Positions 1-64,000 of a DNA stretch of 64,000 nucleotides are shown in pieces. The notes below the pieces were generated by a model that saw nothing but the letters and a program-made list of their open reading frames with translations, did not search any database and was not told where the DNA came from. The stretch's first letter is position 1, and each line of letters starts with the position of its first letter. This stretch comes from a virus. The translations under genes were made by a program, and so were the position numbers. The stretch lies in the IMG/VR virus record IMGVR_UViG_3300021512_000004, positions 1 through 64,000 of that record; one strand, 5' to 3'.

Positions 1-256
1 TGGCGTCATACAGGGCGTATCCTGACATGGCCCCGGCTACCGCCAAACAAACTATAATAGACCCATTTATCACCCCCTGCCTGACATCCCTCAAGTCCTG
101 ATGCAGCTCTGCTAAAAGGTCAGACAGTTCCTTTGTAGTGGTCTCACTGACTTTCTCACTGTGAGCTCTATTTGAGCTGATTTTTACCTCCACTTCTTTA
201 CGAAGGTCCTCTATCTTAGTGTAGACCTCATTAATGGCTTCTTGTTCGACTGGCAT
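1..256 (-). CDS. Small membrane protein with coiled coil, 3' end outside window
   Basis: An ATG at 256 opens a frame that stays open to the window edge (at least 85 residues). The N-terminal ~60 residues are charged and heptad-like (EAINEVYTKIEDLRKEVEVK), followed by a hydrophobic segment (IIVCLAVAGAMSGYALY). This layout recalls XhlA-like or other phage membrane proteins of the lysis/tail-tip region. It is the last visible gene of the structural operon, 29 bp after the preceding membrane protein. The function is not proven and the C-terminus is missing. Confidence 0.6.
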   Translation of the reverse strand, partial: MPVEQEAINEVYTKIEDLRKEVEVKISSNRAHSEKVSETTTKELSDLLAELHQDLRDVRQGVINGSIIVCLAVAGAMSGYALYDA

Positions 257-285
257 ACTACCCTTCCAAAGTTATTTGTTGTTGG

Positions 286-606
286 TTATTGTACTTTAAA
301 GGAGGAGTCGTTAAGAATACGGTAGTCATATTCCAACCTCCTGAGAATATTCCCCTCTAAGGTAGAGAGCCGAGAAAGCTCCCTAATTTGCCAGTCCTTT
401 CTAATGTCATTGGGTATATTAGATATCTCATTCATTCTGCCCCTTACCCGATCTAACTCCAGCTCTGCGAAACTCCTAGTAGTGTACCCTTTCAACTGCT
501 CCAATTCTTCTGCTTTAGCATAATAACTGTTGACTGCAGTCAGCATCCCTATCAGGGTCAGCAGGGAGACTCCTCCAGCTATCATTGCGAATATTCTAGA
601 ACTCAT
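286..606 (-). CDS. Membrane-anchored coiled-coil protein
   Basis: 106 residues. An N-terminal hydrophobic segment at about 5-27 (IFAMIAGGVSLLTLIGMLTA) is followed by a charged helical region, as in a signal-anchored protein with a periplasmic coiled coil. The start codon overlaps the stop of the tail-tip gene in an ATGA arrangement, so translation is probably coupled. A spanin-like or tail-associated role is possible from topology and place, but no family motif is recognised. Confidence 0.6.
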   Translation of the reverse strand: MSSRIFAMIAGGVSLLTLIGMLTAVNSYYAKAEELEQLKGYTTRSFAELELDRVRGRMNEISNIPNDIRKDWQIRELSRLSTLEGNILRRLEYDYRILNDSSFKVQ

Positions 607-3053
607 GGAGTAGGAACTCTAGTAAACGAATGAGAGTAAGTCTGAGAAGATTTTAGCCCACTAATGGAGTCCTCACAGTAGATATCTAGTCTGAAGTTAG
701 TACCTTGGGAGCCGTGTTCTATCAACTCATCTGCCTCCGTATAAGTGTACCCCGTTCCAACTTGGTCTACGGAGGTATGCCATAGAAGCCCACCCTTGTA
801 CAACTCAACCACGCAAACTTGATTAGTCTCTAGAGGCTGGGAAGTAGCTGTAGGGCTAACTAAAGGGAGGATGGTCCGGTTACGGAAGAGCCAGTTAATA
901 GTTATGTCTCCAGTGACGGAGGTAGGGGCGATTACGTTATTAACCTGAACGTACCCAGGGGGGTAGAATCTATCGTACCTTTGAGTCAAAGCCTTCCCTC
1001 TGGCAGTTGCGGAGGGAAGGCTTAAGGTCCCTTTAAATGTCCGATCAGCCATCTTTATCTGAACAGCTTCAGTAGAACTCCTCTGGGAGTCCATGTAAGT
1101 GATCTCCTGCAACCACCAAACAGTGGCTCCAGAGTTGTGATCCTCTGGAACAGTATCCAACATCCCTCTATACACGTTATTAAGTTGGTAGGTCCCTCCG
1201 AGATCTGTGAATGTCTCAAAGCACATAAACTCGTCATCCACCAGAATCCAGTGGTAAAAATGATCCAACAAGTCCTCTGAGGTTCCTGCTTGAGCAAAGT
1301 CAATAGGAGGAGGGGAAGTCATTATCAAAGTACCACCTGCGTCCACAGGAGCTGTAGACTTCAAGTAGGATGCAGACAGTGTGGTGGTTTCTAGGTAGGG
1401 AATGGCATCCTCAATTAAAGAGTACTGGCTAGTTCCCGTATCTAAGTAAATGTCGTACTCATAAGAAGACTGCGAAGGAGCCTCAGCCAAGCACATAAGT
1501 AAGTACGGGGATAACCCTGAAGTCTTAGAAAAAACGTAATGGGGGAGTTCATCTAAGCGATATTCCGTAACGTCTACAGGAGGCCCAATAGGGTCAACCC
1601 AGGCTGTCCCTGGGACTGCAGCATACACAGTCTCCCCAACACCAAAAACGTCCTCTAACAGGGTGAGGACCACCTGTCTTGAGTTGATATCCCCCTCCTC
1701 CTTTTCCATTACCCTCATCGGCATGTCATATATCCCGAGTTCTGCCCGAGAGAACTTCACCACGTCTCCAAGATTTACAAAAAACCCCTCTCGATTTGTA
1801 ACTATTTTAGCTGCAGTGATGTTTGACCCCAACTGCAACAATTCCATCATAGCTCTAGATCTCGCCACCTCCTCATCTGTGAACATATCAAGATCTAGGC
1901 GGGAGTGGTTAACATTCCCCTGCTCATAGAGATTCCCCAAATCCTGGGCCTTTACTGTCTTACTCTTAAAGTCACTGTCGATATCTTTATAAGAGGCAAC
2001 AACTACATTAACCGCAGCATCTGGGGCGGTCCTAGTAAAGCTCGTAACCTCTTCGACGTTTGTATCATTGAACTCTCGGGCCGTATTGAAATCATAATCG
2101 TCTCTGAAAAGCTTTAGCTGAGCCTTACCAGTGGCGTAGTCAATTCTCAGGATTCCATCCACATGTCGTAGGATATCCGCTATGAGGTCCCCAGGAGACG
2201 TATCCCTCTGCCACTGAAAGGATATTCCCATGCCATCTGAGTTAAGTTGAGAGGCTACAGACAGGAACTGAGCTTTATCAATTAAAGCATCTGGGACTGT
2301 AGTTACCACAGGGGAGGACAGTTGAAGATTGGTGTACCTCCCGGTAAGCAGCATGTAGATAACTTCCGCAGGATTGGCCTGTCCACCAACATTCTTATAA
2401 CTTGAGCCTAAATAGTTAGGGTAAACCTGAACCCTGAATTTCATCGCTCTGACAATAGGCTGCTCCCCAAGAAGCCCTCCACCCCTTAAACTCCCATTAG
2501 GCCCTTCCCATATAATCTTTGAAACCCCAGCATGTTGGTAAGCCTCCCCGGTCTGGGAGGTCATGTAGGAGTCGGCTGCCTGAGAGGAGGTTCCCTTATA
2601 AAATACGCAATTCCCATGCACTCCTCCCCCTTTTTTCTTACCCCCGTAAAGACCAACATCACTTACTAGGAAGGAATCCCCATCGGCAGTTACGTTACCA
2701 GTCCAAGCTACTTTATCTCCGAAATGAACTTCTGTTATGGAGTCTACCTCGCCCCAGCACAAGGCCAGCTCCATCCCAACGTAGTACTGATAACCAACGG
2801 TGACAGACTTTTTAAATATCATCCCCGCACTCTCTTTGAGCTTCTTCCTGAGGTAGTCCCCGTACCAAGTTACATTTGGACCCTCTACTAAAACGTCCCC
2901 AACAACGACAGGAATAACCCTATCCTCAGACACAGTTGGGAAGTCGAAGTCATCCAAGCCCATCTTCTTGAGGTTGCTGTCTGGAATCTTCCTGGTCAGG
3001 TCTGTTATGATGATAGACACCAGAAACATAATGAACATACCCGTCAACGACAT
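603..3053 (-). CDS. Tail tip / central hub protein
   Basis: 816 residues, in the position of the lambda J or gene transfer agent tail-tip gene, directly after the BR0599-type hub gene. A hydrophobic N-terminus (~5-20) is followed by a hub-like region (GDVLVEGPNVTWYGDYLRKK). The middle resembles phage tail proteins that start with barrel domains (ADILRHVDGILRIDYATGKA). Later come EDHNSGATVWW and a fibronectin- or Ig-like C-terminal part. The protein probably forms the tail tip that contacts the host receptor. The family is assigned from gene order and general character rather than a diagnostic motif. Confidence 0.7.
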   Translation of the reverse strand: MSLTGMFIMFLVSIIITDLTRKIPDSNLKKMGLDDFDFPTVSEDRVIPVVVGDVLVEGPNVTWYGDYLRKKLKESAGMIFKKSVTVGYQYYVGMELALCWGEVDSITEVHFGDKVAWTGNVTADGDSFLVSDVGLYGGKKKGGGVHGNCVFYKGTSSQAADSYMTSQTGEAYQHAGVSKIIWEGPNGSLRGGGLLGEQPIVRAMKFRVQVYPNYLGSSYKNVGGQANPAEVIYMLLTGRYTNLQLSSPVVTTVPDALIDKAQFLSVASQLNSDGMGISFQWQRDTSPGDLIADILRHVDGILRIDYATGKAQLKLFRDDYDFNTAREFNDTNVEEVTSFTRTAPDAAVNVVVASYKDIDSDFKSKTVKAQDLGNLYEQGNVNHSRLDLDMFTDEEVARSRAMMELLQLGSNITAAKIVTNREGFFVNLGDVVKFSRAELGIYDMPMRVMEKEEGDINSRQVVLTLLEDVFGVGETVYAAVPGTAWVDPIGPPVDVTEYRLDELPHYVFSKTSGLSPYLLMCLAEAPSQSSYEYDIYLDTGTSQYSLIEDAIPYLETTTLSASYLKSTAPVDAGGTLIMTSPPPIDFAQAGTSEDLLDHFYHWILVDDEFMCFETFTDLGGTYQLNNVYRGMLDTVPEDHNSGATVWWLQEITYMDSQRSSTEAVQIKMADRTFKGTLSLPSATARGKALTQRYDRFYPPGYVQVNNVIAPTSVTGDITINWLFRNRTILPLVSPTATSQPLETNQVCVVELYKGGLLWHTSVDQVGTGYTYTEADELIEHGSQGTNFRLDIYCEDSISGLKSSQTYSHSFTRVPTP

Positions 3054-3056
3054 ACC

Positions 3057-3857
3057 TTACTCCAGCCCGTCTTTAAATAAATCCTTCTCTGGGACGGTCT
3101 CCCACCCCAGGAACCTCGGAAAGTTGCCAAGAACCTTGCACCGAACAGAGCTTCTGTCGCACCCTGCAGCTATCTGGATAGAATCCCCTATCTGCAACCC
3201 TGCTATCTGCCGATTGATTGTCACAGTAGAGCCGCTCTGAGCCTCTATCAGCCGATAGTCCCTATTGTTAAATATTAGAACCCCTCCAACATAATGATCG
3301 GAAGTGGGGGCTGAGGCTACAGGGGAAGCTGTCACAACCCTCCCGGAAAGGTTATCTATGGTAGTAAAGACAGAGTTAGCGTTGATATCAAGTCCGCAGC
3401 CTCCTCGGTAAACAGTGTGTCCACAAAGAGGTCCAAAATCGTAATGTAATCCCATCCTCTTCATGACCATCAACGTACTTTCGCACTCTATGGTAGCCTT
3501 CCCATCATCTTTCCAGATGACATTAGTAACCACCCCTTGCCAGATACTTAAATAATCGGACGACCCGACATGCCCTGCGAAAATTCTCAAGGAAACGGTT
3601 CTGGGAACAACTACACGGAATAGCAATACAACTGGATGATCATTATCTACTTCAAAAGTCAACTTCCCGCGACTATCCTCAGGATCCTCGGATATCTGTG
3701 CTGATTTCATAGGGCTTGAAGTTAGATACACGTTCCCCACGTAAGTAATCTCTTGATCGGCTGTAGTGAAGTAGTAGTCATCGCCTCCAGAAGAGAAGTT
3801 AAACAGTTGAAAAGGATAGCTGGAGTATGCCTTCAGGTCCTCGGTCTCAAAAGTCAC
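3057..3857 (-). CDS. Baseplate hub protein, phage BR0599/DUF2163 family
   Basis: 266 residues with the typical C-terminal signature of this family: a Cys-rich stretch (FGPLCGHTVYRGGCG, then AAGCDRSSVRCK) followed by GNFPRFLGWETVPEKD. Related hub proteins (lambda gpL and gene transfer agent hubs) use Cys residues for an iron-sulfur cluster, and the four Cys here could do the same. The start is GTG and overlaps the upstream stop in a GTGA arrangement. It lies between the distal-tail-like gene and the tail tip gene, the expected order of the baseplate module. Confidence 0.82.
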   Translation of the reverse strand: MTFETEDLKAYSSYPFQLFNFSSGGDDYYFTTADQEITYVGNVYLTSSPMKSAQISEDPEDSRGKLTFEVDNDHPVVLLFRVVVPRTVSLRIFAGHVGSSDYLSIWQGVVTNVIWKDDGKATIECESTLMVMKRMGLHYDFGPLCGHTVYRGGCGLDINANSVFTTIDNLSGRVVTASPVASAPTSDHYVGGVLIFNNRDYRLIEAQSGSTVTINRQIAGLQIGDSIQIAAGCDRSSVRCKVLGNFPRFLGWETVPEKDLFKDGLE

Positions 3858-5569
3858 GGTCTTAGCCCCACAAAATTAATCCTGGCGGTGATTACGTTAA
3901 GGTTCTTCCAAGTGATCTGAACCTCGTCTGAGTTCATTCTAACGTACCTTATTATAGAGACAATCTTTATGTCCTCAGGCTCGACAGCTTGGCCAAGAGG
4001 GGCGTTTATAGATAGAACTATGTTGCCTCCGGTCTCGGAGCTGTTGGTGATCTGCCTTCGGAGGGAAGTACCGTCCCTTAGAACTATGTTAATGTCCCTT
4101 CTGGCAGTGTCCTGCTCCACCATAATAGTGTATCCGTTGTTCTCAACCGTTATTACAGAGGAGGAGGAAGCGATTTGTAGTTTTACTATGAAATCTCTTG
4201 TCCAAGTTGGCAACCAAAACGGAACCATTCTACCTGACCTGCGATTTAGGAACTCCCTAAATTTGGTAATGTTTTCTCTTCCCTCTATAAGCCACTCATA
4301 GGCTGTGACCATGTGTGGGTAGCCTCGCTTGGAGAGGATCTTAAACCCAGACGTTTCGAAGTCCAAGATAGCTGCGTTAGATTCAAACCCGGTTTGCAAT
4401 CCTTTAGCCCAGTTAGGCTCATTCGGATAATACTCCTCGGACAGGTAGGAGTCGGGGAGCGCCAAATCCTCTGGAGAGTATGCAGGGAATGTGGTTGGCT
4501 CAAACTCCCAAGGAATTGTCATCCTGGACACGTCAGAAGTAATGTTTTGCTGTTGAGCTGTCAACCCTCCCCCAATCCTAGCCAACCCCGCTGGACTTAT
4601 TGTACTGTTCTTCCCCCAGTTCCCATCTAAACCAGTCCCTACCGTTACACTGGTCGGAGTCAGACTAACCACTTCCTGAAGCTCAAAACCGTTGCCGTCG
4701 GACAACATAAGAAACCCTCCGACTTGATAAGCATACCCGTAGGTCGGGACCAGGATAACAGTATCCCCAATTAACGCATCTTGAGTTAGCTTGGTAGCGT
4801 CAGTCCAGATAGGGACGGAGAACATCCGCTCTTGCCAGCCGAATATTAGATTGTCCATGTACGCTCTAAAGTTGTCCTGCATAAGATAGGTGTATCGAAG
4901 ATCTAGTCTTGGAAGATACCTAACCCCAGTCCTCTGCTCAGACCCGTCCGCAGCTTCCATAACAACTGTAGCCCACTTGTCTACCTCAACGATGTCCGAT
5001 GACCAGTCGATATTCGAGAAGAAGTTTGTGACCCTGGAACCTAGAACGCTGACGCTGTGAGTTTCTGAGGAGATAACCCACTCATAAAGCGCGGCAATAG
5101 CAGGAGGGCCGGTTGGGCTAATATTGATAGTGTAATCTAAGGACTCCAACGGCTGCATAGTGTACGGAAGTGGGCCGGTTGGGTCTGTAATAGTCAGCCC
5201 AGAGATGTTTATTTTATTTAGAGCTGTGAGTTGTTTTGTTGAAGATAAGTATCCATTCCAAACCTCTACATCCCTTTCCTGGGTAGACAGAAGGTTGCCC
5301 ATCTGCAGAAGGTTAGGGGTAATCAGAATCCTTTCATAGAAGGTGTCTGTAAATTTGTAAACTGCTTGGGCGGTAATAACCTCCCCGGTGGTGTTTACAG
5401 GAGTGTTATCTGTAACGGTAACGCTATCTGCAGAGGGGGCAATCTTTAGATTAGCTACATAGCTGGCTGGCCCATAGGGTTCATAGACTATCGTAGCGGT
5501 GGCGGGGTTCCTGCCCAACGCCTCGGAAGTGATGAAGCCTACAAAACTCTCAGCATTAATTACAGGCAT
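3854..5569 (-). CDS. Baseplate / distal tail protein
   Basis: 571 residues. The C-terminal third has the look of tail proteins at this locus in lambda-like and marine siphophages (ILSKRGYPHMVTAYEWLIEG, then FREFLNRRSGRMVPFWLPTW). The N-terminal half is beta-rich with many Thr and Val. By gene order (tape measure, paralogous tail genes, this gene, hub, tip) it should sit at the tail end and connect tube to hub. Four bases separate it from the upstream gene, and it overlaps the hub gene by 4 bp. Confidence 0.65.
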   Translation of the reverse strand: MPVINAESFVGFITSEALGRNPATATIVYEPYGPASYVANLKIAPSADSVTVTDNTPVNTTGEVITAQAVYKFTDTFYERILITPNLLQMGNLLSTQERDVEVWNGYLSSTKQLTALNKINISGLTITDPTGPLPYTMQPLESLDYTINISPTGPPAIAALYEWVISSETHSVSVLGSRVTNFFSNIDWSSDIVEVDKWATVVMEAADGSEQRTGVRYLPRLDLRYTYLMQDNFRAYMDNLIFGWQERMFSVPIWTDATKLTQDALIGDTVILVPTYGYAYQVGGFLMLSDGNGFELQEVVSLTPTSVTVGTGLDGNWGKNSTISPAGLARIGGGLTAQQQNITSDVSRMTIPWEFEPTTFPAYSPEDLALPDSYLSEEYYPNEPNWAKGLQTGFESNAAILDFETSGFKILSKRGYPHMVTAYEWLIEGRENITKFREFLNRRSGRMVPFWLPTWTRDFIVKLQIASSSSVITVENNGYTIMVEQDTARRDINIVLRDGTSLRRQITNSSETGGNIVLSINAPLGQAVEPEDIKIVSIIRYVRMNSDEVQITWKNLNVITARINFVGLRP

Positions 5570-5572
5570 CTT

Positions 5573-6466
5573 CTACACACTCTCATCGTAAGTTATGCCA
5601 TACCTTCCAGAATCCCATACAGGGTCTGTCTTAGAGTACCACGGGAAAACTCTCCAGTTGGTTAGGACTATAGCCTCATCGTCTATATATAAGTTATCTA
5701 CTCGGTTCATCCCTTTGATTCTGCCAAGGGGGATGTACTCTCCAACTGGGCTGACGGCATAAATAAGGATCGGGAGCAGGAGTCCTTGAGAGTTCAGTAC
5801 GTCTGGGATAACGTCCCACAAAGGCTCGTGATAAGCTTCGTGAGAGGTACCTCTACACGTTCCCCACGAACCTGGGACATAGACCTTACCACAAGATAGC
5901 CAGGTTGGAGTTCCGTCAACGTCTGCCCTTATTATGTTCTTTGAGTAGTTTGAAGTATGTATGCTTGTGGTCCCGGAAAAAAATAGACTGTGGTAAGAGG
6001 ACCACGGAACCGCCTCACTCCCCCCCTCCGTGTAATGACCGTAAACATACTCCCCGCCAACATAGCTTCCGAATTTTTCCACCTCTCCAATACCGAAGTG
6101 GACATAGTTAAGGGCGTCCTTTTTAACAACTACGTGTAGGTAGTTTGCTCCAAGGTAGAACCAGTAATTCAGAACTCCGGCCACAACCCGGTTAACCGTA
6201 GTGTGGTGAGTTCCCCAAGAGTCCTCAGGCTGCGACCCCCAGTTAGATCCTCCAGAGTATGAGGTGGACATAGACAAACGCCAGCCGTCAGAGGTCTCCA
6301 TAAGGTTATAGAACTTCCAATTCTTTCTAAGGTTCAGGACATGATACCCGCTGCCGCCAGGGTCCGGCCCGCTATACCTGACTGTGTACCCATTAGAGGC
6401 CGCAAATACCCCCAATGAATCCAGAAGTGTGGATTTATCTGCTACCGCTCCAGTTTGTTTAGGCAT
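5573..6466 (-). CDS. Virion/tail protein, paralogue A of tandem family
   Basis: 297 residues, beta-rich. It shares MPKQTG at the start, NGYTVRYSG, HFGIGEVEKFGSYVGGEYVY in the middle and DESV at the end with the next two genes, so they are tandem duplicates. The HFG(x)GE(L/V)EK(F/I)GSY(V/T)GGEY block is the most conserved part. It starts one base inside the stop of the preceding paralogue. This is likely a tail or adhesin subunit. The general fold resembles phage virion proteins with repeated sugar-binding-like sheets, but the function is unproven. Confidence 0.72.
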   Translation of the reverse strand: MPKQTGAVADKSTLLDSLGVFAASNGYTVRYSGPDPGGSGYHVLNLRKNWKFYNLMETSDGWRLSMSTSYSGGSNWGSQPEDSWGTHHTTVNRVVAGVLNYWFYLGANYLHVVVKKDALNYVHFGIGEVEKFGSYVGGEYVYGHYTEGGSEAVPWSSYHSLFFSGTTSIHTSNYSKNIIRADVDGTPTWLSCGKVYVPGSWGTCRGTSHEAYHEPLWDVIPDVLNSQGLLLPILIYAVSPVGEYIPLGRIKGMNRVDNLYIDDEAIVLTNWRVFPWYSKTDPVWDSGRYGITYDESV

Positions 6467-7410
6467 TATACGCTCTCATCGTGGGCTACTCCGTTGTCGG
6501 ATGGGTAGGAGCGGTTGTAGGCGGCACTCTCCCCTGGAATGGCAGTTAAAGGAAAGCATCTCCAATTAGTAGCTATCACTTGCTCTTTTAGAGGAGCTTG
6601 ATCTGCCCCCATCCTCATCCCCTTAAGGCCCGGTATGTACCCAACAGGAGAAAGGTAGGCCGTGGTGCCGGGGTAAACCAGCAGCATCACCGGAGGCATA
6701 GTGTATTTGGACGTAGTTATTGTTGGATTCCTGGAACCGGAGTTCTCAAATACTGAGAAAACTCCAGAAGGTCCGATGGTTCCCTGCCCCCCAGAGATTG
6801 AAGTATTTATTATCCTGCTGTAAGAGGGGGTGCCAGTTAGATCGGTACGAACAACGGTAGCATATGCGTCGTAGGTAGTTTTATTAGTTCCGATAATATT
6901 TGCAGTAGTAGCAAAGTCATAACTTCTGCTTTGTGGCAAGTAGAAAGAGTGGCTAAGACAGTATTCCCCCCCAGTGTAGCTGCCTATCTTATCCAACTCC
7001 CCGAAGCCGAAGTGTTTATACCCTGGCCCCTCTATCTCAAAAGCTCCGTTAAAGTAATTTGGCCCGATGTAGAACCAGTACTTCCTTGGGGTAACGGGAG
7101 TGTCTATATAATTGACGGCTGTGGGGATGGTGGGGTAGGAACTTCCAGGCTGATCTGCTATCCCAGCCCCTGGAGTGTACCCTGTGGCCAAAGCAAAATA
7201 GAAAATCTCATACGTCCCTAAGGCATGGCCTGCATACCCTCCTATGATATTAAAGTACTTCCCTCCCTTCTCCAAGCTGAGATGATCGTAGGCTGTACTT
7301 GTTGCATACACTCCATAGTAATTAACAGTGTACCCATTAGCCGCAGCAAATGTCCGCATCTGTGACAGCAGGTCTTTAGCGTTGGTATAAGTTCCAGTTT
7401 GTTTAGGCAT
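6466..7410 (-). CDS. Virion/tail protein, paralogue B of tandem family
   Basis: 314 residues, beginning MPKQTGTYTNAKDLLSQ and ending GVAHDESV. It has the shared HFGFGELDKIGSYTGGEY block. It is more divergent from its neighbours around residues 170-250, which could reflect different binding specificity. It overlaps paralogue C by 8 bp and is in the same operon, so the three copies are probably made together. Confidence 0.72.
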   Translation of the reverse strand: MPKQTGTYTNAKDLLSQMRTFAAANGYTVNYYGVYATSTAYDHLSLEKGGKYFNIIGGYAGHALGTYEIFYFALATGYTPGAGIADQPGSSYPTIPTAVNYIDTPVTPRKYWFYIGPNYFNGAFEIEGPGYKHFGFGELDKIGSYTGGEYCLSHSFYLPQSRSYDFATTANIIGTNKTTYDAYATVVRTDLTGTPSYSRIINTSISGGQGTIGPSGVFSVFENSGSRNPTITTSKYTMPPVMLLVYPGTTAYLSPVGYIPGLKGMRMGADQAPLKEQVIATNWRCFPLTAIPGESAAYNRSYPSDNGVAHDESV

Positions 7411-8350
7411 TTTCGTTGTACGCCACCGCGAAATTTTGTGAACTCCACCCTACCCCGTTCTTAGCGATAAGAGGAAATACTTTCCAGTCATCATACACGA
7501 CATCCTCAGGAGCAAGGTTTTCTATGTCTATATTTAACATTCCTTTAACTTGTCCTATTGGGTAATTGTAATATACGGGGTCATCCGGGTTGACCTTCTT
7601 CTGGGCGTACACAATTATAGGGAACATGTGCTCCCTACCACTATCCGCGCTAGGGCCATCATCCCATAAACCTACATACAGTCCGTTTATATAATTGGGG
7701 TGGACGTAGGTGTAACACATGGTCCCTCTGGCAGAATAGTTGGCAGCATAATGTCCCCCAATCATGAGGTAGTTTGGGGACATCCCATCAAAGTCAGCCC
7801 TAACGGCTCCACTTATTCCGTTGTACCTAGTCCCCCAAATTGAAGTAAACATCAGGTTGTTATCTTCCCTGAATACGTTACTTCTCCAACCGGATGACAA
7901 GTAATGCCCATAGACATACTCCCCGCCAACATAGCTTCCAAACTTCTCAAGAACTCCGCATCCAAAGTGACTGTACACCTTAGACTCAACCTCATGTATA
8001 ACATGAACATAGTCTGAAGTGATATAGGTCCAGTAACTTGGGATACCGGACGACCTTACATCTGATACAGTGGTATTTATCCCGGCTATCTTTGAGTCAT
8101 CAGGGTGAGTCCCCCAATCAGCCCCAGAAGAGTATGCTGTGGATATCGACAGCCATATCTGCTCTAGTGATGGGACAGCCATAAAGTTAAAGAACTTCCC
8201 CCCTCCAGAGATATTGAGGGTGGTGTTTGCAACATTGGAAGGGTCTGGGCCAAAATAATTAACCGTCCAGGATCCTTGAGCCAATACGGCTGAACTAACC
8301 TTATTGAGGAGGTCTGGTCCGTCAAGAGCTTCACCAGTGGAAGTTGCCAT
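7403..8350 (-). CDS. Virion/tail protein, paralogue C of tandem family
   Basis: 315 residues with the shared block HFGCGVLEKFGSYVGGEYVY and the ending AVAYNENA. The N-terminus MATSTGEALDGPDLLNKVSS differs from copies A and B, but the layout is the same: ~25-residue helix-like start, WTVNYFG, sheet-rich body, FPL near the end. It lies two bases after the fourth, more distant member. Confidence 0.72.
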   Translation of the reverse strand: MATSTGEALDGPDLLNKVSSAVLAQGSWTVNYFGPDPSNVANTTLNISGGGKFFNFMAVPSLEQIWLSISTAYSSGADWGTHPDDSKIAGINTTVSDVRSSGIPSYWTYITSDYVHVIHEVESKVYSHFGCGVLEKFGSYVGGEYVYGHYLSSGWRSNVFREDNNLMFTSIWGTRYNGISGAVRADFDGMSPNYLMIGGHYAANYSARGTMCYTYVHPNYINGLYVGLWDDGPSADSGREHMFPIIVYAQKKVNPDDPVYYNYPIGQVKGMLNIDIENLAPEDVVYDDWKVFPLIAKNGVGWSSQNFAVAYNENA

Positions 8351-8352
8351 AC

Positions 8353-9246
8353 CTACTCCATCTTTATGGCTGCGAAATCCGCTGCCCCTGTTCTTGCAAT
8401 ACCCTGAAACACTGTATAGTTTTCCGCAGTGATAATGAAAGTGTTTTCTGAAGCTTGACTACCACGACCTGACACCCAAAACACCCCAGGAAGCTCCCCA
8501 TAAATGTTACCACCGAAGCCATTACTGTGTAGGACCGCTGGCATCGTTAGGTATGACCCGTCCAAATTAGGACCCCAGGAGGATATCCCGGATTCCCCTG
8601 TCCACGGCCAACAGTTATGGTCATTCTGAGCATTGCCTCCTGAGCGATTCTGGATTTCTTGCCAAGTGTGATCTATCCTGAGCAGAAACGCAGCTTGGTT
8701 CCCAGGCTCCCAAAAAGCTCTTAACTCTGTTGAAGTGGAGGAGGCTAAGGTAGTTTCAGTAGCGGTATTCGCCGCTATATACATCGGATATGGGTACTCC
8801 CCAGATGTGGCGTAGGGGAGAAACAACCCGCAGTAGCAGCCCATGAAAGATCCGTTAACATTAAGCATGATAATAAATCTACGACCGTCGGCTACAAACC
8901 AGTAGGGGGTGGCATTGTCCCACACTGGAGAGAATGTCTCATTGCTGGCGTTTGGCTGCAGCTCAAAGGCCAGCCCCCCGTCGAAGGACTCAGCACCTCG
9001 AAAGCCTAGATTCCAATACCCTGTTGGAATATCTACAGTCTGACGAAGGTTTACAAAGATATTGTCTAACCCTCCAAGACCTGGACCCTCAAGGTACAGT
9101 TCCTTAGCGTCTGCGGTCGCAACATATTTATTCTCTGTCCAGTCTTCACCAGCACCTACAAGGGTGGCATTGCTGGTGATGAATGTTCTGAATTGAGCAA
9201 ACAAGTCATCAAAATCTGTAGCTGTCCCTGTAACAGAAGCAGTCAT
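8353..9246 (-). CDS. Virion/tail protein, divergent member of the tandem family
   Basis: 297 residues. It has the same position and general plan (short N-terminal helix FDDLFAQFRTFITSN, then WTENKY, sheet-rich body, then FQGIARTGAADFAAIKME) but no conserved GSYVGGEY block. The start pattern 'TxTATDFDDLFAQF' is common in phage virion proteins next to the tape measure. It follows the tape measure gene by 13 bp. Homology to the three downstream copies is inferred from layout only. Confidence 0.65.
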   Translation of the reverse strand: MTASVTGTATDFDDLFAQFRTFITSNATLVGAGEDWTENKYVATADAKELYLEGPGLGGLDNIFVNLRQTVDIPTGYWNLGFRGAESFDGGLAFELQPNASNETFSPVWDNATPYWFVADGRRFIIMLNVNGSFMGCYCGLFLPYATSGEYPYPMYIAANTATETTLASSTSTELRAFWEPGNQAAFLLRIDHTWQEIQNRSGGNAQNDHNCWPWTGESGISSWGPNLDGSYLTMPAVLHSNGFGGNIYGELPGVFWVSGRGSQASENTFIITAENYTVFQGIARTGAADFAAIKME

Positions 9247-9259
9247 ACTTACTTCCTCC

Positions 9260-12200
9260 TTACCCTAAAATGGTCTGAAAAGATTTTTTATTGGCCTTCA
9301 CATGGTTCAAGATTATTCTGGCCCCTTCTGAAGAGGACAACGCTGCATCAAGAACTGAAGGTCCGTCAACTGCGTTTATTATACGAGTTTCTCCTTGGTT
9401 TACTACCGGGGCAGGCATAGAAGGCATCGTCATTGGCTTGGCCGCAGTAGCGGACTGCTGCATTCCTCCGGCGGCAAAGGCGGCTATCTTACCTGAGTTC
9501 AAAGTGTGAATGAAGTTGTCCCCTAATAGTTCGGTCGCCTTAGCATTCAATACAGCCTCCCCGTTTGATAGTCTGACCGGCTGTTTATTCCCCCCCTTCC
9601 CTACTATCGTTCCGAACACTGAGTCAGAGGTCCCGGTTCCTGGCCCTTTAATTATCCCTCCGGTGGCCATCCTAACCACCCCTCCGGTAGCGGCTTTTAC
9701 TACCCCTCCGGTCGCAGCCCCTCCAAACGCCAAAGACATCCCCAGACTTTGCAACATCTGATTTACTCCGGCCTTTATTAAGGTAGTAGCAATATCTTTA
9801 GCCAGAGAGTTGAATATCCCCTTCATAGAGTCTCCGAAAGACTCCCCGTCAAGGATTGCTCCAGCAAGAGCATCCCCAACCTCGTCCATAGCCACTACTA
9901 CACTATCAGAGAGGTGTTCTGCCACCTTGCTCATGTCACTATCAAGACCTTTCAGCCTCTCTGACAGTATCTCTGGGTCCAACCCTTCGAAGATATCAGG
10001 GATCGCTCCAAGCTCCTCCTGAGCGGCCCTTGCCAGCTCCGCAAGCTCATTATCTAGGGTCACTATCTCCTGACTCAACCTTTCTACGTCTACGCTGGCC
10101 TTCTCTATTAGGTCGGCACTACCTCCAGAGTCAACAACCTTTTGATACTCGTCTCTCTGCTTAGTGGAGGCTTCCTTCTCAAGTTCAGCAGCCTGACGTT
10201 GATTTTCAATATCCTGAATCTGAGTTTCTGGGGGGACTACTCCATACTTCTTAAATTTAGCTAGCTTATCTGAGCCTCCGTCGGATGTCTGCGGGGCTGT
10301 GCGAAGGAGTCTTGCCTTCTCTAACAGGACTTCGGATACCTTGTTGAGGGCTTTCTTAAACCGATCAAACACCGAGTCAGAGGAGAGTATCCTATCTTTG
10401 TCAGCCTGAAGTTGGGCCAGAGCCTCGTCCTTAGACATCCCTCTGACAAGATTTAACGCAGACTCCTGCTCCGCCGCCTCGAGAAGTTGGCGCTCAAGCT
10501 CCTTGAGGTTGGCAGAAAGGTTATCAAACCCTTCAGAGGCTGTTCTCGCCTGAAGTTCCTTAATCCTGGCGTCAGCGATCTTAACCGCAGCCTTATGAAC
10601 TCTCTCCGACAACTTCTGCTCTGCTTTAGCCCTGTCCTCCAAAGCATCCTCAGTGAATTGCGCAAGTTTGGCAGACTCCTGACTGTACTTTTCCTTCAGT
10701 CGGTTGATAGTTCCAAGATTTTTGGAACTCTTATCATCCTGCTGACCTTGGAGATCTCGTCTAATATTCTCTAATACTTTTTCCTGCTCTTTCTTTTGCA
10801 GGGAGAGTCTTTTAGATATTAGGTCGTTGTCGTCAGTCTTGGCAAGATCCTCCAGAGAACTTCTTTCCTTGCCTCTGAGCCCTCTATTTATCTCTTTTGT
10901 CAGCCTGCTGATCTCGGTCTTAGCCTTGGGATCAGACAGAAGCCTTTCAGCATCCTTGATTGCTTGCTTATCGGCAAACGCAGAAGCCTGGAAGGATCTC
11001 CAAAGCTCCATGATCTTTACAATAGACTCTATGGCAGGAGGGAGGGATAGCTTTCCGTCTACTACCTCCGCCTGCTCAACCTTCTTCCGCAAAGCTGGAA
11101 TGTCTCCCCCAGCCTTCCTTACCTGGGCGACCTGACTAGATAAGCTCCCAGCCTCATTAGACTTTAAGACTTTGTTAAGGTCCTCCCCGCCTTGAGCAGA
11201 TTCAAACTGACCTATGGCAGAAAGGGTCTCCTGTCTTTGGGACTCTATTAGTTTCTCGGCCTGTTCCGAGGCTGTTGATACTATGTCCCCAAGGTATTTA
11301 TTTACTTTGGCTATAGGGCTCTTAAGCAGAGCCTGCCCAATAACCTCAGCTCCCACAGCATCCCCGGACAGTTCGGATATCCTTTCAGCTTGAGCCTCTG
11401 CCCACACCTGTAATAAGCTATCAGGGTCAGTAAAGTCAGCATCCTTAACTGCGGCTAGAAGAGCTTGTTTTACTACTTGATCCCCAACTCCCTTTGTTCC
11501 AGCAAGGGTTAGAATCTTCTTGAAGGTTTCCTTCTGTAGATTCTGCTTTACTGCGTCCCTAACCGCTATCAACTCTGGGCTCAGGGCTTGGATAGATTCC
11601 TTAATAGAGGTTATGTAGGCTGCGATAGCCTTAATTCTTTCATCTCTTGAAAGGGTGGAGGTGCCGTCTATAAGGTCAGAGATTTGTTGGGAGCTGGCCC
11701 CAACTTCTATTGTTTTGAGTGCTTGTAGGAGCTTGGGATTTTGAAACACCTGGCTAGCATCTGACAGATCTATCCCGCCTTCTATCGCCCGGTCTACCTC
11801 TTCAACTGCTTTCTCGCTCATCAGCTGAAGTTCGACAATTACCCCAGAGATAGCTCCGTCCATCCCGGAAGTAAGGTTCGACAACCTGCTTAAGGATTGA
11901 TCCAGATCAGCTAAAGTCTTTCCAGACAGGGCTGTAGAGGCCCCTGTTATCTTAGGAAGTAAAACTTTACCTCTCACTTCAAGACTGGCTGAGGAGTACT
12001 CTTCCACCGCTGCTAGGATTGTCTTTTGAGCTTCTTGTGACAGGGAGTCGAAGTCGGTTATGACCGCCCTTATCCCGGCAGAGAAGTCCCTCTGAGCTTC
12101 CTGAATCTTCAGGACTCCGGAAGCGGCATTCCCTTTACCTTTGGAAGAGTCTAGATCAAACTCATCAACCCCTCTCAGCACTTCCTGGAGGTTGCCTTCC

Positions 12201-15200
12201 GCATCTTCCAACTGCCCTCTGGCCGCATCTACCTTATCAGCAGATACCTGCATAGCTGTTCTATTGGCCTGGAATAGGCTTGCAGCCAATTGAACAACAG
12301 AGAAGATGCCTAATACTATGCCTAGCGGCCCGAGTCCGGCCAAGAACCTTGGAAGAGCCCTGGCAAACAATTTGACGGCCTGTGCGCCTTTACCTTGAGC
12401 TGCTCTTTTCGCCCCGCCTTTCATCAAACTAGAAGCGGAAGACAGTTTAGGCTTCGCCTTCCCCCCTGTAGCAGATCCCGCCAACCCTAACAATCCTAAA
12501 GCCGTTACGAATTCGGAACTACCTACACCTTCCTCCTGAAAAGCTAGACTCCCCGCACTCCCTGCAACTGCTCCAGAAACTATCCCTACTACCTTCCCAA
12601 TAACTCCTTTACTCAGGAATCCTCCAGCCACCGCTCCGACTGCACCAGGAGCAAACGTCCCCGCGAACCCTTCTTCCCCTGCGAGTTTTAAGGATTTATC
12701 TAACTCCACCAATCCGGAGATGGCCTCAGTAAGGACATCCACGAACCCTTCTAAAGAGCGAACCCCTCCTCCAAATACCTCATCTCCAAAAGCGGTGAAA
12801 GCGGCTCCTAAGTTAGATAAGCTGTTGGCCAGAGACTTCATTTGAATCTCAGAACCTTCCGCAGCAGCCTGACCGAAAGTTATCCGCTGCTCAGCCTCGC
12901 TTAGATTGTCAAGATTCTTGATCAGGGCGGTGATGGCATTGGTAGCCCTAACATTAAATGACCTTCCGAACAGTGCCTGGGCATCGTCGGCAAAGCCAAT
13001 TCTTTTCAGCTCCTGTAACACAGACAACAGAGGGTTCTCTGCGTGTCGGAACTGAGCAAACATGCTTTTGATAGTGGCTTTGGACAGATTTTCGCCAAGC
13101 TGTTTGTACCGAGTTTCCAGAGCCCCAATCGCTTTATTGCTGGGAGTGAATAGCTCGGTGATTGCCTGACGTAAGCCGGTAGCAACAGTAGAAGGTTTGA
13201 TGCCTGCGTTTCTCAGCGTAGTAGCGGCTGCCAAGTATTGCTCTGAAGTAAGGTTATAGGAGTCAGCAATCTGAGAGCTTAAGGACAAGATCGTTTTCAG
13301 ATCCCCTGCAGTAAGCTTGGAGATGTTGATGGCCTTGGTCAGTTGGTTTGCAAGGTCAATCTCATCCATGTCTTTAAAGACATTTCTCATGGTGGTCAGG
13401 AGGTCAGCTGCAAGCTCTAACCCGCTATCAGTAGCGGCTGCAAACTGAGCAACAGACTCCAACACCTTTGGAATATTGTCAGCTTCCACCCCGGCCTGGG
13501 CCAGTACCCTAGCAGTTCTTGCAATTTCATCCGTAGTAAACTTGGTGGTAATAGCGACCCTTTTAATGGACGCTTCGATACCTACCATGCCCTTATCCGT
13601 AACCCCGGCTACAGCTTGCAGGGAGTACAGTTCCTTATCTAAAGATACCAGACCTCTGGCCAGTGCGTTGACGGCCCCTAGAACCTGATACAATGCTCCA
13701 TACCCAAGAGCAAACCTAAAGAACTGCCTAATAAGCAGAGACCCTTGACCTAGGTGGGTGTTTAGCTCTTTGTGGGCTCCAGCAACATCCTTAACCCCTT
13801 TGGCCTGGGTCTTCGCCCCCTCAGCTGCCTTCTTAGTCGCAGTCGCCCTTTGAGCCTGAAGCTGTTTCACTTTCCTTTCTGACTCGGCTAAGGATTTGAG
13901 ACGCGCATCTAGAGCCGTGACGGCTATTTGATATTTTCCTGACTCGTGAGTAAGCCGCTTTACGACCTTAATGTTGTCCCCTGCAGCGAGAGACCTGGCC
14001 TTCAAATCTGCAATATTGTCCTTAGCAAACTGCTTGAGTCTTTTAGCCGCTGCAGGATCCTGGACTCTACCTGCCTGTCCCTGCTTACCAAGATCCGCTA
14101 CACTGCTCACTCCTAAGTTTTTCAGAAGGTTTGAAGGGGATTGTGGATCACTGGCCGACCCCCGAGCAAAGGAGAGTCTGGACTCCCTCCTAACTCTAAG
14201 CTTTGCCTCTACTAAGGATTTCCTTTCTACAGCTGCTCTCTGCTTCTTTAGGGCTACTTCTTTCTTAAGCTGTGCGGCAGCTTTAGTTTCCTGCTTCTGC
14301 AGAACTCTTCTTACTGCAGCAACCTTCTCCAACTGTCTATTATTCTTGAGGATCTGCTCAGAATAGTCGTGAGTCTCCTTCCCAAGCCTAGTATTTTCCT
14401 TGAGTAGTGCAGACTGTTCAGCATCTAAAGCTGACTTCGCCTTACTAACTAAATTGGGTGGCAGTGTTCCTGATCTTGCAGAAGAGGCAAGGGCTCCGAC
14501 ATCCCCTGAGCCAAAGACAGTTTGCCTTTGAGAGGCTCTGCCTTGAGAGGACTTTAAGTATGCTGCGTCCCTAGTCGCTCTGGAGGAAATCCCCTTGCGA
14601 GCCTCAATATTTTGATCTTGAGTTCTTCGGATCTTTGAAGTTATGCTGGACAGTTCAGAGGTGTCTTTAGAGAACTGCTTGTTAAACCCTATCAGCCCTG
14701 CCTTAAGATCCTCAAGCCCTGGGACGTTCCTAAGTCCGTGGATAGCCTCGGAGATCGCACTTTTCGTTGCCTCTTGAGCAGTAACCTGCCGGGTAACCCC
14801 GCTCCTTTGGAGAGGTCCCATACCTTCTAGGCGTTTTCTGGAGATCCTCTGATCCCCAATTCCAACCAGGCTCTGAGCCCTGCGAGCGTGAGCCCCACCA
14901 AGGCCCTTATTGGCTCTGACAACTTCATTGGTTCTACGGGCAACTGCTTTCAGCGCCTCTGCTTGTTGATACAGGGCGTCCGTTCTGGACTTAACCTTAG
15001 AGGTAAACGACTCTAGTTGGGACTTTGAAAGCCCTTCTGTAGACTTCTTCCCAACCTCTTCTATTGCAGCTATTCCGGCTTGAGCCTGCTTCTGGAATCC
15101 TTTTATAGCCGAGTCTAACGACTTAATAGACTTTCGTTTGTCTGCAGGAGACTGGAAGTCTCCTCTGGCTATTTTTTCGAGTTGCTTAACGGCATCAGAG

Positions 15201-15262
15201 GTGTCAAAGACCACCTTAGCTGGAAGGGTTAGGACATCTCCTGAGCTGCTCTTGGTGGCCAT
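9260..15262 (-). CDS. Tape measure protein, TP901 type
   Basis: 2000 residues. The N-terminal 530 are Lys/Arg/Gln-rich and coiled. Residues ~535-770 match the TP901 core tape measure domain (AGVTDKGMVGIEASIKRVA, TTKFTTDEIARTARVLAQAG, GRSFNVRATNAIT). Two hydrophobic stretches follow at ~870-905 and ~970-997. The C-terminus has Gly repeats (AATGGVVRMATGGII, ~1855) and the common VRLSNGEAVLNAKATELLG block. It sets tail length and enters the host membrane during infection. The length is well above lambda gpH (853 residues) and predicts a very long tail. Confidence 0.93.
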   Translation of the reverse strand: MATKSSSGDVLTLPAKVVFDTSDAVKQLEKIARGDFQSPADKRKSIKSLDSAIKGFQKQAQAGIAAIEEVGKKSTEGLSKSQLESFTSKVKSRTDALYQQAEALKAVARRTNEVVRANKGLGGAHARRAQSLVGIGDQRISRKRLEGMGPLQRSGVTRQVTAQEATKSAISEAIHGLRNVPGLEDLKAGLIGFNKQFSKDTSELSSITSKIRRTQDQNIEARKGISSRATRDAAYLKSSQGRASQRQTVFGSGDVGALASSARSGTLPPNLVSKAKSALDAEQSALLKENTRLGKETHDYSEQILKNNRQLEKVAAVRRVLQKQETKAAAQLKKEVALKKQRAAVERKSLVEAKLRVRRESRLSFARGSASDPQSPSNLLKNLGVSSVADLGKQGQAGRVQDPAAAKRLKQFAKDNIADLKARSLAAGDNIKVVKRLTHESGKYQIAVTALDARLKSLAESERKVKQLQAQRATATKKAAEGAKTQAKGVKDVAGAHKELNTHLGQGSLLIRQFFRFALGYGALYQVLGAVNALARGLVSLDKELYSLQAVAGVTDKGMVGIEASIKRVAITTKFTTDEIARTARVLAQAGVEADNIPKVLESVAQFAAATDSGLELAADLLTTMRNVFKDMDEIDLANQLTKAINISKLTAGDLKTILSLSSQIADSYNLTSEQYLAAATTLRNAGIKPSTVATGLRQAITELFTPSNKAIGALETRYKQLGENLSKATIKSMFAQFRHAENPLLSVLQELKRIGFADDAQALFGRSFNVRATNAITALIKNLDNLSEAEQRITFGQAAAEGSEIQMKSLANSLSNLGAAFTAFGDEVFGGGVRSLEGFVDVLTEAISGLVELDKSLKLAGEEGFAGTFAPGAVGAVAGGFLSKGVIGKVVGIVSGAVAGSAGSLAFQEEGVGSSEFVTALGLLGLAGSATGGKAKPKLSSASSLMKGGAKRAAQGKGAQAVKLFARALPRFLAGLGPLGIVLGIFSVVQLAASLFQANRTAMQVSADKVDAARGQLEDAEGNLQEVLRGVDEFDLDSSKGKGNAASGVLKIQEAQRDFSAGIRAVITDFDSLSQEAQKTILAAVEEYSSASLEVRGKVLLPKITGASTALSGKTLADLDQSLSRLSNLTSGMDGAISGVIVELQLMSEKAVEEVDRAIEGGIDLSDASQVFQNPKLLQALKTIEVGASSQQISDLIDGTSTLSRDERIKAIAAYITSIKESIQALSPELIAVRDAVKQNLQKETFKKILTLAGTKGVGDQVVKQALLAAVKDADFTDPDSLLQVWAEAQAERISELSGDAVGAEVIGQALLKSPIAKVNKYLGDIVSTASEQAEKLIESQRQETLSAIGQFESAQGGEDLNKVLKSNEAGSLSSQVAQVRKAGGDIPALRKKVEQAEVVDGKLSLPPAIESIVKIMELWRSFQASAFADKQAIKDAERLLSDPKAKTEISRLTKEINRGLRGKERSSLEDLAKTDDNDLISKRLSLQKKEQEKVLENIRRDLQGQQDDKSSKNLGTINRLKEKYSQESAKLAQFTEDALEDRAKAEQKLSERVHKAAVKIADARIKELQARTASEGFDNLSANLKELERQLLEAAEQESALNLVRGMSKDEALAQLQADKDRILSSDSVFDRFKKALNKVSEVLLEKARLLRTAPQTSDGGSDKLAKFKKYGVVPPETQIQDIENQRQAAELEKEASTKQRDEYQKVVDSGGSADLIEKASVDVERLSQEIVTLDNELAELARAAQEELGAIPDIFEGLDPEILSERLKGLDSDMSKVAEHLSDSVVVAMDEVGDALAGAILDGESFGDSMKGIFNSLAKDIATTLIKAGVNQMLQSLGMSLAFGGAATGGVVKAATGGVVRMATGGIIKGPGTGTSDSVFGTIVGKGGNKQPVRLSNGEAVLNAKATELLGDNFIHTLNSGKIAAFAAGGMQQSATAAKPMTMPSMPAPVVNQGETRIINAVDGPSVLDAALSSSEGARIILNHVKANKKSFQTILG

Positions 15263-15315
15263 ATTTATCCTGAAAGTTATTTATCTAGGGTGGTGGAATG
15301 ATACCGCACAGCCCC

Positions 15316-15909
15316 CTAAAAACCTACAGATTTAGCCGCAGCTGCCATTTTGGAGAAAGACGCAGCATCCGTGACTTCATGGGTATTAGCATCGGTGGCA
15401 GGGGGGAGGTTTGACTTACTGTCTGAATAGCCTCCGCCGAAACCAAACAAACAGGCTTCGTATCTTTGGGTTAGAGTCTGCCACAAGAATCTATATTTTA
15501 AGGAGATGGATAGGTCTACAGCTTGGACAGGGGTGTTGCAGTAGTGGTGGGAAGCTTTGTCAAAATCGTACTCATAAACATAAAGCAAAGACTCCTGCAG
15601 GGTGAGTCCTTTTGTGAACTCTGCTAATTGAGTTCCAAGCCCCGGCTTTGGGTCAGGTTTCTTCTGCTTATTAACTTCCTCAGAAAGCTTTTTCTTCTCT
15701 TTAGAAACTTCATTAAGGGCCGCAGAGACGGATTGTAGAAACTCCTCAGAGTATGGTGGAGGGTGTCCGCAAGCTTTCAGTACTGGAAGTAGCGCCTCCT
15801 TGAGAGAACATCCTGGACTCTCTTCCACACTCCGCTCCAACAACTCCATAAACAGGTAGGTTATCGGGAACTCTTCCTTGTGGGAGTAGTGATAGAATAA
15901 AGTACTCAT
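15316..15909 (-). CDS. Probable tail assembly chaperone
   Basis: 197 residues between the major tail protein and the tape measure, the slot of lambda G/GT chaperones. There is a helical N-terminal part (FMELLERSVEESPGCSLKEA), a charged linker at ~70-90 (KEKKKLSEEVNKQKKPDPKPG), and a C-terminal part (LSISLKYRFLWQTLTQRYEA). No second overlapping frame or convincing slippery heptamer was found, so a fused single-frame chaperone is more likely than a programmed frameshift. Assignment rests on gene order. Confidence 0.55.
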   Translation of the reverse strand: MSTLFYHYSHKEEFPITYLFMELLERSVEESPGCSLKEALLPVLKACGHPPPYSEEFLQSVSAALNEVSKEKKKLSEEVNKQKKPDPKPGLGTQLAEFTKGLTLQESLLYVYEYDFDKASHHYCNTPVQAVDLSISLKYRFLWQTLTQRYEACLFGFGGGYSDSKSNLPPATDANTHEVTDAASFSKMAAAAKSVGF

Positions 15910-15915
15910 TACTGT

Positions 15916-15958
15916 AATTGGTCGGGAGCGGAGTGAAAGATCCCGCTCCCGACCAATT
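15916..15958 (-). terminator. Strong hairpin after the major tail protein gene
   Basis: Two perfectly complementary 16-base arms (15916-15931 and 15943-15958, core GGTCGGGAGCGG) surround an 11-base loop. There is no T run on the minus-strand exit side, so it may be a partial terminator or an mRNA 3'-end stabiliser for the highly expressed tail tube gene. Confidence 0.6.
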
Positions 15959-15960
15959 CC

Positions 15961-16779
15961 TTAAGCGTCAGCGCCGTTAGCGTACATGCCAATCGGGTGG
16001 GACGGGATAACAGATGCCAAGTGAACCAAAGCTCCGCCAGCCCCGTAATCTGCAGCAGAAGGCTCCAGGAGGCTGAGAGTTAGCTCCGTAGAGGCAAAGT
16101 CCTCAGCGTTATTGGCAACTTCAAGGCCAGAACTTACAGACGCCTTCCAGAAGTGCCACACGGTTGGGCGGCCTGTTGAGTTCTCCTTCTGAATGACGGT
16201 AATCGCCATATAGTTGGTTTGTGAAACATCCCCAACAGGGAGCTGGTGGGATATGAAGTAAGGTGAGCCGTCTGCCAGGCCATAAGTGACAGGAGTTCCT
16301 GCATTCAAGGTCAGGGCGTCTACTGAGATACTGTCAATCAGACACACTGTCATCTTCTCAGGCTCGCCAGCAGGCCATGTGGTGATATAATCCCCGGCAG
16401 TGATAGACGCACCTTCGCCGGTAGCAACATTGATAAGAACTGCGGCAGCTGCAACAATTCCATCCACTGTACCTGAGAAGTCTGTTGGAGCAGTTCCACT
16501 AGAACCCTCCCCAGACAACATGCGAATGTTACGTCTTGAATACTCCCGCATAGTTGCGGTCAGTTCCGCAGTTTGCCGAATGATAGCTGAGTCAACCAAT
16601 TTTCGAGGAAAGCCGCCTTCCAGTGTGGCAGACTCCTGAGCTATGTTGACGGTAACTTGATCCAAAAGGCCAGCTGAGTGATCAGCTTGGGTCAGACTCA
16701 TTGCTAAAGTCTGGGGGCCGAAGCGCATCTCTGCAGTGCCGATGGGAAATTTGTTGGTAATCGCTGAACCTAAAGCCAT
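15961..16779 (-). CDS. Major tail protein (tail tube)
   Basis: 272 residues. The N-terminus contains RFGPQTLAMSLTQADHSAGL. The C-terminal part has RPTVWHFWKASVSSGLEVAN followed by ASTELTLSLLEPS, a pattern typical of siphophage tube subunits. It is flanked by the head-tail/tail completion genes upstream and the chaperone slot downstream, with a strong hairpin right after the stop. It polymerises around the tape measure to make the tail tube. Confidence 0.78.
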   Translation of the reverse strand: MALGSAITNKFPIGTAEMRFGPQTLAMSLTQADHSAGLLDQVTVNIAQESATLEGGFPRKLVDSAIIRQTAELTATMREYSRRNIRMLSGEGSSGTAPTDFSGTVDGIVAAAAVLINVATGEGASITAGDYITTWPAGEPEKMTVCLIDSISVDALTLNAGTPVTYGLADGSPYFISHQLPVGDVSQTNYMAITVIQKENSTGRPTVWHFWKASVSSGLEVANNAEDFASTELTLSLLEPSAADYGAGGALVHLASVIPSHPIGMYANGADA

Positions 16780-16793
16780 GATAAATACTCCAT

Positions 16794-17495
16794 CTACTTA
16801 TTTTTAAAAATTTCGGCAACGAGATTTGTGCCAAGTTTTGCTGAGAGTGCAGCTATAAACGGACGAGAGCCTTTTTTAGCGTACTGCTCAACCCATAAAA
16901 CCCTCATAATAGAGGGAGTTTTGCTCTCTCCGAAAGGAGCAGTTCCCTGCCCCTTAATAGGAGTACCTCTGAAGAAAGATTTTACAATTAAGTTATCGAA
17001 AGGGCGAGGTAATTTATTTGCCGTCGATATATTTATATCATACTTGAAGGACCCTTTCCGAGTAACCCCTTTGAATTCGTGAGTGACGACGACGCTTGCC
17101 TTGTCTAAGGATACTACAGGCTTTACCACGTTCCACAGCTTTCCAGAATCCCTCCAGAACGATGTTGGAGTACTAGAAGTAATCTTTTTCCTTGTAAGGG
17201 TGGAGGCGGCTAAAGCAGGCCACACAGGAGATAGTGGTAGATCCCCTTTGGTTGCTGAGATGCTCAGCATGTCTAAATTGGAGGCAGCCCCTGGAACCCC
17301 TCTTAGAGTTTTCCTAACCCCTCTAAATAAGGCAACATAGTAATCGTCCGCCAATTTACGGATAGTCTTCTTCCTATGGCCAAGGATGGAGGCAGCACTT
17401 CTTCTGGATGCAGCAGACTCATAAATCCTTAGAGCTATGAAGTTCTCCACTCCTTTTTTTGCCTTGAGCTTTCCATACCTTACTCGGCTAGTCAA
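16794..17495 (-). CDS. Head-tail joining / tail completion protein (gp10-like)
   Basis: 233 residues if started at TTG 17495, which has GAGG five bases upstream and forms a TTGA overlap with the previous gene. A longer start at TTG 17528 has no such support. It is basic, with GSRPFIAALSAKLG near the C-terminus as in HK97 gp10-like proteins, and sits in the usual place between head closure genes and the tube gene. The specific role is inferred from synteny. Confidence 0.55.
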   Translation of the reverse strand: MTSRVRYGKLKAKKGVENFIALRIYESAASRRSAASILGHRKKTIRKLADDYYVALFRGVRKTLRGVPGAASNLDMLSISATKGDLPLSPVWPALAASTLTRKKITSSTPTSFWRDSGKLWNVVKPVVSLDKASVVVTHEFKGVTRKGSFKYDINISTANKLPRPFDNLIVKSFFRGTPIKGQGTAPFGESKTPSIMRVLWVEQYAKKGSRPFIAALSAKLGTNLVAEIFKNK

Positions 17496-17959
17496 ATGAA
17501 CCTCTGCACTCTGGAGGTTATAGACCAAAACCTTATCCCGGCAACGTGGTCAAATACCTGAGGATCCAAGGAGATCCCAGTAACGTATAGACTACCTCTA
17601 CCTTCTATGGCCGAATGCCCTCTGTAGTCCCCTAAAGGGATAGTTTTCCCCTTCTCAAAGAGATTATGGATCTCTGCAGACAGGTCTGATAGTTTGTAAT
17701 TTCCAACATCTGATACCGTTCTAGCTCCGGCAAGAAATGTGGCTGTGTATAGTGGATCGTGAGGAGAAGGTTGCACTGACTCAAAGGACCACACAATGAC
17801 TGGGTTCTTAGCCTTCAGGATGGAGTCTACCTGCGTCACATCGTCCATCTCAACTCCCTTGATACGTCTCCAGTCGCCTCCTCTAGCCCTCAAGGTATCG
17901 ACCAAATCCAACATCACTTTATCAAGGGTGGACTTAACCAGTATCGCTACTTCACTCAC
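17492..17959 (-). CDS. Probable tail terminator protein
   Basis: 155 residues from a GTG at 17959 preceded by AAGG; the longer TTG start at 17986 lacks a ribosome site. The order of sheets and the ending FWSITSRVQRFI resemble small tail terminator/minor tail proteins that cap the tube. It is placed after the head closure gene and before the gp10-like and tube genes. Assignment is by position and length. Confidence 0.5.
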   Translation of the reverse strand: MSEVAILVKSTLDKVMLDLVDTLRARGGDWRRIKGVEMDDVTQVDSILKAKNPVIVWSFESVQPSPHDPLYTATFLAGARTVSDVGNYKLSDLSAEIHNLFEKGKTIPLGDYRGHSAIEGRGSLYVTGISLDPQVFDHVAGIRFWSITSRVQRFI

Positions 17960-18554
17960 TGCCAACCGCCTTGCCTTTGGCTCCAATCAGATCAAGGGTG
18001 TCGTAAACTTCATCCACGTTATACCTAAAACCATTTTCGAGAACTATGTAACAGTCTGAGTCTACTGGCGCTTCCTTAGGGAACGTGATATTTACCCTAG
18101 AGTACTCAACCTCTTCAAACTTTCTGGCAGAAGTAGCGGAGTACCTTTCTATATCTACCCAAAACTTCCCTAAGACTTCAACCCCAGACGATTGCCTAGC
18201 CCCTGAGGACCTTTCCAAATAAGACTGCTTACACAATTTCACCTTATGGGGGGCGGCCCTAACAAGGTAAAACCTGCCATAGGAATCCCCTGCCCAGGCG
18301 TCCTGATTGCTGCTTTCCAGAAGGAATACGGTATCAACCGACTCCAACTTATACGCTGGGTACCCTTCCGGCAATGTGTCGTCCCCGGAGAGGTGCAGTA
18401 TTCTTTTCTTTTGGCCAAAAGTTCTTTCGGTTATGAACCTATCAAAAGTAGACAGTCTGGCTTTAACACCAACACTAACCCACTTCTCTCTGTCGGAGTT
18501 CCATCCGTATACTTGTAGATCACAAAACTTGCCGATGGCTCTCCCTAAATTCAT
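17952..18554 (-). CDS. Probable head closure protein
   Basis: 200 residues, beta-rich (GRFYLVRAAPHKVKLCKQSY, FEEVEYSRVNITFPKEAP). It follows the probable adaptor gene with a TAATG overlap. Position two genes after the capsid and before the tail terminator matches head closure (stopper) proteins. No diagnostic motif seen. Confidence 0.5.
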   Translation of the reverse strand: MNLGRAIGKFCDLQVYGWNSDREKWVSVGVKARLSTFDRFITERTFGQKKRILHLSGDDTLPEGYPAYKLESVDTVFLLESSNQDAWAGDSYGRFYLVRAAPHKVKLCKQSYLERSSGARQSSGVEVLGKFWVDIERYSATSARKFEEVEYSRVNITFPKEAPVDSDCYIVLENGFRYNVDEVYDTLDLIGAKGKAVGSE

Positions 18555-19033
18555 TACTGTCCCGTAACCGCGTCTATGTCTGGAGAGGACACTCCCAACG
18601 GGGAGATCACTTCAGACGACCCGCTCCCTCCAAGGATAGCTGCGCTTAAGAGGTTCTTATACTTAGCCGCCCTGGAGGAAGCGAAGGAGACTATTTTATC
18701 TGGGTCATAGTTGGAGAACCTTTCAATCTTCGCCTTTCCGTCTGAAGTAGACTTTGGGAAAAGAAGAGGTCTAGCCGCTATCTCCTTGGCACAGAACCAC
18801 CTTGAGTACAGGAGGAGGTGGGACCTGTTAGCCTTTTGGTCAGATGTGGCCAAGGCCGCCTTCCCTTCGGAGTCAACGGTAGAGTGGGTAGGAAGCCACG
18901 AATCAAGGTCAGATATCAGCTCCAGATCCATCCCCGAATCCACTATGATTCTGTCTGGGCAGTCTGATTCGTCAATCCCTAAACAAGCCCTGATAGAGGC
19001 TGTTCCGGTGTAACCTACGACCGAATTTTGCAC
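18554..19033 (-). CDS. Probable head-tail adaptor protein
   Basis: 159 residues from a GTG. The central part is helical (KANRSHLLLYSRWFCAKEIA, SSRAAKYKNLLSAAILGG), in keeping with HK97 gp6-like adaptors that bind the portal ring. Second gene after the capsid. The family is suggested by helix content, length and synteny only. Confidence 0.5.
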   Translation of the reverse strand: MQNSVVGYTGTASIRACLGIDESDCPDRIIVDSGMDLELISDLDSWLPTHSTVDSEGKAALATSDQKANRSHLLLYSRWFCAKEIAARPLLFPKSTSDGKAKIERFSNYDPDKIVSFASSRAAKYKNLLSAAILGGSGSSEVISPLGVSSPDIDAVTGQ

Positions 19034-19035
19034 AA

Positions 19036-19266
19036 CTAGCCCCTAATTACCAAGAGTCCTGCGGATAGTTGAACATCTAGCCAGGAGCCTTCCTTGCACT
19101 TACTGATATCAAGTAAGGTAGGAACCTTGCTGAAAGAGATGCCACGAGCAGAGTCAAATAAACTCCCATTGACCTTATCGGAGGTAGTGATGACACTCTC
19201 CCCTCTAGGGTATTTAGTCTTCTTGCTGCCGGGGGAGGCTACCTTGTTTTGTGTCTGTAAAGCCAT
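19036..19266 (-). CDS. Small structural-module protein
   Basis: 76 residues, basic N-terminus (MALQTQNKVASPGSKKTKYP). It begins just past the hairpin that follows the capsid gene and ends two bases before the adaptor gene. It is probably a small head or head-tail protein. No family recognised. Confidence 0.5.
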   Translation of the reverse strand: MALQTQNKVASPGSKKTKYPRGESVITTSDKVNGSLFDSARGISFSKVPTLLDISKCKEGSWLDVQLSAGLLVIRG

Positions 19267-19283
19267 AATACATACCTCTCAAA

Positions 19284-19325
19284 TTAAGAAAAACATGAGG
19301 AAGGGGTTAAGGGAACCCCTTCCTC
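19284..19325 (-). terminator. Terminator after the major capsid gene
   Basis: Arms GAGGAAGGGGTT (19297-19308) and AACCCCTTCCTC (19314-19325) pair over 12 bp with a 5-base loop. On the minus strand the stem is followed by TGTTTTTCTTAATTT, a classic intrinsic terminator layout. It likely reduces expression of the connector genes relative to the capsid. Confidence 0.8.
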
Positions 19326-19332
19326 GAAGGAC

Positions 19333-20532
19333 CTACACGGTCAGGGTCATAACGTCAAAAGCGTCAGTGTACAGCTTATGAGACAGCTCGCCATAATCCA
19401 CACGGAAGCCAGTAGCTCGACGCAGAAGGAAGTTCTCTATCGCGCTGTAGTTAGCCGATATGTTGACTACCTTGCGAATAGCGAACCGACTATCAAGCCC
19501 GACAATCGTATTGGCGGGAATTACTCCGTCCTCTACAATCAACACTCGAGGAGCTTGGATAGACAGGTTATCCACTGTCATATCAATCGGGAACTCGCCG
19601 CCAGGAACAAACACAGTATCTCGACGTGGCTTGCCAGTACGAGCTTCAACAGCCAGAGCGGTATCAAGCGTCATAATAGTACGGTTGATATTTCTCTTCC
19701 GGTAATTAAGTCTCAGGTACTTAAGCCAAGCTTCGTGAGTAATAACCCCGGCAGCAACAATGCTGGAATCAAGAGTATCTGCCTGGAAAGTCGCAAGAGC
19801 TACTTCACCACGATCCACGTCACCAGCAACGATTCCAGAGATGTGCTCCTCAACCATACGAACACGCTCACCGCGAGCTTGAGCAGTCATAGCCAAAGAC
19901 ACAAGATCCAAGGTAGACGTGCTTTGAGCTTGATCAGAGATCATCAGGCCGATAGATTTGGTAGTGATGGTCTTACTAACTTCGCTGACAGTGATGCTCA
20001 CCATCGCGTCTGGCTCTGCCAATTGCGAGATAGGGTTGCTGGAGTTAGACTCTGGAGCCGTAACATTGATGATCGGTTGCTCAAACTTCGGACCAGAAAT
20101 CGTAGCCGTCTGGGCAATCATGCTTTCCCAACCAGAGAGGAAGTCATCGTGAGAGTTGCGAAGTTCACTTTCGATAGTTCGCATGATGATTTCAGGGAAC
20201 AGCAATCGACCTGACGCAGTGTTATTACCGCTGCCGTCATTTCGAGTGATTGCTCCAACCTGGATGCCGTCCTGGGCAACTGCCTTCATAGTAGGAGGCT
20301 TAATTCCTGTGGCAACGTCTTCACCAAGATACATCCCTGCACTGGCCATAAACTGACCAATAACAGTTCCGTACTTGCCTTCGTCAGTTTTGTTACCGTG
20401 CTGCTGAGTAAGGTACTGAGTCAGAGATAAGCCGTTATCCGCTGCAACCTGATACTCTTTAATATTGAAGGCCACCTCTTGCGCGTTTCCTTCGGAGTCT
20501 CGCAGCTTAAATACACTTTCGTTCTCGTTCAT
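19333..20532 (-). CDS. Major capsid protein
   Basis: 399 residues. The features fit an HK97-fold capsid subunit: a helical N-terminal part, a central region with ARGERVRMVEEHISGIVAG and ALAVEARTGKPRRDTVF, and a C-terminal ASTDAF-type end (YTDAFDVMTLTV). It lies downstream of portal, protease/scaffold and decoration genes and is followed by a terminator, as expected for the most abundant virion protein. Confidence 0.82.
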   Translation of the reverse strand: MNENESVFKLRDSEGNAQEVAFNIKEYQVAADNGLSLTQYLTQQHGNKTDEGKYGTVIGQFMASAGMYLGEDVATGIKPPTMKAVAQDGIQVGAITRNDGSGNNTASGRLLFPEIIMRTIESELRNSHDDFLSGWESMIAQTATISGPKFEQPIINVTAPESNSSNPISQLAEPDAMVSITVSEVSKTITTKSIGLMISDQAQSTSTLDLVSLAMTAQARGERVRMVEEHISGIVAGDVDRGEVALATFQADTLDSSIVAAGVITHEAWLKYLRLNYRKRNINRTIMTLDTALAVEARTGKPRRDTVFVPGGEFPIDMTVDNLSIQAPRVLIVEDGVIPANTIVGLDSRFAIRKVVNISANYSAIENFLLRRATGFRVDYGELSHKLYTDAFDVMTLTV

Positions 20533-20574
20533 AATAATGTCTGCCTTTTTAAAATTTAAGGGTAAGCTGCTAAG

Positions 20575-21021
20575 TTACACGCGCTCAATAATGATCGTAT
20601 CGCCAGAAGCTCCAGTCCCTGTAACAATGCGAACAATTCTCCAACGGAAGATTGTTGGAGAGCCTTCTTTAACCTTGGCTGCTCCTGCAGTACCTACTGC
20701 GGCCTGAGTGTCACCAACTGCATAGTTTCCTACAGTGACATTACCTACTTGAGCCGCTCCAACTTCCACCTCGACTCGACCATCCCGTTGGACTCCCCCA
20801 AAAGAAAATCCGGCATTGACTGTGTTGGGTTCTACAGAGGTCACAAACCCTTCGAGTTCATTGCCTCCTACCGCCAAAACATAGTTCTGGGCAGTTCCCA
20901 TCTTAACAGCTTTACCTACATCTCCAGTAATCCAGCCTTCGCCTGCGGCAGCGCCTAACGCAGCATCAGTGATGTCAGCAAAAGGGGAGTTAACTTTTAC
21001 ACCAAAATTGAAAGTACTCAT
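20575..21021 (-). CDS. Head decoration protein
   Basis: 148 residues, Gly/Val/Ala-rich with few charges (GDVGKAVKMGTAQNYVLAVG, GFVTSVEPNTVNAGFSFGGV). The layout fits capsid-stabilising decoration proteins (DUF2190/gpD-like) encoded between protease-scaffold and capsid. The place in the operon supports this. Confidence 0.68.
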   Translation of the reverse strand: MSTFNFGVKVNSPFADITDAALGAAAGEGWITGDVGKAVKMGTAQNYVLAVGGNELEGFVTSVEPNTVNAGFSFGGVQRDGRVEVEVGAAQVGNVTVGNYAVGDTQAAVGTAGAAKVKEGSPTIFRWRIVRIVTGTGASGDTIIIERV

Positions 21022-21041
21022 CTCTATTTCCTTTATTTAAT

Positions 21042-22529
21042 TTACTGAAGAGTCAGCTTACGGTTTGCATTCTCTACCGCGTGGTTTACTACAGACTTCT
21101 CTCCCTTCGAGTCCGCATCGCTTGGAACCTCAGCAGAAGCTCCTGCACGGTACTTAGCATTAAATATGCTGTGTACTCTGTTGTACTGGGAAATGACCAA
21201 AGAAACGTCCATTCCGTCCATCTTGGATACCATGCCTCCAAGGGGGAGCTGCATCCGGTTCGTGACGTCAATAACTATCTTGGTAAGTGCTACCTCCGTA
21301 GACTTCGCCTTAGTCAACTCAGACTGTGAAGCTGTCAGGTCGGCCTTGCTTTGTGCCAATTCAGTAGATAGCGAAGTTACCTTATCGAGCAAGGTTTCCA
21401 AAGTCTTATCAGGGGCAGCTTGAAGCGTAACTCCTTCCTCGACTTTGCCTTCAACTTCCTTAGCAGCTTCTTTACCTTCTTCTGCGGCAGCTTCAACTTT
21501 AGGGGCTTCTTTACCCTCCTCGGTTTCTGTGATCATTTTCGGATCAGCCAAAACCTCAGCTTCTGGAGCTCCAGAAGCGATGGCTGCTACTGCTTCCTTA
21601 GTTAGAACTTTTTTCTTCATATCAAACTCACTCAAGTTAATGTGTTGGTTGACCTCAAGACCTTCCACGTTGTTCTTGTGCTTACTGGAGATATGCTCAA
21701 CTACTCTGTCAAACGTATCTATTGAATCCACAAGACCTACAGGAACTGCCTCAGCCCCTATAAATACCCTGCCTTCTGCGGCAGTGGCTATTAAAGCTGG
21801 AATAGGGATACCTCGGTAGTCTGATACAGTCTCTAGGAATACATTATAAATGGAATCCATTTGGGCCTCTATCTGCTCACGGGCTTTACCATCCAACTTC
21901 TCATAAGGGGTTCCAAGACTCTTGTACTCCCCTTTACGAATAACTGTAACCTCTACTCCATCTTTCTTCAACCTCTCAGCATAACTGGCGTGAGTGGTTA
22001 TCACCCCGATGGAGCCTACTGTAGCCAACTTACCTGCGAATATTTCCTTGGAGCTTGACCCAAGCCAGTACCCTCCAGAGGCCATAACGGTGTCAGTGAA
22101 AGCATAAACGGGACAGAGGCTGTCATTCACCTCTCGAATGAAATCCGCAGCCCCGGAAACTCCCGACGCACTTCCCCCAGGCGTCCCCAGAAGCAGCAGG
22201 ACTGCTGACACTTCTGGGTGCTCTATCGCAGAGAAGACCGCATTTCTTATCTCCTCATAACTCACTACCCCAAAATACCGATTCCATCTATTGTTCTCAG
22301 TCACTAAAGGGCCGGAGATGCTGACTATTCCTACATTATTGTGGCGGGAGACCATGTATCCCATATCCCCAAACCCGTCTTGATCTTCATCTTCATCTTG
22401 AGGCCCGTATGAGGTGGATATAATGGCCTCAAGATCTTTTGGGGATGTCTCATTTACCTTAGTGAGGATATCTTGGTAAGTTTTAAAACTTCCCTCATCC
22501 CCTAACCAGATAGTGTGGTCGTTTTTCAC
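21042..22529 (-). CDS. S49 head maturation protease with C-terminal scaffold
   Basis: 495 residues from a GTG (GTGA overlap with portal). Residues ~60-290 are an S49/SppA-like protease: LLGTPGGSASG, catalytic Ser in VMASGGYWLG (~150), candidate Lys in GEYKSLGTPYE (~200). From Met304 the chain becomes Glu/Ala/Lys-rich and coiled, like a scaffold. An ATG at 21620 has TGAG six bases upstream, so a separate 192-residue scaffold may be made from inside the gene, as with lambda C/Nu3. Confidence 0.88.
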   Translation of the reverse strand: MKNDHTIWLGDEGSFKTYQDILTKVNETSPKDLEAIISTSYGPQDEDEDQDGFGDMGYMVSRHNNVGIVSISGPLVTENNRWNRYFGVVSYEEIRNAVFSAIEHPEVSAVLLLLGTPGGSASGVSGAADFIREVNDSLCPVYAFTDTVMASGGYWLGSSSKEIFAGKLATVGSIGVITTHASYAERLKKDGVEVTVIRKGEYKSLGTPYEKLDGKAREQIEAQMDSIYNVFLETVSDYRGIPIPALIATAAEGRVFIGAEAVPVGLVDSIDTFDRVVEHISSKHKNNVEGLEVNQHINLSEFDMKKKVLTKEAVAAIASGAPEAEVLADPKMITETEEGKEAPKVEAAAEEGKEAAKEVEGKVEEGVTLQAAPDKTLETLLDKVTSLSTELAQSKADLTASQSELTKAKSTEVALTKIVIDVTNRMQLPLGGMVSKMDGMDVSLVISQYNRVHSIFNAKYRAGASAEVPSDADSKGEKSVVNHAVENANRKLTLQ

Positions 22530-23980
22530 TGACTTTCTCCTCCAGCTTTATTCGGTTGGTCGGACTGAAGAGCCCTACCCTGTGGGTCAGAATTTGGGGA
22601 CACTTTATCCACGTCTATTCCTTTCTGACCTCTCATAAAAAATGTTCCACTCAAAGGTGGAGCTCCTTCTGGCCTTGGTCCGGTTCCCAGCATGTCTGCA
22701 GCTTGAGAGTCGGAAATAAATCCTTCAGATAAAAGTGTCAGTATCCGCGCCTGCTTCATGGTCTTGAAGGCTTCTAGCTCATCCTCAGGCCGGAGATTAA
22801 TAGGTGCGAATCTAAACCTAACGTAAACGTCAGAACCGAACAACCTTACTGCCAAGGTCATCAGTCTTGATAGGTTCTCCTCAACTGGGCGCTGGATACC
22901 TCTGGCCACTTTCAGAAACACCAGGCTCTCAGTGTTAGACAAGCTCTGAGAGCCGTTTATTCTTAACCCGAGGATTGATGGGGATATCTTCAAAGAGGTT
23001 GCCAACTGTCCTGATAGGGCGTTCATTAAGGGGACGTAATCTGCTTTCTCTCCCTCAGCCTTAACTAGGTCAACCTTACAACTATCGTAGGATACAATAG
23101 AATCCTCAGGAGCTAAGTTCTTCACCTCATCCTCAACAGTAGACCTTATCTGTTCCAGCCATACTTGGAGCTTTTCTGGATCTCCTTTTACATCGTCAGG
23201 AGCTGCAGCTACCACCTTCTCGGAGTCCAGAGTGAAAGTCAGCCTTCCATGACCTTGCCTGCGAACCGCTCTTCTCATCTCCTCAATAAACTCTCCAAAA
23301 TGGAAAGTAGAGGACAAGGAGGCGGACATCATGGTGGTGGCGTAAGCCTTGTTAGCGTGTTTATGTAGCTCAGAGATAAACATGGTCGCTAGATCAAGTG
23401 AGATCTGGTCGCCAGTGGCTGACTCTTGTTGAGGATACTTGGTACCATCCCCTCTCGAGACCCAGGACAAGGTGTCATAAGGGATGACGTTAACTCTATC
23501 TGGAAGTCTGGACTTGTTCAGAACCAGCTCTTGAGCTAACGCCCCAGTAGTGATGACCTCCAGGAGGGAGGTTTCCAAAATACCTGCAATGGATCGCTTG
23601 TCAGCAAACCCTTTAGAATAATCGTGCAAGGTGTCTAGGCTGGCCATAACAGATCTGGCCGTTTGAGTGCCTTCCTCGCTAAACTGGTGAGTAGTGGTGT
23701 CGTAGGCTTTCACAGAGAAATCGTTATTGGCAACCTCAACAAAGGAGAATATCGCCGCAGACAGGGTTCCATCTTGTCTATCCAAAGCTCGAATAGCCGC
23801 AATGTCATCGTTCCTGGCTCTGAGAGCTGTTATAGATGAGTTCAGGGACTGCAAACTCTCCCTAGGAATAGCATCTCCCTTCCCAGTTGCAGAAGCTGAA
23901 GTGTCGGCTACGGCTTTTGTCGGAACCTTCCTTGGGAGGGTGATTCCAATCCCTGAGGCTGCATTAGATTTGTTTGCCAT
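22526..23980 (-). CDS. Portal protein
   Basis: 484 residues. The C-terminal half has VRFRFAPINLRPEDELEAFK and FISDSQAADMLGTGPRPEGA, a common pattern of portal proteins, and the middle has LKISPSILGLRINGSQS. It sits between large terminase and the head protease, the canonical packaging order. It forms the ring through which DNA is packaged. Confidence 0.85.
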   Translation of the reverse strand: MANKSNAASGIGITLPRKVPTKAVADTSASATGKGDAIPRESLQSLNSSITALRARNDDIAAIRALDRQDGTLSAAIFSFVEVANNDFSVKAYDTTTHQFSEEGTQTARSVMASLDTLHDYSKGFADKRSIAGILETSLLEVITTGALAQELVLNKSRLPDRVNVIPYDTLSWVSRGDGTKYPQQESATGDQISLDLATMFISELHKHANKAYATTMMSASLSSTFHFGEFIEEMRRAVRRQGHGRLTFTLDSEKVVAAAPDDVKGDPEKLQVWLEQIRSTVEDEVKNLAPEDSIVSYDSCKVDLVKAEGEKADYVPLMNALSGQLATSLKISPSILGLRINGSQSLSNTESLVFLKVARGIQRPVEENLSRLMTLAVRLFGSDVYVRFRFAPINLRPEDELEAFKTMKQARILTLLSEGFISDSQAADMLGTGPRPEGAPPLSGTFFMRGQKGIDVDKVSPNSDPQGRALQSDQPNKAGGESQ

Positions 23981-23995
23981 TAAACGTAACCCATA

Positions 23996-25765
23996 TTAAC
24001 TGAACCCGTACCGACTTACGGCTGGCTGATCAGAGGACATATCCTTCATCTTTACCTTGCCCACCATAGGAAGGCAAGGTACTGCATTATTAATCAAACC
24101 CTCTGAGCAAGCTACCTTCTTAGCAATGGTAGCAAAAAGTAGAGAGTGTGCGTAGTGGTCATCGCCAGTATTTGTCCAATAACTAACTAATTCCCCTATA
24201 TTATTTTTTTGATCTATCCTCTTCATGGACTTAACATGGTCAAGAATGGTCTTGAATTCTGGGCCATCCCCTATAGTAACCCTCTTGGAGTTTACATCCT
24301 TAACAAGATCATCAAAACATCCGGTTCTGTAGGACTTACACACCTGAGACTCTACATCAAACTGAGTGTTTTTTAAATTCCTGCCTGCGGTCCGAGTATA
24401 ATAATTGGCCCAAACAATTCCAACTGGGCAGGCGTCTATGAGGAACGCTGCCACACTGAAATCTGGAGCCGCGTCCACAACCCCGGCAACACACCCAAAA
24501 TTCTTCATGAGTTGAAGAACCCGAGTACCTAAATAATTCTTACCGTCCTGTCGAATACGCTCTGCGTAGATCACTCTCCCGCCGCTGATACCTGGCAATG
24601 TCAAGACAGTGAACCAACTGGTCTTACCTACGTCCAGACCAAAGACCGTATTGCCTGCTTGAACCGTAGTCTCTCCGTCCAAAGGTTTGCTCAGGGATGG
24701 GAATGTGGAGCCCTCCTTTATCGGGCCTTCTAAGAAAGAAGTCTCAGCGTCAGAGAAAGGGAGGCCGACTTTAAAATTAACCCAGTCTTTCTTCCTATCA
24801 TAATCTTGGATCTGCGCTAGAGTTCTTCTAATCGGGTTTATCTCTGGAACATCCAACGGGCTTACCTGATAACCTCTGAACAGCTTATTCGGAGCCTCAT
24901 GCACCCATGCTCGCTCCTTTGGGTTGAGCCAGTGCTTAGCGTCTATGGGGTTTGTACAGACATCACATCGGATGAACGCCTTGGATATGTCTACTCTCGG
25001 ATCCTCGAGATCTTCCTTATCAAAGGTGTGCAGGGTTCCGTCATATCCAGGGATCTCCACAAAATCCATAAAGTTGGGGGATACTTGGTCCAGACAGTGA
25101 GGGCATCTGACCGTGTACTTCCCTCGGCTTGAGGAGCTGTATGCCTTATTTATCCCAAACCCTTCTACAGTAGGGGTAGAGAATAGCCTCTCAAAATACT
25201 CCCCCTCCTTGGCGTGACCAAGACGTGAGTTGTAGGTAGTCAAAACCTCCTGATTACAGAAGTCTACCTCGTCCTTAAACAGTCCTTGCGCCGGTACAGA
25301 GATTGCGGACTGTTGTCCATAAGTTCCACTCACATACAAAAAGGACTGCCCTATCTGCTTCATCTCTGCGGAGTCATTCTTAGAGCTTGCTGCAGAGCTT
25401 AGGGTTGGACTGTCCTGCATCACCGGGTCAATTCTACCTTTGGTAAACTTCTTAGCGATGCCTGCTGTTGGTAGGACGTAGATCAGAGTGAATTTCTTTA
25501 ATAGGTACAGGAGGGCTAAGGCCAGTCGAAGCTGTAGTTCAGAAGCTCCAACCTGAGAGCATTTCTGAACGCAGAGCTGAGCTGCTGTATCGGAAACAAC
25601 GTCTATCTGGTATTCGTGGCCGTCGAACGTCCACAATTTTCCGGCATCCGTAGGGTGTGCGGTGTTCTTCTCCAGCCATTGTGGGATCTTGCTCAGGTCT
25701 GTGGTGTTTGATGACTGTATTCTGAGTCTGTCCAGATAGAGCCTGTAGTCTTTATGTAATGACAC
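23996..25765 (-). CDS. Terminase large subunit, GpA-like
   Basis: 589 residues from a GTG. The ATPase part shows a GpA-type Walker A variant (QKCSQVGASE, ~73) and Walker B (FKDEVDF, ~165). A zinc ribbon follows (VRCPHC ~220, IRCDVC ~267). The RNase H-like nuclease has GLDVGK (~373), VVDAAPD (~428) and DDHYAHS (~537), which supply the acidic residues. It cuts and pumps DNA through the portal. An upstream 50-residue ORF overlaps its start by 14 bp. Confidence 0.92.
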   Translation of the reverse strand: MSLHKDYRLYLDRLRIQSSNTTDLSKIPQWLEKNTAHPTDAGKLWTFDGHEYQIDVVSDTAAQLCVQKCSQVGASELQLRLALALLYLLKKFTLIYVLPTAGIAKKFTKGRIDPVMQDSPTLSSAASSKNDSAEMKQIGQSFLYVSGTYGQQSAISVPAQGLFKDEVDFCNQEVLTTYNSRLGHAKEGEYFERLFSTPTVEGFGINKAYSSSSRGKYTVRCPHCLDQVSPNFMDFVEIPGYDGTLHTFDKEDLEDPRVDISKAFIRCDVCTNPIDAKHWLNPKERAWVHEAPNKLFRGYQVSPLDVPEINPIRRTLAQIQDYDRKKDWVNFKVGLPFSDAETSFLEGPIKEGSTFPSLSKPLDGETTVQAGNTVFGLDVGKTSWFTVLTLPGISGGRVIYAERIRQDGKNYLGTRVLQLMKNFGCVAGVVDAAPDFSVAAFLIDACPVGIVWANYYTRTAGRNLKNTQFDVESQVCKSYRTGCFDDLVKDVNSKRVTIGDGPEFKTILDHVKSMKRIDQKNNIGELVSYWTNTGDDHYAHSLLFATIAKKVACSEGLINNAVPCLPMVGKVKMKDMSSDQPAVSRYGFS

Positions 25766-25904
25766 AATCTACTTCCACCAACTCTACGTCTGAGACTCTG
25801 ACCAACTGATCTAAAGATGTAGAGGAGGATACCCTCTCTACATCTTTAACTGAGTTAGACTCCTCGACCAACGAAGAGTGTCCGACGAGTTGATCAAGTT
25901 CCAT
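25752..25904 (-). CDS. Small acidic protein upstream of terminase
   Basis: A 50-residue ORF with a good ribosome site (AGGAG, five bases from ATG) starting one base after the previous stop. The sequence begins MELDQLVGHSSLVEE and repeats the LDQLV motif near residue 31. It sits where small terminase genes often lie, but it is much shorter than usual TerS and lacks a visible helix-turn-helix. The coding region contains a perfect 13-bp inverted repeat (25812-25824 with 25836-25848). Confidence 0.6.
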   Translation of the reverse strand: MELDQLVGHSSLVEESNSVKDVERVSSSTSLDQLVRVSDVELVEVDCVIT

Positions 25905-25905
25905 C

Positions 25906-26229
25906 CTAACTCCTATCTAAACCGCGAATTGGCGTTTTCCACTTAGCGTTGCCTTTGGAACTTGATAAGGTAACGACAGCGTACAGCTGCTGTTCATCGC
26001 TGACGGGGAGGGTCCCAGGTAGAGTGTATCTATAGGTTCCCGGTAGATTAGACACTTCCGCTAAGGTAACTGGCCACGAAATAGAGGTAAGCGGAGTGTC
26101 GCTCTCATCATAAACTGTAGCTAAGATGACGGCTCCGCTTATTATCTTGTTAGTAACTTGGTCACGGATATCTCCGGCCTGGAGCACCATGTCGTTCCCA
26201 ACAAGAAAAACCTGTATCTGGTCATCCAC
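25906..26229 (-). CDS. Virion-associated protein with Ig-like fold
   Basis: 107 residues. The pattern (IQVFLVGNDMVLQAGDIRDQ, SISWPVTLAEVSNLPGTYRY) resembles small Ig-like phage proteins that describe polarised strands followed by a G-x-Y motif. The same layout is seen at 31363-31731. It belongs to the run of small virion genes upstream of terminase. Confidence 0.5.
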   Translation of the reverse strand: MDDQIQVFLVGNDMVLQAGDIRDQVTNKIISGAVILATVYDESDTPLTSISWPVTLAEVSNLPGTYRYTLPGTLPVSDEQQLYAVVTLSSSKGNAKWKTPIRGLDRS

Positions 26230-26231
26230 GA

Positions 26232-26501
26232 TTAGGACGCCTGTGAGTTCTTCTGTACCACCGCGTCTGGTTGAATCGTCTTAGTTGCAGCCCCCAATGA
26301 GCCGTCACCATTGACAATCCGGGAACCTGGGATTCTCTCCCCTTGCTCTCCAGTGTCAAAATCTTTAGCCCACCCTAACCCTATCCACTTATCGGCAATA
26401 GCCTTAGGAAGCGTAGAAACGTCCCCTTCGTAAAAGGGCTCAGGATATCCAGGCTCTTTAATGGTTTCTTCTGTTACCTGTACTCGCCTTCGGTCGGTCA
26501 T
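26232..26501 (-). CDS. Small conserved phage protein
   Basis: 89 residues from ATG 26501, which has GAGGA at good distance; a GTG two codons earlier is too close to it. It contains STLPKAIADKWIGLGWAKDF, a motif found in many short phage proteins encoded among head genes. Function unknown. Confidence 0.55.
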   Translation of the reverse strand: MTDRRRVQVTEETIKEPGYPEPFYEGDVSTLPKAIADKWIGLGWAKDFDTGEQGERIPGSRIVNGDGSLGAATKTIQPDAVVQKNSQAS

Positions 26502-26512
26502 TTTCACTTCCT

Positions 26513-26884
26513 CTAGGTTGGGTCGCCAATTTCGTGAGCATGAGCGCCTACATCAACAGTACCGCCAGAAGTAAGGGCTTGACTTGTGCAAGTAGTTACT
26601 CGCCGCAGAGAGGTGTCTCCGCTGTTAGCAATAGCAACGTGATCGGCAGTTCCAGAGGCGTCGATAGCCAGCCCTGTCTTTGCTGCCAAAGTTGACTTAC
26701 GGCCACTTGTGTCGCCGTTTGCCGTAGTAAAATCTGTTGCTGGAACCAAAGTGTCGATAGCCAGTTTGAACGTGGTAATCGCTTCGGTATAGGTGGTAGG
26801 TTGGCCAGCACATACGCACAGCCTGTCACCCTCCCCTAAATCTAATTGTGCATCAATAATTGAATCTGCTAACGCCTTAGCCAT
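26513..26884 (-). CDS. Conserved phage structural protein
   Basis: 123 residues. It has a recognisable plan: ALADSIIDAQLDLGEGDRLC, QPTTYTEA in the N-terminal half and TCTSQALTSGGTVDVGAHAH with EIGDP at the end, seen in many marine and environmental phage tail/virion proteins. It is encoded immediately downstream of the beta-helix protein and is probably a virion component. Confidence 0.6.
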   Translation of the reverse strand: MAKALADSIIDAQLDLGEGDRLCVCAGQPTTYTEAITTFKLAIDTLVPATDFTTANGDTSGRKSTLAAKTGLAIDASGTADHVAIANSGDTSLRRVTTCTSQALTSGGTVDVGAHAHEIGDPT

Positions 26885-26895
26885 CTACCCAATCC

Positions 26896-29229
26896 TCAGT
26901 TAATTGTTACTTTCCCAGTTATCACTTCTTCAATAATAACACTACCTTCAACTTTCGTATAGAGTACCAACCTTCCTGAAATCCTTCCTAAGACTGCTCC
27001 CCCCAAACCTATAATCTCTAATATCTGACTTTGGGTGAGAGACTCCACGGCTAGAACCCCGTATTCAGTTAAAGCCGGGGAGTCAATTACCTGTAGCTGC
27101 CCAACGTCCGCTACGGATATAGCTGCGGATACAGACAAAGTAATCTGCTCCAACTCTTGAGATTGAAGTAGGGCGTCTACGAGTAATACGTTATTTTGCA
27201 CTAGCAGAGGGGCGTCTAAGGACTGGGATTGAGTCATAGTATCCCCAACCAATACCCCAGACACCAGCAATATAGACTCATCTAAGGACTGGGATTGCAG
27301 TATCTGATCTGAAGATAAAACACTATGGGTAGTCAGTGTTGGGAGGCTAATCTCTTGCTGCTGACCCATCCCGTGAATCGTTATCTGCGCCACTCCGCCG
27401 ATAGTTGGGGAGCTGTACGTCTGGCCTTGGGAGGACCCTTCCGGGGTTATCTGTCCATGCTGCTGAAGGGTTGGGGAACCATACCCCTGACCCTGTTGCA
27501 CTGCCTGAGCAATAATAGACGCAGCTATTGATAAGCTAACCCCCTGTAGAGACTGAGACTGGTTTAATCCTCCTGGGTAAACGATGTTCTTCTGAGTTAA
27601 AGTCGGAGGGCCTATCGACTGTAGTTGGCCAATAGTTTCCGCAGTTAATATATGAGCCTGAGTTAAAGTCGGAGGGCCTATCGACTGTAGTTGGCCAATA
27701 GTTTCCGCAGAGATAACACTGTGCTGGGTGATTACCGGGGAGTCAAAGGAATGCAATTGCTCAATAGAATTCGGAGTGACATTACTCCCCTGCGTCAAAG
27801 TGATATTACTTAGGATCTGGGATTGGCTAATCAAATTTGAAAAAATGCTATTAGCCTGAGTTAAAACCGGACTGCCAAATGACTGGGATTGGTTGAGAGG
27901 CTGTAGGACTAGGGCAACCCCTGCTACAAAATCAACTGTAAACGTAGGTGCAGCAACTACCGCAGATGCGCTCGTTACAAGAGCTGTGGCCGGTATAGTC
28001 GCTGTGATCGTTTCCTGCGCTGTTATGTCATACGCTGCCCCTGCCGTAAGAGTGATTGTGACAACTGTGTCGCTTGTGCGTGCAACCGATGTTACAACTT
28101 CTTTATCTCTTACCTCGTTATTCCAGCCGAGTGTTTCTGTCTGTGCTGAATCGAGGCCATCAATAACATTCTGCCTCTGCGCGTCAAATGTCGCACCTGC
28201 CGCAACCCATGTGTCGCCGGTTAGCGTCAAGATGATTGTCTTGCCACCAGTGACAATATCGCTTTCTGAGATGCTAGATGTTGCTGTGCCGGTTAATGCT
28301 GCGCTGCTACCGGTAGCAGCATACTGGTCGAATCCTATATCCCAAGGCGCTGCTCGAGTATCCCCATCGACATCATCCGAAAACGGATAATCTGGATCGG
28401 AGCTTAAATCTGTGCCATACCCTATCGCCCCTGCATCCGTTGATGCCAGATGGTAATCATCGTTAGCTGCATCCTCGAAAGTGAACGTCTGGTTTATTCT
28501 GTTGCCTGTGCCACCAGCATCATCTGCTGTGGCATCGGCAGACGCGCAATAAGCCACATTATTGCTTACATGCAAATTAAAATCTGTGCCGTTTCCTGCG
28601 CCAAGACAGTTTTTATAATACACTGTATCCGGTACGTATAGCACATTGGACGCAAAGCCGGTACCACTACAGTCAACCGCTGTACAGGAGTGCAAATGCG
28701 AGCTTAACCTCGCAGCAGTACTCCAGAGCATGAATCCAACAGAGCACTCGTATGCCAAGCAGTTTCTAAGATAGTGTTTAAACGAAACACTGGAAAAACT
28801 TTCAAACCCATGCCGACCCCCCTTACAGATACAGGATTCAACTTTAACTGAACTCGCACCTCCCAGCGTTATTCCGGTACCGTTAGAATCTGTATTGATA
28901 ACATCCAGACCTTCCAGCACCATATAGTCAGCATGCAAGCCAATTAGCGGAACCCATGCCAAACCTTTTTGTATAAAGAACCCAGTTTGCGGGATGCCTG
29001 TATGCCTTTCCGTCACTGGCGTCATAACTCTGATATATCGTGTAGCGTCAGTCGTCCACCCAGCGACATTTACGCTATCTACCAGACCCCCAGGCCAGTC
29101 GTTATAACACTCCAATACCTCCTGCTCATCCAGCGCAACGAGATCTCTCTGCTCTCCAGCCTCCCACGCTGACATCGTGGTGTAGTCACCACCACTGGAT
29201 CTGAGCGTGTGTGTTACAAGAGTTGCCAT
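26896..29229 (-). CDS. Large virion protein: beta-helix, Ig-like domain and C-terminal repeats
   Basis: 777 residues. Residues ~1-300 look like a right-handed beta-helix (GDYTTMSAWEAGEQRDLVAL, then turns such as GTGITLGGASSVKVES), a fold common in phage adhesins and depolymerases. An Ig-like domain follows (~310-430, TGGKTIILTLTGDTWVAAG, TSDTVVTITL). From ~440 there are about a dozen degenerate ~22-25-residue repeats rich in Gln and Ser (GQLQSIGPPTLTQ). Probably surface-exposed on the virion. No catalytic residues identified. Confidence 0.7.
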   Translation of the reverse strand: MATLVTHTLRSSGGDYTTMSAWEAGEQRDLVALDEQEVLECYNDWPGGLVDSVNVAGWTTDATRYIRVMTPVTERHTGIPQTGFFIQKGLAWVPLIGLHADYMVLEGLDVINTDSNGTGITLGGASSVKVESCICKGGRHGFESFSSVSFKHYLRNCLAYECSVGFMLWSTAARLSSHLHSCTAVDCSGTGFASNVLYVPDTVYYKNCLGAGNGTDFNLHVSNNVAYCASADATADDAGGTGNRINQTFTFEDAANDDYHLASTDAGAIGYGTDLSSDPDYPFSDDVDGDTRAAPWDIGFDQYAATGSSAALTGTATSSISESDIVTGGKTIILTLTGDTWVAAGATFDAQRQNVIDGLDSAQTETLGWNNEVRDKEVVTSVARTSDTVVTITLTAGAAYDITAQETITATIPATALVTSASAVVAAPTFTVDFVAGVALVLQPLNQSQSFGSPVLTQANSIFSNLISQSQILSNITLTQGSNVTPNSIEQLHSFDSPVITQHSVISAETIGQLQSIGPPTLTQAHILTAETIGQLQSIGPPTLTQKNIVYPGGLNQSQSLQGVSLSIAASIIAQAVQQGQGYGSPTLQQHGQITPEGSSQGQTYSSPTIGGVAQITIHGMGQQQEISLPTLTTHSVLSSDQILQSQSLDESILLVSGVLVGDTMTQSQSLDAPLLVQNNVLLVDALLQSQELEQITLSVSAAISVADVGQLQVIDSPALTEYGVLAVESLTQSQILEIIGLGGAVLGRISGRLVLYTKVEGSVIIEEVITGKVTIN
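27593..27710. repeat. Perfect 52-bp tandem repeat inside the virion gene
   Basis: Copies at 27593-27644 and 27659-27710 are identical over 52 bp with a 66-bp period (22 codons). They encode two successive GQLQSIGPPTLTQ units. The rest of the repeat region is diverged, so this pair is a recent duplication. Confidence 0.9.
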
Positions 29230-29233
29230 CGTC

Positions 29234-29524
29234 CTAGCTGATTACCGCAGTTTTGCCAGTAAATGCGAGTATCTTGTTGTATAGCGCCGTTTTAATCGGG
29301 GCGTAAACATCTGTACCAGCAATTGTGCTGGCGTCAACAATAGCCCCAGAAAAGTCAGGGCCAGTCAGTGTTAGCATGCCCTCGCCCACTTTCGCATCAT
29401 CCGAATCCAATTTGTCATAACTGACGTGGATTTCCTCCCGCGTCAGATCAATCGTAAAATCTGTAATTTTGTACTTGCTTGCCGTAGTCGCGATCACTTC
29501 CTCGGTATCTAATTGTGCTGGCAT
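29234..29524 (-). CDS. Small virion-module protein
   Basis: 96 residues, acidic, no Cys (TDFTIDLTREEIHVSYDKLD). It overlaps the upstream gene by an ATGA and ends 5 bp before the beta-helix gene. No family recognised; a structural or chaperone role is suggested by the neighbours. Confidence 0.5.
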   Translation of the reverse strand: MPAQLDTEEVIATTASKYKITDFTIDLTREEIHVSYDKLDSDDAKVGEGMLTLTGPDFSGAIVDASTIAGTDVYAPIKTALYNKILAFTGKTAVIS

Positions 29525-29880
29525 CAGGATATCCTCTTATCTAAGATTTGGTTTGTATCATCAAGGTTAATCTTATGTCGCCTGCGGGTTTTTACAGGGC
29601 GTTCACGCTGGCTCAACAGTCGCTTTAGTTTGGGCAGCTTTAATGCAGACCTTGGCACACTCTCTCGCAAACTGAGATTGTCCTCGCTACAGAGATAGTG
29701 ATAATCTTCTGGTGGCCCTGGTAAGTCTACAACTCGAAAAGCGGGTGGACCTTCTTTATTACCAAACACATGACCATCAGGCAACACCGTAACTACATCC
29801 CCCCGCTTATATGAGCCAGCAATGTCCTTGCTGATGTCAGAATTAATATAGTCTTGAGCTTTAACTAAAAGCCTTGCCAT
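29524..29880 (-). CDS. Hypothetical protein with SH3-like start
   Basis: 118 residues. The first ~60 (YKRGDVVTVLPDGHVFGNKE, PPAFRVVDLPG) look like a small SH3-like barrel common in phage head-associated proteins. The C-terminal ~50 residues are strongly basic (KLKRLLSQRERPVKTRRRHK). Function unknown. Confidence 0.5.
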   Translation of the reverse strand: MARLLVKAQDYINSDISKDIAGSYKRGDVVTVLPDGHVFGNKEGPPAFRVVDLPGPPEDYHYLCSEDNLSLRESVPRSALKLPKLKRLLSQRERPVKTRRRHKINLDDTNQILDKRIS

Positions 29881-29892
29881 CTTTAATCGCCC

Positions 29893-30075
29893 TTATTTAG
29901 CCCTGCTCATGCCAGCTACGCCAGCTGTCACTCGGCAGTTTTTGTCTATAGTCAACTCAGCAGATCGCATGACCCTGACCGATGTAATCGTGACCTCGCA
30001 CTCGGGCGTCTTGTACTCGTATCGAGCAAAGCCCGAGAGCAGCGCAACTACCAGAATGATTGCTGCACTTGTCAT
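29893..30075 (-). CDS. Small exported or membrane-anchored protein
   Basis: 60 residues. A hydrophobic N-terminus (IILVVALLSGFA, ~5-16) is followed by a soluble part with two Cys (PECEV, KNCRV) that could form a disulfide in the periplasm. ATGA overlap with the gene before it. Its position close to the endolysin suggests a lysis-related role, unproven. Confidence 0.5.
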   Translation of the reverse strand: MTSAAIILVVALLSGFARYEYKTPECEVTITSVRVMRSAELTIDKNCRVTAGVAGMSRAK

Positions 30076-30365
30076 TTAATTATCCGTTTTTTAGTAATTG
30101 TTTTGCCGCGCTTATGGCGCTCCCACAAAACTGTTTTCACTCCATGCTGCCTCATTTCTGCGTCAAAATCAGGCCAAGCATTTTTTGGAATATCGCCTAA
30201 TGTTGCGCTAACTGTTGCACTACCCCCAGATATTACAATGGAAGCAATGAGTACAGGTTCCCGCATCTCCTCGACAAGGGGCACTGCAACTTCAGCATCT
30301 TCGTTAAAGACTCTGAGATTGAAGGCCCCAGTGATGGGGTCAAGCCTAACCTTGCCGCAGGCCAT
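30072..30365 (-). CDS. Hypothetical protein in lysis cluster
   Basis: 97 residues with a sheet-rich N-terminal part (GAFNLRVFNEDAEVAVPLVE) and a basic tail (WERHKRGKTITKKRIIK). It overlaps the hydrolase gene end by 20 bp and the small membrane gene by 4 bp, so it is part of the same tight operon. No family recognised. Confidence 0.45.
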   Translation of the reverse strand: MACGKVRLDPITGAFNLRVFNEDAEVAVPLVEEMREPVLIASIVISGGSATVSATLGDIPKNAWPDFDAEMRQHGVKTVLWERHKRGKTITKKRIIK

Positions 30366-30966
30366 GACTTACTGTCTCCACAATGATCGGACCAAAGAAA
30401 TCTATCTCCGTAAAAATCCCACTGTGACCTAGGGCAGCTACAGAGAAGTCGTGAGCTGTGCAGATATTTACCACTCCCTCACAATCTCCAAGATAGCCAT
30501 ACCTGCCCATCTCCCCCCAAGGTCTGGCTCTGCTTGCGAACCATGTTAACCGCCTAAGCCACTTAGACCAAGTAACAACTTTGTCTTGTTCATTATGGAA
30601 GACTGTAACGCTGGGTACATTTTGGGCGGGGTGTTCGTCTCTCTTCAGGGCTGGGTTGAGGCAAGTCGCTACATCTGCTGGCATACTCCAACGATTTGCA
30701 GCAATCCTCATAATGGTACACCCGTTGGAATGCCCAACTACCGCTACTTTCCGGCCATCTGCCTTATATTCCTTGACGATTCTAGCTAGTTTTTTGGCTA
30801 GAGTCCCATTTCTTAACCTGACCTTTCTAAGGCTGGCATACCCGTAATTGAAATTCCTAACAAAGAACCCACCCTCTTGGAAATGCTTTGTTAACTTCCC
30901 TACAGAGTTGTCTGGATCTGTCACGTTGAAGCCGTGAATCAAAATAACTACTGGTTTATTTGTCAT
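30346..30966 (-). CDS. Alpha/beta hydrolase
   Basis: 206 residues from ATG 30966 (TGATG overlap with the endolysin stop). It shows an oxyanion-type HGFN (11-14), nucleophile elbow GHSNG with Ser80, and candidate acid Asp128 and His181 (LGHSG). Alpha/beta hydrolases of this size act as esterases or lipases. Directly after the endolysin, it may help release virions by attacking outer-membrane lipids or esters. It could instead act on host metabolism. The substrate is unknown. Confidence 0.72.
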   Translation of the reverse strand: MTNKPVVILIHGFNVTDPDNSVGKLTKHFQEGGFFVRNFNYGYASLRKVRLRNGTLAKKLARIVKEYKADGRKVAVVGHSNGCTIMRIAANRWSMPADVATCLNPALKRDEHPAQNVPSVTVFHNEQDKVVTWSKWLRRLTWFASRARPWGEMGRYGYLGDCEGVVNICTAHDFSVAALGHSGIFTEIDFFGPIIVETVSHGLRQG

Positions 30967-31376
30967 CAAGCATATCCAAGGAACTCAAAATGAAACAAGT
31001 CATTAAATGTTTGGTCATCCATGTTGCCGTCGGAATCCCAGTCGCCCCCCCACCTAATGAGGTAGCCAAGTTCGCTGGCAATGGCCTCAACCTGTCCAGC
31101 GAAGCGGTAGAAATACTTATGGTCTTTAGGATAGCCTATTCCAGGAATATAGGGTCTGGCATCCACTGCGTCTGAAGGAACTGCGTTGTGCTTGCCGTCT
31201 GGCCAATCCAGCTTGGAAGTGCCACTTACGAAGCACTCATGTTGATCGTGGCGATTCCTATGACCCTCTATTACTGCGTGATCAAACCCCCTTCTTAGCA
31301 CCTCCCTAAACAACTTCTGCAGCTCTGGACGAGCGGTAGACAATCTTCGGTCAGAGGTTCGGCTATACGATGGCAT
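30966..31376 (-). CDS. Endolysin, M15 family L-Ala-D-Glu endopeptidase
   Basis: 136 residues, the usual length of T5-type endolysins. Zinc ligands are visible as His63 (GKHN), Asp72 (SDAVD) and His129 (LFHFEF), matching the His-Asp-His set of the M15 family. It cleaves the peptide stems of peptidoglycan at lysis. No signal peptide is seen, so a holin is expected; the 112-residue membrane protein at 32300-32638 is a candidate. Confidence 0.9.
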   Translation of the reverse strand: MPSYSRTSDRRLSTARPELQKLFREVLRRGFDHAVIEGHRNRHDQHECFVSGTSKLDWPDGKHNAVPSDAVDARPYIPGIGYPKDHKYFYRFAGQVEAIASELGYLIRWGGDWDSDGNMDDQTFNDLFHFEFLGYA

Positions 31377-31731
31377 GGGTCACTCTCTGAATCACTTGAA
31401 GTTTTCCTATCTGTACAGTCTCTGACCCACCGGGATCTGACACCGTGGAAATCCATAGGATGTCATAGCTGTATTCCCCAGGCTCAATCCCTGCAGTCTG
31501 AGCTGGAGTTGGACGTATGTACGCCACCCCAATCTCGGAGTCAGCATCAACCGGGACAGTTATTTCGATTTGTAGGTCTGCCTCGGAATCCGGCAGTGTG
31601 GGGTCTTTCTTGATGGTCAGATAGAGCTTATCGCCCCCAATAGCGATGGGGCTGTCGTTCTTATCTGAAACGGTTACCCTGTACTTTGGGCTATTCCCCT
31701 GAACCAAAGGGCCGAGATCTTCAATCCGCAA
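31363..31731 (-). CDS. Virion-associated Ig-like protein
   Basis: 122 residues from TTG 31731 with GAGAGG eight bases upstream. It is beta-rich with the pattern RVTVSDKNDSPIAIGGDKLY and GEYSYDILWISTVSDPGG, like small Ig-like phage tail/baseplate proteins and similar in plan to 25906-26229. Its end overlaps the endolysin start by 14 bp. Confidence 0.55.
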   Translation of the reverse strand: MRIEDLGPLVQGNSPKYRVTVSDKNDSPIAIGGDKLYLTIKKDPTLPDSEADLQIEITVPVDADSEIGVAYIRPTPAQTAGIEPGEYSYDILWISTVSDPGGSETVQIGKLQVIQRVTHAIV

Positions 31732-31784
31732 GTTGACAACCTCTCACTTGTAATTAGCGTGGCAATCCGTCTAGAGGGGAAAGC

Positions 31785-32303
31785 TTAACACTTTGATAGG
31801 CGAGCTTCCAGCAGTGTTAGGAACTTCTCAGTCAAGTCTTCCCCTTCGCTGAGATCTTGTAAAATCTCCAAAGTAGTGGCCTCAACTGCCCTATATCTGT
31901 CCATAGTCATTAGCTTTTCATGATACTTCATCAGCGTTGCAATTAGTTGGGAAGAGGATGTTACCACCTCCTTCAGCTCTCTAGGCGATACCCCCTCTTT
32001 CACCCTGCCTGTGGACAAAAGAACCGTCTTTCTCATCGCCCTAACTGCGGATATCTGAGCAGCTATCTCTACTTTCAGGTCAAAGTTCTCGTCATAAACA
32101 AGATCCTCAGAGTCTGACCTGAAATACCCCAGAAAATTTAACTTCTCAATAACTTTATCTGCCAGATCCTCATCAATCTCAGGCAGGATCTCATCACAAA
32201 ACCGCCTAACCTCATGCCTTAGGTCAGACTCAGTTAACGGTAGACCTCCCTTTAAGGCGTTCTTAGTTATGTCAGACTCAAACTCATGGATTCCAGAGGT
32301 CAT
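31785..32303 (-). CDS. Helical protein of unknown function, possible small terminase
   Basis: 172 residues from ATG 32303, which forms an ATGA overlap with the upstream membrane protein; an ATG at 32480 would run through that gene and is unlikely. It is almost entirely helical (KVEIAAQISAVRAMRKTVLL, RYRAVEATTLEILQDLSEGE) and acidic at the end. The helical layout and length fit some phage small terminase subunits, but no DNA-binding motif is clear and it is 6 kb from the large subunit. Confidence 0.5.
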   Translation of the reverse strand: MTSGIHEFESDITKNALKGGLPLTESDLRHEVRRFCDEILPEIDEDLADKVIEKLNFLGYFRSDSEDLVYDENFDLKVEIAAQISAVRAMRKTVLLSTGRVKEGVSPRELKEVVTSSSQLIATLMKYHEKLMTMDRYRAVEATTLEILQDLSEGEDLTEKFLTLLEARLSKC

Positions 32304-32638
32304 AGGGAGTCCGCCTTTGTCTTTAAATCCCTCTGATTCTTCCAGTAAGCGTAGGGAGCGGCTCCCAGCAGGATGGCCCACAGGAGAGGTGTAAACACGC
32401 TCAAGACGAACAGTGTGGCCGCTATTGATGCTATCAGGTAGATGCTCTGAGAAAACAGCCTGAGCCAACATAATAGCCATGCTTTGAACACTTTATAAGT
32501 CAAGGGAAAGAACCCTTGGTGCATTTGAAACTGTGATAGAGTCCCTTCCAGTTTCGGAGCTTCACTGAATAGACCTTGCCAAAGCCTTGCATACGAGGAC
32601 TTCACTACAAAAAGATAAAATCTGATAAGGTCCATCAT
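32300..32638 (-). CDS. Membrane protein, candidate holin
   Basis: 112 residues from ATG 32638, with GGAG six bases upstream and an ATGA overlap with the previous gene; the ATG at 32650 lacks this support. Two hydrophobic segments lie in the C-terminal half (YLIASIAATLFVLSVFTPLL, LWAILLGAAPYAYW), then a charged tail (KNQRDLKTKADS). Candidate holin by topology and proximity to endolysin. It could also be an unrelated phage membrane protein. Confidence 0.5.
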   Translation of the reverse strand: MMDLIRFYLFVVKSSYARLWQGLFSEAPKLEGTLSQFQMHQGFFPLTYKVFKAWLLCWLRLFSQSIYLIASIAATLFVLSVFTPLLWAILLGAAPYAYWKNQRDLKTKADSL

Positions 32639-32898
32639 CCCATTCTCCATAGAATTTCAGTTATTAGGTTTGAAAGTTTGATCTTGGGGTGCAAGTATTT
32701 TACTCCAGACGGAAACCACCTCCCATCTACCCTAACTCGATATAGGTTTTTATGACTTTGAACCTTTTTCCCAGTCATAGAATTAAGGTATTCTCCCAGA
32801 GGGAACTCCTCCGCCATGAAGACTTCAATCTTTTTATTTTCCTCAGCATTTCTACTTTTAAGCAGAAGGCTGTAGACAGGTTTTCGCACTTCTGACAT
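32635..32898 (-). CDS. Small hypothetical protein, first gene of the left minus-strand operon
   Basis: 87 residues, basic (NLYRVRVDGRWFPSGVKYLH). It opens the minus-strand block that runs to position 1 and lies just left of a perfect 27-bp inverted repeat. No family recognised. Confidence 0.5.
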   Translation of the reverse strand: MSEVRKPVYSLLLKSRNAEENKKIEVFMAEEFPLGEYLNSMTGKKVQSHKNLYRVRVDGRWFPSGVKYLHPKIKLSNLITEILWRMG

Positions 32899-32917
32899 CT
32901 TTAACCTCTAAAACTTT

Positions 32918-32977
32918 TTGTGGTCGGTAGTTTACCCTTGCCCCTCCACTGGGGCAAGGGTAAACTACCGACCACAA
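32918..32977. repeat. Perfect 27-bp inverted repeat in the divergent spacer
   Basis: Arms 32918-32944 and 32951-32977 are exact complements around the loop TCCACT; the inner part reads GTTTACCCTTGCCCC. Neither exit side has a T run, so it is not a normal intrinsic terminator. It lies between divergent genes, in the leader of the minus operon, and may act as a transcription or RNA-structure element. Confidence 0.85.
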
Positions 32978-32997
32978 CAAACTCAGGGAGTTCCAAT

Positions 32998-33267
32998 TTG
33001 ACAAACTTAAGAAACATCTACGCCAAGTTAAGCCAAATGCAGGGACAGTTGGGGGAGGGCTTTAGACTCTCAATATCGCTAGACCCCAGATTAGACAACA
33101 GCTTGTGCCTACTAGCTGAAGATTTGATGATCCGAGATAACTTCTACAGGGTCACTCTCCACCCTACTGAACTGGCCAAGATGATTGACGATACCGCTGC
33201 AGTTAATCAGTTTATTGTGCAGGTGAAGCAGAAACATCTTCATATTAATACCTCTCGAAATCGTTGA
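32998..33267 (+). CDS. Small protein preceding the EcoRI-type methylase
   Basis: 89 residues from TTG 32998, with GGGAG seven bases upstream; an earlier GTG lies inside the inverted repeat and is unlikely. It contains LDPRLDNSLCLLAEDLMIRD and TLHPTELAKMIDDTAAVNQF. It is not similar to the EcoRI endonuclease in length or sequence. Coupled closely to the methylase gene. Confidence 0.5.
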   Translation: MTNLRNIYAKLSQMQGQLGEGFRLSISLDPRLDNSLCLLAEDLMIRDNFYRVTLHPTELAKMIDDTAAVNQFIVQVKQKHLHINTSRNR

Positions 33268-33284
33268 TCGGAGTTATATTGTCA

Positions 33285-34247
33285 ATGGCTAGAAAAGCAA
33301 CCAATAAGCTATTACAAAAAGCAAAGAAATCAAAGAGTGATGAGTTTTATACCCAGCTTTGCGATATTGAAAGTGAATTGCAACATTACAGAACACACTT
33401 TAAAGATAAGATCGTCTTTTGTAATTGCGACGATCCTGGAATAAGTAATTTCTTTAAGTATTTTTCGGCAAATTTTAAAGAATTAGGTCTAAAGAAACTA
33501 ATAGCGGCTTGTTACAGAGAACAAACAATAGATTTGTTTAACACAGCAGAATATAAAAATGGTTTCTTCTTTGAATATACAGGTAAAGAGGAAGAAACTG
33601 ACATTTCCTGCTTTAATGGGGATGGTGATTTTCGTAGTTCAGAAAGCATTGAACTATTAAAACAGTCCGATATTGTTGTTACGAATCCACCATTTTCATT
33701 ATTTAGAGAATATGTTGAACCACTCGTTAAGTATGATAAGAAATTTTTAATAATTGGGAATGTTAATGCGATAACTTATAAAGAAATTTTCAAGCTGATC
33801 AAGGAGAATAAAGCGTGGCTGGGAATTAATCTTGGCAGAGGCGTTTCTGGTTTTATTGTCCCTGAGCATTATGAACTCTATGGGACAGAGACTCGTATTG
33901 ATGATTCAGGAAACAGGATAGTTTCTCCAAATAATTGCTTATGGCTAACTAACTTGGATACTTTCAAAAGACACGAGGACATCCCTCTTACAAAGAAATA
34001 TTTTGGTAACGAAAATGACTATCCTAAGTATGACAATTATGATGGAATCAATGTCAATAAAACGAAAGACATACCATCTGACTACAGTGGTGCCATGGGG
34101 GTTCCGATAACATTTCTTCATAAATTTAACCCTGATCAATTTGAAATTATTAAATTCAGAAAAGGGGACGATGAAAAAGATTTATCTATAAACGGAAAAT
34201 GTCCTTATTTTAGAATTCTAATTAGAAGTAAACGAATCTCCTCCTGA
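33285..34247 (+). CDS. EcoRI-type N6-adenine methyltransferase (GAATTC)
   Basis: 320 residues starting MARKATNKLLQKAKKSKSDE. It closely follows what I recall of plasmid M.EcoRI along its length, including CNCDDPxxSNFFKYF, the catalytic NPPF at 134-137 (DIVVTNPPFSLF), GRGVSGFIVPEHYELYG and KCPYFRILI near the end. It should methylate the inner A of GAATTC using S-adenosylmethionine. No matching endonuclease is present, so it is an orphan. The gene is clearly more AT-rich than its neighbours, which suggests recent transfer. Eleven phage palindromes contain its target. Confidence 0.93.
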   Translation: MARKATNKLLQKAKKSKSDEFYTQLCDIESELQHYRTHFKDKIVFCNCDDPGISNFFKYFSANFKELGLKKLIAACYREQTIDLFNTAEYKNGFFFEYTGKEEETDISCFNGDGDFRSSESIELLKQSDIVVTNPPFSLFREYVEPLVKYDKKFLIIGNVNAITYKEIFKLIKENKAWLGINLGRGVSGFIVPEHYELYGTETRIDDSGNRIVSPNNCLWLTNLDTFKRHEDIPLTKKYFGNENDYPKYDNYDGINVNKTKDIPSDYSGAMGVPITFLHKFNPDQFEIIKFRKGDDEKDLSINGKCPYFRILIRSKRISS

Positions 34248-34252
34248 GGACC

Positions 34253-34333
34253 TCAATTTACTGGAAACGTATAATCTGGCAGCCGAGGGTTAGGGTACTC
34301 AGCCGCCAATCCCACTAAATCTAAATGTTTCAT
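34253..34333 (-). pseudogene. Remnant of a C5 cytosine methylase start
   Basis: A 26-codon frame begins MKHLDL like the methylase at 34362-35129. The DNA then matches it except for a 4-base loss that shifts the frame (VGLAAEYPNP instead of FSGIGGF). It lies inside the left copy of a ~54-bp imperfect repeat that flanks the intact gene. Confidence 0.6.
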
Positions 34334-34354
34334 ATACGCCTATAGAACTACGGG
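34301..34354. repeat. Left copy of direct repeat flanking the cytosine methylase
   Basis: 34301-34354 matches 35093-35150 except for short insertions and a few substitutions; both include AAATGTTTCATATA and CCTATAGAACTACGGG. The right copy holds the start codon and ribosome site of the intact methylase. Confidence 0.8.
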
Positions 34355-34361
34355 TAATGAG

Positions 34362-35129
34362 TCAGTGTGCTTTAATGCACTTCATTATCTCGTAAGCGAT
34401 CTGTGGCACTATGGCGTTTCCTAGTCCTCTACGTCTGTCCAACCTATTGGGTATCCCATGTGGGCTTCCCATAAAGATGGGTTCACTCTGTCCTGCCACT
34501 GAAAAGGCTTCCCCGTTAAAAAGCACACGACTTGACTCAGCCCCTTTTGAACTGCCCTCCCCGTTTCCTTGTGGTACCACCTCTCGTTGCAAGTCAGAGG
34601 GGGCGCTCCTCTCTTGTCCACAATGGGGATATTTTTCCAATTCGGCTCTTGTGCGCTCAGCGTAGGCAACAATCCAAAGCCTCTCCCTCGCATGGTCCTG
34701 TTGAAGAGCTCCAGCCGGAATAATAAGCGGCCTTGTGGCGTAGCCTTCACTCTCCAAATCAGTAAGCACTTTGTCGAGGCCCATGTATTCGTGGTCAGTA
34801 ACATTTTCGCAAATAACCCAAGAGGGTCGCGCTTGCTTAATAACTCTAAGCATTTCCGGCCAGAGGTGGCGGTCATCCTCCGTGCCTTTTTGCTTCCCGG
34901 CTCTACTAAATGGCTGGCACGGATACCCTCCTGTGATGATGTCGATTCCTTCATATTCACTCCCGTCCAATTCTTTAATATCGTGGTGTATTGGTACGCC
35001 AGGAAAGTTCTTCCGCAGCACTTTGCGAGGGAACTCTTCTATCTCGCAAAACCCCACAGTTTCAATCCCAGCCCATCTCGCGGAGAGGGCAAAGCCGCCA
35101 ATCCCGCTAAATAAATCTAAATGTTTCAT
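34362..35129 (-). CDS. DNA C5-cytosine methyltransferase
   Basis: 255 residues, short for the family. Motif I is DLFSGIGGF (5-13), the catalytic Pro-Cys is in GGYPCQPFS (70-71), and ENV (108-110), QDHARERLW and LGNAIVPQ near the end are motifs VI, VIII and X. The target recognition part between VIII and X is only ~75 residues, so specificity is probably short. It converts cytosine to 5-methylcytosine, likely to protect phage DNA from host restriction. No partner endonuclease is seen. Confidence 0.92.
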   Translation of the reverse strand: MKHLDLFSGIGGFALSARWAGIETVGFCEIEEFPRKVLRKNFPGVPIHHDIKELDGSEYEGIDIITGGYPCQPFSRAGKQKGTEDDRHLWPEMLRVIKQARPSWVICENVTDHEYMGLDKVLTDLESEGYATRPLIIPAGALQQDHARERLWIVAYAERTRAELEKYPHCGQERSAPSDLQREVVPQGNGEGSSKGAESSRVLFNGEAFSVAGQSEPIFMGSPHGIPNRLDRRRGLGNAIVPQIAYEIMKCIKAH

Positions 35130-35143
35130 ATATACCTATAGAA

Positions 35144-35446
35144 CTACGGGCCGGGGCAGTCGCAGTGGGCGAAATCATCCCCGCAGACGTGGCAGATAAG
35201 GTTGAAGCCGCAGGTGTCTGCAGAGAGGTGGTCCTCATACAACTTTCCGCAGTCAGCACACTTACATTTGCTGGCATAAGATATCTCTGGAGGGTTCACC
35301 CACTCCATGAATTTCTCAGCTAATAGTTGGGCGGGTGTGGCAGGGTTGGGTTGGCCTGGGTCAAGTGGAGGGTCATATAGGACGCTGATATCTAAAGCCC
35401 CTTCGGACTGAGGATCGTCTGATATTGTTATGGTTACGGCGGTCAC
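35144..35446 (-). CDS. Zinc-ribbon-like hypothetical protein
   Basis: 100 residues from GTG with a GTGA overlap. The C-terminal 45 residues hold paired Cys motifs (SKCKCADCGK, LICHVCGDDFAHCDC), likely a zinc ribbon. The first half is acidic and Pro-rich. The neighbours are DNA modification and defence genes; function unknown. Confidence 0.6.
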   Translation of the reverse strand: MTAVTITISDDPQSEGALDISVLYDPPLDPGQPNPATPAQLLAEKFMEWVNPPEISYASKCKCADCGKLYEDHLSADTCGFNLICHVCGDDFAHCDCPGP

Positions 35447-35787
35447 TCCTCCGCCTCCTTTAGAATCAGTTCAAGCTCTGCCAGACAGTTCCAGGCCGCG
35501 TGGTGCTTATGTGGCAGGCCAGATTCCTGGTCAAGTTGGGTTATGCTTGCGTTGAGTTCATGCCTCCACTTAGCGTCGTTATACCTCTCTATCCCATTTG
35601 GGACAGATATCCATCCCCCTCTAGTGTACTTTTTTGCTCCATAGGTTCCGACTTCCGCTATGGCCAGAAGAGCCCTTGGGAAGTCTTTTATCAAACCTGC
35701 CAGGATTTTGCCGTCGTCTGCCTTTACTCCAAGCTGGTGGAGGTCTTCTTTGCTGTCGTCAGGGCTAGCTGCCTCTGTCAGGGACAT
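35443..35787 (-). CDS. dATP/dGTP diphosphohydrolase-like protein (DUF5664, MazZ N-terminal type)
   Basis: 114 residues with the full signature of the family: KADDGKILAGLIKDFPRALL, VAEVGTYGAKKYTRGGW, GIERYNDAKWRHELNA and ESGLPHKHHAAWNCLAELEL. Related MazZ proteins in Z-genome phages hydrolyse (d)GTP/dATP-type nucleotides to shape the dNTP pool. No PurZ or DatZ partner is visible in this window, so a genome-wide base change is not supported; it probably tunes nucleotide pools. It is in the minus-strand takeover cluster. Confidence 0.78.
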   Translation of the reverse strand: MSLTEAASPDDSKEDLHQLGVKADDGKILAGLIKDFPRALLAIAEVGTYGAKKYTRGGWISVPNGIERYNDAKWRHELNASITQLDQESGLPHKHHAAWNCLAELELILKEAEE

Positions 35788-35799
35788 ATTTCACTCCAT

Positions 35800-36054
35800 T
35801 TAAAAAGTAGTGGGTTGGGCAACGCTGCGAACGGCGCTCATAAACCCCGTTTGTAGCTCATTTTTCGCCTTACTCAACCATCGTTCGCCAGTTGCAATGT
35901 AGTCAGCCCCGTGTCCTGAGTTGTACAAGTCATGCAGGGCGTGATCAAAAACCTTACTCACTTTCTCAGAGACCTCTTTAAATTCGTTCATTAAGTCAAT
36001 CTCTTGCTGGCTTAAATCCCGATACCCTTTTATTTTCTTGTGTTGGTCTTTCAT
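35800..36054 (-). CDS. acb2: Anti-CBASS protein Acb2 family
   Basis: 84 residues matching the small helical Acb2 family: KIKGYRDLSQQEIDLMNEFK near the N-terminus and RWLSKAKNELQTGFMSAVR with SVAQPTTF at the C-terminus. Acb2 hexamers bind and sequester the cyclic di- and trinucleotides that activate CBASS effectors, blocking abortive infection. The conserved ends are intact and the length is right. Its place among methylase and nucleotide genes fits an early anti-defence operon. Confidence 0.88.
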   Translation of the reverse strand: MKDQHKKIKGYRDLSQQEIDLMNEFKEVSEKVSKVFDHALHDLYNSGHGADYIATGERWLSKAKNELQTGFMSAVRSVAQPTTF

Positions 36055-36341
36055 TTTACTCTCCTTAGTTTTCTTACATCGCCATAAAAACGATTACTGA
36101 ACTTGAACGGAGTACCATCTTTCTTTATCTTGTAGACTCGGATACTGAACCTATCCCCGCAGGGTTGGCTGTCTATAGACGCGACTAAGTAGTTCTCACA
36201 CTCCCCTGAAAGCCTATCTCCAACTGAAAAAGGGCATAGTTCCTCGGCTAAATCTTGCTCTGCAGCTGCCAACAGCCTACGATCTGCTGTAAGCCTGTCT
36301 TTGAGAGCTCTGATCTCTAGTTTTTGAGTTTCAATGTTCAA
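36051..36341 (-). CDS. Hypothetical protein with coiled-coil start
   Basis: 96 residues from TTG 36341 (AGGGA upstream and a TTGA overlap). Residues 1-35 are helical (QKLEIRALKDRLTADRRLLA). The rest looks like a small barrel (VGDRLSGECENYLVASID, NRFYGDVRKLRRVK). Overlaps the acb2 start by 4 bp. Function unknown. Confidence 0.5.
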   Translation of the reverse strand: MNIETQKLEIRALKDRLTADRRLLAAAEQDLAEELCPFSVGDRLSGECENYLVASIDSQPCGDRFSIRVYKIKKDGTPFKFSNRFYGDVRKLRRVK

Positions 36342-36595
36342 TTTATTTCCCTGGTAATTAGATGGTCTATTGCTATTTTAGCAAGGCTCAACGCCTTTTC
36401 CTCATCGACATTGTTAAAACCTATTTCCGCCTTATCCCAACCCTCTTCACTATCTTGGAAGGATATAGCAATAGAGCTGACCCCAAGCCCCGGAGGCATA
36501 AAATAAAATCGAATTTCTGGGACACACTCTTCCGGACTGCTATCAAGTTTAACTAAAACTTGCCCCACTTCAGTTTCATATAATTTTGCAAACAT
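36338..36595 (-). CDS. Small hypothetical protein
   Basis: 85 residues starting MFAKLYETEVGQVLVKLDSS; ATG 36595 has AGAGG six bases upstream, while an upstream start overlaps the preceding gene. Acidic C-terminal helix (EEKALSLAKIAIDHLITREI). The sheet-rich middle recalls short phage proteins of unknown role. Confidence 0.5.
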   Translation of the reverse strand: MFAKLYETEVGQVLVKLDSSPEECVPEIRFYFMPPGLGVSSIAISFQDSEEGWDKAEIGFNNVDEEKALSLAKIAIDHLITREIN

Positions 36596-36596
36596 T

Positions 36597-36785
36597 TTAA
36601 ACCTCTTTAGACGTACTTCCATCGTCTGGACGACACTTCTTTTTCAGCTTTCCAATATAAACAACGACTGTTGCTAATAGGTATTTAGCTAAGAGTCTTG
36701 AATCAGGCATTGATAGCGAGATAGCGACGAATACCGCTCCAACTACTATTGCTGCTAAACAGCAGATGATGAATAGGGCTTCCAT
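36597..36785 (-). CDS. Small membrane protein
   Basis: 62 residues. One or two hydrophobic segments (LFIICCLAAIVVGAVFVAIS, LLATVVVYIG) and a basic-acidic tail (KLKKKCRPDDGSTSKEV). It lies in the early minus-strand operon. Function unknown. Confidence 0.5.
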   Translation of the reverse strand: MEALFIICCLAAIVVGAVFVAISLSMPDSRLLAKYLLATVVVYIGKLKKKCRPDDGSTSKEV

Positions 36786-36807
36786 AAATGGAAGTCCCCC
36801 TTATTGC

Positions 36808-37269
36808 CTAATACTTAGAGCAACTTCTAGCAGGGCCGCCGGTTCTGGTTTCCTTTACTTGAGGTTTCTTGGGCAGTTTTTTGATTACTAACTGCTGTTC
36901 ATCAACCCACCAGCTATCAGGGCTGACGTTAGTCATGCCAAGTTTAGACTCAATGAAGATTCTGGAGCAGCCGTTCAGGTAAACAGCTCTACCAGTGGCT
37001 GTGCCTTTCTGCCCTCGTATAGGGTCGTCAACTATAGCCCCAAGAGGAACGGTTTGTGCAGGGGCAGGCATGGGCTCCATAACTGGCGGAGCGTCTGTAA
37101 CCTTCAGCTGGGGGTCGTCCACCATTCTGCCCTCCGGCACCTTCCCGTCTTTGTCAACTTGAGGCTGAACAAAGTAGCGGTCACATCCGTACAGGTAGGA
37201 GGCTCTGTTCTCTGCTATTCCTTCAAGTCCTGTTACTTGGTCTATTACGAAACTTCCTAATTTAATCAT
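36808..37269 (-). CDS. Protein with two repeated SH3-like units
   Basis: 153 residues. Two similar halves are seen: LGSFVIDQVTGLEGIAENRA with YLYGCDRYFVQPQ, and LGAIVDDPIRGQKGTATGRA with YLNGCSRIFIES. A Pro-rich linker (PPVMEPMPAPAQT) joins them. This duplicated unit occurs in many phage early proteins of unknown role. The second gene from the divergent promoter region. Confidence 0.6.
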   Translation of the reverse strand: MIKLGSFVIDQVTGLEGIAENRASYLYGCDRYFVQPQVDKDGKVPEGRMVDDPQLKVTDAPPVMEPMPAPAQTVPLGAIVDDPIRGQKGTATGRAVYLNGCSRIFIESKLGMTNVSPDSWWVDEQQLVIKKLPKKPQVKETRTGGPARSCSKY

Positions 37270-37332
37270 TTGTTTGTGTCCTGTTTTGGGTTTTGTTGGA
37301 TTCTGATCGGAGCCGGGCAGTTAAACTTGCAG

Positions 37333-37500
37333 TTATGGCGGAACATTTTGACTCTTCTCATAAGCGCAGTCAGCGCACATACATGCTCTTTTGTTGCCAG
37401 TAAACTCTTTCTTGCATCTGTAGCACAGGTTGGAGTAGTTTCCTGGGGCCCAGCCGCGCCTCTTAGGGCGAAGGTCTCTGTCTACTTTATCGTCAGTCAA
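37333..37500 (-). CDS. Small zinc-finger protein
   Basis: 55 residues from TTG 37500, with AGAGG eight bases upstream; no ATG is available in frame. It contains RGWAPGNYSNLCYRCKKEFT followed by GNKRACMCADCAYE, a four-Cys zinc finger widely found in short phage proteins. First gene of the minus-strand early cluster, next to the divergent promoter region. Confidence 0.7.
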   Translation of the reverse strand: MTDDKVDRDLRPKRRGWAPGNYSNLCYRCKKEFTGNKRACMCADCAYEKSQNVPP

Positions 37501-37764
37501 TTTCTTTGCCTCTACTTTAAAGGGGTAGTTTGCCTTGGAAATGAGGCAAAGTCAAGAGTCTGGTGTGGGTAATACACCTGGGAGTTGAAAAGGGGCCGGG
37601 TAGGTGGAGGGGGTAGTATATATAGGTGAAATAAAGCCCAAAATAAAAGTCGTGGTGGGGGTTTTCTTCAATGAAATCAATGACTTAGCACCGCACTATT
37701 AATTTTGACAATAGTATGAGATGAGCGTATAGTACGCCTATCTTAATTTTTTACAGGAAGCACC
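37501..37764. promoter_or_regulatory. Divergent intergenic control region
   Basis: 264 bp between the two early gene blocks. The plus-strand promoter is listed separately. On the minus side there is an AT-rich tract (TATATATA around 37616-37624) that could hold a -10 element, but no convincing -35 was found. A near-match to the later ACTATTAA repeats lies at 37695-37702. Confidence 0.5.
37705..37733 (+). promoter_or_regulatory. Strong sigma70-type early promoter
   Basis: TTGACA at 37705-37710 is followed by a 17-base spacer and TATAGT at 37728-37733. It is close to consensus and placed before the first plus-strand early gene; transcription should start near 37740. Confidence 0.85.
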
Positions 37765-37846
37765 ATGACCCAGGCCCAGGCTATGCCTACGTTTTTTACC
37801 CCGTCCGTGGACGGGCGTGGGACGCCTACGCCTGAATTTTCCCAAC

Positions 37847-37860
37847 GTGTGAATTCACAC
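37847..37860. repeat. GAATTC palindrome 1
   Basis: GTGTGAATTCACAC, 24 bp before the ATG of the first early gene. Core is perfect; flanks are not symmetric. Confidence 0.85.
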
Positions 37861-37884
37861 AAGCCAAACCGACAAGGTGAAATT

Positions 37885-38646
37885 ATGAAAACTACAAATG
37901 AAATTTCAAAATCAATTGACAATTCAAAAACAGACAAGAAGGCAAGTAAAATGATTGATATTAAAACACTGGAAAAAAGTTTTAAATCTGCCCAACTATC
38001 CGCAATAAAAGAGGGAAAACAAACTCCCCTTTTCAAATCATTGGTAGGATTAGAAAACAGTTATGGAAAAGTTTTAAACTCTGTTAGGGAATACGTATCT
38101 CAAATTGAAAAAACAAAACAGGGCAAGCCATGCCTAGCATCTACCAAAAAATCTATTGCTCAAGTTTTGACCGTCATGGATGCGTACCACCTTTACAGAA
38201 TCGCGCCTCATGGTAGCCAGTCAACCCGCCACGCTCCCAATGGTATCCTTCAAAATGTCAAGCGAGAAGTACAAAAAATATTTTCCAATGACCAATACGC
38301 TGTATTGATCGAAAAACCCAGAGGCAAGGCCCACGCTTTCAAAATGGTAAAATCTTCTCCTGTAGTGGTAGGTATCACTGCCAAGGCTAAGGGCCAGCAA
38401 ATTGTAAGCGTTCCCACTGATATTGATACACCTAGCGCCAAGGCAAAGGGAAAGACAAAAGACAACGCCAAGGCTGAAGGGTTGTCACAGGTAGAACAGG
38501 CGGCGCTAATCAATGAACTAGAGCCGGTCGAATTATCAAACGCTGAAAAGCAGGCCCTAGTGTCTGAACTGGTTAAAAAGGTAGGTATTAAGTTTGCAAT
38601 GGATACCTTGCTAAGTATGGCTGAACAGGAAGCACTAGCCAACTAA
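37885..38646 (+). CDS. First early protein, Lys-rich, unknown
   Basis: 253 residues from ATG 37885 (AAGGTG six bases upstream), which keeps the palindrome-ribosome site-ATG order seen at other sites. An in-frame ATG at 37765 with GGAAG would add 40 residues and is possible. The protein is Lys/Ser-rich, with ALINELEPVELSNAEKQALV near the C-terminus and no known domain. First gene after the strong promoter and followed by a terminator, so it is probably highly expressed as an immediate-early host-takeover protein. Confidence 0.65.
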   Translation: MKTTNEISKSIDNSKTDKKASKMIDIKTLEKSFKSAQLSAIKEGKQTPLFKSLVGLENSYGKVLNSVREYVSQIEKTKQGKPCLASTKKSIAQVLTVMDAYHLYRIAPHGSQSTRHAPNGILQNVKREVQKIFSNDQYAVLIEKPRGKAHAFKMVKSSPVVVGITAKAKGQQIVSVPTDIDTPSAKAKGKTKDNAKAEGLSQVEQAALINELEPVELSNAEKQALVSELVKKVGIKFAMDTLLSMAEQEALAN

Positions 38647-38664
38647 ACCCAATCCACATAGAAA

Positions 38665-38695
38665 CCAGCGAGGGCTTGGCCCTCGCTGGCTTTTC
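38665..38695 (+). terminator. Intrinsic terminator after first early gene
   Basis: Arms CCAGCGAGGGC and GCCCTCGCTGG (11 bp) with a TTG loop, followed by CTTTT. It separates the first early gene from the following operon. Confidence 0.88.
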
Positions 38696-38717
38696 CGTGC
38701 GCCTTAATTTTGACTTT

Positions 38718-38731
38718 GTGCGAATTCACAC
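38718..38731. repeat. GAATTC palindrome 2 (imperfect)
   Basis: GTGCGAATTCACAC; one mismatch in the left half. It follows TTTTGACTTT and lies ~50 bp before palindrome 3. Confidence 0.75.
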
Positions 38732-38782
38732 AGCTTCACTAACCCATTCTATGGGGGAGGGCATACCTTTGCGCCTTAATTT

Positions 38783-38810
38783 TGAGTTTGTGTGAATTCA
38801 CACAAACTCA
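38783..38810. repeat. GAATTC palindrome 3
   Basis: Perfect 28-bp palindrome, outer bases TGAGTT/AACTCA, placed directly before the GAGGAG ribosome site of the gene at 38823. Flanks differ from palindrome 4 yet remain self-complementary. Confidence 0.9.
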
Positions 38811-38822
38811 GAGGAGAATCTT

Positions 38823-39080
38823 ATGTTAGGAAAGATAACTAGACAAAACTTGATTGATTATGGGTTTGACCTTCAAAAAGAGACACCCATACGAATCCCA
38901 GCCCTAAAAGCCCTAAAAGGCCATTACCCACTAACCAGAGAGCTGATAGGCATGGAATTTTCGACCGTGGCCGAATCTTTGGCAGTAACCTTACTGTATA
39001 AGGCTAGCGAAGCCATGACGGCCATTAGAAAGGCTTATTGTCAGGGTTTGGTTCAAGGTCGAGTAATGGCTTTACTGTGA
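38823..39080 (+). CDS. Small early protein
   Basis: 85 residues, helical (KASEAMTAIRKAYCQGLVQG), with GAGGAG upstream. It is followed by the next gene with a GTGA overlap. No family recognised. Confidence 0.55.
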   Translation: MLGKITRQNLIDYGFDLQKETPIRIPALKALKGHYPLTRELIGMEFSTVAESLAVTLLYKASEAMTAIRKAYCQGLVQGRVMALL

Positions 39081-39262
39081 AAGTAGTCATCAGATACTGC
39101 CAACTATACAAGCTTTGGTACATCTGCCACGCAAAAAGCTATCAAAACGCTTTCAGAAATTCCTGTAATGGCTATTCGTCCAGAGATAAGGCGGCAGAAT
39201 TTGCAGAAGGCAAGGGTTGCGTCGTGGTAAAACACGGTTACGACCGCTCACAAGATTTTTGA
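39077..39262 (+). CDS. Small early protein
   Basis: 61 residues from GTG 39077 (GTGA overlap with previous stop); a longer frame start at 39038 would run through the previous gene. Begins MKVVIRYCQLYKLWYICHAK and ends in a basic helix. Function unknown. Confidence 0.5.
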   Translation: MKVVIRYCQLYKLWYICHAKSYQNAFRNSCNGYSSRDKAAEFAEGKGCVVVKHGYDRSQDF

Positions 39263-39263
39263 C

Positions 39264-39297
39264 TTTGACTCTTGTGTGAATTCACACAAGAGTCAAA
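39264..39297. repeat. GAATTC palindrome 4
   Basis: Perfect 34-bp palindrome, outer bases TTTGACTC/GAGTCAAA, the longest of the set. It lies 20 bp before the ATG of the gene at 39317. Confidence 0.92.
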
Positions 39298-39316
39298 CCA
39301 CTTAAAAGGAATCACC

Positions 39317-39553
39317 ATGAAATACAAAAACGATAAAGAGCTGAAGTTAAGTATCGCCAACAAAGTAAGAGCGTTCCACGCAGGGAGAGATCTGGTCAGA
39401 CAACTGCCCAGGTCGGCCTGGAGACAAGCCGAACATACGGCCCAGCATTCAAAGTTTGGATCAGAATCTATGCACCTTGGCATGTTGTCAGCTATTCGTG
39501 AGGTTCCGGCAAGGTTTGTTGGTAGGGATTTAACCCCTTGTACGGGCCGGTAG
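39317..39553 (+). CDS. Small early protein
   Basis: 78 residues from ATG 39317 with AAGGA upstream; an upstream in-frame start would begin inside palindrome 4. Basic, with FHAGRDLVRQLPRSAWRQAE. Function unknown. Confidence 0.5.
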   Translation: MKYKNDKELKLSIANKVRAFHAGRDLVRQLPRSAWRQAEHTAQHSKFGSESMHLGMLSAIREVPARFVGRDLTPCTGR

Positions 39554-40483
39554 GGAGGTTTTGGCAGGGAAGGCTACACTTTACCTTGATTGCGGACAAA
39601 GAGGGCAGGAGCGAGGAGAATAGTGGCAGGGAGCTCGTCTGACAGAAGGAAGGGCTGCGCAGCAAAATACCCCTATTCTTAATACTCTTCTTTACTATAT
39701 ATAATAATAATAATATTAATATATATATAAGTATAAGGAATATCATTCTTAAAGTCATTAAGGGGGTCTTTTTTGAGGGGGGGTCGATCCGGCTAAGAGA
39801 GGTCGCTGTTGTCTTCGTTTTGGCGAGTAAAACAGCCCCAGCCCCTAGCCCGTTCGACCCCATTTTTTGACCAAAACTATTAATAATCGCAAGACTATGT
39901 GGAATAGGTTCAAGACCCTTCCCTTTAGGCTTGCAGGAGCAAGCCTATCAGCCCTGTAAACAAATGTCAATTCAATACTAATACTCAATACTCGACCTGT
40001 AAAACGCATACTAAAAAAGCAAAATTTACGACTATGCCTTAATTTACAAAATACGCACTATTAACCTAACGGGGGAAACTATTAACTTCCTGAAAAACTA
40101 TAAAATCCAGTAGTTGGGAGTATGCACTATGCCTCCTTTTTTTGAAAAAGAGTAAGTCATTGATTATGAAGAATAAAATTTTATGGGAATGGAGGGCTTT
40201 TCTTTTTTGCCTAAGGTGGCGTGGCCACCTTAACATGCCAGATTCCTCCTGTCAATCGCAACAAAACCCTGGCAAACGTACTCACCTGCATAAATATGTT
40301 AATAACTTTGCCGATACAGGCATCATTAACCCTGAAAGATCTCTATAAGGGAGAATAATGCCCGTATCTTTACGTTTAGGGGTAAATATACCTATTGTGT
40401 CTCTTATGTCTCTTGTGTGAATTCACACAAAGTCACACAAGAGACATAAGAGACACAATAATCTCAACTAAGGAGTACCAACA
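39554..40483. other. 930-bp AT-rich non-coding region, possible replication origin
   Basis: No convincing gene is seen. An AT tract at ~39690-39735 (ATAATAATAATATTAATATA) is followed by a hairpin (39926-39947, arms TAGGCTTGC/GCAAGCCTA) and three ACTATTAA copies (39876, 40057, 40078; a fourth at 37695). A second hairpin is at 40212-40232 (TAAGGTGGC/GCCACCTTA). The combination of AT tract, short direct repeats and hairpins in an early region suggests an origin, not proven. Confidence 0.45.
40393..40460. repeat. Composite 28-bp inverted repeat with GAATTC palindrome 5
   Basis: Arms 40393-40420 and 40433-40460 are exact complements around a 12-base loop. The standard palindrome (40413-40430) overlaps the left arm and loop, so two alternative hairpins compete. 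It lies ~24 bp before the gene at 40484. Confidence 0.9.
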
Positions 40484-40720
40484 ATGTCTAACCACTTCAG
40501 ATACGCAATGTTAACTTCAGACTCATGCGAGTTGTTTTCCAGCTCCAGGAGTGCTCTACACGCCAAACACGCCCTCTTGGAAGACTTACCCTTAGGGTGG
40601 GAGGGGGAAATACCCACCTCCCCCTCCCACCCTAAAAATCAGACTTTCGAGGTGCAGGTCTGGAGAATCACCCCTGCAAATGCCCACCATGAAATGATCA
40701 AAAAATACGAGGTACATTGA
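40484..40720 (+). CDS. Small early protein containing a strong hairpin
   Basis: 78 residues with AGGAG eight bases upstream. It starts MSNHFRYAMLTSDSCELFSS; the middle (LPLGWEGEIPTSPSHPKN) is encoded by a perfect 17-bp inverted repeat at 40592-40635. The end FEVQVWRITPANAHHEMIKK is ordinary. Function unknown. Confidence 0.55.
   Translation: MSNHFRYAMLTSDSCELFSSSRSALHAKHALLEDLPLGWEGEIPTSPSHPKNQTFEVQVWRITPANAHHEMIKKYEVH
40592..40635. repeat. 17-bp inverted repeat within the gene at 40484
   Basis: Arms 40592-40608 and 40619-40635 pair perfectly (core GGGTGGGAGGGGGA) with a 10-base loop. It is purine-rich on one arm and has no T run; it could pause polymerase or ribosomes. Confidence 0.85.
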
Positions 40721-40721
40721 A

Positions 40722-41000
40722 ATGGATATCAATATGAAAGTAAAACTCGACATCTGGGTAAGCTCAGACTCAGACCCAGACTCAGGCCACGTTCACTTTT
40801 TCACCTCTAAGCGAATGGATAAAGACACAGAAAACTGGTACAGGGGTCGAGGCAATATGAAAGTTGGCGAGGCTGTGGTAGACCTGACCGACTACTACGC
40901 CACCTGCGCAGATTCGAAAGCTCAGACTCTTAAGGCGAGAGAGTCCGACCTGAGGAAATTGCTTGAGGATGTTCAACGGCAGATTAGTGAAGAAGCCTAA
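40722..41000 (+). CDS. Small early protein
   Basis: 92 residues. Asp/Ser-rich start (WVSSDSDPDSGHVHFFTSKR) and a helical C-terminus (ESDLRKLLEDVQRQISEEA). One base after the previous stop. No family recognised. Confidence 0.5.
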   Translation: MDINMKVKLDIWVSSDSDPDSGHVHFFTSKRMDKDTENWYRGRGNMKVGEAVVDLTDYYATCADSKAQTLKARESDLRKLLEDVQRQISEEA

Positions 41001-41409
41001 ACTCTCAATCTCTGAGCTGAGTGGCAGTCGCAGGAACTGGCAATGCAACCTGTTAATAGGTAGAAAGCCTGTGGCCAAAGTATTTGGCCCCCCTCTGACC
41101 TATCGGCTCAAGTCCTATGCCACGCAGGAACTGGCGGAATCTCTCGGCCCTATGTCTGAGGAGGAGTTTGAGGCGACGCTATCCCGCCTGGTAGAGACAG
41201 AGTTCTTATGGAAGAGGTTTCCCGGCTATCTAAACCGAACAACGGTAGGCCGTCATGGTTTAGGCTATATGGAGTGGAAGCGTCCGAGAGATAAGTTACG
41301 CCAGATCCTCCAGCAAGCCACTCTGTCCAGGCAGTACCCGGGTATTATTTTTTTGAATAATATGCGAGTGGACGTCGCCTTCCAGCACTATCTACAACGG
41401 ATGCTTTGA
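40963..41409 (+). CDS. Hypothetical early protein
   Basis: 148 residues from TTG 40963 (GAGG seven bases upstream); GTG 40987 would reduce the overlap with the previous gene but has no ribosome site. The middle has LAESLGPMSEEEFEATLSRL, then NRTTVGRHGLGYMEWKRPRD. Function unknown. Confidence 0.5.
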   Translation: MRMFNGRLVKKPKLSISELSGSRRNWQCNLLIGRKPVAKVFGPPLTYRLKSYATQELAESLGPMSEEEFEATLSRLVETEFLWKRFPGYLNRTTVGRHGLGYMEWKRPRDKLRQILQQATLSRQYPGIIFLNNMRVDVAFQHYLQRML

Positions 41410-41415
41410 CACGGC

Positions 41416-41437
41416 CTTTGTGTGAATTCACACAAAG
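41416..41437. repeat. GAATTC palindrome 6
   Basis: Perfect 22-bp palindrome with outer CTTT/AAAG, 28 bp before the ATG at 41466. A second half site (TCACACAAA) follows. Confidence 0.9.
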
Positions 41438-41465
41438 TCACACAAATCAAAAGAGGACTAAAACC

Positions 41466-41777
41466 ATGAGTGACTATCTGAAATACACATTGTTAAGTAT
41501 TGACGCATGGCGCAGCGGACAAGGCGGATGGGATTGGAACAATTGGCACAGGCTGGAGGAGGACATCTATATTGCTCCAGACCTGTCTAACCGAGCATTA
41601 ATTAAATTTTTTAGGGATGATCTGAACCTGATCAATGATAAATCAAAGGGCAAAGTGTCCATTGAGGATGACGATTACAATATCATTCTGCAAATTAGGC
41701 AGACTGGCGAACCTATATACGCCCTCTGCTACGGGATGCACGATAGAGAGGAATCAAAAAATGAAATTCATAATTGA
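41466..41777 (+). CDS. Small acidic early protein
   Basis: 103 residues from ATG 41466 with GAGGA upstream. MSDYLKYTLLSIDAWRSGQG and a Trp/Asn-rich patch (GGWDWNNWHRLEED). Overlaps the next gene by 17 bp. No family recognised. Confidence 0.5.
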   Translation: MSDYLKYTLLSIDAWRSGQGGWDWNNWHRLEEDIYIAPDLSNRALIKFFRDDLNLINDKSKGKVSIEDDDYNIILQIRQTGEPIYALCYGMHDREESKNEIHN

Positions 41778-42471
41778 ATTTAAAGACACCATCCCGTACA
41801 TCTGTCCTGAGTTTTCTAGTGTTGTAGGCGAATCAATTTGGACGTACTTCTGCTTGAATGATTCTGGAGTAACTGCGTTGTATTATGCTGATGAACTAGA
41901 AAGCGCCTTGGACAAGGTTAAACGTAATAAAAATATCGACTTGCGAAAAACGCTAGAAGATTCGGAGGAATACGATAAAAGCTGGATTCTAAACGCTGCG
42001 CACGAAGCGGCAGTGGAAAGCAATGTTTATGACTATATAAAAGCAGCATTCGAGGATATGCGATTTTTTAAGCATTTCGTAGATATAGATGGGAAAGATT
42101 GCGAATTTTACGAGTCAACTGGAGCGCGTTTTAACGTAACAATAGTCAAATGCTTGAAATACAGTTTTGACAAAAATCCAGGCCGTGATGATTGGGAGCA
42201 TCAAGGGCAAACTAAAGGCGAATACTGTTTAGATATGTATCTTGAGGAAGAAGTGGATGAGTATAAAATTGACTCGGGCAATCTATTTAATAATTCGGAA
42301 CCCTGCTACCGAAAGGTAGAGGAGAACATCCACACCTTGCTGATTGACTACACGCTGGGCGAATACACAAACAAGAAAACCAACTATTTCAATAAGTTGA
42401 AAGCATTGATCCGAGCGCACGTGCCGATCTCGTCCAGACCTGCAATTCTTAAAAACATTGTCTACATTTAG
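41761..42471 (+). CDS. Acidic early protein
   Basis: 236 residues from ATG 41761 with GAGG nine bases upstream. Acidic and mixed alpha/beta (MKFIIEFKDTIPYICPEFSS, DWEHQGQTKGEYCLDMYLEE). More AT-rich than the genes beside it. No family recognised. Confidence 0.5.
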   Translation: MKFIIEFKDTIPYICPEFSSVVGESIWTYFCLNDSGVTALYYADELESALDKVKRNKNIDLRKTLEDSEEYDKSWILNAAHEAAVESNVYDYIKAAFEDMRFFKHFVDIDGKDCEFYESTGARFNVTIVKCLKYSFDKNPGRDDWEHQGQTKGEYCLDMYLEEEVDEYKIDSGNLFNNSEPCYRKVEENIHTLLIDYTLGEYTNKKTNYFNKLKALIRAHVPISSRPAILKNIVYI

Positions 42472-42477
42472 GCTAAC

Positions 42478-42499
42478 CTTTGTGTGAATTCACACAAAG
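42478..42499. repeat. GAATTC palindrome 7
   Basis: Perfect 22-bp palindrome identical in core and CTTT/AAAG flanks to palindrome 6; 32 bp before the ATG at 42532. Confidence 0.9.
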
Positions 42500-42531
42500 T
42501 AGATAACTAATTAATCAAAGGAACTAACAGG

Positions 42532-42708
42532 ATGAATAATTTACTGACACTGTTGGCTAGTGTCTGGAATGCAGATAATCTGCCAAAAGGAAGGGCCAAG
42601 AAGGATGGTAAGTGCTTGTATTGTGGCAAGCCTCATAATCACAACAATAGTTTTTGCTCGGCCAGTTGCTGCAAAGCATTCAAGACCAATAAAAGGACTA
42701 AATCATGA
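42532..42708 (+). CDS. Small zinc-ribbon protein
   Basis: 58 residues. A four-Cys motif is visible (KCLYCGKPHNHNNSFCSASC), as in short MYM/FCS-like zinc ribbons. The ribosome site is weak; the stop overlaps the next start (ATGA). Likely a nucleic-acid or protein-binding factor. Confidence 0.65.
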   Translation: MNNLLTLLASVWNADNLPKGRAKKDGKCLYCGKPHNHNNSFCSASCCKAFKTNKRTKS

Positions 42709-43094
42709 ACAACTACAGCGTAACCTCAGCTCAAACCGCTATCTTTGACAAGTACGGCACGTTCTTCGCCTTCTCTGCGGGGCAGCTGAATAAAGGAAAA
42801 AAGGAGGGAGTGAAGTACGAGAGCGGCCCTGGAGGGATGGTTTCCCCTGTCGGAACAGTTCGAAAAGTTTATCAAGAGTTGGGAGAACTCAATGATAAAA
42901 AGGTGAAGTACGAGTTGGAAAACAACTCAATCAAAGATCTGATATGGGACTCGCTCGCTAACTACGAATGTCAGATAACTGGGGATTGGGACGATGCCGT
43001 GGAAGCTTTGGAGGAGTATGGCATAACGGCTGATCAGGTAAAGGCGGAGTACCCTGCCTATTTCCAGCATTGCTGCGACAACGATTATTTCTAA
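42705..43094 (+). CDS. Conserved phage protein (DUF7659-like)
   Basis: 129 residues. YGTFFAFSAGQLNKGKKEGV, then a C-terminal part with GDWDDAVEALEEYGITADQV and AYFQHCCDNDYF; this plan is common in phage early regions. Function unknown. Confidence 0.6.
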   Translation: MNNYSVTSAQTAIFDKYGTFFAFSAGQLNKGKKEGVKYESGPGGMVSPVGTVRKVYQELGELNDKKVKYELENNSIKDLIWDSLANYECQITGDWDDAVEALEEYGITADQVKAEYPAYFQHCCDNDYF

Positions 43095-43112
43095 GAGAAT
43101 CAAGGAGTTAGG

Positions 43113-43826
43113 ATGATGAACATAGGTGAATACAAGATATCAGTAATGGCAGACCCTGATCCGGTCGATCCTAGGGCGAAGACCCAAATGATCAGCGTTC
43201 ATTTGGCAGACACCCCTCAGGCTAAGTGGGGCTTTCCAATAACTGTGGAAGAGTACCTGTCAGAAGGGAAGGCGTACCAAGAGTTTGACGCAAATTACTA
43301 TCACCTGAAGGTTTATCAGTACCCAGAAGGTTACAGTAAGGCTATCAGTATTGTGTTCCTTCCATTCGCGTCCTCGTTGACAGGGGTCGCCTTCTCCCGC
43401 AAAAAGTACTGGCGGGGCGATTCTGCCTCCAGACTAGCCTATGTCAACATGAAGGAACTTGTAAAACAACTATCCTGCTACATCAAAAAGGAGGTTTATG
43501 GGTATACCGTTTCTCGCCAGGACGCTGACCAATCAAGCCCCCCACTTGCCTCTGAATGGGGTTTTTACGACGAGGATGAGGCAAGACAAGATGCACTGAA
43601 TTTCGGACTGGAGCAGGCGAAATCTAAACATAAAGAGACCAACCCGGAAGGGTGGAACACCTCTACCCTTCCAAAAGATACTACCCAGCTCTACCTGCTC
43701 TCCATAAATGGAGGGTATGAATTAGCATACTGGAACGACGCTGGACAATATTGGGACAGTCCCTACGGCTCAGCCATGCTAAATAGTGAAATTGACGGGT
43801 GGCGCACCCTTCCTGACCATCCGTAA
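43113..43826 (+). CDS. Early protein with C-terminal DUF551-like domain
   Basis: 237 residues, AAGGAG upstream. The N-terminal part is unrecognised; from ~170 the chain (TTQLYLLSINGGYELAYWND, then EIDGWRTLPDHP) matches the short DUF551-type module of phage proteins that ends in W-x-x-L-P-x-x-P. Function unknown. Confidence 0.6.
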   Translation: MMNIGEYKISVMADPDPVDPRAKTQMISVHLADTPQAKWGFPITVEEYLSEGKAYQEFDANYYHLKVYQYPEGYSKAISIVFLPFASSLTGVAFSRKKYWRGDSASRLAYVNMKELVKQLSCYIKKEVYGYTVSRQDADQSSPPLASEWGFYDEDEARQDALNFGLEQAKSKHKETNPEGWNTSTLPKDTTQLYLLSINGGYELAYWNDAGQYWDSPYGSAMLNSEIDGWRTLPDHP

Positions 43827-43839
43827 TCTTTGTTTGACT

Positions 43840-43857
43840 TTGTGTGAATTCACACAA
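43840..43857. repeat. GAATTC palindrome 8
   Basis: Perfect 18-bp palindrome after TTTGACTT, at the start of the leader of the clamp-like gene. Confidence 0.88.
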
Positions 43858-43874
43858 GTAAAGAAGTAACTTTT

Positions 43875-43910
43875 GATTTGCCTTCCGAAAACAGACTCGG
43901 AAGGCAAATC
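43875..43910 (+). repeat. Hairpin in the leader of the clamp-like gene
   Basis: Arms GATTTGCCTTCCGA (43875-43888) and the exact complement (43897-43910), 8-base loop. No T run follows; together with palindrome 8 it makes a structured leader. Confidence 0.75.
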
Positions 43911-43937
43911 CCAACAAAATCAAGAGGTTAAAACGAA

Positions 43938-44519
43938 ATGCAAATACATGTTAATGACTTAAAAGCAGCTCTACACACTTGCGCGAAAAATGACGTTCGT
44001 TATTACTTAAATGGCGTTCTAATAAAGGCGGAAAACGGCAAGTTGGCTATCGTGTCAACGGATGGAAGCATTCTTTACTACTCCTGTAATCCGGTAGGGG
44101 ATTGTGAAGACTGTGAAATTATCATCCCAAGTGACGCAGTGAAGATGGCCACAACGAGCCTTCTTAAACACCAGGAGTATGTCGAATTCAGCCCTACAGC
44201 CAACACTTTAGGCCAGGTCACATTCAGCCCTGTAGCGGGGGAATATCCATATTACAAGAGTGTAATTCCGAAGCCATATGACATCTCTGAAGACAACAAA
44301 TCAGCAGATAGGTTTGACCCTCGTCTGCTGATGAGGGCGCATAAAGCTCTGGCTGCAAGTAACGGAGCTTCAGCCAACAAATGTCTTCCCTACCCTCTGC
44401 GTCACAACAAATTAAGCCATGGGGCGGCAATTATGCAGGGGAAAGATACCTCAAGATTCGTAATCGTCATGCCATATAAGGCAAAAGACATTAAGCCGTT
44501 TTTAGGTGTGGAGGTTTAG
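43938..44519 (+). CDS. Sliding-clamp-like protein
   Basis: 193 residues. The N-terminal 50 (LKAALHTCAKNDVRYYLNGV, KLAIVSTDGSILYYS) match the beta-clamp pattern, where R-Y-Y-L-N-G-V is followed by a T-D-G turn. It is about half the length of DnaN (~366), so it may form a ring with more subunits or act as a one-and-a-half-domain variant. The next genes are RadC and DNA metabolism. It could increase polymerase processivity or bind the host clamp loader. Confidence 0.6.
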   Translation: MQIHVNDLKAALHTCAKNDVRYYLNGVLIKAENGKLAIVSTDGSILYYSCNPVGDCEDCEIIIPSDAVKMATTSLLKHQEYVEFSPTANTLGQVTFSPVAGEYPYYKSVIPKPYDISEDNKSADRFDPRLLMRAHKALAASNGASANKCLPYPLRHNKLSHGAAIMQGKDTSRFVIVMPYKAKDIKPFLGVEV

Positions 44520-44521
44520 AT

Positions 44522-44785
44522 ATGAATTTTGCTAAAGAGATAATCAGAAGGGCGTTTTTAGAAGGGTATGAGTGCCGAGTTGATGACGGGGATGGGGTGC
44601 CTAGAAGGTACGAAGACTTTCTCCAAACCTGGGAAGCAGTGACATCAGTGTGCGAAGCTCAGGTGTACATAAACACAGAACGTCGGACTGAAAGAATGTA
44701 TGTAGTTAACAGCGTAAAGCCAGAGGAAACCGCAGCTGACTTCTCCGGTGATGGTTTTATTGAAGCGGTCTGGGATGAACTCTAG
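44522..44785 (+). CDS. Small acidic early protein
   Basis: 87 residues. MNFAKEIIRRAFLEGYECRV and an acidic end (GDGFIEAVWDEL). It follows the clamp-like gene by two bases. No family recognised. Confidence 0.5.
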   Translation: MNFAKEIIRRAFLEGYECRVDDGDGVPRRYEDFLQTWEAVTSVCEAQVYINTERRTERMYVVNSVKPEETAADFSGDGFIEAVWDEL

Positions 44786-44799
44786 GAGGGGAAACTACC

Positions 44800-45252
44800 A
44801 TGTGTGAATTCACACAAACAGAGAAAGAAGTAATAAAGCAAGCCATGTCCATTATGGAAAAGGCTCTGAAGACCCACGAATTCCAAGCATCTGACATAGG
44901 GACAGTCAAACAGTTCTGCCAAGCAAAGTTAGTAGACGCTTTGGATGAGCAGTTCTGCTGTCTGTTTCTTAACTCTAAATACGAACTGATGAAATTCGAA
45001 GTTCTATTTAAGGGGACAATTGACTCCTCATCAGTCCACCCAAGGGTAGTAGTACGAAAGGCGCTAGAGTTGAACGCAGCTGCGATAATCTTCTGCCACA
45101 ATCACCCCTCTGGGAACTCAGAGCCAAGTCCAGCAGACCAGGAGATAACTAAGAGGCTGAAGGACATCTTGAAGGTAGTAGATGTTCGATTTCTAGACCA
45201 CATAATAGTGGGAAGCGTGGCTGTATCTATGGCAGAGCTTGGCTTAATTTAA
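44800..45252 (+). CDS. radC: RadC-type JAMM domain protein
   Basis: 150 residues. The JAB/MPN metal site is visible: Glu50 region, CHNHPSGNSEPSPAD with His100, His102 and Asp113. RadC proteins of phages and mobile elements are linked to DNA repair or host defence evasion; enzymatic activity is not established. The start ATG is fused to palindrome 9, so the protein begins MCEFTQ; AGGAGG lies nine bases upstream. Confidence 0.85.
   Translation: MCEFTQTEKEVIKQAMSIMEKALKTHEFQASDIGTVKQFCQAKLVDALDEQFCCLFLNSKYELMKFEVLFKGTIDSSSVHPRVVVRKALELNAAAIIFCHNHPSGNSEPSPADQEITKRLKDILKVVDVRFLDHIIVGSVAVSMAELGLI
44801..44816. repeat. GAATTC palindrome 9 (overlaps radC start)
   Basis: Perfect 16-bp core that begins in the second base of the radC start codon and encodes its residues 2-6. 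Confidence 0.9.
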
Positions 45253-45272
45253 TTTAATGTGAGGGGTTAAGC

Positions 45273-46001
45273 ATGAAAAAATCAGTATTAGCAAGAGAAC
45301 AAAAGAAAGAGTTTAGATTCACCAGGCAAACCAAAGAATATGGATTGGTTGATATTATTCTGAACTTAAGATACGACGATGAGGGTGGGAACAGTCACAA
45401 CTCCTTTTCGATAACTGCAGCAGTCCATAAGGGAGGTAAAAATTATTCTGGGCATTCCTTAATTGCCTGTGGAGTTTTTACGAAATTTATCAAACACAAT
45501 CTACCAGACTTCGCCTATCTTTCAAAGTGGCACTGGATGACGAGTGAGGGGCCGCTTCACTACATTGCTAACACGCAGTATCACGCTTCTGACAAGGACT
45601 GCCACGGCTTAAGGAAGGGAGAATATTCTGCTTACGTCATTAAAGTAATGTGCAATATAGGCAAAGAAGAAGAGGAGGTGCAGGTTTATGAGAGTGGGAC
45701 AATGTACACAAACCCGCAGGGAAATGAAAATCTGGAAAGTAGCAACGCTAAGGAACAGTTGAAAGTAGAGGAAATGGTTCAGAGGATAAAGCCAGAACTA
45801 AATCCAAGATTGGTTAAAGTGCCCTTAGAAGGGTCTATTAGCGACGGGAAAGAGGTTGATGTTGAGGCTGCGAGAGACTCCGCTATCTGGCCAGAAGCCT
45901 CCCTGGATCAGTTAAGGGATGAAGGGGCATTGAAAAGGAGACTGCCGCAGCTAATTTCAGACTTTGCCGCAGATATGGGGAAGTTGGGCTTCACTTTCTG
46001 A
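45273..46001 (+). CDS. Conserved phage early protein
   Basis: 242 residues. The N-terminal half resembles phage proteins that begin with a sheet-rich region (HNSFSITAAVHKGGKNYSGH). The C-terminal 45 residues (DVEAARDSAIWPEASLDQLR, LKRRLPQLISDFAADMGKLG) are a recurring phage module. Function unknown. Confidence 0.6.
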   Translation: MKKSVLAREQKKEFRFTRQTKEYGLVDIILNLRYDDEGGNSHNSFSITAAVHKGGKNYSGHSLIACGVFTKFIKHNLPDFAYLSKWHWMTSEGPLHYIANTQYHASDKDCHGLRKGEYSAYVIKVMCNIGKEEEEVQVYESGTMYTNPQGNENLESSNAKEQLKVEEMVQRIKPELNPRLVKVPLEGSISDGKEVDVEAARDSAIWPEASLDQLRDEGALKRRLPQLISDFAADMGKLGFTF

Positions 46002-46014
46002 AGGAGAAACAAAG

Positions 46015-46311
46015 ATGAAAAACGAACCAGGTCTAGTATGCAAAGAAGACAAATTCTCAGATTTTATATCATTCCTCCTGGCCAAGGATAAGGTCGTAAA
46101 GTCCTTGGTGGAAAGCGGGAATCACGAGGCTGCAGAGAGGGTTCGCAGCAGCTCTGTGTATATTGAGATTGATGGAACTCCCACCAGGATTGGAACTGTT
46201 AGAGGGCTGATGAGCCGAAGCATCAGATCGCTGGAACTACTGCACAACGCCGTTACAGACAGGAGGATTAACCCGGAAAATGGGGCGGTGCTACGCCCAG
46301 TAGAGGACTAA
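46015..46311 (+). CDS. Small early protein
   Basis: 98 residues from ATG 46015 with AAGGAG upstream. Charged and mostly helical (RGLMSRSIRSLELLHNAVTD). One base before the next gene. Function unknown. Confidence 0.5.
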   Translation: MKNEPGLVCKEDKFSDFISFLLAKDKVVKSLVESGNHEAAERVRSSSVYIEIDGTPTRIGTVRGLMSRSIRSLELLHNAVTDRRINPENGAVLRPVED

Positions 46312-46312
46312 C

Positions 46313-46546
46313 TTGAGTCAATCAAAGATCCAATCCTTAGTAGAATCGACAGTAAACGTGTTAGTAGGTTTCTGGGTGGCTGTAGCTTCGCAGGTAGTCA
46401 TATTTCCTTACTTTGGGATACAGACAAGCCTGACCTCAAACTTAGGCATAGCTGCCTGGTTTACTCTAATCAGCATACTGCGAAGCTACCTCCTGAGAAG
46501 GTTTTTTAACGCAAGATTAAAGAGAAAGTACAATGAAACCATTTAA
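46313..46546 (+). CDS. Phage membrane protein (DUF7220-like)
   Basis: 77 residues from TTG 46313 with GAGG upstream. Two transmembrane segments (VLVGFWVAVASQVVIFPYFG, NLGIAAWFTLISILRSYLL) and a basic end (RRFFNARLKRK). The plan MSQSK..S..E...N...G is common in phage early regions. Function unknown. Confidence 0.7.
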   Translation: MSQSKIQSLVESTVNVLVGFWVAVASQVVIFPYFGIQTSLTSNLGIAAWFTLISILRSYLLRRFFNARLKRKYNETI

Positions 46547-46748
46547 ATACAACATAGGTGAAAAGCTCTACATCGGAGGTCTCAGTAAGAAGTATAAATT
46601 GGCAAACCCATTTATTGTTGGTAAGCGCAAAAGGGAGATCATAAAACTCCTGGTTGACGGTGAGATCGTAGAGTCTGAACACCTCCAATACTGCCCTGAC
46701 CCGGATGAATTTGCTCAGGTTTGGTATGGTATGGCGAGGAAGCATTGA
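46533..46748 (+). CDS. Small basic early protein
   Basis: 71 residues, overlapping the previous gene by 14 bp. YNIGEKLYIGGLSKKYKLAN suggests a small barrel. No family recognised. Confidence 0.5.
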   Translation: MKPFKYNIGEKLYIGGLSKKYKLANPFIVGKRKREIIKLLVDGEIVESEHLQYCPDPDEFAQVWYGMARKH

Positions 46749-46778
46749 CAAAAAACGTGGAATCTGGAGCTTATTAAC

Positions 46779-47867
46779 ATGCAAATAAGACTGTTCAAAA
46801 ATCATAACTCGACAATAGGGTACTGGGAGTGCTGGACAACTTCAGAAGGGGTTGTGCATTCAAAATGGGCAACCTCCCTAACCGGGAAGCCCACCTGCTA
46901 TCAATATAGGGCCGAACCTATGAACGTAGGGAAAGCCAACGAAACAACTCCATTGGAGCAGGCCGAAAAAGAACTTTTAAGCGCCGTTAAGCGTAAAAAA
47001 GATAAAGGGTATGTGGATACTATGAAGGAAGCGGAACTGCCCTGTACAAACAGCCTTGGTCTATTGAAGCCTATGTTGGCCACTCCAATTAATAAAATCA
47101 AAGCGGAGAAAATAGATTGGAAAAACGCCTTTGTGCAGCCCAAACTGGACGGTCACAGGGCGCTGTACACAGACGGGATACTTTATAGCCGTACAGGTCA
47201 GGAGTTAAACCTACCCCATGTAGTAAAGGCCATTAAGGCCAGCGGCCTTGGCCACCTTCATTTGGACGGAGAGCTGTACATTCACGGGTACACCTTGCAA
47301 GAGCTAAGCTCCCTAATTAAAAAGCAACAGCATGGGACGCAGCATCTTGAGTATCATATTTACGATATAGTTAACGACAAACCGTTTGTAGACAGATATG
47401 CGGCCATAATATTGGCAGATACCTCCCACTCACACATTAAAGTAGTAGAGACTACAGTTATTACAGATAACTCCGGGTTAGTCACATTACATAAATCCCA
47501 TCTGTCCAATCACTATGAAGGAAGCATCTTACGTATGGGACGTAAAGGCTACCAGGACGGGAAACGCTCACGAAATTTATTAAAACTGAAAGAGTTTCAG
47601 GACGCCGAATTTGAAATCATTGGCGTAGAAAGCGGGAAGCCTCACATAGGAGCAGAGGGTACTTTCCAAGTTCCAATATGGAAATGCGCTGTAGGTAATG
47701 GAGAAACCTTTACGGTTACAGCGCAAGGTAAGAGACACGAAAAACATCAACTGCATGAAGAATCCGCACAGCATATTGGGAAAAAGCTGACCGTAAAGTA
47801 CCACTATTTGAGCAAGTTGGGAGTACCTCAGCTGCCAGTAGCGTTACGCTTTTTTGAGGGGTTGTAA
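46779..47867 (+). CDS. ATP-dependent DNA ligase with WGR-like N-terminus
   Basis: 362 residues. Nucleotidyltransferase motif I is QPKLDGHRA with Lys122; LDGELYIHG is motif III, EGSILRM and LLKLKEFQDAEFEI motifs IV-V. The N-terminal ~70 residues (GYWECWTTSEGVVHSKWATS) look like a WGR-type module, unusual for phage ligases of this size. It seals nicks during replication. The stop overlaps the next start (TAATG). Confidence 0.88.
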   Translation: MQIRLFKNHNSTIGYWECWTTSEGVVHSKWATSLTGKPTCYQYRAEPMNVGKANETTPLEQAEKELLSAVKRKKDKGYVDTMKEAELPCTNSLGLLKPMLATPINKIKAEKIDWKNAFVQPKLDGHRALYTDGILYSRTGQELNLPHVVKAIKASGLGHLHLDGELYIHGYTLQELSSLIKKQQHGTQHLEYHIYDIVNDKPFVDRYAAIILADTSHSHIKVVETTVITDNSGLVTLHKSHLSNHYEGSILRMGRKGYQDGKRSRNLLKLKEFQDAEFEIIGVESGKPHIGAEGTFQVPIWKCAVGNGETFTVTAQGKRHEKHQLHEESAQHIGKKLTVKYHYLSKLGVPQLPVALRFFEGL

Positions 47868-48301
47868 TGGATAAATGGGACGAGCGTTTTTTAGATATGG
47901 CGGAGTTAGTCAGCACATGGTCGAAAGACCCTGCAGCGAAGGTAGGCGCAGTCATTGTAGACGCAAACCAGAGGATAATATCAACAGGCTTTAACGGACT
48001 TGCACGTAATGTTATAGATGCAGCCTCGCGCTATTCAGATAAAGCAATCAAACATCAAATAATATTACATGCAGAAAGTAATGCAATATTATTTGCTCAA
48101 CAATCTTTAGCAGGATGCACCATCTACACATCACCTCTGCCAACCTGCGCCCACTGCTCATCGCAAATCATACAAGTAGGTATCACCAGGGTAGTTTGCC
48201 GCCGATCAGATGTAAGTGATAAATGGGAATTGTCTGCTGAGCTGGCAAGAAATATGTACGAAGAAGCGGGAGTTATTTTCGATGACAACATATCGAGTTA
48301 G
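47867..48301 (+). CDS. Deoxycytidylate deaminase
   Basis: 144 residues. Zinc site: His68-Ala-Glu70 (LHAESNAI) and Cys94/Cys97 (PTCAHC). It converts dCMP to dUMP, raising the supply of dTTP precursors together with the dUTPase at 54563. Family member by length and motif; no allosteric extension is seen. Confidence 0.9.
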   Translation: MDKWDERFLDMAELVSTWSKDPAAKVGAVIVDANQRIISTGFNGLARNVIDAASRYSDKAIKHQIILHAESNAILFAQQSLAGCTIYTSPLPTCAHCSSQIIQVGITRVVCRRSDVSDKWELSAELARNMYEEAGVIFDDNISS

Positions 48302-48485
48302 TTGGGAAATTGATGTAGAAGCGGATTCCGTAAGCGGAGCCGCATTACAAGCATGGGAAATTATGAAAGATAATTCAGAAGATAATGAGGCCACGATATT
48401 AGGTATTCGTAAACTGGGAGCTAAAGAGGAAACTCTAGTAGACGTTTTAGATCTGAATCTGAAGGAGGGGGAAAATGACTTATGA
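48282..48485 (+). CDS. Small early protein
   Basis: 67 residues from ATG 48282 (GGGAG upstream), overlapping the deaminase end by 20 bp. TTYRVSWEIDVEADSVSGAA and an acidic end. Similar small WEIDVEA-type proteins are common in phage early operons; role unknown. Confidence 0.55.
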   Translation: MTTYRVSWEIDVEADSVSGAALQAWEIMKDNSEDNEATILGIRKLGAKEETLVDVLDLNLKEGENDL

Positions 48486-48681
48486 AGAAGAGATCTTCAA
48501 AGGTGTTCTAATGTTTCGCCATAACCGCCACTCTGCTTGGCAGCAATGCTCGATTGAGAAAATGAGTGAGAGAATAATTAATCTGGAACTTAGTATTAAG
48601 GAGGCCAAGGAAGCAGGGTACATGGAAGGGAAGCGTTACGTGCAAGGCAGGATGAGATGCCTCCTTGGATTAGAAGATTAA
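48475..48681 (+). CDS. Small early protein
   Basis: 68 residues, GGAGGGG upstream, 11-bp overlap with the previous gene. Helical (ERIINLELSIKEAKEAGYME). Function unknown. Confidence 0.5.
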   Translation: MTYEEEIFKGVLMFRHNRHSAWQQCSIEKMSERIINLELSIKEAKEAGYMEGKRYVQGRMRCLLGLED

Positions 48682-48685
48682 TTAA

Positions 48686-48701
48686 TGTGTGAATTCACAC
48701 A
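48686..48701. repeat. GAATTC palindrome 10
   Basis: Perfect 16-bp core, 18 bp before the ATG at 48720. An ATG overlapping it could encode a nine-residue leader beginning MCEFTQ and stopping at 48711-48714. Confidence 0.88.
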
Positions 48702-48719
48702 AAATAAAAGGTGACAGAT

Positions 48720-48968
48720 ATGATTAATATTGTACCGGACTCAAAAGACGATAGCTTCATAGAAGCTAAAAACGTAAACCCCAACAATCCCATATTCGCC
48801 ATTAAAGGGGGAAAAGTTGCGGACATGTTGGTTGCAGAAAACAAAGGCTGGATACTTAGAATCGGAGGGGTGAATGGCTCATCAGGATACTTCGAAGACA
48901 TCTCTGATTGTATAGAAGCTGGGGAGGAGTGTGGGTACACCTTCCACCAAGAGGTAGAAGTTAAATAG
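48720..48968 (+). CDS. Small early protein
   Basis: 82 residues from ATG 48720 with AAGGTG six bases upstream. MINIVPDSKDDSFIEAKNVN, then GYFEDISDCIEAGEECGYTF. Function unknown. Confidence 0.5.
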   Translation: MINIVPDSKDDSFIEAKNVNPNNPIFAIKGGKVADMLVAENKGWILRIGGVNGSSGYFEDISDCIEAGEECGYTFHQEVEVK

Positions 48969-49186
48969 TGAGGGATTACGACCACGAGGCTGCCAGTGAA
49001 TTTGCTATGTTTGGTGGCTATGGAGATTGGTATTTTCAAACCCCAGAAGAACAAGAGCAAGCTTTGAAGGATCGACTTGCCTTACCCAGCAGCGGAGAAG
49101 AGGCGCAGGAGGCTAAAGCAAGAATACGGAAGAGAATAGCACTGCGAAAATTACAGAATCGAAGGGGGAGGCTACATGAAACTTAG
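48968..49186 (+). CDS. Small early protein
   Basis: 72 residues from GTG, sharing a base with the previous stop. Acidic start and a strongly basic end (RKRIALRKLQNRRGRL). Function unknown. Confidence 0.5.
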   Translation: MRDYDHEAASEFAMFGGYGDWYFQTPEEQEQALKDRLALPSSGEEAQEAKARIRKRIALRKLQNRRGRLHET

Positions 49187-49379
49187 TGAACAATTAAAAC
49201 AAGACCATGAAAGTGGAGATTGTGGGCGTTGGCTGGAGGGTTACGCGGAAAGGGCAAAACAGATGGAAGACATTATTAAAGAACTTTGTGACTGTTTAGA
49301 GGCAACCTACTCAGGCTCACCAGAGGGTAGAGCCTACCTAAGAAAGGTAAGAGACGCCCTATCTGGACAATGCGATTAA
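49176..49379 (+). CDS. Small early protein
   Basis: 67 residues, 11-bp overlap with the previous gene. Helical with Cys (GDCGRWLEGYAERAKQMEDI). Function unknown. Confidence 0.5.
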   Translation: MKLSEQLKQDHESGDCGRWLEGYAERAKQMEDIIKELCDCLEATYSGSPEGRAYLRKVRDALSGQCD

Positions 49380-49390
49380 GAGGGCTAAGT

Positions 49391-49618
49391 ATGAGAAAGA
49401 GTAAAAACTTTAGGCCTATAACCCTCCAATTTAAATTATGGAGGTTGCGGAAAAAAGCCAGAGGTCATCGTAAGGCTTATTTAAAACTCTCTAACAAGTA
49501 TTCTTGCGGTATTTTGTTACTGAATGGGGTAACTGGAGGGCGGTCTTGTTATCACATAAGAGAGTTAGAGAGAATTGTAAAGCTAATAAAAACTCTTGAG
49601 GAGGTAAGTAATGATTAA
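49391..49618 (+). CDS. Small basic early protein
   Basis: 75 residues from ATG 49391 with AGAGG seven bases upstream; ATG 49370 lies inside the previous gene. Basic start (MRKSKNFRPITLQFKLWRLR) and GGRSCYHIRELERIVKLIKT. Function unknown. Confidence 0.5.
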   Translation: MRKSKNFRPITLQFKLWRLRKKARGHRKAYLKLSNKYSCGILLLNGVTGGRSCYHIRELERIVKLIKTLEEVSND

Positions 49619-50210
49619 CTGCACAGAAGAAAGTTTTAAGAAATCAACCAAAGATCACAAGATGCACATCATTAGGGACGAAGGTGTTCACCGGCATATA
49701 CGCTTTAAAAAGCCAAGAACAGTCTGCTACAGCTTTGACTTAATCACCTGGCCAGGACACCTCTGTATTACTGGCGACTGTGGCACCTACGTGTTTCAGA
49801 GAACCGAAGATATGTTCAGTTTCTTCAGGGGCAACCCCCGGCAGAAAGAGAGGCTATATATCAACCCAGGTTACTGGGGAGAGAAGCTGCTCAGTATTGG
49901 AACTAACGCCGGGTACAAAGAGTTTGATGAAGATGTGTTCAAGAAGCGGGTAGCGGATCATTTTGAACAGTGGAAAGAACATAAAGATTTAACATCCAGC
50001 CAATCAAGGAGTCTATGGGAGGCGCTGGAGAGTACAGTTCTGTCCTATATGATGGACGGGGAAGTTCAGGCGTATCAGTCCATCAGTGAATTTGAGTATG
50101 AGGGCTTTCAATTTGAAGATTTCTTTGATGCTGGAGGCACTGAAACATACGCCTTTCATTACTTGTGGTGCCTGTATGCAATTGTATGGGGTATTCAGCA
50201 ATATGATTAG
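49611..50210 (+). CDS. Conserved phage early protein
   Basis: 199 residues. The N-terminal half contains RFKKPRTVCYSFDLITWPGH and GDCGTYVFQRTEDMFSFFRG, a pattern conserved in many phages; the C-terminus (HYLWCLYAIVWGIQQYD) is hydrophobic. Function unknown, possibly host takeover. Confidence 0.6.
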   Translation: MINCTEESFKKSTKDHKMHIIRDEGVHRHIRFKKPRTVCYSFDLITWPGHLCITGDCGTYVFQRTEDMFSFFRGNPRQKERLYINPGYWGEKLLSIGTNAGYKEFDEDVFKKRVADHFEQWKEHKDLTSSQSRSLWEALESTVLSYMMDGEVQAYQSISEFEYEGFQFEDFFDAGGTETYAFHYLWCLYAIVWGIQQYD

Positions 50211-50397
50211 AGATTTGACAGACCCAGCCAACACAGTGATCTCAATCAACCTTAAAGATGGGAGATACTTTGAAGAATGTGACCTTACAAGTGATCCGTT
50301 TGGGGTGCCAGGGTTCGTTGCCTTTTGGGTAGGAGAAACCATACTGGTGATCCCACTGTCAACAGTGGTCAGTATGACAATGCAGGTCGGCGTGTAG
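50203..50397 (+). CDS. Small early protein
   Basis: 64 residues from ATG 50203, overlapping the previous gene. Begins MIRDLTDPANTVISINLKDG; the C-terminal half is Val/Thr-rich (ILVIPLSTVVSMTMQV). Ribosome site weak. Function unknown. Confidence 0.45.
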   Translation: MIRDLTDPANTVISINLKDGRYFEECDLTSDPFGVPGFVAFWVGETILVIPLSTVVSMTMQVGV

Positions 50398-50419
50398 CCG
50401 CTTGGATCGGAGGGTGGGG

Positions 50420-50533
50420 ATGAAGAAACTAATTATAGGCAACTGTAATAACTGTCCTTTTATACGTGACGAAGAAACACGCTCAGAATTATTATTTGCT
50501 TACATAACAAAAGACCAGAGGGAGAATAAATGA
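50420..50533 (+). CDS. Very small Cys-containing protein
   Basis: 37 residues with GGAGG upstream. NCNNCPFIRDEE carries a Cys pair seen in many short phage proteins; the stop overlaps the next ATG by four bases. Function unknown. Confidence 0.55.
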   Translation: MKKLIIGNCNNCPFIRDEETRSELLFAYITKDQRENK

Positions 50534-50844
50534 ACCTGATAACATATAAATTTGTGATACCGAAAAAAATAAGCGCGTGTCTACCTACAGATAGGAAGCT
50601 GTTAGTCGAGGCAGAAGCCCGAGGATTTTATAATGGAGATACCCCATATAATACCCTGTTTTCTAAACTATTCTTTTCTGGTGGGGAGTTAAACTTCAAG
50701 AGTAATATACCTCCTAAATTTGCAGAGGGGGCCGCCACGTATCTAAAACTATTCATGGGTAGCTTTGAACCAAAACACGAGGAGAAAGAGGCTATCTGCG
50801 CGATGATACTCAGTGAGCTGGTTGACTTACCGACAAAGGATTGA
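50530..50844 (+). CDS. Small early protein
   Basis: 104 residues, GAGGGAG upstream. Mixed fold (GGELNFKSNIPPKFAEGAAT), acidic end. Function unknown. Confidence 0.5.
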   Translation: MNLITYKFVIPKKISACLPTDRKLLVEAEARGFYNGDTPYNTLFSKLFFSGGELNFKSNIPPKFAEGAATYLKLFMGSFEPKHEEKEAICAMILSELVDLPTKD

Positions 50845-50845
50845 G

Positions 50846-51082
50846 ATGAGAAAAATCACTATACCAGAATGGGCCAGGGAGTTACCTGACTCAGCTAACC
50901 TAACGGCCAAGGATGTACTCTCTATATTTGAGTACTCCCCAAAAACATCTTGGTCTACCTTGGTGAGTAATAAGCTATTACCGCCCCCAGACCGCACGAT
51001 GCCTAGATGCGTAGGCCGATGCCCTATATCGTTTTGGTATCTAGGGACTCTGCGCAATTTAGTTACTAATCATGGAGGTTGA
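50846..51082 (+). CDS. Possible AlpA/excisionase-like DNA-binding protein
   Basis: 78 residues from ATG 50846 (AAGGA upstream). The segment LTAKDVLSIFEYSPKTSWST with NKLLPPPDRTMPRCVGRCPI resembles winged-helix AlpA-type proteins, where a helix-turn-helix is followed by P-x-P and a wing. It may be a regulator of the surrounding operon. Homology not certain. Confidence 0.5.
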   Translation: MRKITIPEWARELPDSANLTAKDVLSIFEYSPKTSWSTLVSNKLLPPPDRTMPRCVGRCPISFWYLGTLRNLVTNHGG

Positions 51083-51083
51083 A

Positions 51084-52082
51084 ATGAACTTAATGACGGC
51101 GCAATCAGAGATAGTCAGGATGAAGCGGGAGCTCGGGGTTAGGAATTTTAAAGCCCTTAATGGCAGTTACTACAGGACAAAGAAAAGTCAAAGGGAGCTG
51201 ATCACCTCCACCTGCGGGAAGAAGATATCCCAAGCTCACTTCCTAAGGGAGTGTGTGCGATTTCAAGGGGTGAAGGATGCCTTCAGAAAAGAGGCCAATT
51301 CTAAAGTCAGAGTAAGACGAAGCTACAGTAAGCCTTTTCGTTATGGAGATCTAAATCAAAGGATCTCAGATGGCAGGTGCGGAATCGCTCAAGCATTGAG
51401 AGCGCGGAAGGCCATTATACGACAAGCTGTTTCTGACAGTATAAAGCACCCTGCGGGACAATCCACTATTAACATTGAAATGGTAGAGACGCCTGAGGAG
51501 GTTTATTACACCTCTCGCACGGAGAAAGGAGAGCAGTACAGCAGTAGATGTACGTTCAGAAAAACAGATTTGATTGTGAATGTTGGCCTACCGCATAAGT
51601 GGTACAGCAGAGTCTATAAAAAAGGATTCTCCACTGTGGACGGACTGTTTAACTTAGACATATCCACACCTCTAAGGAACCAGCCTGAAGGGGTGGAGGT
51701 AAGAGCGGCAAAATTCCTATACCCTGGGAGAGGGTGCTCTTACCACGTAATGGATGGATTTATAGCGTTTGCGGAAGAGTTCTCTTTCCATGGAAAAACC
51801 CTAAAGTCCTCTATTAAAGGTGTGGCAAAGAAAGCCAGAATTTCTGAGTTACTTAAGGCTAGGCCCTCAGAAATTATAGCCAGGGCTTTGAAGTCTTCCG
51901 TGAAAGTAGGGGTGAGGGATTCTTATAAAGCAGGTAATTGTCAGTGGGGGACGTTGGACTTTTGCCGCCGTCACAACTTAGATCCGAAGTCAAAGATACC
52001 CCTGGAGGAGTTAGCGGCCTTGGCTCAAAAAGAGCCCAGGGCAGAGGTACTAACCGTATTAGCTATGAAACTTGCAGATTGA
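51084..52082 (+). CDS. Basic early protein of unknown function
   Basis: 332 residues from ATG 51084 with GGAGG five bases upstream. Strongly basic in the N-terminal half (KVRVRRSYSKPFRYGDLNQR, RARKAIIRQAVSDSIKHPAG), suggesting nucleic-acid binding. No known motif found. Confidence 0.55.
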   Translation: MNLMTAQSEIVRMKRELGVRNFKALNGSYYRTKKSQRELITSTCGKKISQAHFLRECVRFQGVKDAFRKEANSKVRVRRSYSKPFRYGDLNQRISDGRCGIAQALRARKAIIRQAVSDSIKHPAGQSTINIEMVETPEEVYYTSRTEKGEQYSSRCTFRKTDLIVNVGLPHKWYSRVYKKGFSTVDGLFNLDISTPLRNQPEGVEVRAAKFLYPGRGCSYHVMDGFIAFAEEFSFHGKTLKSSIKGVAKKARISELLKARPSEIIARALKSSVKVGVRDSYKAGNCQWGTLDFCRRHNLDPKSKIPLEELAALAQKEPRAEVLTVLAMKLAD

Positions 52083-52095
52083 GGGAGTGAGCTAA

Positions 52096-52863
52096 ATGCT
52101 AAATGATATCGCAATACCTAAAAATCTGAATGACTTTATCTCAGCGCGTGACGCGGCAATAGCAGGGTTCTCCCACGCAAAGAGGGCTCTTTACCTAGCA
52201 GAGAAGGCGCTGGACTCTGTGATCTCCTACACCTGGCCTTTGGGATCTAATCCGAAACTTACCAATGAAGAATTTGTCAGGGAAATTGACAGAAGAATGT
52301 GGCGCAAGGCATTCGATCTGACCCGGTTTGCGCAGGTGATGGACAGGGAGGCCAGAGAGAGCTTCAACCAAAGTCTTGACGGCAAACCTCCTGAATTTAC
52401 GGCTGACAATGTTCGGTCTATCTTTTTGTCGGTGTCACAAGAGTCAGACCTGATGTTCAAGCGAGGGCTGGTTAATGTATTCAAGAGAAGAAACTCAGGC
52501 TATAAGACAAATAGCAAAGAGGCGTTTAAGGTTGATCGAAAGATGGTCATGACGTGTATCACCCGACCGAACTATGGTCGAGGGATGCAAATGTCCAGTT
52601 ACGGGGCGGCAGAGATCAACGATATAGACAGGATTTTCAAAACCCTTGACGACAAGAAGCATAATCAAGGGGAGCTTGAAACAGCCCTTAACGCGGCCTG
52701 GAGAGATAAGCCGTATGTTTATGAAGATGACTACTATCAGGTCAAGGGGTTTAAGAACAGCAACGCCCACTTTGTATTCAAGAGGCAAGATCTGCTTGAC
52801 AAGGCAAATTTGCTAATTGCCGAGTATTATGAGGATGGAGCGTTGGCCGATGGTTCTGTGTGA
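52096..52863 (+). CDS. DUF4942 protein
   Basis: 255 residues. The C-terminal half has INDIDRIFKTLDDKKHNQGE and YQVKGFKNSNAHFVFKRQDL with LLDKANLLIAEY, matching the DUF4942 module. That domain is frequently fused to or encoded near DNA methylases. The stop lies inside palindrome 11. Biochemical role unknown. Confidence 0.72.
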   Translation: MLNDIAIPKNLNDFISARDAAIAGFSHAKRALYLAEKALDSVISYTWPLGSNPKLTNEEFVREIDRRMWRKAFDLTRFAQVMDREARESFNQSLDGKPPEFTADNVRSIFLSVSQESDLMFKRGLVNVFKRRNSGYKTNSKEAFKVDRKMVMTCITRPNYGRGMQMSSYGAAEINDIDRIFKTLDDKKHNQGELETALNAAWRDKPYVYEDDYYQVKGFKNSNAHFVFKRQDLLDKANLLIAEYYEDGALADGSV

Positions 52864-52872
52864 ATTCACACA
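52857..52872. repeat. GAATTC palindrome 11
   Basis: Perfect 16-bp core overlapping the stop of the DUF4942 gene, 15 bp before the ATG at 52888. The right-most copy seen. Confidence 0.9.
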
Positions 52873-52887
52873 AAAAGGAGAGTAAGC

Positions 52888-53163
52888 ATGATTGATAAAG
52901 TAGTAATACAGCAGATTAATAAGTTCAAAGTCACTATAAACGGCAAGACCTATGATAACTTTGAGAAAGTTGACGAGTGGAATGGGATGCTACATTTCAC
53001 TGGGCCTAAAGGGATGATCATTGTCCATAAACCGGAAAATATGTTCGCTACGTTTGCAACTATCTTTGGAGGCAGTGATCAAGAGGTGCAGGAAGAGTTT
53101 GACCTGGCGAAAATATCATCAGACTTACTTAAAGATTCAAGGAATGTGGAGGGAGAAAAATGA
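52888..53163 (+). CDS. Small early protein
   Basis: 91 residues with AAAGGAG upstream. Two short sheets (FKVTINGKTYDNFEKVDEWN) and an acidic helix at the end. Overlaps the next start. Function unknown. Confidence 0.5.
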   Translation: MIDKVVIQQINKFKVTINGKTYDNFEKVDEWNGMLHFTGPKGMIIVHKPENMFATFATIFGGSDQEVQEEFDLAKISSDLLKDSRNVEGEK

Positions 53164-53444
53164 GCGGAGGAGATTGGAATCGTATATTCAATGAGGTGGA
53201 AGACGCGGCGGAGAAATTAAAAGCTGAGAGATGCCCTTTGAGGAGGGCTTTCGGAGATCACTTAAGCTTGGTAGCGGAGGCATTACACCAAATAGAACTG
53301 GTTGACGGAGGGGATTCATCGAGTCCAGAGGATACTAACGCTATCAAAAAGGTCTATGGAGACATGGCGGAGTCTGTGGAGTTGGCGGCGTTGCGGGAAG
53401 ATGCAGGAAAACTAATTAAAGAGTTGAGGAGGCTGGGAGGGTGA
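53160..53444 (+). CDS. Conserved phage helical protein
   Basis: 94 residues. Begins MSGGDWNRIFNEVEDAAEKL and has HLSLVAEALHQIELVDGGDS, a familiar phage early pattern. Probable role in nucleotide or host interaction, not established. Confidence 0.6.
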   Translation: MSGGDWNRIFNEVEDAAEKLKAERCPLRRAFGDHLSLVAEALHQIELVDGGDSSSPEDTNAIKKVYGDMAESVELAALREDAGKLIKELRRLGG

Positions 53445-53719
53445 GGAGTTACAAGGGAAGGTCAATCAGAGACTTAGACAAGAAAGGTAATTATTACTCC
53501 AGACATATTGACGCTATGACGAGGGAGAAGCTTCATGGGAAGGCTGAAATTGCCGCTGAGTTAGCTCATAGGGATATGGTTATAGACACCTTAAAGGTGG
53601 GTAATGTTCAGCTGAATAAGTTCGTGAGTTACCTTTTGTCAGACAGGGAGGACTTGGACGACGAGTTTATTGCCTGCCAGAACAAAGAAGATCTTCTTAA
53701 AGTTATCGACACAGTTTAG
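53441..53719 (+). CDS. Small early protein
   Basis: 92 residues from GTG with a GTGA overlap. Basic start then helical (GKAEIAAELAHRDMVIDTLK). Function unknown. Confidence 0.5.
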   Translation: MRSYKGRSIRDLDKKGNYYSRHIDAMTREKLHGKAEIAAELAHRDMVIDTLKVGNVQLNKFVSYLLSDREDLDDEFIACQNKEDLLKVIDTV

Positions 53720-53731
53720 AGGTAAGGGATA

Positions 53732-54010
53732 ATGGAAAACAAAGATTTAAGTCTACTTTGGGTAGGGGCTTTCAGGTATTACCTTGGAGGGCAGAACATA
53801 GCAGTACACAGCTTCTGTAGTCTGTTAATGGACGAGATAGATGCCGGGAGGGTTCCAGACAATGCACAATTCGTCATTAAAAAGGGCTTGCTGGAGGCGT
53901 TTGCAGCGGACGATAAGGATCAAATGCGAGGATTTGATTCATCTATTCTTGGACATAAAGTGGATAGAAGTAAGTGGCTGGAAGTTCTTGGGGCGTTGTC
54001 GGGAGGGTAG
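53732..54010 (+). CDS. Conserved phage protein
   Basis: 92 residues. Contains FRYYLGGQNIAVHSFCSLL and ILGHKVDRSKWLEVL, a pair of motifs recurrent in phage early proteins of this length. Function unknown. Confidence 0.6.
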   Translation: MENKDLSLLWVGAFRYYLGGQNIAVHSFCSLLMDEIDAGRVPDNAQFVIKKGLLEAFAADDKDQMRGFDSSILGHKVDRSKWLEVLGALSGG

Positions 54011-54012
54011 CA

Positions 54013-54462
54013 ATGAAAGCAGAAGAGTTCGTAGCAGAGAGCAATAAAATAGAGCGGATAACTAGACCCCCGAAGCTTGTCGAGATACAGGAGCACGTAA
54101 TATTCATCAACTTACCTGTTATCACCCTAAAGGATCTACTGCGATTTGTAGAGGTCTACCAACCAAATGCAAGGTTAAGGGATAAGTTCGGGCTAGATGT
54201 CTTAGTAGGGCATCACATGCCCCCTTTAGGCAGCCCAAACATGGGAAATCTGGTGGAGGAATTGCTAGACCAACAGGACGACCTATCAGCTTATGAACTC
54301 CATGTAAGGTACGAAAGCTTACACCCATTTACTGACTGCAATGGACGAAGCGGGAGGGCTTTATGGGCGTGGAAAATGATGCAGACGGTAGGGCATTATA
54401 GCCTTGGATTCCTACATCACTTTTATTATCAGGCACTCGATGCCAGTAGGGTTAACAAATGA
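54013..54462 (+). CDS. Fic/Doc-motif protein
   Basis: 149 residues from ATG 54013. A Fic-like active motif lies at 104-115 (HPFTDCNGRSGR), with Cys in place of the usual Gly after Asp; the His and Asn-Gly-Arg are present. Fic proteins transfer AMP or other groups to proteins. The chain is shorter than typical Fic, and an inhibitory motif is not clear. It might modify host proteins or act like Doc toxin. Confidence 0.72.
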   Translation: MKAEEFVAESNKIERITRPPKLVEIQEHVIFINLPVITLKDLLRFVEVYQPNARLRDKFGLDVLVGHHMPPLGSPNMGNLVEELLDQQDDLSAYELHVRYESLHPFTDCNGRSGRALWAWKMMQTVGHYSLGFLHHFYYQALDASRVNK

Positions 54463-54566
54463 CGGACGAAATTATAATTTTCGGAGTTATTCTAATGTGT
54501 ATATTGTTTGCTGGGGATCCAGACTTAATGGATGCAATTATATCTTTAATAGAGTGTAACAAATGA
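54459..54566 (+). CDS. Very small membrane protein
   Basis: 35 residues, ATGA overlaps at both ends with the Fic and dUTPase genes. One transmembrane segment ([15 protein letters not shown]) followed by [13 protein letters not shown]. This plan is seen in short phage proteins beside nucleotide genes. Confidence 0.6.
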
Positions 54567-55321
54567 AAAACATACAATTGAAAATACTGAGTCCGCTAGT
54601 AGGAAATGAGTTCCCAATTCCAGCTTACTCAACAGAGGGATCTGCCGGAATGGATCTCAGGGCCTGCATTGAGCAGGAAATGGCTGTCAGTAAAGGAAAA
54701 GCAGTCTTAATCCCTACTGGGGTAGCTATACACATAGAAGACCCTGCATACGCTGCAGTAATCTTACCAAGATCAGGTCTGGGCCATAAGCATGGAGTAG
54801 TCCTTGGCAATCTGGTGGGGCTGATTGACAGTAAAAATCATAGGTAAATTGCTGTCATTAAATTCGGTGAATTGCTGGGAAATCCTTAGAGTTCTTATAC
54901 CAAAGCGGAACTGGAAACGGTAAACGTAACGGTTTGAAAAGTTAAGAAATTGGACAATCAGCAGCCAAGACCCTGAAAAGTGTAAAAGTATGGGTAAGGT
55001 TCAACGACTAGGTGTTGAGTTAGCTAGACGATACTACACCCACGAGCGCCGGACACTTAAATTAAGTGAAGATATAGTCTGAACTTTAGGGAAACTTAAA
55101 GAAACAAGGATAAAGAGCCTTGTGATAACACGATGGATTACCAAGGACAGTTGATGATCTCCTGCTGGAATAGGAGCGATGTGAGCTACATAGTGAAGCC
55201 TGGGGAGCGCATAGCCCAGTTGATCATTGTTCCTGTAGTGCAGGCAGAATTTGAAGTGGTTGAGGAGTTTAGCCAGAGTCAAAGAGGGGAGGGAGGATTT
55301 GGCAGTACTGGAGTTTGTTAA
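54563..55321 (+). CDS. dut: dUTPase, interrupted by a group I intron
   Basis: Exon 1 is 54563-54832 (90 codons) and exon 2 is 55136-55321; joined they give 151 residues. Motif 1 [10 protein letters not shown], motif 2 [10 protein letters not shown], motif 3 GLIDS|DYQGQ (split exactly by the intron), motif 4 [12 protein letters not shown] and motif 5 [10 protein letters not shown] are all present. It hydrolyses dUTP to dUMP, keeping uracil out of DNA and feeding dTMP synthesis. Without splicing, exon 1 would end shortly after the active-site motif. Confidence 0.92.
54833..55135 (+). ncRNA. Group I self-splicing intron in dUTPase
   Basis: 303 nt. The 5' exon ends GACAGT and can pair with GCTGTC inside the intron (about 54851-54856) to form P1 with the required U-G pair; the intron ends in G before GATTAC. 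Core elements are visible: P-like AATTGCTGGGAAATCC, Q-like AATCAGCAGCCAAG (54956-54969), R-like GTTCAACGACTA (54999-55010), S-like AAGATATAGTC (55069-55079). No endonuclease ORF is inside. Confidence 0.92.
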
Positions 55322-55342
55322 ATAACTGGAGAGGAGACAAAA

Positions 55343-55693
55343 ATGTTTGAGTACAGTGCAGAGGTTAAACGAGTCGTGGACGGAGACACCTATGACTTAG
55401 TAGTTGATCTAGGCTTCAACATAAAACATACGATCAGAGTACGCCTTGACGGGATAGACACACCAGAGCTATTCCGACCTAGAAACTCAGCGGAGAGAAG
55501 CCACGCGGTTGAGGCTGCTGAGTTTGCGTCGAATCAGGTTCTGTCTAGATCTGTGATACTGCGAACCAAAAAGGACAAGACTGGAAAGTATGGAAGGTAC
55601 ATAGCCTCTATCCACTACGGTAGAAATTTTGAGTATGACTTAACCCAGGAGCTGATTTCCAATGGCTTTAGTAAGAGGGGGGAGTATTTATGA
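55343..55693 (+). CDS. Thermonuclease (SNase) family protein
   Basis: 116 residues. VKRVVDGDTYDLVVDLGF and IRVRLDGIDTPELF match the SNase core; KYGRYIASIHYG carries the second active-site Arg. Non-specific nuclease of DNA/RNA; in phages it may degrade host DNA. No signal peptide. Overlaps the next gene by four bases (ATGA). Confidence 0.82.
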   Translation: MFEYSAEVKRVVDGDTYDLVVDLGFNIKHTIRVRLDGIDTPELFRPRNSAERSHAVEAAEFASNQVLSRSVILRTKKDKTGKYGRYIASIHYGRNFEYDLTQELISNGFSKRGEYL

Positions 55694-55959
55694 TCCGAGG
55701 AACAGAAAAAGAAGACATTCAAGCCCTACTAAGACAGGGGATATGTGAAGTAGTATTCACTAAAAAGGACGGATCAGAGCGACAGATGAACTGTACTCTC
55801 GATCAGACGTTCCTGCCATTAGTTGACCAGGAGTCTACTGGAACCGCAACAGGAGAGCATGAAGGATTAGTGACTGTTTGGGATACCGATGCTGAAGGAG
55901 GGAGAAGAATAATTCTTGAGAATATTATTTACGGTCCTAAGCTCCTAACAGGAGAGTAG
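55690..55959 (+). CDS. SH3-like WYL_2/DUF2693 protein
   Basis: 89 residues. GICEVVFTKKDGSERQMNCT is the common start of this small phage barrel family; the end GRRIILENI matches the second strand pair. Believed regulatory or accessory; role unknown. Confidence 0.72.
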   Translation: MIRGTEKEDIQALLRQGICEVVFTKKDGSERQMNCTLDQTFLPLVDQESTGTATGEHEGLVTVWDTDAEGGRRIILENIIYGPKLLTGE

Positions 55960-55993
55960 GGCCGCTCCCAAAGAGGGGTAGGAGCGGCCCTAC
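55956..55993 (+). terminator. Hairpin after the SH3-like gene
   Basis: 13-bp arms (GTAGGGCCGCTCC, 55956-55968, and complement 55981-55993) with a 12-base loop. The exit side is CTACTAACATT without a good T run, so termination is plausible but partial. Confidence 0.6.
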
Positions 55994-56003
55994 TAACATT
56001 GGA

Positions 56004-56037
56004 ACTCCGCAGAGGGGGACAAGGCGCTCTGCGGAGT
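56004..56037 (+). repeat. Second hairpin, adjoining direct repeat
   Basis: 11-bp arms ACTCCGCAGAG and CTCTGCGGAGT with a 12-base loop. Its right arm is part of the 26-bp direct repeat listed next. Confidence 0.65.
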
Positions 56038-56356
56038 AGAAAGTATACCTTACAGGTTATGTACGTTCAATAGGAGTGGAGTTATGGCAAGCATTTTTGT
56101 AATGACAGACCCTATGTCTGAAGTTTACTACTCGCTGAAGGATAATCGGGTTAGAAAGTTCAACCTTCATGGGAAAACGCTGTATGACGAATATAAAGGG
56201 GTTTCTGCGGAAGGGTGGGAGGATGCGCTAGTAAAGTTCGTGAAACAGCAGCGATTGAATATAGATGGAGGGGAAGGACTTCCCTCATTCGTGTACGGCC
56301 TGATTGATAGAGGACTGCTGGAAGACTAACAGGCGCTCTGCGGAGTAGAAAGTATA
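56022..56356. repeat. Pair of 26-bp direct repeats flanking one gene
   Basis: 56022-56047 and 56331-56356 are identical over 26 bp (core GGCGCTCTGCGGAGTAG). They bracket the gene at 56084-56329, with the second copy directly after its stop, as if the gene is a mobile or duplicated unit. No attC-type ends are seen. Confidence 0.8.
56084..56329 (+). CDS. Small early protein between direct repeats
   Basis: 81 residues. MASIFVMTDPMSEVYYSLKD, then a Gly/Glu-rich middle (WEDALVKFVKQQRLNIDGGE) and GLIDRGLLED. GGAGT precedes the start. Function unknown; flanked by the 26-bp repeats. Confidence 0.5.
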   Translation: MASIFVMTDPMSEVYYSLKDNRVRKFNLHGKTLYDEYKGVSAEGWEDALVKFVKQQRLNIDGGEGLPSFVYGLIDRGLLED

Positions 56357-56382
56357 TATCATAAGGTAGGAGGGAGCTAGAG

Positions 56383-56583
56383 ATGAGGTATAAAACTGAA
56401 AATAAGCACATAGATGAGATTAGAAGCGGAGACTACGTGTTACATAATGAGGAGGTGGTAACTGTAGGGCGGAGGGATATAAAACTGAGCGAATTTATGG
56501 GAACAACTCTGTTCGGAGACTGCTATCACTTGGGAACAAAGCCAGTGAAAAAGGTGACAATCCTTGGGAGTGAAAGACTATGA
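56383..56583 (+). CDS. Conserved small phage protein
   Basis: 66 residues. HIDEIRSGDYVLHNEEVVTV and MGTTLFGDCYHLG are typical of a short sheet-rich family in phage early regions. Function unknown. Confidence 0.6.
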   Translation: MRYKTENKHIDEIRSGDYVLHNEEVVTVGRRDIKLSEFMGTTLFGDCYHLGTKPVKKVTILGSERL

Positions 56584-56596
56584 GCATCAAAACAAC

Positions 56597-56689
56597 ATGT
56601 CAGAATGGACTGACACTATGATTGAGGACAAGATGGCGGAACCGTTTTTCCGGCACAGTATGTTTAACAATTACACTCTGCCACGTTAG
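56597..56689 (+). CDS. Doubtful very small ORF
   Basis: 30 residues (MSEWTDTMIEDKMAEPFFRH...) in a gap between two better genes; no good ribosome site. Listed only because the 137-bp gap holds nothing else. Confidence 0.2.
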   Translation: MSEWTDTMIEDKMAEPFFRHSMFNNYTLPR

Positions 56690-56720
56690 CTGAGTTGCTA
56701 TCAATTACGGAGGGATAATT

Positions 56721-57008
56721 ATGTGCTTGATAACCGACGTGTATGATGCTGGATACGACTGTAGTAAAAAGGAGAAAGGCTATAGCCCAGAAGGTAGCGC
56801 CGCAGTAGCCCTGGCAAAACATGAGATAGCCTGCCTGAAACTTGAAAGCGAGGGTTATTTTGCAAAGATACAAAAGATGAGGGCTACTCTAGAGTTGACG
56901 AAGAGATCTATTATCGACAGGAGGCTTAATATGCCAGAGACAATGGCCGTGATTGAGGAGGCTTTAGCCTCGCAGCGGTCGATTAAGCTACCATTTAATT
57001 TTGGATAA
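56721..57008 (+). CDS. Small early protein
   Basis: 95 residues, GGAGGG upstream. Helical with DYDAGYDCSKKEKG-like start and RATLELTKRSIIDRRLNMPE. Function unknown. Confidence 0.5.
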   Translation: MCLITDVYDAGYDCSKKEKGYSPEGSAAVALAKHEIACLKLESEGYFAKIQKMRATLELTKRSIIDRRLNMPETMAVIEEALASQRSIKLPFNFG

Positions 57009-57025
57009 ATCCACGGGGGTTGCAG

Positions 57026-57247
57026 ATGAGACTAAAAATTAAACAGAGCCAGAATTTAAAAGAAGGGGAGGTAAGGGTTTGCAAAGGGTTTCTATGGTTG
57101 CCTAAATACCTGGATAGAGAGTGGAGGTGGCTTGAGTTTGCAGAATGGGCACAAATGACAATGCGACTACCCCCACTTGCGGTTGAAGTCGGTTGCTATT
57201 CCCCAGGGCAAACTCCCCTTCAATGGGTGAGTACGGAGTGGAGGTAA
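57026..57247 (+). CDS. Small basic early protein
   Basis: 73 residues from ATG 57026 with GGGGG six bases upstream. VRVCKGFLWLPKYLDREWRW is Trp-rich. It is the last phage-type gene before the cassette array. Function unknown. Confidence 0.5.
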   Translation: MRLKIKQSQNLKEGEVRVCKGFLWLPKYLDREWRWLEFAEWAQMTMRLPPLAVEVGCYSPGQTPLQWVSTEWR

Positions 57248-57317
57248 CCCCCGGGCTGGTTCCTTATAGTTGTAAATTTACTATTTGGAGCGTTAAACGT
57301 AAGGAATTTTACGCAGC

Positions 57318-57371
57318 TCTAACACCAGATTCAGCTGCGCGCTTGGCGCGTCCGCTGGAATTAATGTTAGA
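57318..57371 (-). other. attC-like site 1
   Basis: Ends TCTAACA/TGTTAGA pair; inner boxes TTCAGC and GCTGGAA pair with one unpaired G; the loop GCGCGC/GCGCG folds. The consensus-like reading (TAAC-ATTAA-box with extra C ... GTTAGAG) is on the minus strand. Nearly identical to site 6. Confidence 0.75.
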
Positions 57372-57399
57372 TTGCGATTGATTTTTGGAGGATGAGAGA

Positions 57400-57624
57400 G
57401 TGGATAAAGCAAAAGAGATTCGCAGGGGATTTGTTGATATTTGGAAATGGATAGGCTCGCCAGATTGTTGGTTTTTAATAATGGTTACGTTTTGCCTCTG
57501 GTGCATATTTTTAGCTCCAGAATCAGCTATCGCTGGGCTTGCGAATACATTTATTGTTATCGGGCTGGTTATAATTTGGCATTTGGCAAGAATCGCAAAA
57601 TCCTTAGAGGACAAGGCAATCTAA
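57400..57624 (+). CDS. Cassette protein: small membrane protein
   Basis: 74 residues from GTG 57400 with GGAGG eight bases upstream. Two transmembrane segments (CWFLIMVTFCLWCIFLAPES, LANTFIVIGLVIIWHLARIA). The TAA stop lies in the end of attC-like site 2 (ATCTAACAA), typical of cassette genes. Function unknown. Confidence 0.65.
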   Translation: MDKAKEIRRGFVDIWKWIGSPDCWFLIMVTFCLWCIFLAPESAIAGLANTFIVIGLVIIWHLARIAKSLEDKAI

Positions 57625-57745
57625 CAACCAGCATAACGGGTGAGCGGATAATTTAACTGAGGATGGTGAGCATGGAAAACCAGAACGAACAGAAGCAACA
57701 AGAAACCAGCGGTGAAGAAGCGAATCCGGTTGATGTAATTGTTAG
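57621..57745 (-). other. attC-like site 2
   Basis: 125 bp; end boxes CTAACAA/TTGTTAG (7 bp) and inner boxes CATAAC and GTTGATG with one unpaired G. Minus-strand reading ends GTTAGAT. Same family as site 5, including the internal ORF start. Confidence 0.75.
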
Positions 57746-58067
57746 TGCTCGCTGCCCGGACTGCGCTGCTCAGCCTGGCATGCTGCACAAGCTGGGCTGT
57801 GATGTTGAAAAATGCCCCGAATGCGGCTGGCAATATATCAGCTGTGACTGCCCCGCCGAAGAGACAACGGCTCCCCGCCTCCTCTGGTCTGGCGAATGGC
57901 CAGGGATAAGGGAGTGCCGCGAATTTGGATGGTATTCAAAATTGGTTTCTGGGCGCGGCTGGGTGAGCTGTGACAAAAGCGAGCCTGGCGCAAGCGAGAG
58001 CCTCAACCGCCTTGCCGTTGACGCCACATGGGATAAAGAAAAAGGGCGCTACATACTAGAGAGCTAA
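57672..58067 (+). CDS. Cassette protein: zinc-ribbon protein with attC-encoded start
   Basis: 131 residues from ATG 57672 (GAGG nine bases upstream), with start codon and first ~22 residues (ending SGEEANPVD) inside attC-like site 2. The folded part has CPDCAAQPGMLHKLGCDVEK and CPECGWQYISCDC, a Cys-rich ribbon known from small bacterial proteins; Trp-rich C-terminal half. The TAA stop lies in site 3. The translated attC peptide is shared with the gene at 58768. Confidence 0.65.
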   Translation: MENQNEQKQQETSGEEANPVDVIVSARCPDCAAQPGMLHKLGCDVEKCPECGWQYISCDCPAEETTAPRLLWSGEWPGIRECREFGWYSKLVSGRGWVSCDKSEPGASESLNRLAVDATWDKEKGRYILES

Positions 58068-58121
58068 CGCTCGCATAAACTGCGGAGCGTCAGCGGAGTC
58101 AGATTTTCATGCGATTGTTAT
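58065..58121 (-). other. attC-like site 3
   Basis: Ends TAAC/GTTA; inner boxes TCGCATAAA and TTTCATGCGA pair with one unpaired C. The loop region (GGAGCGTCAGCGGAGTC) is less regular. Minus-strand reading ends GCGTTAGC. Confidence 0.75.
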
Positions 58122-58138
58122 AAATCTGGAGTAGAACG

Positions 58139-58384
58139 ATGGCAACAAACAAATACGATTTGGACACAGCTTACATCGGAAAAAACCTTAAAATATTGCA
58201 GCGGGATATTGAGCAATATACCCCTCAAGAGATGAGGACAGCTTTGAACAAGCTGGCAGACACGTGCCATAACTTTGCTAAGTGCGGTCGCTGTAGCGGC
58301 TACAACACGTCAACGATGCGACACGATGCGGCTCACTGGTTTTGCTATGACTGCGCCGAGAAGTACCCACTAAAAGCCTTATAA
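58139..58384 (+). CDS. Cassette protein: small zinc-binding protein
   Basis: 81 residues; GGAG nine bases before ATG. The C-terminal half has CHNFAKCGRCSGYNTSTMRH and WFCYDCAEKY, a likely zinc ribbon. The TAA stop lies in site 4. Function unknown. Confidence 0.65.
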   Translation: MATNKYDLDTAYIGKNLKILQRDIEQYTPQEMRTALNKLADTCHNFAKCGRCSGYNTSTMRHDAAHWFCYDCAEKYPLKAL

Positions 58385-58432
58385 CGCTCAATTAAACGGT
58401 TGCGTAGCAATCCGGTTTAAATTGCTTGTTAT
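58381..58432 (-). other. attC-like site 4
   Basis: Ends ATAAC/GTTAT; inner boxes CAATTAAAC and GTTTAAATTG pair with one unpaired A; loop stem GGTTGC-GTA-GCAATCC. Strong, regular fold. Confidence 0.75.
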
Positions 58433-58458
58433 ATTTAATATTAATTCGGAGAAAAATC

Positions 58459-58707
58459 ATGAGTGAAATTGAAACAGTTGCAGCGAGTCTCACTATTGAA
58501 ATGAATGTCACATGCCCTAATCCTGACTGCGGGGATTATATAGATTTGCTGCGATCAGAGTATACGAACGGGGTGGATCATAATGAGGACGGGGGTTTGC
58601 TGCGCCAGATGTTCCCTGAAAATCATAGTAATGAAGATTTTGAGTGTGATGATGTCATTTGCACAAAATGCAAAACAATGTTCAATGTGCGCGAGCTGGA
58701 ATGGTAG
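58459..58707 (+). CDS. Cassette protein: small zinc-finger protein
   Basis: 82 residues with GGAG upstream. CPNPDCGDY and CTKCKTMF give a four-Cys zinc site. The stop (TAG) lies just before attC-like site 5. Function unknown. Confidence 0.65.
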   Translation: MSEIETVAASLTIEMNVTCPNPDCGDYIDLLRSEYTNGVDHNEDGGLLRQMFPENHSNEDFECDDVICTKCKTMFNVRELEW

Positions 58708-58712
58708 TAAAT

Positions 58713-58838
58713 ATAACACCCTGCATAACGAGTGAGCGTGGACAACAAAATGAATGAGGTGAACACGATGGGCAAGAACGAAGCCACGAAGACAGAACCC
58801 AGCGGCGAAGAAGCGAATCCAGTTGATGCACTTGTTAT
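58713..58838 (-). other. attC-like site 5
   Basis: 126 bp; ends ATAACA/TGTTAT; inner boxes TGCATAAC and GTTGATGCA with one unpaired G. Minus-strand reading starts ATAACAAGTGCATCAAC and ends GTTATAT, close to known long attC layouts. Confidence 0.75.
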
Positions 58839-59070
58839 GCGGCAACTAGATAAAATCACTGGATATTTTCAGCCTAAACGCACGGAAACGCTGCGCGATG
58901 AAGCCCTGCCATTTGTTGGTCGGCTATTAACATTCGAGGCTCTTTGGCTGATAGATAAAGAAGATGGGGGCCCTTACGTCGGACAATGGGCGATGCGCCC
59001 GATTAATGAAGCAGGGGGCTGGTTGCCAATTGGGTGGGTTCCCGAAGAAGACATTAGACCTGCTACATAA
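58768..59070 (+). CDS. Cassette protein with attC-encoded start
   Basis: 100 residues from ATG 58768 (GAGG eight bases upstream) inside site 5; the first ~22 residues (TEPSGEEANPVD) are encoded by the attC. The body has LPFVGRLLTFEALWLIDKED and INEAGGWLPIGWVPEEDIRP. The TAA stop lies in site 6. A start at the in-frame ATG in the site's right end is also possible. Function unknown. Confidence 0.6.
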   Translation: MGKNEATKTEPSGEEANPVDALVMRQLDKITGYFQPKRTETLRDEALPFVGRLLTFEALWLIDKEDGGPYVGQWAMRPINEAGGWLPIGWVPEEDIRPAT

Positions 59071-59119
59071 CACCCGATTCAGCTGCGCGTTTGGCGCGTC
59101 CGCTGGAATTAATGTTAGA
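59067..59119 (-). other. attC-like site 6
   Basis: Ends TAACA/TGTTA; inner boxes TTCAGC and GCTGGAA with one unpaired G; CGCG loop stem. Almost identical to site 1 over ~50 bp. Confidence 0.75.
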
Positions 59120-59152
59120 TTGCTAATTAATTAATTATGGGGCGATAACGAG

Positions 59153-59341
59153 ATGGCCGAAGTGAAGTTCTGGTGTGACAGCGGGGCAAACATCCATTCT
59201 TGCAATACTGAAACAGTTGATACCGTTGATGATTTAGGGTTAGACGAAGGGGAGTGGGAAAAGCTCACTGATGACGAAAGGCACAAGCATGTTAGGGATT
59301 GGGCTAATAACTACATAGAGATGGGGTGGGCAGCAATCTAA
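59153..59341 (+). CDS. Cassette protein (DUF7167-like)
   Basis: 62 residues. WCDSGANIHSCNTETVDTVD and LGLDEGEWEKLTDDERHKHV with GW near the end match the short DUF7167-type phage family. The presence of this family here links phage genes with cassette exchange. The stop TAA lies in site 7. Confidence 0.7.
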   Translation: MAEVKFWCDSGANIHSCNTETVDTVDDLGLDEGEWEKLTDDERHKHVRDWANNYIEMGWAAI

Positions 59342-59373
59342 CGCCCACATAAGCGACTTGATGTGATTGTTAT
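59338..59373 (-). other. attC-like site 7, unusually short
   Basis: Only 36 bp. Ends CTAAC/GTTAT; boxes CACATAAG and CTTGATGTG pair with one unpaired G around a three-base loop CGA. The minus-strand reading (TAAC-AAT-CACATCAAG ... CTTATGTG-GGC-GTTAGAT) mirrors the Vibrio-type spacing. Confidence 0.75.
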
Positions 59374-59383
59374 AAATGAAACT

Positions 59384-59533
59384 ATGAAAAAGTATATTTG
59401 CGTTAGGTGTTTAACCGTAATGAGCCGGGTTGAGCTTAGAGACGGAGCAAAACTTAAAAAGATTTCTATTGAGTTAAGCCGGAAAATTAAAATGTGCAAG
59501 TCTTGCACATGCCGGACTTTCTATAGTATTTAA
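59384..59533 (+). CDS. Small zinc-finger protein after the last attC
   Basis: 49 residues: MKKYICVRCLTVMSRVELRD ... MCKSCTCRTFYSI. Two Cys pairs suggest a zinc ribbon, in general plan like short Com-type regulators. The ribosome site is weak. Confidence 0.5.
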   Translation: MKKYICVRCLTVMSRVELRDGAKLKKISIELSRKIKMCKSCTCRTFYSI

Positions 59534-59725
59534 TTTGGGAGCAAGTAAACGTAAGTAAAAAGACAGTTTTGAATGCTCCGAAGGTGAGCGTAGAGATAAC
59601 TATTGTGTATATTGCAATGGGAAATATCGAGGTGTCCAGAGCATTACGACAATCACGAACAATCTAAGAAAGGCGCTACCGTCTTTCAAGGCAACATAAT
59701 TAGATTGTTTTAAAGAGGGTAAAAT
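59534..59725. other. Non-coding gap with decayed attC-like hairpin
   Basis: AACAATCTAA (59658-59667) pairs with TTAGATTGTT (59700-59709), and GAAAG/CTTTC lies inside. These ends resemble the CAATCTAAC...GTTAGATTG ends of the array with C and G lost, so this may be a degenerate site 8. A 32-codon TTG ORF (59569-59667) ends at the same place; coding is doubtful. Confidence 0.4.
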
Positions 59726-60013
59726 ATGGGAAAAGTTTTAAAGTTCAAACGAAAGGTTTCATTCTCAAAGGAGAAGATGATCTCTGCAAATCCTAACGTA
59801 AAGGTAAAAGAAGAGGAGATGGAGATTTATCAAGAATTTGGAAAGGTTTACGCAGATGTATTCGTAAAGCCTCATGGGTTCTACTCCGGGGCGTTCTTAT
59901 TAAACGAAAACACCTTGAAGATAGAGGAGATGGTGAGCCTCCTGCCAAGGAGGTTCTTCCTGTCACAGGTCAGGGCAGCCCAGGAAAAGTGTTGGGCGAA
60001 AGATTGGATTTAA
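59726..60013 (+). CDS. Small basic early protein
   Basis: 95 residues, AGAGGG upstream. Lys-rich start (MGKVLKFKRKVSFSKEKMIS). First gene after the cassette region; function unknown. Confidence 0.5.
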   Translation: MGKVLKFKRKVSFSKEKMISANPNVKVKEEEMEIYQEFGKVYADVFVKPHGFYSGAFLLNENTLKIEEMVSLLPRRFFLSQVRAAQEKCWAKDWI

Positions 60014-60062
60014 ATTGCAAGATGTAATAGTATAACCTTTCATGCGAGTATTGGAGATTAAC

Positions 60063-60539
60063 ATGGTGGACAAAGTAAACAACCCTTTAACACGGCAAGA
60101 CTTTACAACTGGAACCTTACCTGGGGAGGTAGCCAAAGACGGTGAGGAGATTGGAGGAGTTAGTAGAACTTTGTTAGGGGCGGAAACCATCAAGGCTAAG
60201 GACGTAGCTGAGTTTGAAAGAAAGGAAGAGTTCGAGCCTGTAAGGAAGTCATCACCGTCAAAGATTTTTTACAATCAGTTAGCCGAGTCTTTGAATAAAA
60301 TGAAAGTAGGGGATATACTCTTGTTCCCTCTACCTGAGAACATGCTTGCTCATAACTTAAAGAAAGTTATGAGCAACAGAGGGGCAAGGGACGGAGTAGA
60401 TATCCAGTATGGTAGAGCAAGGAAAGACTTCCAAGGAAGGACTCTACCAATGAAGCTACGACCGATGACAGTAAAGAAGCTGACAGCCTGCATCATCACA
60501 GTGTTCCCATTAGCAGTCAAAAACAAAGTCAAAGAGTAG
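60063..60539 (+). CDS. Early protein of unknown function
   Basis: 158 residues from ATG 60063 (GGAG six bases upstream). N-terminal half acidic (KDGEEIGGVSRTLLGAETIK), C-terminal half basic with RPMTVKKLTACIITVFPLAV. Near the replication genes; no family recognised. Confidence 0.5.
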   Translation: MVDKVNNPLTRQDFTTGTLPGEVAKDGEEIGGVSRTLLGAETIKAKDVAEFERKEEFEPVRKSSPSKIFYNQLAESLNKMKVGDILLFPLPENMLAHNLKKVMSNRGARDGVDIQYGRARKDFQGRTLPMKLRPMTVKKLTACIITVFPLAVKNKVKE

Positions 60540-60562
60540 TGTATTTTGTTTACAACCCTTTG

Positions 60563-60594
60563 ACTTTGTTGAACAAAGTGTAGCAGCTACACAC
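60563..60594 (+). promoter_or_regulatory. Nested inverted repeats, possible operator
   Basis: ACTTTGTT-G-AACAAAGT (60563-60579) runs into GTGTAG-CAG-CTACAC (60579-60594), just upstream of the ribosome site of the helix-turn-helix gene. It suits autoregulation. Confidence 0.5.
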
Positions 60595-60610
60595 TTACAG
60601 GAGGTAAGAA

Positions 60611-60808
60611 GTGAATGAGAATTTAAGGTACATGAAGGAAGTCCGAGCCAGGTACCGATTAACGCATAGAGAGCTGGCAGCTCTGAGTGAATATGGGTTG
60701 GACTCAGTTAAAGGGTGGTTCTCTACGTCTCCAGGAAGGAAGGTAAATGTTCCTGACAGAGCTGTGGCGATAGTTAAGTTGAAGCTGGAGAAAAGAGAAA
60801 GAACCTGA
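60611..60808 (+). CDS. Small helix-turn-helix protein
   Basis: 65 residues from GTG with AGGAGG six bases upstream. RLTHRELAALSEYGLDSVKG then WFSTSPGRKVNVPDRAVAIV looks like a Cro/MerR-size DNA-binding domain. It may regulate the replication genes that follow. Confidence 0.65.
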   Translation: MNENLRYMKEVRARYRLTHRELAALSEYGLDSVKGWFSTSPGRKVNVPDRAVAIVKLKLEKRERT

Positions 60809-60819
60809 AGGGGGAGGCG

Positions 60820-63621
60820 ATGTATCGCTACTATCAGTTGGAAGAAGGAAAGTCAGAGTGGAAGGTAGCCAGAGCCTCTGAGATAGAGGAAAAAATTAGA
60901 GAGGAGAAACCTAAAAGAGTTGCGATATTGGAAGTTTCCGAGCTGGTAACGGACGGGGCAGATAAAAGGTCATACTATTATAAAGGGCCTTTATATTTCG
61001 ATATAGACTGTAAAGATGACCTTGATTTAGCTCTGCAATCAGGGGTTAGTTTAGTCAATAAATTAGTCTCTATGGGAGTACCGCAGCAGGAAGTTCAGAT
61101 ATTTGCCTCAGGAAGTAAGGGGGTCCATGTTCTAGTTGATGAGAGAGTATTCAGCTCTGGGAGAAAGGTCAAAGCCCTGCCTCTAGTTTATAAGCAGATG
61201 GCCAGGGAGCTGTATGTTCCTGGAATGGATTTCGCAGTGTATTCTTGCGGAAGGGGAAATGTGTTTAGGGTTCCCAACATAAAAAGGCCAGACGGGAATT
61301 ATAGGATACCAATCCTGTACGACAAGTTAACTTCCCTAAATGCAGAGAGTTACAGAGAACTTTGCTCTAAGCCTAGTGAGATATCCCACCTCCTGCCAGA
61401 GAACAAAGTAAAAGCCCTGCAGTTAGAAGATATGTTTAACAGGTGCAAAAAGGCGGCGAACTCTAAGCCTGCAGTAGTTGTCACTGTACCTTCCAACCAG
61501 ATGATACAGTTGAGAGACGTGACCCCTCCTTGCATACAGAAGGTGTGCGACTGGAAAGGGCTGAGGGCTGAGGTAAACCTGAACCAAGCAGCTATGCAAG
61601 TAGCAGTTTTCCTAAAGGCTGCCAGTGTCCCAGACTCCCTGTCTTCGGGGATGATAACCAGATTAGCGGAAAACTCCGTAAGCTCGAAGTATGACAACTG
61701 GAAATCTAGGCTAGAGCACATAAAGGGCCAGGTAGAGTACATGAAGGGCTCTGAATATACCTTCGGATGCAACTGCATGAGGTCTCTGCTTCTGAAGCGG
61801 CCCTGTGAAGGGTGTCCCATCGAGAAGGATCAGGCGTTCTCTGAAGAGGCTTCACATGGCGGGTTGATAGAGAAGAATGGTGGGTACTACCTCAGAGGGG
61901 CAGAGAAGGATCGAATGATAACAGACTGGACGATGAAACCTATGGACTCTTTCATCGACATCCCTCAGGACGGATCCAGTCAACCTAGAAGGGTGGGAAC
62001 TCTCTTCGAACTGATACAGAACGACGAAACCATCTGTACCGTTACAGTAGACGAAACCAGCTGGATGTCTCGATCAGGATTCCTCAGGGACACCACGGAG
62101 TCCGGGTATATCCCTCTCCGATCCCCCTGTAGCTACTACGGGCAAGATGCAGACCTACACAAGATCAGAAATCACGTTTTTAGGAAGGAGAGCGACATGG
62201 GAGAAGTCTACCAAGTTTATACTTGTGGGATACACGTTGATAAGGTGAGCCATTCTGACGTATTCACCTACGTTGAGCCTGAAATGTCCATAAATAGTAA
62301 CAGGGTTTCAGGCACTCATAAACTGGCAGGCCGGGTTGTAGCCAGACCTTACTTCGCTGAAGTGGGAGTGTGTAAGGAGGGAGACGAGGCTGCAGACGAG
62401 GCTCTGTTTAATCTGATGGCGATGAATGAACCCCACGTCATGGCGAAGACACTTGGTTGGTTTGTAGCCTGCCATTTGAAAGTCCATCTGACAAAAGTCT
62501 ATCACCAATTCCCCGTCCTGAGTTTGTGGGGAGGGGCGGGATCTGGGAAGTCTATCACTGCAGGTCTAGTTAGTTGGATCAACGGGACAGACTACATGGA
62601 CAGAGATACAGGAGTGAACGTCTCCAACATCACCAACTACGCCTTGCTGGAGTATTCGGCCAGCACAACGACAATCCCAAGGCTGATGGAGGAGTTCAAC
62701 GAGTCTAAGATGTCAGAGAAAGCCTACAACTCTGTTGGGGAAATTCTAAAGGCCAGCTGGAACGGGGAAACTTTGCTGCGGGGTACTTTAGGCAACAAAT
62801 CGGATAAGGGGAGGACGGGGGCAGTGGTTACGGCTATTCCTATCACAGGGCCTCTATGTGTGATGAGCGAGCAAAGGCCGGTTATGCCTGCCATCCAGGA
62901 GAGGTCTTTGGACGTATTCTTATCAAAGCCTGGGAAGAAAGGAAGAAAGCCTTACATGAGGAAGGCTTCTTCTGGAAAGCTCAAGTTAAGGGAGATAGGA
63001 AAGGCACTTATGTTTAAGGCTCTTCAGACGGATATAAAGACAGCGACCAAGTGGTTTGACGAGGTGGATGATAGTTTGTCCGACGAGTTAGACGATAGGC
63101 CGAGATATTGTCAGATGGTGGCAATGATAGGCTTGAGATTTCTGAAGTTAGTGCTAGAGAAAGACCTTAAACTCCCTAAATCCTGTGCAAGATTAGACGA
63201 CCTCATCTACACTCAGCAGTCTTACTTTGACAGATTGGCAGGTGATACTGCCATACTGGGGGCCAGCACTGAGATAGACAGGATATTGGACAAGATGGCC
63301 ATCATGGCGTCCTTGACCACTGTAGGTAACGGGGTTGAGTGGCTTGTGGCAGGAGTTCACTACCTGAAAGGTGGGTCAGAGCTGCTGATAGATCCAACCC
63401 TATGTCACGCCATGTACAAGCAGTTCTGTGCTAGGGAAAGCAGAGAGGTGGTGATTATCAAGGAAGCTGCACAATTCAAGAAACTCCTCAGGGATGAAGC
63501 GTACTTCAAAGAGATTGTTAGGGATCCAAATATATTTGACGGTAGGGAGCTTTATTGCTTGGACCTAGAATCCATGAAGATGCAGGAGATTCCTGTAGAT
63601 AGGTTTGAGGAGTTGACGTAA
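60820..63621 (+). CDS. Primase-helicase, archaeo-eukaryotic primase type
   Basis: 933 residues. The primase part has YFDIDCKDD (Asp61, Asp63), ASGSKGVHVLVDER and NVFRVPNIKRPDG, the three AEP motifs. A Cys cluster follows (CNCMRSLLLKRPCEGCP, ~320). The C-terminal half carries a P-loop (GGAGSGKS, ~572), RLMEEFNES as Walker B candidate and QERSLDVF as Arg finger. It should make primers and unwind DNA at the phage fork. The next helicase is one base downstream. Confidence 0.88.
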   Translation: MYRYYQLEEGKSEWKVARASEIEEKIREEKPKRVAILEVSELVTDGADKRSYYYKGPLYFDIDCKDDLDLALQSGVSLVNKLVSMGVPQQEVQIFASGSKGVHVLVDERVFSSGRKVKALPLVYKQMARELYVPGMDFAVYSCGRGNVFRVPNIKRPDGNYRIPILYDKLTSLNAESYRELCSKPSEISHLLPENKVKALQLEDMFNRCKKAANSKPAVVVTVPSNQMIQLRDVTPPCIQKVCDWKGLRAEVNLNQAAMQVAVFLKAASVPDSLSSGMITRLAENSVSSKYDNWKSRLEHIKGQVEYMKGSEYTFGCNCMRSLLLKRPCEGCPIEKDQAFSEEASHGGLIEKNGGYYLRGAEKDRMITDWTMKPMDSFIDIPQDGSSQPRRVGTLFELIQNDETICTVTVDETSWMSRSGFLRDTTESGYIPLRSPCSYYGQDADLHKIRNHVFRKESDMGEVYQVYTCGIHVDKVSHSDVFTYVEPEMSINSNRVSGTHKLAGRVVARPYFAEVGVCKEGDEAADEALFNLMAMNEPHVMAKTLGWFVACHLKVHLTKVYHQFPVLSLWGGAGSGKSITAGLVSWINGTDYMDRDTGVNVSNITNYALLEYSASTTTIPRLMEEFNESKMSEKAYNSVGEILKASWNGETLLRGTLGNKSDKGRTGAVVTAIPITGPLCVMSEQRPVMPAIQERSLDVFLSKPGKKGRKPYMRKASSGKLKLREIGKALMFKALQTDIKTATKWFDEVDDSLSDELDDRPRYCQMVAMIGLRFLKLVLEKDLKLPKSCARLDDLIYTQQSYFDRLAGDTAILGASTEIDRILDKMAIMASLTTVGNGVEWLVAGVHYLKGGSELLIDPTLCHAMYKQFCARESREVVIIKEAAQFKKLLRDEAYFKEIVRDPNIFDGRELYCLDLESMKMQEIPVDRFEELT

Positions 63622-64000
63622 ATGTACACTCTGGACGACTATTATAAGGCTGCAGGGGTGGAGCACACTATTGCTTTCGCTCCTCACATTGGGATGGATA
63701 AGACACCAAGACCTCATCAGATATCAGGGTTAAATCTCGCCCTGAGAAATGATAAGTTCGGTTTGTTTGATGACCCAGGGACGGGGAAGACTTTGATAGC
63801 CCACGCATTCACAATGTACTGGGTGTCTGAGGGGGAGAAGGTATTAATATGTATGCCCCCAACCCTGCGTTACCAGTATTCAGAGTCGCTGCATGAGGAG
63901 TATCCTGGGTCGGAGAATTACTTCTCTCCTGTCATACTGGACCAAGGACCAAAGAAGAGAGAGCAACTGTACAAAGAATGGAAGGAGGGGAGAGCTCCGG
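63622..64000 (+). CDS. SNF2/DEAD-type helicase, 3' end outside window
   Basis: The frame from ATG 63622 is open to the edge (126 codons). RPHQISGLNLALRNDKFGLF leads to the P-loop DDPGTGKTLIAHAF, then VLICMPPTLRYQYSE as motif Ia. Phage SNF2-like helicases take part in replication or transcription. Follows the primase-helicase directly. Confidence 0.85.
   Translation, partial: MYTLDDYYKAAGVEHTIAFAPHIGMDKTPRPHQISGLNLALRNDKFGLFDDPGTGKTLIAHAFTMYWVSEGEKVLICMPPTLRYQYSESLHEEYPGSENYFSPVILDQGPKKREQLYKEWKEGRAP

Follow-up and report, generated by a model that had tools for sequence, protein, structure and literature searches.

An array of single genes separated by attC-like folds within a phage genome raises the question of whether these are genuine integron cassettes and, if so, how they could be moved and expressed there. 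Integrons are known chiefly as bacterial platforms governed by a fixed rule, whereby each gene points at its own attC so that it can be read by the integron promoter. The window considered here is a stretch of 64,000 nucleotides, namely bases 1-64000 of an IMG/VR virus record (IMGVR_UViG_3300021512_000004; 74,740 bases in total), which encodes a GpA-type terminase and a tail tape-measure protein; the nearest phages found to it have a primase in common with it at ~42% identity. A first-pass annotation made from the sequence alone had described the array as a phage-carried attC cluster without an integrase, and the whole 74.7-kb record indeed yields no match to either the integron integrase model (TIGR02249) or the tyrosine recombinase domain (PF00589, Phage_integrase). 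There being no intI, and no attI having been identified, the record does not hold a complete integron (intI plus attI); the absence of an integrase nearby is in line with a cluster of the CALIN type. Elsewhere in the window, a group I catalytic intron (54804-55101; Rfam RF00028, 101.9 bits), whose core resembles Staphylococcus phage K-type phage introns (83-87% over ~100 bp), apparently directly precedes a dUTPase-like C-terminal reading frame (55133-55321), and the tail region (5573-8350) codes for three consecutive, apparently paralogous proteins of ~300 aa.

The array spans positions 57317-59375, and its first-pass description holds in outline: seven attC-like sites, each with outer AAC/GTT boxes and an inner stem with a single unpaired base, separate six one-gene units, which have the composition of cassettes (one short gene and one attC, with the gene end overlapping a box). 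Site A (57317..57372, minus strand), with the inner box ATTCCAGCGGA, precedes cassette 1 (57400..57624, plus strand, as are all further genes), an ORF with GGAGG upstream coding for a membrane-like protein of 74 aa from no known family. There follow site B (57619..57747, minus strand, as are all further sites), cassette 2 (57672..58067; 131 aa), site C (58062..58123), cassette 3 (58139..58384; 81 aa), site D (58379..58434), cassette 4 (58459..58707; 82 aa), site E (58711..58840), cassette 5 (58768..59070; 100 aa), site F (59065..59120), cassette 6 (59153..59341), and the final site G (59336..59375). The product of cassette 6 is, as had been claimed, a DUF7167 phage protein (Pfam 4.5e-10; phrog_8831 5e-24). 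The assignment of four products as zinc-binding proteins fares less well: cassettes 2, 3, and 4 and an ORF past site G (59384..59533, plus strand) do show CxxC motifs, with weak Pfam matches (E 0.007 or worse), and the fourth of these genes lies beyond the last site and is probably resident, because no site comes after it. TAA stops fall inside a site arm in five of the six units (for cassettes 1, 2, 3, and 5 in the arms of sites B, C, D, and F, respectively), the remaining stop being a TAG (58705-58707) a few bases upstream of site E. The stops had thus been correctly placed in the site ends, but these ends are the R' and not the R'' side. Sites B and E enclose the start codon and ~25 codons of the following gene, B also holding its ribosome site, and the N-termini of cassettes 2 and 5 are accordingly attC-encoded (57672-57747 and 58768-58840), the leader in the window being of the SGEEANPVD type; comparable attC-encoded N-termini occur in two other phage contigs (L033 2793-2900; L159 4185-4221).

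To score the sites we built a profile of our own from 52 bacterial attCs in gammaproteobacterial arrays adjoining integron integrases; it has seven outer and ten inner pairs, with the bulge always in one place. This fixed-box geometry was preferred to a covariance model because, in aligning these variable-loop sites, MAFFT had broken up the right arm. Standing in for the standard models with which the first-pass annotation had proposed to check the sites, this bacteria-trained profile scores five of the seven strongly, namely B, C, D, E, and G at 25.1, 36.8, 44.3, 40.1, and 45.2 bits. Since 7.7 Mb of dinucleotide-shuffled window sequence gives just one match of at least 25 bits (and 41 of at least 16.8), these five stand on their own, whereas A (15.0 bits) and F (16.8 bits) do not. 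Other viral sequence (489 kb) likewise contains one match of at least 25 bits, and dropping the Alteromonas sites from the training set changes the scores little. Each a near-copy of the other, sites A and F have a spacer shorter by one base, and their inner box recurs in a 32.5-bit site of L048. With five sites scoring 25-45 bits in a span of 1.8 kb and two weak copies, the array displays the two or more closely spaced attCs that define a CALIN. A gene stop inside the box is equally frequent in phage (69/139) and bacterial (32/79) arrays.

That the sites are instead phage hairpins, either terminators or RNA-processing sites, that happen to resemble attC would accord with their folding from both strands and their location between co-directional genes. 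We hold this to be very improbable, given the match of 25-45 bits to bacterial attCs with the correct strand-specific bulge and boxes, a strand asymmetry that terminators do not need, and the transfer of two cassettes of other phages with ends exactly at the boxes (see below). Moreover, IntI1 recombines related phage sites in vivo, with five of six phage attCs being active (Qi et al. 2023, PMC9892861). The terminator or RNA reading was dropped on the strand asymmetry and transfer evidence.

The orientation of the sites is where the array departs from a typical integron. Every site in the window is on the minus strand and every gene on the plus strand, i.e., the sites are turned against the genes, a feature that the first-pass annotation had overlooked. 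Reading against the genes raises the score of all seven (for site E, 40.1 vs -0.9 bits), and in all seven the unpaired base lies in the half nearer the next gene. In attCs of the aadA type and in those of Vibrio, the half closest to where the cassette's own gene terminates contains the extra base, and the same is seen in the Alteromonas attCs. The standard arrangement of a cassette, with each attC presenting its R'' end to its own gene, is accordingly not seen in the window. The inversion of the sites relative to the genes implies that the mobile unit is an attC with the gene following it, rather than a gene with the attC following it.

We then asked how widespread this polarity is, using two gene-blind pattern scans of IMG/VR with generic attC words (at least 120 stretches each), which favor gammaproteobacteria-like attCs. 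Polarity was called for adjacent same-strand site pairs from the strand with the clearly longer ORF (ORF lengths, with no gene caller). The first scan gave, among the matches listed, 127 inverted, 27 canonical, and 81 ambiguous intervals, and 55 inverted, 6 canonical, and 4 tied contigs among the 65 non-redundant ones in the same matches; the second gave 50 inverted against 4 canonical intervals, and 21 against 2 contigs, again among the matches listed. Over both scans, 177 of the 208 scorable intervals in the matches listed are inverted and 31 canonical (contigs 55/65 and 21/23), the ambiguous intervals, about a third of the viral total among these matches, lying outside the scorable count, and the contig sets overlapping slightly, as the second includes the IMG/VR copy of phage H101 (L270) and a contig already present as L125 (L298). 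The identical pipeline applied to bacterial intI-linked loci, a control made up of gammaproteobacterial, intI-proximal arrays, yields 79 canonical and 4 inverted intervals among 83 scorable ones, and 22 canonical, no inverted, and 2 tied contigs. The contrast between the first scan (matches listed) and the bacteria is significant by Fisher's test (p=6e-34), with intervals, which are not fully independent, as the unit. It persists with the ORF-length ratio set at 2 or 3 (inverted to canonical 66:13 and 24:6 in phages, among the matches listed; 2:56 and 2:30 in bacteria), and when only contigs below 50% GC are retained (among the matches listed).

The viral classification of IMG/VR was checked via the terminase in a minority of records, and the terminase-matching ones among the matches listed comprise 16 inverted, 1 canonical, and 1 tied, including two whose terminase matches fall below the Pfam cut-off (L167 and L202). 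ORFs with non-identical homologs in other phage arrays are likewise mostly inverted (26 vs 6 canonical, among the matches listed), and some, if not all, of the latter overlap a homologous ORF that is inverted and lies on the opposite strand. In published phages, where sites can be compared with annotated genes, H101 and MW202573 are inverted and TJE1 is canonical. Inversion in phage arrays is hence a strong bias and not a law, as seen in TJE1 and the 31 of 208 canonical intervals. One contig (L150) bears two arrays on opposite strands (4341-6453 and 12132-12705), each inverted relative to its own genes.

Evidence for the predicted unit of mobility comes from two pairs of other phages, each with exactly one cassette in common. 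The first pair (L207/L227), from different metagenomes, shares 332 bp at 100% identity amidst unrelated flanks on both sides: the identity starts at the AAC of one attC, spans this attC and the following gene, and stops at the next TAAC. The second (L159/L175) shares a 651-bp unit at 94% identity, again with attC-TAAC edges and unrelated flanks, whose product reads like a putative Mom-type DNA modification enzyme. The edges in both pairs are the R'-box cut points, as predicted for attCs inverted relative to the gene. As a positive control, two parts of the Alteromonas chromosomal integron have in common a unit with attC-defined edges of the type seen in L207/L227. In a unit common to L150 and L229, one boundary falls on the opposite flank of a site, an exception that this reading leaves unexplained.

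For the cassettes of the window itself, sharing is at the protein level only (33-56% identity): cassette 4 has homologs in L223 (33%, between two attC sites) and L150 (50%), and cassette 6 has one in L171 (56%, also between two attC sites). Two window cassettes thus recur as attC-bounded units in other phages, bearing out the expectation of the first-pass annotation that boundaries would fall at the sites in relatives. Site C matches a site of L033 at 91% identity over 58 bp, and site D one of L051 at 95% over 62 bp, each of these adjoining a different gene; site E is 77% identical to L033 2773-2898. The variable cassette content that had been anticipated in relatives was found in L033, where an array of different cassettes comes just before a stretch that is conserved just past the array in the window (59568..59686, plus strand; 79% identity over 119 bp). 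The conserved gene following both arrays (window 59569-59700; L033 4620-4800) has an apparent two-base insertion in the window that breaks the frame and seems to be either a sequencing error or a real frameshift. At the array end in both L033 (4464) and L051 (minus strand, 4967) is the motif TAACACTGGACTATAC.GACTA, which may represent an entry point or what remains of a half-site; TAACACTGGACTATAC was also weighed as an attI-like site, and was absent from every other locus examined. The 16-base word GCGAATCCRGTTGATG recovered 42 stretches, and of those viewed in context only L033 had an attC array, the others looking like chance matches. Comparison of the array DNA with phage and plasmid records gave no informative match, an exact-word search of IMG/VR with the cassette 2 protein gave none, and the ~42% primase relatives L001-L004 showed no detectable sites and are too distant for an exact empty site. 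A search for DUF7167 in 369 gammaproteobacterial genomes was uninformative, as its control matched nowhere.

These observations also bear on whether the array merely represents ordinary host cassettes that were caught by chance and are now decaying without continuing exchange. The lack of an integrase in 48 of the 50 array-bearing virus records, and the spacers of sites A and F, which are off by one base, would be compatible with such a history. However, host cassettes show the opposite polarity, no phage-bacterium cassette homologs were detected at 1e-6 within the sample compared, single cassettes are identical or near-identical in unrelated phages, and both boxes and the bulge are kept in almost all sites. 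Chance capture is already disfavored on these grounds, and we regard it as improbable.

The two remaining array-bearing virus records encode a true IntI. One (L165) also carries a GpA terminase and a lambda-type portal, and the other (L197) a serine integrase and a phosphoadenosine phosphosulfate reductase gene. In both, the attCs are oriented away from intI, as in ordinary integrons, and the cassette genes are on the intI strand, reading towards intI, in reverse polarity. These intI genes with reverse-polarity cassettes were located at 2422-6463 in L197 (L242) and at 16127-19008 in L241. The likely ancestral layout in these two phages would be an operon, the cassettes, the attI side, and intI, all in one reading direction.

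On the whole, we consider it probable that the window harbors a phage-borne CALIN in which each attC lies upstream of and against its gene, and in which an IntI supplied in trans moves cassettes such that their operon-readable orientation is kept. By this account, the integrase would come from the host or a co-infecting phage, and would fold the strand in which the phage genes have their coding sequence. The mobile unit, an attC with its downstream gene, would be cut at TAA^C in the R' box, as extrapolated to the window from the two other phage pairs. The array would be transcribed from a phage operon rather than an integron promoter, and only cassettes with the gene facing along the operon would be expressed and retained. 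Such selection would result in genes antisense to their attCs, here and in most phage arrays.

Alternatively or in addition, and to this we give tentative weight, inversion may have been selected for mobility: with genes reading with the fork, the recombinogenic attC strand would come to lie on the lagging-strand template, where it would fold and move more easily than in chromosomal integrons. The GC skew of the window flips sign near 38-40 kb, and of the two strands of the array it is the coding one that is G-rich; further, G-richness of the recombinogenic strand is seen at 57 of 65 phage loci (among the matches listed) vs 6 of 14 bacterial ones, and excision rises sharply when the V. cholerae array is inverted onto the lagging template (PMC11023631). 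However, GC skew also tracks transcription, and this measure hence repeats the gene-strand result and cannot separate out replication. Beyond the operon-orientation account for the window, we find evenly poised the wider proposal of a phage-specific cassette pool, separate from the bacterial one, in which attC-gene units are exchanged singly between unrelated phages by an IntI that is sometimes phage-encoded, with a polarity set by phage transcription that may also raise mobility. If the systematic reversal is true, phages would run a parallel cassette economy, whose cargo, including DNA methyltransferases and the Mom-like DNA modifier, can counter host restriction. The polarity would also serve as a sequence signature separating phage from bacterial cassettes, and it offers a fresh angle on cassette origin and a direct test of how integrase strand choice shapes array orientation.

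Among known systems, the closest are the phage genomes with CALINs and integrons described by Qi et al. 2023 (PMC9892861), who screened isolate genomes and found CALINs to be rare in them. Like the window, those phage CALINs are attC clusters without intI, and they carry small unknown genes and DNA methyltransferases. The arrays of H101 and TJE1 are there called typical of bacterial structure; as re-read here, H101 and MW202573 have the inverted polarity of the window. The passages of that study considered here are silent on how attCs are turned with respect to the gene strand, a polarity that may have been noted in other literature, and they show no cassette transfer between phages. The sedentary chromosomal integron of Alteromonas (A. 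lipotrueae, L056/L057/L112) shares with the window one type of attC sequence (e.g., TAACAANCGCATCAA...TTATGCGGGCGTTA) and one-gene cassettes, but its attCs are the window sequence type turned round: the Alteromonas gene leads into its own attC on the R'' side, whereas that of the window leads into the attC of the next unit on the R' side. The reverse integron of Treponema (PMC3607928, PMC7691350) resembles the phage loci with intI (L197, L165/L241) in having intI and the cassette genes on one strand. However, in Treponema it is intI that is turned towards attI, the gene-attC relation being canonical with the stop in R'', whereas in the phages the intI-attC relation is ordinary and only the cassette genes are reversed. 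The phage-borne CALIN is thus an already known kind of element (Qi et al. 2023).
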